A DNA stretch of 12,304 nucleotides from an uncultured Planctomycetaceae bacterium (GTDB taxonomy: Bacteria; Planctomycetota; Planctomycetia; Pirellulales; Pirellulaceae). The notes below the pieces were generated by a model that saw nothing but the letters and a program-made list of their open reading frames with translations, was not told the origin of the DNA and did not search any database. Shown in pieces: positions 1 to 12,304 of this stretch (position 1 is the stretch's first letter; every line of letters begins with the position of its first letter). Position numbers and translations under genes: made by a program. The DNA lies in contig CAIYOB010001225.1 of NCBI GenBank assembly GCA_903927685.1, positions 1-12,304 of the forward strand, given 5' to 3'.

Positions 1-122
1 AAGGGCGTTCTTTCGCGGAGTGAAAGACGACCATGCGAGTGGACGGTTTTCCGGTTCCGGACAGAGGCTTTGCATCGCATTTGCAGGCGGTTAGACGTAC
101 CAAAGAATGAGGGGCAGACGCC
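1..122. other. Left edge, no convincing gene; short CTTTCGC/GTGAAAG hairpin
   Basis: No gene is supported here. A short imperfect palindrome lies at 10-26 (CTTTCGC, GGA, GTGAAAG). Frame 1 is open from base 1 to a TGA at 124-126, overlapping the next start as ATGA. Its codon third positions are only about half G or C and it carries rare-type AGA, TTA and GTA codons, unlike the neighbouring genes, so I do not call it. A GAGGGG stretch at about 109-114 can serve as the ribosome binding site of the gene starting at 123. Confidence 0.4.
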
Positions 123-1004
123 ATGATGTTGCGTTGGTTGGTCATGAGCTACGCTCAGCAGGCGGCCCGGCAGAAGATCCAGGAAGCCGTGGTGAACACA
201 TGGCAGCAGGTTTCAGGCGAGGCGGCGCCGCAACGTCCGGCCGAACTTCCGCCCTGCGACGTGGCGTTCGTGATGTCGACGGAGGTCGAGGCCGAGGGGT
301 TGACCAAGCGGATCGAGGGCAAGGTGACGACTCGCTGCGCGACCTTCGTCGAGCACGCCGGGAAGTGGTGCGGCCGACGAGTCGTGATCGCGGAGTGCGG
401 CTTGGGAACGAAGGCGGCGGCCCGAGCCACCGCCGACGTGATCGCCATCCATCATCCAGCCTGGGTCGTTTCCGCCGGCTTTGCCGCGGCCCTGGTCGAC
501 CATGTCCGGCGCGGCCACATTCTGATGGCGGACCACGCGGCAGACACGATGCATCGCGAACTGGCGGTGGGACTGAAATTGGACCCGAACGTGCTGGCGG
601 CAACCAAGGGGCTGCACGTCGGCCGCTTGCTGACGATCGATCGGCTGATTCATAAGCCAGACCAGAAGCGGGCCTTGGGCCAGGAGCATGCGGCGTTGGC
701 CTGTGACATGGAGACCTGGGCGGTGGCCGAGGCGTGCCAGCGAGAGAAGACCCGGTTCCTGTCCGTCCGCGTGATCAGCGACGGACTCGACGACCGCTGG
801 CCACCGGAGATCGAGACGCTGCTGGACCAGCGGTCCTGGGCGGGCAAGTTGGGGGCGGCCGCCGGCGCGATGTGGCGGCGGCCGGCCTGGGTCAAGGACC
901 TGCTCCGCTTGCAGGAGCAGGCGGAACTCGCTTCGACCCGGCTGGCCCAGTTCTGTGCAGGTGTGATTCCGCAGTTGACGGACGCGTCGCTTGCGAAGTC
1001 ATGA
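123..1004 (+). CDS. Nucleoside phosphorylase / MTA-SAH nucleosidase-like protein
   Basis: The 293-residue protein matches the nucleoside phosphorylase superfamily (PNP/MTAN fold), which cleaves the N-glycosidic bond of nucleosides or related compounds. Landmarks in order are an acidic stretch MSTEVEAE at 51-58, where MTAN has its early catalytic Glu; SAGFAAAL at 117-124, the phosphate/ribose-loop region; DMETWAVAEA from D195, matching the Met-Glu ribose-binding motif; and VISDGLDD with D220 at the position of the catalytic Asp. The Met, Glu and Asp landmarks are therefore kept. The start at 123 is preceded by GAGGGG about 9 bases away; ATG at 144 (MSYAQQ) is the alternative. No signal peptide is evident, so it is probably cytoplasmic. 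The C-terminal 50 residues extend past the core fold. HpnG-type hopanoid phosphorylases belong to the same superfamily, so the substrate is undecided. It has no obvious link to its secreted neighbours. Confidence 0.75.
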   Translation: MMLRWLVMSYAQQAARQKIQEAVVNTWQQVSGEAAPQRPAELPPCDVAFVMSTEVEAEGLTKRIEGKVTTRCATFVEHAGKWCGRRVVIAECGLGTKAAARATADVIAIHHPAWVVSAGFAAALVDHVRRGHILMADHAADTMHRELAVGLKLDPNVLAATKGLHVGRLLTIDRLIHKPDQKRALGQEHAALACDMETWAVAEACQREKTRFLSVRVISDGLDDRWPPEIETLLDQRSWAGKLGAAAGAMWRRPAWVKDLLRLQEQAELASTRLAQFCAGVIPQLTDASLAKS

Positions 1005-1213
1005 TTTGTGCGGACGCTCCATCCACGCCAGGTCGAGTGGCTGGGCGACCGGCACGAAATGGCCTATCCAGATTGATCTCCAGCAGAACGACAAAGTAGG
1101 GACAATCATGGGGAGCGAACGCAAGAGACGGACATCTTTTTCGAAGAGTGTCTGGCTCCCCTGACCAATGGCGGACGGTGCGCCGTCGGGAACTGTAATT
1201 TGTGGGGGGTCAC
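1005..1213. other. Non-coding spacer with degenerate inverted repeat
   Basis: No credible gene is present. Within it, 1110-1116 (GGGGAGC) and 1155-1161 (GCTCCCC) pair, and between them GACA-TCTT (from 1131) faces AAGA-GTGTC (to 1152), giving an imperfect stem around TTTTTCGA. It resembles a decayed copy of a palindromic intergenic repeat or a weak transcription terminator for the upstream gene. A minus-strand frame over 999-1238 is open, but its start codon lies inside the adjacent GGGATAGG-type repeat and it resembles no family I know. Confidence 0.35.
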
Positions 1214-1277
1214 GTGGGATAGGCTTCCAGCCTGTCAAGATCCGGAAAAGACATGACAGGCTGGAAGCCTATCCCAC
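1214..1277. repeat. Interspersed palindrome, copy 1
   Basis: Perfect 24-bp inverted repeat: the left arm 1214-1237 contains GGGATAGGCTTCCAGCCTGT and the right arm 1254-1277 is its exact reverse complement, with a 16-base loop. It ends 28 bases before the start codon at 1306. A transcript starting upstream would carry this hairpin just ahead of the ribosome binding site. No target-site duplication is visible. It is the same family as the copies at 2935-2998 and 12148-12261. Confidence 0.9.
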
Positions 1278-1305
1278 TTCCCAGCCGCATCGAAGGGGGA
1301 GACGG

Positions 1306-2928
1306 ATGAAGAAGCTGCTGTGGCTCGTGTGGGTGATCAGTGGTGCGGTGTTCGCCGTGACGGCCACGCCGGCGGCTGAGACGGGGTTGATCGCCACGGG
1401 GTGGGACTCGCCTACGGCGGCCGGGTTTTGCCGGGAACTGCCGGAGTTCGAGAAGTGGGGCGCGTTCGACGGTACGACGATCTTTCCCACGCGCAAGACG
1501 GCCGACGGGCAGACGCGGCATGCGCACTGTGCTTTTTCGCGCGAGCACTGGGAGTGGAACGAACTGGCCGATTGCGTCGCGGACCTGAAGGCCGCTCAGC
1601 CCCAGCTAGCCACGCAGAACTTCTTGTTCCTGTACTCCAACCCGGGCGACGTGGATTGGTTCGACGATGCGGGCTGGCGCGAAGTCGTCGATCACTGGCG
1701 GTTGCTGGCCCGAGCGGCCCGTGAGGGCGGCCTGCGCGGAATCTTGTACGACGCCGAACCGTACACGCCGCCGCATTCCCAATTCCTGTACGGCGCTCAG
1801 CCGGAAAACGAGGAGCATTCGTTCGCCGAGTACCGCGTTCGAGCCCGCCAGCGGGGCCGCGAAGTAATGCAGGCGGTTGCCGAGGAGTACCCGCAGATCA
1901 CCATCCTGACCTATCGGCTGTTCTGCGACGTGCTGCCGGTACTCGACAGCGGCGATCCGGCCGCGGCGCTGGAGCCGAGCGTCTATGGCCTGCAGCCGGC
2001 CTTTGTCGACGGCTGGTGCGACGTGCTGCCGCCGACGGTGCGGATCGTCGAGGGCGACGAGGACGCCTACCGCTTCAACAGCGAGGCGGAATTTGACCGG
2101 GCCTACACGCGGCTGCGGACGCGGCTGCCGGAGTTCGTCTCGCCGGAGAACCAGGACAAGTTCCGCAACCAATTGCGGATCGGCCACGGGATTTACCTGG
2201 ACGCCCACTCCAACCCGCCGACGTCGCCGTGGTACATCGACCGACTCGGCGGCACGCCGGCCCAGCGGCTGACGGCCAACGTGGCCTCGGCGCTGGCGGC
2301 GGCGGACGGCTTCGTGTGGATCTACGGCGAGCAGGGCCGTTGGTGGCCCGGCGGGGACGCCAAGTTTTCCGTCTGGCCGGAGAAGCTGGCGGGTGCGGAC
2401 CGGGCGCTGGCGCGGGCCAGGGATCCGCTGGCCTTGGCGCGAGCCGTCTTGGCCAAGGCGCCGCCCGACGCCAATCGTCTGACGAATCCCGCGTTTGCCG
2501 AGGCCGCCGCGGAGGGATTGCCCAAGGGCTGGTGGACGTGGCAGGACGAAGGACCGCACGGCCGGTTCAGCCGCGATGCCGAAGCTGCGTGCCTGACGGC
2601 GATGGCCAACGGGTGCTTTGGCCAGAACGTGCCGGTCCAACCGGGCGAGACCTACGCAGTCCGTGTGCGAGTTCGCACGGAAGGGAAAAGCTACGCGGCC
2701 CTGGGCATCGGCTGGAAGACCGCCGAAGAGCGCTGGTCATGGGCCGCGCATCGCTCGCTGGCCGCGTCCGGGGCGGCGGGCGCCGACGGCTGGCGCGAGG
2801 TGGTCGGCCTGGTCACGGTGCCGCCGGAAGCCCGCTACCTGGTCGTCATGCTTGGAACCCGCGGCCAGTCGCGCGACGCTGACCGTGTCTGGTTCGACGA
2901 TGCCCAAGTGGTCAAGATGGAAGAGTGA
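1306..2928 (+). CDS. Secreted barrel-type glycoside hydrolase-like protein with C-terminal CBM-like domain
   Basis: The 540-residue protein starts with a Sec signal (MKKLLWLVWVISGAVFAV, cleavage probably near residues 20-25). Residues about 27-385 look like a TIM-barrel hydrolase: beta-strand/acid motifs include GILYDAEPY (D149, E151) and FVWIYGEQGRWW (E342). E151 and E342 are plausible catalytic acids, by inference only. Residues about 390-540 (opening RLTNPAF, then LPKGWWTW, closing VWFDDAQV) match the pattern of a CBM4/9-like carbohydrate-binding beta-sandwich. I do not recognise the exact family. The start is set by AAGGGGGAG ending a few bases before the ATG at 1306. An upstream in-frame ATG at 1168 would add 46 residues that are a translation of the palindromic repeat (GIGFQPV, DRLEAYPT) and is rejected. 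The gene is bracketed by two copies of that palindrome. Confidence 0.7.
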   Translation: MKKLLWLVWVISGAVFAVTATPAAETGLIATGWDSPTAAGFCRELPEFEKWGAFDGTTIFPTRKTADGQTRHAHCAFSREHWEWNELADCVADLKAAQPQLATQNFLFLYSNPGDVDWFDDAGWREVVDHWRLLARAAREGGLRGILYDAEPYTPPHSQFLYGAQPENEEHSFAEYRVRARQRGREVMQAVAEEYPQITILTYRLFCDVLPVLDSGDPAAALEPSVYGLQPAFVDGWCDVLPPTVRIVEGDEDAYRFNSEAEFDRAYTRLRTRLPEFVSPENQDKFRNQLRIGHGIYLDAHSNPPTSPWYIDRLGGTPAQRLTANVASALAAADGFVWIYGEQGRWWPGGDAKFSVWPEKLAGADRALARARDPLALARAVLAKAPPDANRLTNPAFAEAAAEGLPKGWWTWQDEGPHGRFSRDAEAACLTAMANGCFGQNVPVQPGETYAVRVRVRTEGKSYAALGIGWKTAEERWSWAAHRSLAASGAAGADGWREVVGLVTVPPEARYLVVMLGTRGQSRDADRVWFDDAQVVKMEE

Positions 2929-2934
2929 CCGTCC

Positions 2935-2998
2935 GTGGGATAGGCTTCCAGCCTGTCGATATCCGGAGAAGACATGACAGGCTGGAAGCCTATCCCAC
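2935..2998. repeat. Interspersed palindrome, copy 2
   Basis: Perfect 23-bp inverted repeat (2935-2957 and 2976-2998) with an 18-base loop. Its arms are identical to copy 1 at 1214-1277, and the loop differs at only 3 of 18 positions. It begins 6 bases after the stop at 2928 and ends one base before the stop of the minus-strand relic at 3000, so it sits between convergent reading frames. That is a typical REP position, where it could act as a bidirectional terminator or mRNA stabiliser. Confidence 0.9.
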
Positions 2999-2999
2999 T

Positions 3000-3221
3000 T
3001 CAATCCCGCTCCAGGCGTTTCACGGCGGTCAGGGCCAGCGGGGCGAGGCCGGCCGGCGGTTCGGGGTGGCGGAATTCCCGCAGGCGGAGCAAGTCGACGT
3101 TGTCCGCCATGAGCACCGGCCGGTGATCCGGCTCGCGCAGCGTGAGCGATACTCGCTCCAGCGTCAAGTCGTGTACGCCGCGAACGAAGAAGCCCCAGGC
3201 GGGCAGCTTGTTGTCGTAAGC
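3000..3221 (-). pseudogene. C-terminal relic of a beta-helix / GH28-like protein
   Basis: Read on the minus strand, this segment encodes roughly 73 residues ending in a TGA at 3002-3000. It has no start codon and is too short for a gene. Residues such as DNKLPAWGFFVRGVHDLTLE, then VSLTLREPDHRPVLMADNVD and a tail AVKRLERD, resemble the last strands of secreted right-handed beta-helix (pectate lyase / polygalacturonase-like) proteins of planctomycetes. The frame stays open upstream to a TGA at 3281-3279, but residues beyond about 3221 (VEYAFCETLVSSH) do not look like that family. The 5' part has therefore been lost or replaced. Codon third positions are still GC-rich, suggesting recent decay. 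The family assignment is inferred from pattern only. Confidence 0.45.
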
Positions 3222-3296
3222 AGCAACAGCACAATGGCTGGAAACGAGGGTTTCGCAGAAGGCATACTCTACTCCGACTCACTTGAAAATCCGTCC

Positions 3297-4331
3297 CTAC
3301 TGCCCAACGCCGCACGCCACCAGGGCTCGGACGGCGTACGCAGTCCCCTGCCGGCTCAGGTAATGCCGACTGTCTTTCCATTGGCTCCGCGTGAACCAGC
3401 GTCCACTGGCCCGTTGGTTGGCCTTTAGCCAAGCGATGCCGGCTTGCATCTTCGGGTCGTCGGCCGGCACACCGGCTTGGCGCAGCACGTAGATGGCAAA
3501 GCCGGTCCCGTAGCCGTCGCTGGATTGCGTATCGTCCGGTTTCCCGTCGTGGCGTTTCCAGTTGCCCAGTGACTGGAGGCCCCAGCCGCCGTCCCGTTTC
3601 TGGACCGCGAACAAGTCGGCGACCACGGCCTTCCGTTCCGCCTCGGTCAGGATGCCGTCCACGTGCAACGACCCGAGCAAGAGCAGCGCCCGCTGATGCA
3701 AATTGACCGGCGGCGTGTTCTTCAGGTATTGGCGGACCTTGTCCAGGCCGGCCTTGGCCGCGACCGTTGCCGCGTAGCCGTCCGGGGCCGCGCCGGCGCC
3801 GATCAAGGCCATGGTCGCGCCGAAGTGGTCGTCGATCTCCGAAGGCGGCTGTTGACTCTTCTCCCAGTCGAATCCGCCGTCGTCGCGCTGCAGCGTCCAC
3901 ATGAAGTCGAGGGCCTGCCGGGTGACCGGGTGCAGCTTGCCCGTGGTCAGAGCATCGTTCTGGGCCAACACGCAGGCCGCCATGACGCCCTCCATCACGC
4001 GGAAGCGCACCTGTCGCGGCTTGGCGGCCAACTCCTCCAGCTTGGTCCGCAGTTCATCGTGGACCGGCGTCTTCCACGAGACCAGGGGCCGGCTTTCGAG
4101 GTAGGCGTGATTGGAGTGGCACGCGAAGCACTTGCGATCGCGTTGCCAGTTCAGCGCCATCTGATCGAGATACGCGACGGCCGCGTCAAGGGAGAACTCA
4201 TCTCGCAGCGGCTCGTCCCAACGGGCCTCGTCGTCGGGCGCAGGGGTAGCCCCGGCTGAAATCGCCTGCGGCCCGCACACGAAGGCACTCATCGTAGCGA
4301 CAAAAACCATGCACGACTGGATTCTCATCAT
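3297..4331 (-). CDS. Secreted squalene-cyclase-fold (alpha/alpha-toroid) protein with CxxCH haem motif
   Basis: The 344-residue protein has a Sec signal (MMRIQSCMVFVATMSAFVCG, probable cleavage after AISA at 26). CFACH at 68-72 is a CxxCH haem c attachment motif. Three QW-like repeats of the prenyltransferase/squalene oxidase toroid follow: QRDDGGFDW (148-156), QKRDGGWG (244-251) and NQRASGRW (305-312). SDGYGTGFAIYVLRQAG near 271-287 is typical of planctomycete members. At 344 residues it is about half a true squalene-hopene cyclase (about 630), and I see no clear DxDD(T) cyclase motif, so terpene cyclisation is unlikely. A role as a periplasmic haem-bearing toroid is inferred. The start is set by AAGGAG (minus strand, 4346-4341) nine bases upstream of ATG at 4331; a second ATG follows at 4328. 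It lies 40 bp downstream of the DUF6807 gene, in a likely operon with it. Confidence 0.75.
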   Translation of the reverse strand: MMRIQSCMVFVATMSAFVCGPQAISAGATPAPDDEARWDEPLRDEFSLDAAVAYLDQMALNWQRDRKCFACHSNHAYLESRPLVSWKTPVHDELRTKLEELAAKPRQVRFRVMEGVMAACVLAQNDALTTGKLHPVTRQALDFMWTLQRDDGGFDWEKSQQPPSEIDDHFGATMALIGAGAAPDGYAATVAAKAGLDKVRQYLKNTPPVNLHQRALLLLGSLHVDGILTEAERKAVVADLFAVQKRDGGWGLQSLGNWKRHDGKPDDTQSSDGYGTGFAIYVLRQAGVPADDPKMQAGIAWLKANQRASGRWFTRSQWKDSRHYLSRQGTAYAVRALVACGVGQ

Positions 4332-4340
4332 GACGGGTTT

Positions 4341-4346
4341 CTCCTT
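4341..4346 (-). promoter_or_regulatory. Ribosome binding site AAGGAG
   Basis: AAGGAG on the minus strand, nine bases before the ATG ending at 4331. It decides the start. The frame is open further upstream to 4526, but that extension is an arginine-rich antisense reading of the DUF6807 gene. Confidence 0.75.
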
Positions 4347-4371
4347 GGAGCTTATTCGGCTGCGCGCAACT

Positions 4372-5412
4372 TCAAAGTCCCTGGACTGGGCGCAGAAGCG
4401 ACTGCGCCGCCGCGGCGGGATCCCAGGACTCGGTCGCGGGGGCGCTGTGGAACAGCAACGCCACGCGCATCCGAAACTCCGCGCCCGCCGGAATCGTGAA
4501 GGGAACGCTCGGTACGTCTTGCGCATCCGGCGGCGGGCCGGTCGGGTTCAGGGCGAGGAAGCCGTAGTCGCGCGCGTGCGACCAGACCGGCCGCGCGTTG
4601 TCCGGCGCGGCCACGGCAAGGATGCCCGCGCGGCGGCCCTCCGCTTCGCCCGCGTAATCCCACCATTGCCCGACGCGGCCCCAGTTGCCCGCCTCGTTCA
4701 TTCCGCCGTGACTGCCGGTGATGCGGCCGTGCCCGTCCTTCACACGCAGCGGCGAGACGATGCGGAAGCCCAAGCCCATCTCATGTTGCGGGCCGAAAGT
4801 CAGCGGGCCGTCAGTGCGGCGGAGTGTGCTGTCCCACACCAGCACAATGCCGGGTTGCGCCGGCCGGAGCGTGTCGCCCGCGAGGAAGCGGAAGCGGTTC
4901 ATGCCGCGGCAAACCTCCTGGCCGCCGGGCGCGAGATACTGCTCCTCCACGGCGAAGGCAAGCGTACCGCCCTCGACGCGCGGTTGCTCGACGAAGCGGA
5001 CGTGGGCGACGCGGCCTTTGTTGCGCCAGAAGTCCACGCCGTTCAAGTCACCAAACGCCAGCCAGAGGCCGGGGTGAATGGTGTCATGGTCGAGCAAGTC
5101 CTCGCCTTTGCGGGGCGGAAAGCGGCGTGTCAGCAGCGTGCCGTCCGACGCATGGAGATGGGCGAAGAACGGGCGCGGGATTTTCGGATGCCGGAAGAAA
5201 TATTCCGCCACGGGCGCCCCGCCGCGCGTGATGACCAAGCCGTCCTCGCGTCGCTCGACGGCGAAACTGCCGGCGGGTGTAGGAGTCTGGGCTGTCACCC
5301 GGGCCGGCTCGCTCTGTTCATCCGCCGCGCTCGCGACCCCGGCAAAGGCAAACAACAACGGGCCCAGAAGGACTACGATGGCGGGCGTCCTGCGGTTGAG
5401 TGTCATCTTCAT
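4372..5412 (-). CDS. DUF6807 (PmoA-family) secreted protein
   Basis: The 346-residue protein has a Sec signal (TPAIVVLLGPLLFAFAGVAS, cleaved near residue 29). The body matches the DUF6807 / PmoA family of beta-sandwich proteins, frequent near planctomycete and Bacteroidota glycan genes. Recognisable motifs are EYFFRHPKIPRPFFAHLHA, GEDLLDHDTIHPGLWLAFGD, NGVDFWRNKGRVAHVRF, FGPQHEMGLGFRI and a histidine/glycine block ITGSHGGMNEAGNWGR. Length is normal for the family. The biochemical role is not established; the methane-oxygenase name is historical and should not be read as function. The start at 5412 has AGAGGA only three bases away; the in-frame ATG at 5406 has the same site at nine bases and may be the true start. 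It is probably the first gene of an operon with the toroid gene 40 bp downstream, and it is divergent from the beta-helix gene. Confidence 0.8.
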   Translation of the reverse strand: MKMTLNRRTPAIVVLLGPLLFAFAGVASAADEQSEPARVTAQTPTPAGSFAVERREDGLVITRGGAPVAEYFFRHPKIPRPFFAHLHASDGTLLTRRFPPRKGEDLLDHDTIHPGLWLAFGDLNGVDFWRNKGRVAHVRFVEQPRVEGGTLAFAVEEQYLAPGGQEVCRGMNRFRFLAGDTLRPAQPGIVLVWDSTLRRTDGPLTFGPQHEMGLGFRIVSPLRVKDGHGRITGSHGGMNEAGNWGRVGQWWDYAGEAEGRRAGILAVAAPDNARPVWSHARDYGFLALNPTGPPPDAQDVPSVPFTIPAGAEFRMRVALLFHSAPATESWDPAAAAQSLLRPVQGL

Positions 5413-5609
5413 GCATCCTCTGTATTTTCCATCATTGGAACTTCACTCGCGTCTTCATTCAATGACCGGAAGCATTGTACGTCCACACGGATGTTCTGTG
5501 CTTCGGGACGCCCCGGTGCTTCGGGACGCCCCGGTTCCATCGCCGCACGAGATTCGTCACACTGTTCATTTCGGCTACGACGATTCCCATTTCCTGTCAG
5601 GATCGCGCG
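5413..5609. promoter_or_regulatory. Divergent intergenic region, probable promoters for both flanking genes
   Basis: The region separates a leftward operon (start 5412) from a rightward gene (start 5610), so it should hold promoters in both directions. It is more AT-rich next to the left gene (about 5420-5480). No confident -35/-10 pair could be assigned. AGAGGA at 5421-5416 on the minus strand serves the left gene; TCAGGA at about 5597-5602 serves the right one. The middle holds the 18-bp tandem duplication at 5499-5534. Confidence 0.4.
5499..5534. repeat. Perfect 18-bp tandem duplication
   Basis: The unit TGCTTCGGGACGCCCCGG occurs twice in direct succession (5499-5516, 5517-5534) without a mismatch. 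Each unit contains CGGGACGCCCCG, a partial palindrome. If the upstream ATG at 5475 were used for the right-hand gene, this would read as CFGTPRCFGTPR, a false N-terminal extension. Confidence 0.9.
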
Positions 5610-7214
5610 ATGAACACGTTTTCGACTCACGGTAGTGGCCGTCGGCAGTTTCTCAAGTCCGCCGTTGCGTTTGGCGCGGCAGGGCTGTGGGGGCCGCCGT
5701 GGGCGCGGGCTATGGCGGCGTCCACGGCCAACCCCACACGCGCGCTCGGCCTGGGCTGGACGAACAAGCTGCCGTGGGACTTCGTCGTGGATGTCACGAG
5801 CGCGGCGGGCGCGGGCGAGTTCTGGGACGAACGTTTGGAGCAGGCGCAGGCGGCGGTCGTCGCGAAGGGCGGCGGCGTGGTGTTCTTCCCGCCGGGCACG
5901 TATCGCTTCCGTAGCGACATCAAACTGCGCAGCGGCGTCATCCTGCGGGGCGCGGAGCCGGAGGCAGGCGTCGCGGCGCGCGATGAGAGATTCTCTCCGC
6001 CGTCGAGATTGGAGTTCCCGAAATACACGTCCCGCTTCACCGGCAGCGGCGCGCCCGTGGAGGCGGCGTTCAAAGGCATCCTGCTGGCGGAACCGGCGAC
6101 GGCAGCGAACTGCGGCGTGGTGCATCTCGCCTTCAATCGAGGTTACATCTCTCTGGCCGAGGCGGAGGACCATCGCTGCGGCGCGAACCGGCTCGTGTTC
6201 GGCTGCGTGCTGCGCAACGCAGCGGGCGTGATGGCGGAGGTGCCCAACGCGGAGCAGAACCAGCCCGCCTGGCTGCGCTACACGCACAAGTTCCGCAGCG
6301 CCATCCGGGTCCACGCCGCCGAGAATGCGCTCGTCGCCCACAATCGCCTTCCGCAAAGCGGCGACGACAACTTCACGATGAAGGATTACCCGCTGCTGGA
6401 CCGGGCGAAGAAACTCGTCCCCTTCGACGTCGAGTTCGACTACGACAACCGGCCCGGCATCTACGTGAACCATCACTGCCTCGGCGGCGCGGGCGGCAGC
6501 GGCGGTGACGGCACGCCGGAATCGCATCCGTGGGGCTTTCGCAAGGGTGCGGTCATCTGCGGCAATTACGTGTTCAACACGGGCCGCTGCGCCATTGGCT
6601 TCAGCGGCGACGGCGTGGTATGCTCCGGCAACGTCATCCGCTTTGCCAAAGGCTTGGTGCGGCCCACGGTGACCGGCGTGCATTGCAGCTATGGCTCCTC
6701 GACGAACGACAACCGAGCGGTGGAAATGCGCGGCTGGCGGTGGGTGTTGGAGGACAACGACTACGAAGTCCACAGCAACTTGTGCTCGGACAAGGTTTAT
6801 CGCATCAACGACGGCGAGGGCCTGATGCACGAAGACCACTGCAACTCGACGATCGTGGACGGCCGCCTGGTCAACAACCGCGGCAATAGCTATCTCTCGC
6901 TCTTCCACGTGGGCGAGATCGCGGGCCTGCACGTCGAAGGCAACGACATCTCCACGCCTGGCGGCATCTCCGACATCTACGTCTGCGCGGCGCGGCACAA
7001 GCAGCCCGGCGATTTCCCCATCCGCCGTGTGACCGTTGTGAAGAACGTCACGCGCAGCAACGGCATTCGAGTGCAAGGCTGGCCATCGGAACAGGTCGTG
7101 GTGAAAGACAACCGCCACCTCGGTGCCAAACCCGGCAAGCTGCTCAACGAAGCCGGCGCCGAACTGGCCAACAACACCAACTACGAAGTCAGCACGCCGC
7201 CGCGCAAAGGGTAA
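5610..7214 (+). CDS. Tat-exported right-handed beta-helix protein (pectate lyase-like superfamily)
   Basis: The 534-residue protein starts with a twin-arginine signal: SGRRQFLKSAVAFGAAG (R11-R12), ending near ARAMAA at 32-37. The mature N-terminus has the pattern of pectate-lyase-superfamily beta-helices: an amphipathic helix (DERLEQAQAAVVAKG), VVFFPPGTYRFRSDIKLRSG, and then GVILRGAEPE. Many Asn-rich turns follow (NRLVFGCVLRNAAGV, ENALVAHNRLP, GAVICGNYVFNTGRCAIGFS, VVCSGNVIRF, LHVEGNDIST, VVVKDNRHLG), as expected for stacked coils. A glycine-rich loop GGAGGSGGDG occurs near residue 295. It is probably a secreted polysaccharide lyase or hydrolase; the substrate is unknown. ATG at 5610 is chosen because TCAGGA lies about 7 bases upstream and the Tat motif follows at once. 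The next gene starts 38 bp downstream, so co-transcription is likely. Confidence 0.8.
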   Translation: MNTFSTHGSGRRQFLKSAVAFGAAGLWGPPWARAMAASTANPTRALGLGWTNKLPWDFVVDVTSAAGAGEFWDERLEQAQAAVVAKGGGVVFFPPGTYRFRSDIKLRSGVILRGAEPEAGVAARDERFSPPSRLEFPKYTSRFTGSGAPVEAAFKGILLAEPATAANCGVVHLAFNRGYISLAEAEDHRCGANRLVFGCVLRNAAGVMAEVPNAEQNQPAWLRYTHKFRSAIRVHAAENALVAHNRLPQSGDDNFTMKDYPLLDRAKKLVPFDVEFDYDNRPGIYVNHHCLGGAGGSGGDGTPESHPWGFRKGAVICGNYVFNTGRCAIGFSGDGVVCSGNVIRFAKGLVRPTVTGVHCSYGSSTNDNRAVEMRGWRWVLEDNDYEVHSNLCSDKVYRINDGEGLMHEDHCNSTIVDGRLVNNRGNSYLSLFHVGEIAGLHVEGNDISTPGGISDIYVCAARHKQPGDFPIRRVTVVKNVTRSNGIRVQGWPSEQVVVKDNRHLGAKPGKLLNEAGAELANNTNYEVSTPPRKG

Positions 7215-7252
7215 CTTGCCTGAACAGAAGCTGGTCGCTGGAGCCCCAACGC

Positions 7253-10204
7253 ATGAAAGCCTCGATGAATCACGGCCGCAAGTCATATCAGTCCTCGAAT
7301 TCGTGGCCATGTCGCGCTGCGGCGTTGGCCGGCTGCTTGCTGGTACAGGCTGGGATCGCTTGGGCCGCAGAAGGCGAGCGGATGATGCTCGAAGTGCGGC
7401 AGCCGTTGTACCGTGATTCGATATTTGCGACGCAAACGACGCAGCCGATCGCGGTGCGGGCGGTGGTGAGCGAGACACTGCGCGCTCAGACGGTTGAAGT
7501 GCGCGGACGCCTGCTCGATGCTCAGGGCCGCGAACTGGCGGTCTCGAAGCCGGGGCTGACACCGGCCGAGGAAGTGCAGTTCGATGCCCTGGCGTTGCCC
7601 GCGGGAACGTACTCGGTCGAAGTGCGGGCCCTTGGCGCGGGGGGCCAAGAATTAGCGGCGGCCAGCGCGGTCATTCGTAAGCTGCCGCCGTCGCCGGGCA
7701 GCGAGGTTCGCGTCGACGAGCATCGCAATATCGTCATCGACGGCAAACCGTCCGTGCAGATCGGTTGGTACGGGGCAGTGCGGCTGGACGATCCGCGGCC
7801 GGACGTCCTGGCCCTGCAGAACATCCAGACGGCGGTCGTGGTGAACTACCCCGACAAATCGCCGGTGACGAGACTGTTCCGCGAGCATCGGATGCGGACG
7901 ATGGTGAATGTGGAGCCGGCCCGGCTGCTGTACGCATTCGACTTGTGGAAGCAGCCCGGCCATCCCGTGCCGACGGAACACACGAAGCTGTCGGCCCCCA
8001 GCAACGAGTGCCGCGAGCTGCTGCGAAAGATGGTCGAATTACTGAAGGACGAGCCGGGCCTGTTCGGCTGGTACATCGCCGACGAGCCGGAGATCAACAA
8101 CTTCCGAGCGGATTACCTGGAAGCCTATTACCGCACGCTGCGCGAGTTGGACCCGTATCACCCGGTCGTCGTGACGAACGATTCGCTGGAAGGCATCGAG
8201 AAGTTCGGCTATCGTTGCTGTGACATCCTTTCGCCGGACCCCTACGGTGACAAACCAAGTTATGTGCCGAGTTTCCTGGCGAAGGCGAACAGCGTGCTGC
8301 GACGCGGCCAGGGATTGATGCTGACGCCGTGGCACGCCGCGCACCACACGCACTTCACGCCCGAGTACGGCAGCGCCCCGCCGTTTTCGTACCGCGTGAT
8401 GCGCGGGCAGTACCTGGCCGCGCTGGCGGCCGGCGGACGCGGGTTCGCGGGGTATGCCAGCGATTTCTTCTTGCCCGAACCGCGGCTGCGGATCGGACTG
8501 CCGCACCTGTGGCGGGAAGTGCGGTTCCTGGAGACGTTTCTCAGCCAACACGCCGGCCTGTCGCCACAGCCGTCGGGAATGCTGGCCACAATTGGCCGCG
8601 CAGACGGGCAGATTGCAGTCATCGTGATGAACCCGACCGCGACCAGGCAGCAGGTCAAGATCGAGCATCCCGCGCTGACGATGCCGAGACTCGCCGTCGT
8701 CAGCGAAGGGCGCGAGGTGGCGGTCGCGGGGGGCTCGTTCGGCGACGAAGTTTCGCCCGGCGAGGCTTGTGTCTATTCGACCGATCCACGCGGTTTGACG
8801 TTGCCTACCGTGATGCAGATCGAAGCGGAGATTGCGAAGCTCGAACGGGACTCGGCCAGGCCCGGCAATCTGCTGCACGCCAGCCGCGGGGTGAAGGCGC
8901 GGGCCTCTCAAGGCACGACGCCCTGGTTCGCTCAGATCTTCTACTACGCGATCAACGGGATCACGGACGACGAAGGCTGGCACGTGACCCACGCCGACTT
9001 GCCGCAGTGGATCGAGTTCGCATTGCCCGCGGCCCAGCCGATCGGCCGCGTGGTCCTCCACACGCCGAACCTGCGCGATTATGACTTGCAGTTCCGCGGC
9101 GCCGACGGCTCGGTCCAGCAGGCGGAGGTGCGCGGCAACACGCTCGACGTGGCCGAGCACGTGCTGGCCCAGCCCGTCACGACGTTGAAGCTGCGAGTTG
9201 TGGCTCGGGCCGTGCGCGAGAACGCGAATCCGCCTCGCGTGATGGTCCGCGAAATCGAGGCGTACGGGATGGAGCAGGCTTCCCAGCCTGCTGTAGCGGA
9301 GGCGGGCCGGCAGGCTGGGAAGCCCATCCCACGGCTGAAGCTGGCGAGCATCGACGCGCCGCGTGAGCCGGCTGCCGAGCCCGTGACGGTGGCCGCGGCG
9401 GCGCCGCCGCTTTGGCGCGACGATTTCTCTGCGTTCAAGCACAAGCCCAAGCACTACGAAGGCGACGCGGACGCCTGGGTGCTCCATCCCGCGGATTTCG
9501 CCGCGAAGTACGATCCCCAGGGCAAACGGCTCCTGTGTACGGCGACCAGTGCCGCCGGCTATGCGTCGATGGGCCGCCTGCTGCCGTACTCGCCGGAACA
9601 CCGGTTCTTCCAATTCTCGGTCCCGCAGATCCAGGGCGAAGGCTACCAATGGCTGAACGTCAGCTTCGGGGACCCGTCCGGCAAAGCGACGGCCCGCCCG
9701 GCCGTGCAGACCATCAGGCCCGGCCGGTACACGGCTGACGCGCACGCCTTGCACGAGGTTTTTCGCTCACCCGAACAGCGTCAGGTGCTGCTGAACATCT
9801 ACGTGATGAAGGGCATCGAGTATGCGTTCACGGACGTGAGCCTCGCCGCGCAGCCAACCGATGGACTGACTGTGACGATGGCCGACGGCTCGCCGGTCCC
9901 GCGAACGCTGAAGACGGGCGACGAACTGCGTTTCCGGCTGTTCCTGCAGCAGCCGGCGACCGATGCGGTCGTCGAACTGCTACGCGACTCCTGGTACGAA
10001 CCGGTCCGGATCAACGGCGAGCCGTACGTGCAACTACTCAAGGCCGGCAAAGACAAAGACGGCCGCTTATGGTCCTCGACGATTCGCCTGGGCCCCAAGA
10101 CCGACAAGTTCAAAGTCACGGGCTACCCCGTCCTGTTCCGAGCGGCCATCAGCGGCGGCGCGATCCAGGAGACGTTGAGCACGCTGCTGGTGGATTTCGA
10201 GTAG
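7253..10204 (+). CDS. Large secreted multidomain glycosidase-like protein with discoidin (F5/8 type C-like) domain
   Basis: The 983-residue protein has a signal peptide with a long basic N-region (core AAALAGCLLVQAGIAWA, residues 22-38). Approximate domains: beta-sandwich 45-142; TIM barrel 155-435, with FGWYIADEPE whose E278 is the likely acid/base, as in GH2/GH5-like barrels, and LTPWHAAHH at 357-365; a small beta-sandwich 440-515; F5/8 type C-like discoidin 535-672 (LLHASRGVKARAS to REIEAYG); a repeat-derived linker 673-695; an unassigned beta-rich domain 720-870 opening WRDDFSAF; and a last beta-sandwich 871-983. It probably acts outside the cytoplasm on a polysaccharide. ATG 7253 has TGGAG nine bases upstream; ATG 7265 is an alternative. 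It lies 38 bp after the beta-helix gene. Its TAG is followed after 2 bp by the amputated GxxExxY tail. Confidence 0.75.
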   Translation: MKASMNHGRKSYQSSNSWPCRAAALAGCLLVQAGIAWAAEGERMMLEVRQPLYRDSIFATQTTQPIAVRAVVSETLRAQTVEVRGRLLDAQGRELAVSKPGLTPAEEVQFDALALPAGTYSVEVRALGAGGQELAAASAVIRKLPPSPGSEVRVDEHRNIVIDGKPSVQIGWYGAVRLDDPRPDVLALQNIQTAVVVNYPDKSPVTRLFREHRMRTMVNVEPARLLYAFDLWKQPGHPVPTEHTKLSAPSNECRELLRKMVELLKDEPGLFGWYIADEPEINNFRADYLEAYYRTLRELDPYHPVVVTNDSLEGIEKFGYRCCDILSPDPYGDKPSYVPSFLAKANSVLRRGQGLMLTPWHAAHHTHFTPEYGSAPPFSYRVMRGQYLAALAAGGRGFAGYASDFFLPEPRLRIGLPHLWREVRFLETFLSQHAGLSPQPSGMLATIGRADGQIAVIVMNPTATRQQVKIEHPALTMPRLAVVSEGREVAVAGGSFGDEVSPGEACVYSTDPRGLTLPTVMQIEAEIAKLERDSARPGNLLHASRGVKARASQGTTPWFAQIFYYAINGITDDEGWHVTHADLPQWIEFALPAAQPIGRVVLHTPNLRDYDLQFRGADGSVQQAEVRGNTLDVAEHVLAQPVTTLKLRVVARAVRENANPPRVMVREIEAYGMEQASQPAVAEAGRQAGKPIPRLKLASIDAPREPAAEPVTVAAAAPPLWRDDFSAFKHKPKHYEGDADAWVLHPADFAAKYDPQGKRLLCTATSAAGYASMGRLLPYSPEHRFFQFSVPQIQGEGYQWLNVSFGDPSGKATARPAVQTIRPGRYTADAHALHEVFRSPEQRQVLLNIYVMKGIEYAFTDVSLAAQPTDGLTVTMADGSPVPRTLKTGDELRFRLFLQQPATDAVVELLRDSWYEPVRINGEPYVQLLKAGKDKDGRLWSSTIRLGPKTDKFKVTGYPVLFRAAISGGAIQETLSTLLVDFE
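9266..9331. repeat. Diverged palindrome copy absorbed in frame into the 983-aa CDS
   Basis: Left core 9278-9291 (GCTTCCCAGCCTGC) and right core 9310-9323 (GCAGGCTGGGAAGC) are exact reverse complements, with an 18-base loop. GGGATGG precedes the left arm and CCATCCCA follows the right arm, matching the ends of the GGGATAGG-type family elsewhere in the window. It encodes EQASQPAVAEAGRQAGKPIP, a low-complexity linker exactly between the discoidin-like domain and the next domain, and keeps the frame open. Confidence 0.75.
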
Positions 10205-10206
10205 CC

Positions 10207-10239
10207 GGTAAGGGTGGCATCCGACGCGTAACCAATTGA
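10207..10239 (+). pseudogene. Amputated 3' end of a second GxxExxY gene
   Basis: Ten codons plus TGA encode GKGGIRRVTN, against GKGGIRRVTK at the end of the intact gene (11146-11178). Everything upstream of this tail has been lost. The first base of the repeat is 2 bp after the stop of the 983-residue glycosidase-like gene. The short match would be weak by itself, but the same 130-bp repeat carries on past the stop into the hairpin, so common origin is secure. Confidence 0.8.
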
Positions 10240-10255
10240 CGCTCGTCCCTCTTCC

Positions 10256-10335
10256 CTCTGAGGCCGTCCCGTCTCTGCGGTGTCCACAGAAATCAGCCGA
10301 CAGAAGAACACCGCAGAGCCGGGACGGCCTCAGAG
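10256..10335 (+). terminator. Long hairpin, possible terminator, upstream copy
   Basis: Arms 10256-10283 and 10308-10335 pair at 27 of 28 positions around a 24-base loop. The stem is GC-rich (CTCTGAGGCCGTCCCG...). There is no U-tract after it, so intrinsic termination is uncertain; mRNA end protection or a mobile-element end are alternatives. It lies 51 bp after the stop of the 983-residue gene. Confidence 0.55.
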
Positions 10336-10371
10336 CAGAGGATCCCTGCCTACAGCCAGGAGTGAACGACC

Positions 10372-11178
10372 ATGCGACGTCGAGTTGATTTTGACAACCA
10401 ATTGTCAGGGGAGGTGATCGCGGCGGCGATTGCCGTACATCGCGAGTTGGGACCTGGATTGGACGAGCCGCATTACGAAGAGGCGCTCGACCGGGAGCTT
10501 TCTCGTCGTGCCCTTCGCCATGAGGTTCAGGCGCCTCTGCCGCTGGTCTATAAGGGCGTAAGACTTGACTGCGGCTATCGCATGGATTTCTTGATCGATG
10601 GCCGGCTGATCGTCGAACTCAAATCCGTGGAAGTGGTCCACCCGGTACATGTCGCCCAGTTACTCACCTATCTTCGTATTTCAGGACGTGAACTGGGACT
10701 GCTGATCAACTTCGACGTCCCGGTCTTGAAACACGGAATCCAGCGCAAGGTGTGGAGCCACGACGAGGGGGTGGCGTCCCACGATGCACACGAACACGCT
10801 GAGTTCGACGAGCCGGGCCTGGCTGGCGATTTGGCCGCGTGTGCCTTCCAGGTGCATCGCACGCTGGGGCCGGGGCTGTTGCGCAGTGCCTACGAAGAGT
10901 GCCTATGTTACGAATTGTCCCGGCGGCATCTGCGGTTCGAGCGGAAGAAGCCGCTCGTGGTCCGCCATGCCGGCGCGGACCTGAAGACTCCCAACGAATT
11001 GCGATTGCTGGTCGAAGGCCGGTTGCCAGTCGAATGCCTGAGCGTTGCGAAGTTGTCAGATCTCCATGTCGCTCGGTTGCTGGCTCGGCTCCGTCAGCAC
11101 GGCTGGCCGGAAGGACTTCTATTCAACTTCAACGCGCCGCTGCTCGGTAAGGGTGGCATCCGACGCGTGACCAAGTGA
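10372..11178 (+). CDS. Tandem-fused GxxExxY (PDDEXK-like) protein, second half degenerate
   Basis: The 268-residue protein has two copies of the GxxExxY domain, which normally stands alone at about 120-130 residues. Copy 1 (about 10-130) has GLDEPHY (29-35, the GxxExxY motif), YRMDF with D72, and VELK with E82 and K84: a full D...ExK PDDEXK nuclease-type centre. Copy 2 (about 148-268) has GLLRSAY (168-174, Glu replaced by Arg). Its D position is R211, and E221-C-L replaces ExK, so E221 remains but Asp and Lys are gone. A DEGVASHDAHEHAEFDEPG linker joins them. The function of the family is not established; nuclease activity is inferred from the fold. AGGAG at 10358-10362 lies nine bases before the ATG. 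No signal peptide is seen, unlike its neighbours. It is flanked by 130-bp direct repeats, the downstream one containing its own 3' end. Confidence 0.85.
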   Translation: MRRRVDFDNQLSGEVIAAAIAVHRELGPGLDEPHYEEALDRELSRRALRHEVQAPLPLVYKGVRLDCGYRMDFLIDGRLIVELKSVEVVHPVHVAQLLTYLRISGRELGLLINFDVPVLKHGIQRKVWSHDEGVASHDAHEHAEFDEPGLAGDLAACAFQVHRTLGPGLLRSAYEECLCYELSRRHLRFERKKPLVVRHAGADLKTPNELRLLVEGRLPVECLSVAKLSDLHVARLLARLRQHGWPEGLLFNFNAPLLGKGGIRRVTK

Positions 11179-11274
11179 CGCTCGTCCCTCTTCCCTCTGC
11201 GGCTGTCCCGACTCTGCGGTGTTCAGAAAAATCACCCGGCAGAAGAACACCGCAGAGCCGGGACGGCCTCAGAG
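11145..11274. repeat. 130-bp direct repeat, downstream copy (GxxExxY tail plus hairpin)
   Basis: This copy holds the last ten codons and stop of the intact GxxExxY gene, the spacer GCTCGTCCCTCTTCCC (identical in both copies) and the hairpin. It is ungapped against 10206-10335. Five of the ten differences fall in the hairpin loop, three in the left arm and two in the coding tail; the right arm is identical in both copies. Confidence 0.9.
11195..11274 (+). terminator. Long hairpin, possible terminator, downstream copy
   Basis: Arms 11195-11222 and 11247-11274 form 25 Watson-Crick pairs of 28, plus one possible G-U pair, around a 24-base loop. It begins 16 bases after the stop of the GxxExxY gene and lacks a U-tract. 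The right arm equals that of the upstream copy base for base, while the left arm has changed at three positions. Confidence 0.55.
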
Positions 11275-11302
11275 GACTCCCAGACGGGAAAGGAACGAAA
11301 CC

Positions 11303-12304
11303 ATGAGAACCACGCCCACGAAATGCACAGCCGGCCAGGTACACGCCAGCGGGAGCCGCGGCAAGTCATGCGTGATCATGACGCATCTGCTTGTTGCGAT
11401 CGCTTGGCTGTTGGGCAGCAGCGTGTTGGCCGCTCCCATCCGTTCGGGAAAGGACTGGGCGATCCACCCGCTGAGCACTCCGGCTGATTGGCAGGCGCTT
11501 GTGCAGCCGGAGAACCTGGCCGCGGGCAAGCGGGTGCAGGCCGAGCCGGCGCCGAACGACTGGAACACCGGCAGCGATCTGGGGCAACTCACCGACGGCG
11601 TACTGGCCGGAGCAGATGGCCGCATGTGGAGCGACAAGCGGGCGGTCGCTCAGGGCGTGGCCGCCAATCGGGCGCGCATGAAGACCAACGACATCATCCC
11701 GTGGCTGACGACCGGCTGCTACGGCGACTACGATCCCCGGCACACGCGCGACATGGTATTGGAAGCCCTGGCCAACGGCTCGCGCGGGATCACCTATTAC
11801 TGGTACGGCCATTTCGACGCCGCGCATTTCAAGTACCACGCAGAAGCGCTGGACATCGCCGCGCCCGTGGAAGACATCTTCATGGACGGCCAGCCGGTAG
11901 CCGGGCTGCAATGCAGTCACAAGCAGGTCAAGCTGTGCGGCATGGGCCTGGACGGCCAGTTGGCCGTGCTCGTGTCCAACGACGACGGCCTCGCGCCGGA
12001 CACTCCAGTCACCGTCCGCACTCCAGCGGCGGCCGGCACACCTGTGTGGGACCTGCACAGCGGTCAGCGGATCGGCCAGACCGGCCCGGACGGTTCCTTC
12101 GCCATCCCGCTGGGCCATCCCGCCGCACATCTGTACTTCGTAGGCCAGTGGGATAGGCTTCCAGCCTGTCGGCCGTGGGATAGGCATCCTGCCTGTCATC
12201 CTGTCAAATTGACGGACCTCGAAACATCGGACTTGGATGACAGGCTGGAAGCCTATCCCACGGGAGGGCCTCATGCAGACGGGCATATTTCGGCGAAGAC
12301 ACTT
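11303..12304 (+). CDS. Chimeric discoidin / glycosidase-like protein, runs off the window (partial)
   Basis: The reading frame is open for 334 codons to the last base. AAAGGA at 11289-11294 lies 8 bases before the ATG. Residues 26-44 (MTHLLVAIAWLLGSSVLAA) form a signal core; ATG 11378 is an alternative start without a good site. ENLAAGKRVQAEPAPNDW... and QLTDGV...MWSDKRAVAQ are the opening of an F5/8 type C-like domain, which stops after about 45 residues. The chain then jumps to late-barrel glycosidase sequence (SRGITYYWYGHFDAAHFKYH) and a beta-sandwich ending HLYFVG. An internal deletion near 11650 is the simplest reading. From 12148 the frame passes through a palindrome, giving WDRLPAC...DRLEAYPT, so the native stop has been lost. 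It may be a decaying gene. Confidence 0.6.
   Translation, partial: MRTTPTKCTAGQVHASGSRGKSCVIMTHLLVAIAWLLGSSVLAAPIRSGKDWAIHPLSTPADWQALVQPENLAAGKRVQAEPAPNDWNTGSDLGQLTDGVLAGADGRMWSDKRAVAQGVAANRARMKTNDIIPWLTTGCYGDYDPRHTRDMVLEALANGSRGITYYWYGHFDAAHFKYHAEALDIAAPVEDIFMDGQPVAGLQCSHKQVKLCGMGLDGQLAVLVSNDDGLAPDTPVTVRTPAAAGTPVWDLHSGQRIGQTGPDGSFAIPLGHPAAHLYFVGQWDRLPACRPWDRHPACHPVKLTDLETSDLDDRLEAYPTGGPHADGHISAKTL
12148..12261. repeat. Interspersed palindrome, composite copy 3
   Basis: Left arm 12148-12170 and right arm 12239-12261 are perfect 23-bp reverse complements, identical to copies 1 and 2. The 68-bp interior is not the usual 16-18-base loop. It holds a second, diverged left arm (12175-12197, core AGGCATCCTGCCTGTC) that has no matching right arm. 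The structure looks nested or formed by recombination between family members. It lies in frame within the 3' part of the chimeric gene. Confidence 0.85.
12273..12304 (+). CDS. Possible start of the next gene (partial)
   Basis: ATG at 12273 follows GGGAGGG at 12262-12268 (4-base spacing) directly after the palindrome. The visible codons read MQTGIFRRRH, which might open a twin-arginine signal. It is in a different frame from the chimeric gene that also runs off the end. With only ten codons visible, this is a weak call. Confidence 0.3.
   Translation, partial: MQTGIFRRRH

Follow-up and report, generated by a model that had tools for sequence, protein, structure and literature searches.

The closest described systems to the locus reported here are MITEs and small IS elements, the protein-coding intervening sequences of 23S rRNA, and the REPIN palindromes with their RAYT genes. 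MITEs and small IS elements have terminal inverted repeats and gene-less derivatives. For 23S rRNA, one report describes a Coxiella intervening sequence of 428 nt with a 28-bp inverted-repeat stem, which encodes S23p and is termed a selfish element, while the mobility of such intervening sequences is treated there as possible and left open (PMC4990558). REPIN palindromes, according to a further source, carry a GTAG or CGTC tag at one end (PMC3733652).

The GxxExxY family is very common, with at least 6268 homologues at E ≤ 0.001, and a described role for it was not found. The open-access literature, with subscription papers and preprints outside the scope of the search, gave passing mentions of GxxExxY only and no description of GxxExxY elements. 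In the accessible portions of open-access papers, TIGR04256, TIGR02436 or PF05635 appeared in the context of diversity-generating retroelements. Open-access titles and abstracts on small mobile elements in Planctomycetes did not name GxxExxY, and the accessible open-access text held nothing on the bundle or intervening-sequence protein together with inverted repeats.

Here, we describe a GxxExxY gene in a window, that is, the whole stretch of 12,304 nucleotides that was analysed, from an uncultured Planctomycetaceae bacterium. We read it as a small GxxExxY element whose 939-bp unit would have been tandemly duplicated and then partly deleted, with a nuclease that would act at its hairpins; for this account as a whole, we put the probability at roughly 0.55. 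The general layout is new to us; it pairs an unusual protein with palindromes like those of REPINs and framing like that of intervening sequences.

Direct Repeats, Hairpins and a Putative Coding Relic

The window contains two direct repeats of 130 bp on the plus strand, at 10206–10335 and 11145–11274, which are spaced 939 bp apart and identical at 120 of 130 positions (92%) by repeat search and direct count; identity is 32/34 for the coding stretch and 88/96 for the spacer with the hairpin. Each repeat comprises ten GxxExxY codons and a stop (GKGGIRRVT-N in the left copy, GKGGIRRVT-K in the right), a 16-nt spacer that is the same in both (10240–10255 in the left copy) and a stable hairpin. Hairpin 1 (10256–10335) is built of an R-type arm at 10256–10283, an apex of 24 nt and an L-type arm at 10308–10335, and hairpin 2 (11195–11274) of an R-type arm at 11195–11224, an apex of 20 nt and an L-type arm at 11245–11274. 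The folding energies of the two regions are −64.5 and −59.2 kcal/mol, with z scores of −9.2 and −7.9, and none of 200 shuffles equalled them. A reading of both hairpins as intrinsic terminators was rejected because, by eye, no T-run stands behind either of them.

The coding part of the left repeat (10207–10239, in register with 11146–11178) follows an upstream gene of 983 amino acids at 7253–10204 on the plus strand, the TAG of which lies at 10202–10204. The homologue tails that were inspected end there or within a few residues, so that the stop is native and the relic begins 2 bp past a genuine stop. The sequence-only reading of this DNA had given the spacing and identity of the repeats, their composition and the cut behind the upstream gene, and all of these hold exactly. 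It had also placed a GxxExxY gene between the repeats; the family is certain, and the description can be refined in that the gene, at 10372–11178 on the plus strand with a product of 268 amino acids, has two GxxExxY domains (PDDEXK_3 in Pfam, and TIGR04256) and is framed by an inner pair of inverted repeats. This pair lies at 10306–10335 on the left and 11195–11224 on the right and is complementary at 27 of 30 positions; the element thereby has complementary ends of about 28 bp, as 23S intervening sequences do.

A second hairpin family (GTGGGATAGGCTTCCAGCCTGTC, arms of at least 23 nt) was also seen in the window, at 1213–1280, 2934–3001 and 12143–12263 and in an ORF near 9279–9340. It also occurs within coding sequence, where the frame is kept open, and an exact 22-nt copy of it was found in none of 228 loci.

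The coding tail of the left repeat is best read as the putative relic of a second tandem unit. The best database match of the window protein, P0001, is identical to it at 267 of 268 residues, and the sole difference is the last residue, N in place of K, which is the residue encoded by the tail of the left repeat. Some full GxxExxY gene, as judged from this protein sequence, carries the last residue of the left tail, and P0001 would most simply stem from a tandem unit that is intact in some other strain or location. Since the two hairpins with their spacers differ at 8 of 96 positions and the two proteins at one residue, an allele or gene conversion could also account for it.

Hairpins provoke template switching, and a switch at the hairpin during replication might have copied the 130 bp of tail, spacer and hairpin upstream of a gene that was otherwise single. 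This agrees with the homology between the repeats, which stops with the L arm of the hairpin, and with the other two-domain loci, which have hairpins on both sides and no visible coding tail; however, it does not predict a full gene such as P0001 with the left tail's last codon, unless further conversion or an allele is added. We regard such copying as unlikely. The tail itself seems to be a chance local addition to the general layout, as by eye no repeated 3′ gene tail was seen in the 450–500 nt upstream of the five other two-domain loci. Under the tandem-duplication reading, the 939-bp unit would have been duplicated in tandem, and the first gene would then have been lost by a deletion that reached the upstream gene's stop.

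The Two-Domain GxxExxY Protein

The product of the ORF at 10372–11178 matches PF13366 at 206.6 bits (curated cut-off 22; E = 1.3e-61) and TIGR04256 at 218 bits (curated cut-off 35; E = 2.6e-65), each in two stretches, and its membership in the GxxExxY family is certain. The first domain keeps the PD-(D/E)XK residues D72, E82 and K84, and the second is without the D and the K. An alignment of 120 sequences was made of the window protein and 119 of the 120 homologues among the matches listed, with P0001 excluded because it nearly duplicates the window protein. In this alignment, 116 of 120 first domains and 2 of 120 second domains keep the full catalytic D-E-K. The protein is thus a fused domain pair with one predicted active site.

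The structure model of the window protein has a pLDDT of 90.7, and Foldseek matched it to no solved structure at E ≤ 0.001. Among the weaker matches, nuclease-like domains of Wolbachia CidB came first (7fiv, E = 0.0065), and a Cas4-like protein and lambda-type exonucleases were also present, all of which we take to belong to the PD-(D/E)XK class; as these matches are weak, no target is claimed from the fold. A sequence search of solved structures and a search of PHROGs with the protein each returned no match, and none of the families in the PADLOC models of known anti-phage defence genes was matched. No relative was found among viral contigs, in which five stretches matched one of two short patterns and none matched the other. 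A search of the phylum gave 0/392 at E ≤ 1e-40, a threshold too strict for half-length matches, since single-domain matches reach only 1.6e-38. Two-domain genes were found at E ≤ 1e-50 in none of 387 Verrucomicrobiota genomes, which says little, as no more than six candidates per genome were scored.

Matched Inverted Repeats around GxxExxY Genes

In the flanks of relatives, many GxxExxY genes have matching inverted repeats on both sides, often TTCACCNCNGAG... / ...CTCNGNGGTGAA, and the letters of these repeats differ between loci and match within a locus. With a fixed score for inverted-repeat pairs, 49 of 57 GxxExxY loci in a first sample reached the threshold of at least 13, as did 2 of 300 random segments. 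In the enlarged sample of distinct genes, from which five near contig edges were dropped, 63 of 73 reached it, versus 3 of 600 control segments, which were random, largely coding segments of the fetched loci and not gene-matched flanks (Fisher p about 1e-73, with kinship between loci ignored). The arms of the 63 framed genes have a median length of 28 nt (range 14 to 107). Moreover, the mean score of a gene's own arms was 20.0 versus 8.7 for swapped arms, the best mean of 2000 permutations being 10.6, and for 40 genes the own arm outscored every other arm of the 73.

Among new loci from further phyla, 7 of 13 (one of the 13 entered twice) reached the score; the framing is thus strong among the mainly planctomycete loci and weaker outside them. 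The usual layout is hairpin–gene–hairpin or, for most one-domain genes, inverted repeat–gene–inverted repeat, and terminal inverted repeats like those of TIR transposons and MITEs are present both in the window and family-wide. The arms were also seen to look periodic, at about 9 bp.

The most alike multi-copy GxxExxY elements within a genome were found in G509 and G511, at 81–99% identity. They adjoin integron-like sites and their spread may be cassette-driven, and for this reason they were set aside as proof of mobility. Closely similar one-domain elements at five loci (L095, L097, L099, L100 and L103) lie beside GTTCGGC/GCCGAAC-like motifs, which in our view resemble integron attC sites, and this suggests inverted-repeat elements that ride in gene cassettes.

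Whole Hairpins at Two-Domain Loci and Lone Hairpins

Six two-domain loci were available, namely the window, L079, L080, L081, L082 and L149. A hairpin was found downstream of the gene in 6/6 and upstream in 5/6 (the array of L082 counted), against a background of 24/400 segments in four two-domain loci and 15/800 in all long loci. A clean hairpin of R-end, apex and L-end on both sides, a class assigned by eye, is present at four of the six two-domain genes (the window, L079, L080 and L081) versus 3 of 68 one-domain genes (p 0.0004). The other two were rejected as clean pairs by eye, L082 being an array and L149 having an L-R hairpin on one side only. At L082, a unit of L-R hairpin and 5′ gene part stands three times in tandem, and its third copy runs into the gene itself; this layout is the mirror image of the window. 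Its two cut copies break at HRE codons, where the gene and the hairpin end are similar and not identical; a break at an exact shared word was accordingly rejected.

These numbers bear on the suspicion that all of this is structural noise, in which palindromes common in planctomycetes would by chance adjoin a gene that is itself common, and the repeat would have come from a local duplication. Palindromes are indeed not rare, with one found in the 250 nt downstream of 25 of 261 other long ORFs, but chance would hardly give the excess of framed genes (63/73 versus 3/600), the matching of arms within a locus and a downstream hairpin at every one of the two-domain genes. The reading as noise is disfavoured, and we hold it to be highly improbable.

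In addition to the gene-side copies, hairpins of the pattern CTCTGYGGTG-N6..36-CACCRCAGAG are dispersed in the genomes of carriers, with nine in G476, five in G482 (two of which frame the gene) and 16 in G484 (one of which is beside the gene); a reversed-pattern control gave 0. The lone hairpins fetched from G476 (5 of 9) and G482 (5 of 5) have arms the same or nearly the same as the gene-framing ones, and in G484 (5 of 16 fetched) the arms are mostly other than those beside its gene. Any match to the pattern was found in 9 of 135 genomes of the order. At least five copies are present in three of four carriers of two-domain genes versus 1 of 133 other genomes, a comparison (p 4e-5) that is partly circular because the pattern was derived from two-domain genes. 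The fourth carrier, G462, has no copy because its arms differ, and G395 is a counterexample, with 16 hairpins and only one-domain genes among the two GxxExxY matches that were examined in it. The sequence-only reading had tied the repeat to GxxExxY genes, and this link is partly loosened, as the hairpin type also stands alone: of 14 further hairpin loci that were fetched, 13 are without a GxxExxY gene in the fetched flanks. At three loci of G484 (L152, L158 and L164), near-identical lone hairpins were seen inside a longer repeat with outer ends of about GTGACGAGGA / TCCTCGTCAC, which is probably a MITE.

One Operon Junction in Different States

The junction between two genes named from their protein sequences, presumably for acetate kinase and an EutN-type shell protein, was compared among 61 genomes of one family, 44 of which matched; the best 30 loci were taken, and 27 of them had both genes. 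An intact GxxExxY element is present at this junction in L165 and L166 and a decayed GxxExxY gene in L183, while a four-helix-bundle gene is found in L170 and L182 by HMM and a similar gene by eye in L169. Another small ORF lies within inverted repeats in L173, a lone R-L hairpin in L175, and arm-like remnants in L174 and L194. In total, an element, relic or arm was recognised in 10 of 27 junctions and none in 17, where the gaps range from −1 to 216 bp; these 17 include L178 and L186, which have other short repeats that were left unclassified. The closest relative of the carriers L165 and L166 by EutN identity (79%), L167, has a gap of 8 bp. The place is thus occupied differently from species to species, and by two gene families. 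By eye, the ORF of L173 is membrane-protein-like and its inverted repeats are of the GxxExxY type; it is possibly a third cargo.

Four-helix-bundle genes (TIGR02436), the family to which we assume the S23p of 23S intervening sequences to belong, were found in 19 of 20 genomes. Inverted repeats with different letters flank them at 21 of 30 distinct loci, or 22 of 33 rows, in a count that used an HMM of at most 12 seeds picked by motif. In L119–L148, their inverted repeats were seen to be built of short-period units, e.g., TCAGTTGTCAGTAGTCAGT.

Such framing could also be explained by a role in RNA, in which the element would be an intervening sequence as in 23S rRNA, transcripts would bear it since RNase III would cut out its stem, and the protein would be otherwise employed. 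The size, stem and S23 ORF of the Coxiella sequence given above, the framed four-helix-bundle genes and their presence, in other genomes, at the operon junction that GxxExxY also occupies all speak for it, whereas the orientation of GxxExxY genes is only weakly tied to their neighbours (24/38 upstream and 33/42 downstream versus 156/254 in the control; p 1.0 and 0.04), so that a strong bias to co-transcription is unsupported. Moreover, no Rfam family reached its gathering score in the window, which gives no sign of a location in 23S rRNA, the ORF between the window hairpins is GxxExxY and not an S23 four-helix bundle, and lone hairpins without a gene exist. On balance, we think a role in RNA quite unlikely.

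The junction, a locus other than that of the window, also shows that the element is absent in some species, which partly answers the proposal to look for empty sites. Because GxxExxY genes of relatives have inverted repeats on either side and the element can be missing from an orthologous site, the earlier notions of gene plus hairpin as one unit and of a small GxxExxY-linked mobile element are both fair readings, the former with the amendment that the recurrent layout is hairpin–gene–hairpin and that the coding tail was seen in the window only, and the latter as far as the mobility of the element is likely. The further suggestion of an amplifying cassette is backed indirectly, by the alternative tail of P0001 and the tandem array of L082.

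Proposed Mechanism and Comparison with Known Systems

The GxxExxY element, as we picture it, would be a gene for a PD-(D/E)XK-type nuclease with the palindromes that belong to it on either side. Where element ends are placed back to back, as R-end, short apex and L-end, they would make up whole palindromic hairpins, which the fused pseudo-dimer with one working active site may nick or cut. Repair or recombination between palindromes could then copy, tandemly duplicate or remove units of gene plus hairpin, and lone hairpins might be the scars or seeds left by the copying or removal of units.

A broader and more tentative proposal, which we judge possible but short of even odds, is that GxxExxY proteins may be the mobility nucleases of a widespread, so far undescribed class of bacterial mini-elements and recognise palindromes built from the ends of their own elements. 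The two-domain form would be a nickase that spreads its own gene and gene-less hairpins, in likeness to RAYTs, which are thought to spread REPINs, and the protein-coding 23S rRNA intervening sequences would form the branch of the class that has a four-helix-bundle gene. If inverted-repeat elements have GxxExxY genes as their cargo, and perhaps as their engine, the family gains a testable function; this would also account for a repeat class that recurs in genomes of several phyla, and suggest where the 23S rRNA intervening sequences with four-helix-bundle genes came from.

Compared with known systems, the GxxExxY locus resembles REPIN/RAYT in a DNA-processing gene beside palindromes, dispersed lone palindromes and tandem clusters with flanking sequence (PMC3116915, PMC8266576). 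Lone palindromes match the gene-side ones among the copies that were fetched in G476 and G482 and mostly do not in G484, with G395 as the counterexample. Unlike REPIN/RAYT, a PD-(D/E)XK-type GxxExxY protein replaces the Y1 (HUH) transposase, and a scan of eight window ORFs found no Y1 transposase (Pfam, E ≤ 0.001) and no other known transposase. By eye, GTAG is absent from 10256–10335, and CGTC lies inside an arm and is not an end tag. Further differences are the arms of about 30 bp and the many relatives that are plain inverted repeat–gene–inverted repeat elements.

With MITEs and small IS elements, the GxxExxY elements share terminal inverted repeats and gene-less derivatives, but their arm letters change between loci and yet stay matched. 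The window gene also differs from typical TIGR04256/PF13366 proteins in having two domains, the second with a degenerate active site. As for the 23S rRNA intervening sequences, the one-domain GxxExxY form has a similar size of about 450 nt, terminal inverted repeats of about 28 bp and a single small ORF, and in the genomes examined, four-helix-bundle genes outside rRNA have similar framing. In contrast to those sequences, the cargo here is GxxExxY, the location is outside rRNA, and the repeats of the window are doubled into hairpins within a 939-bp unit. Taken together, these likenesses lead us to infer that GxxExxY elements and 23S rRNA intervening sequences may share one common architecture.
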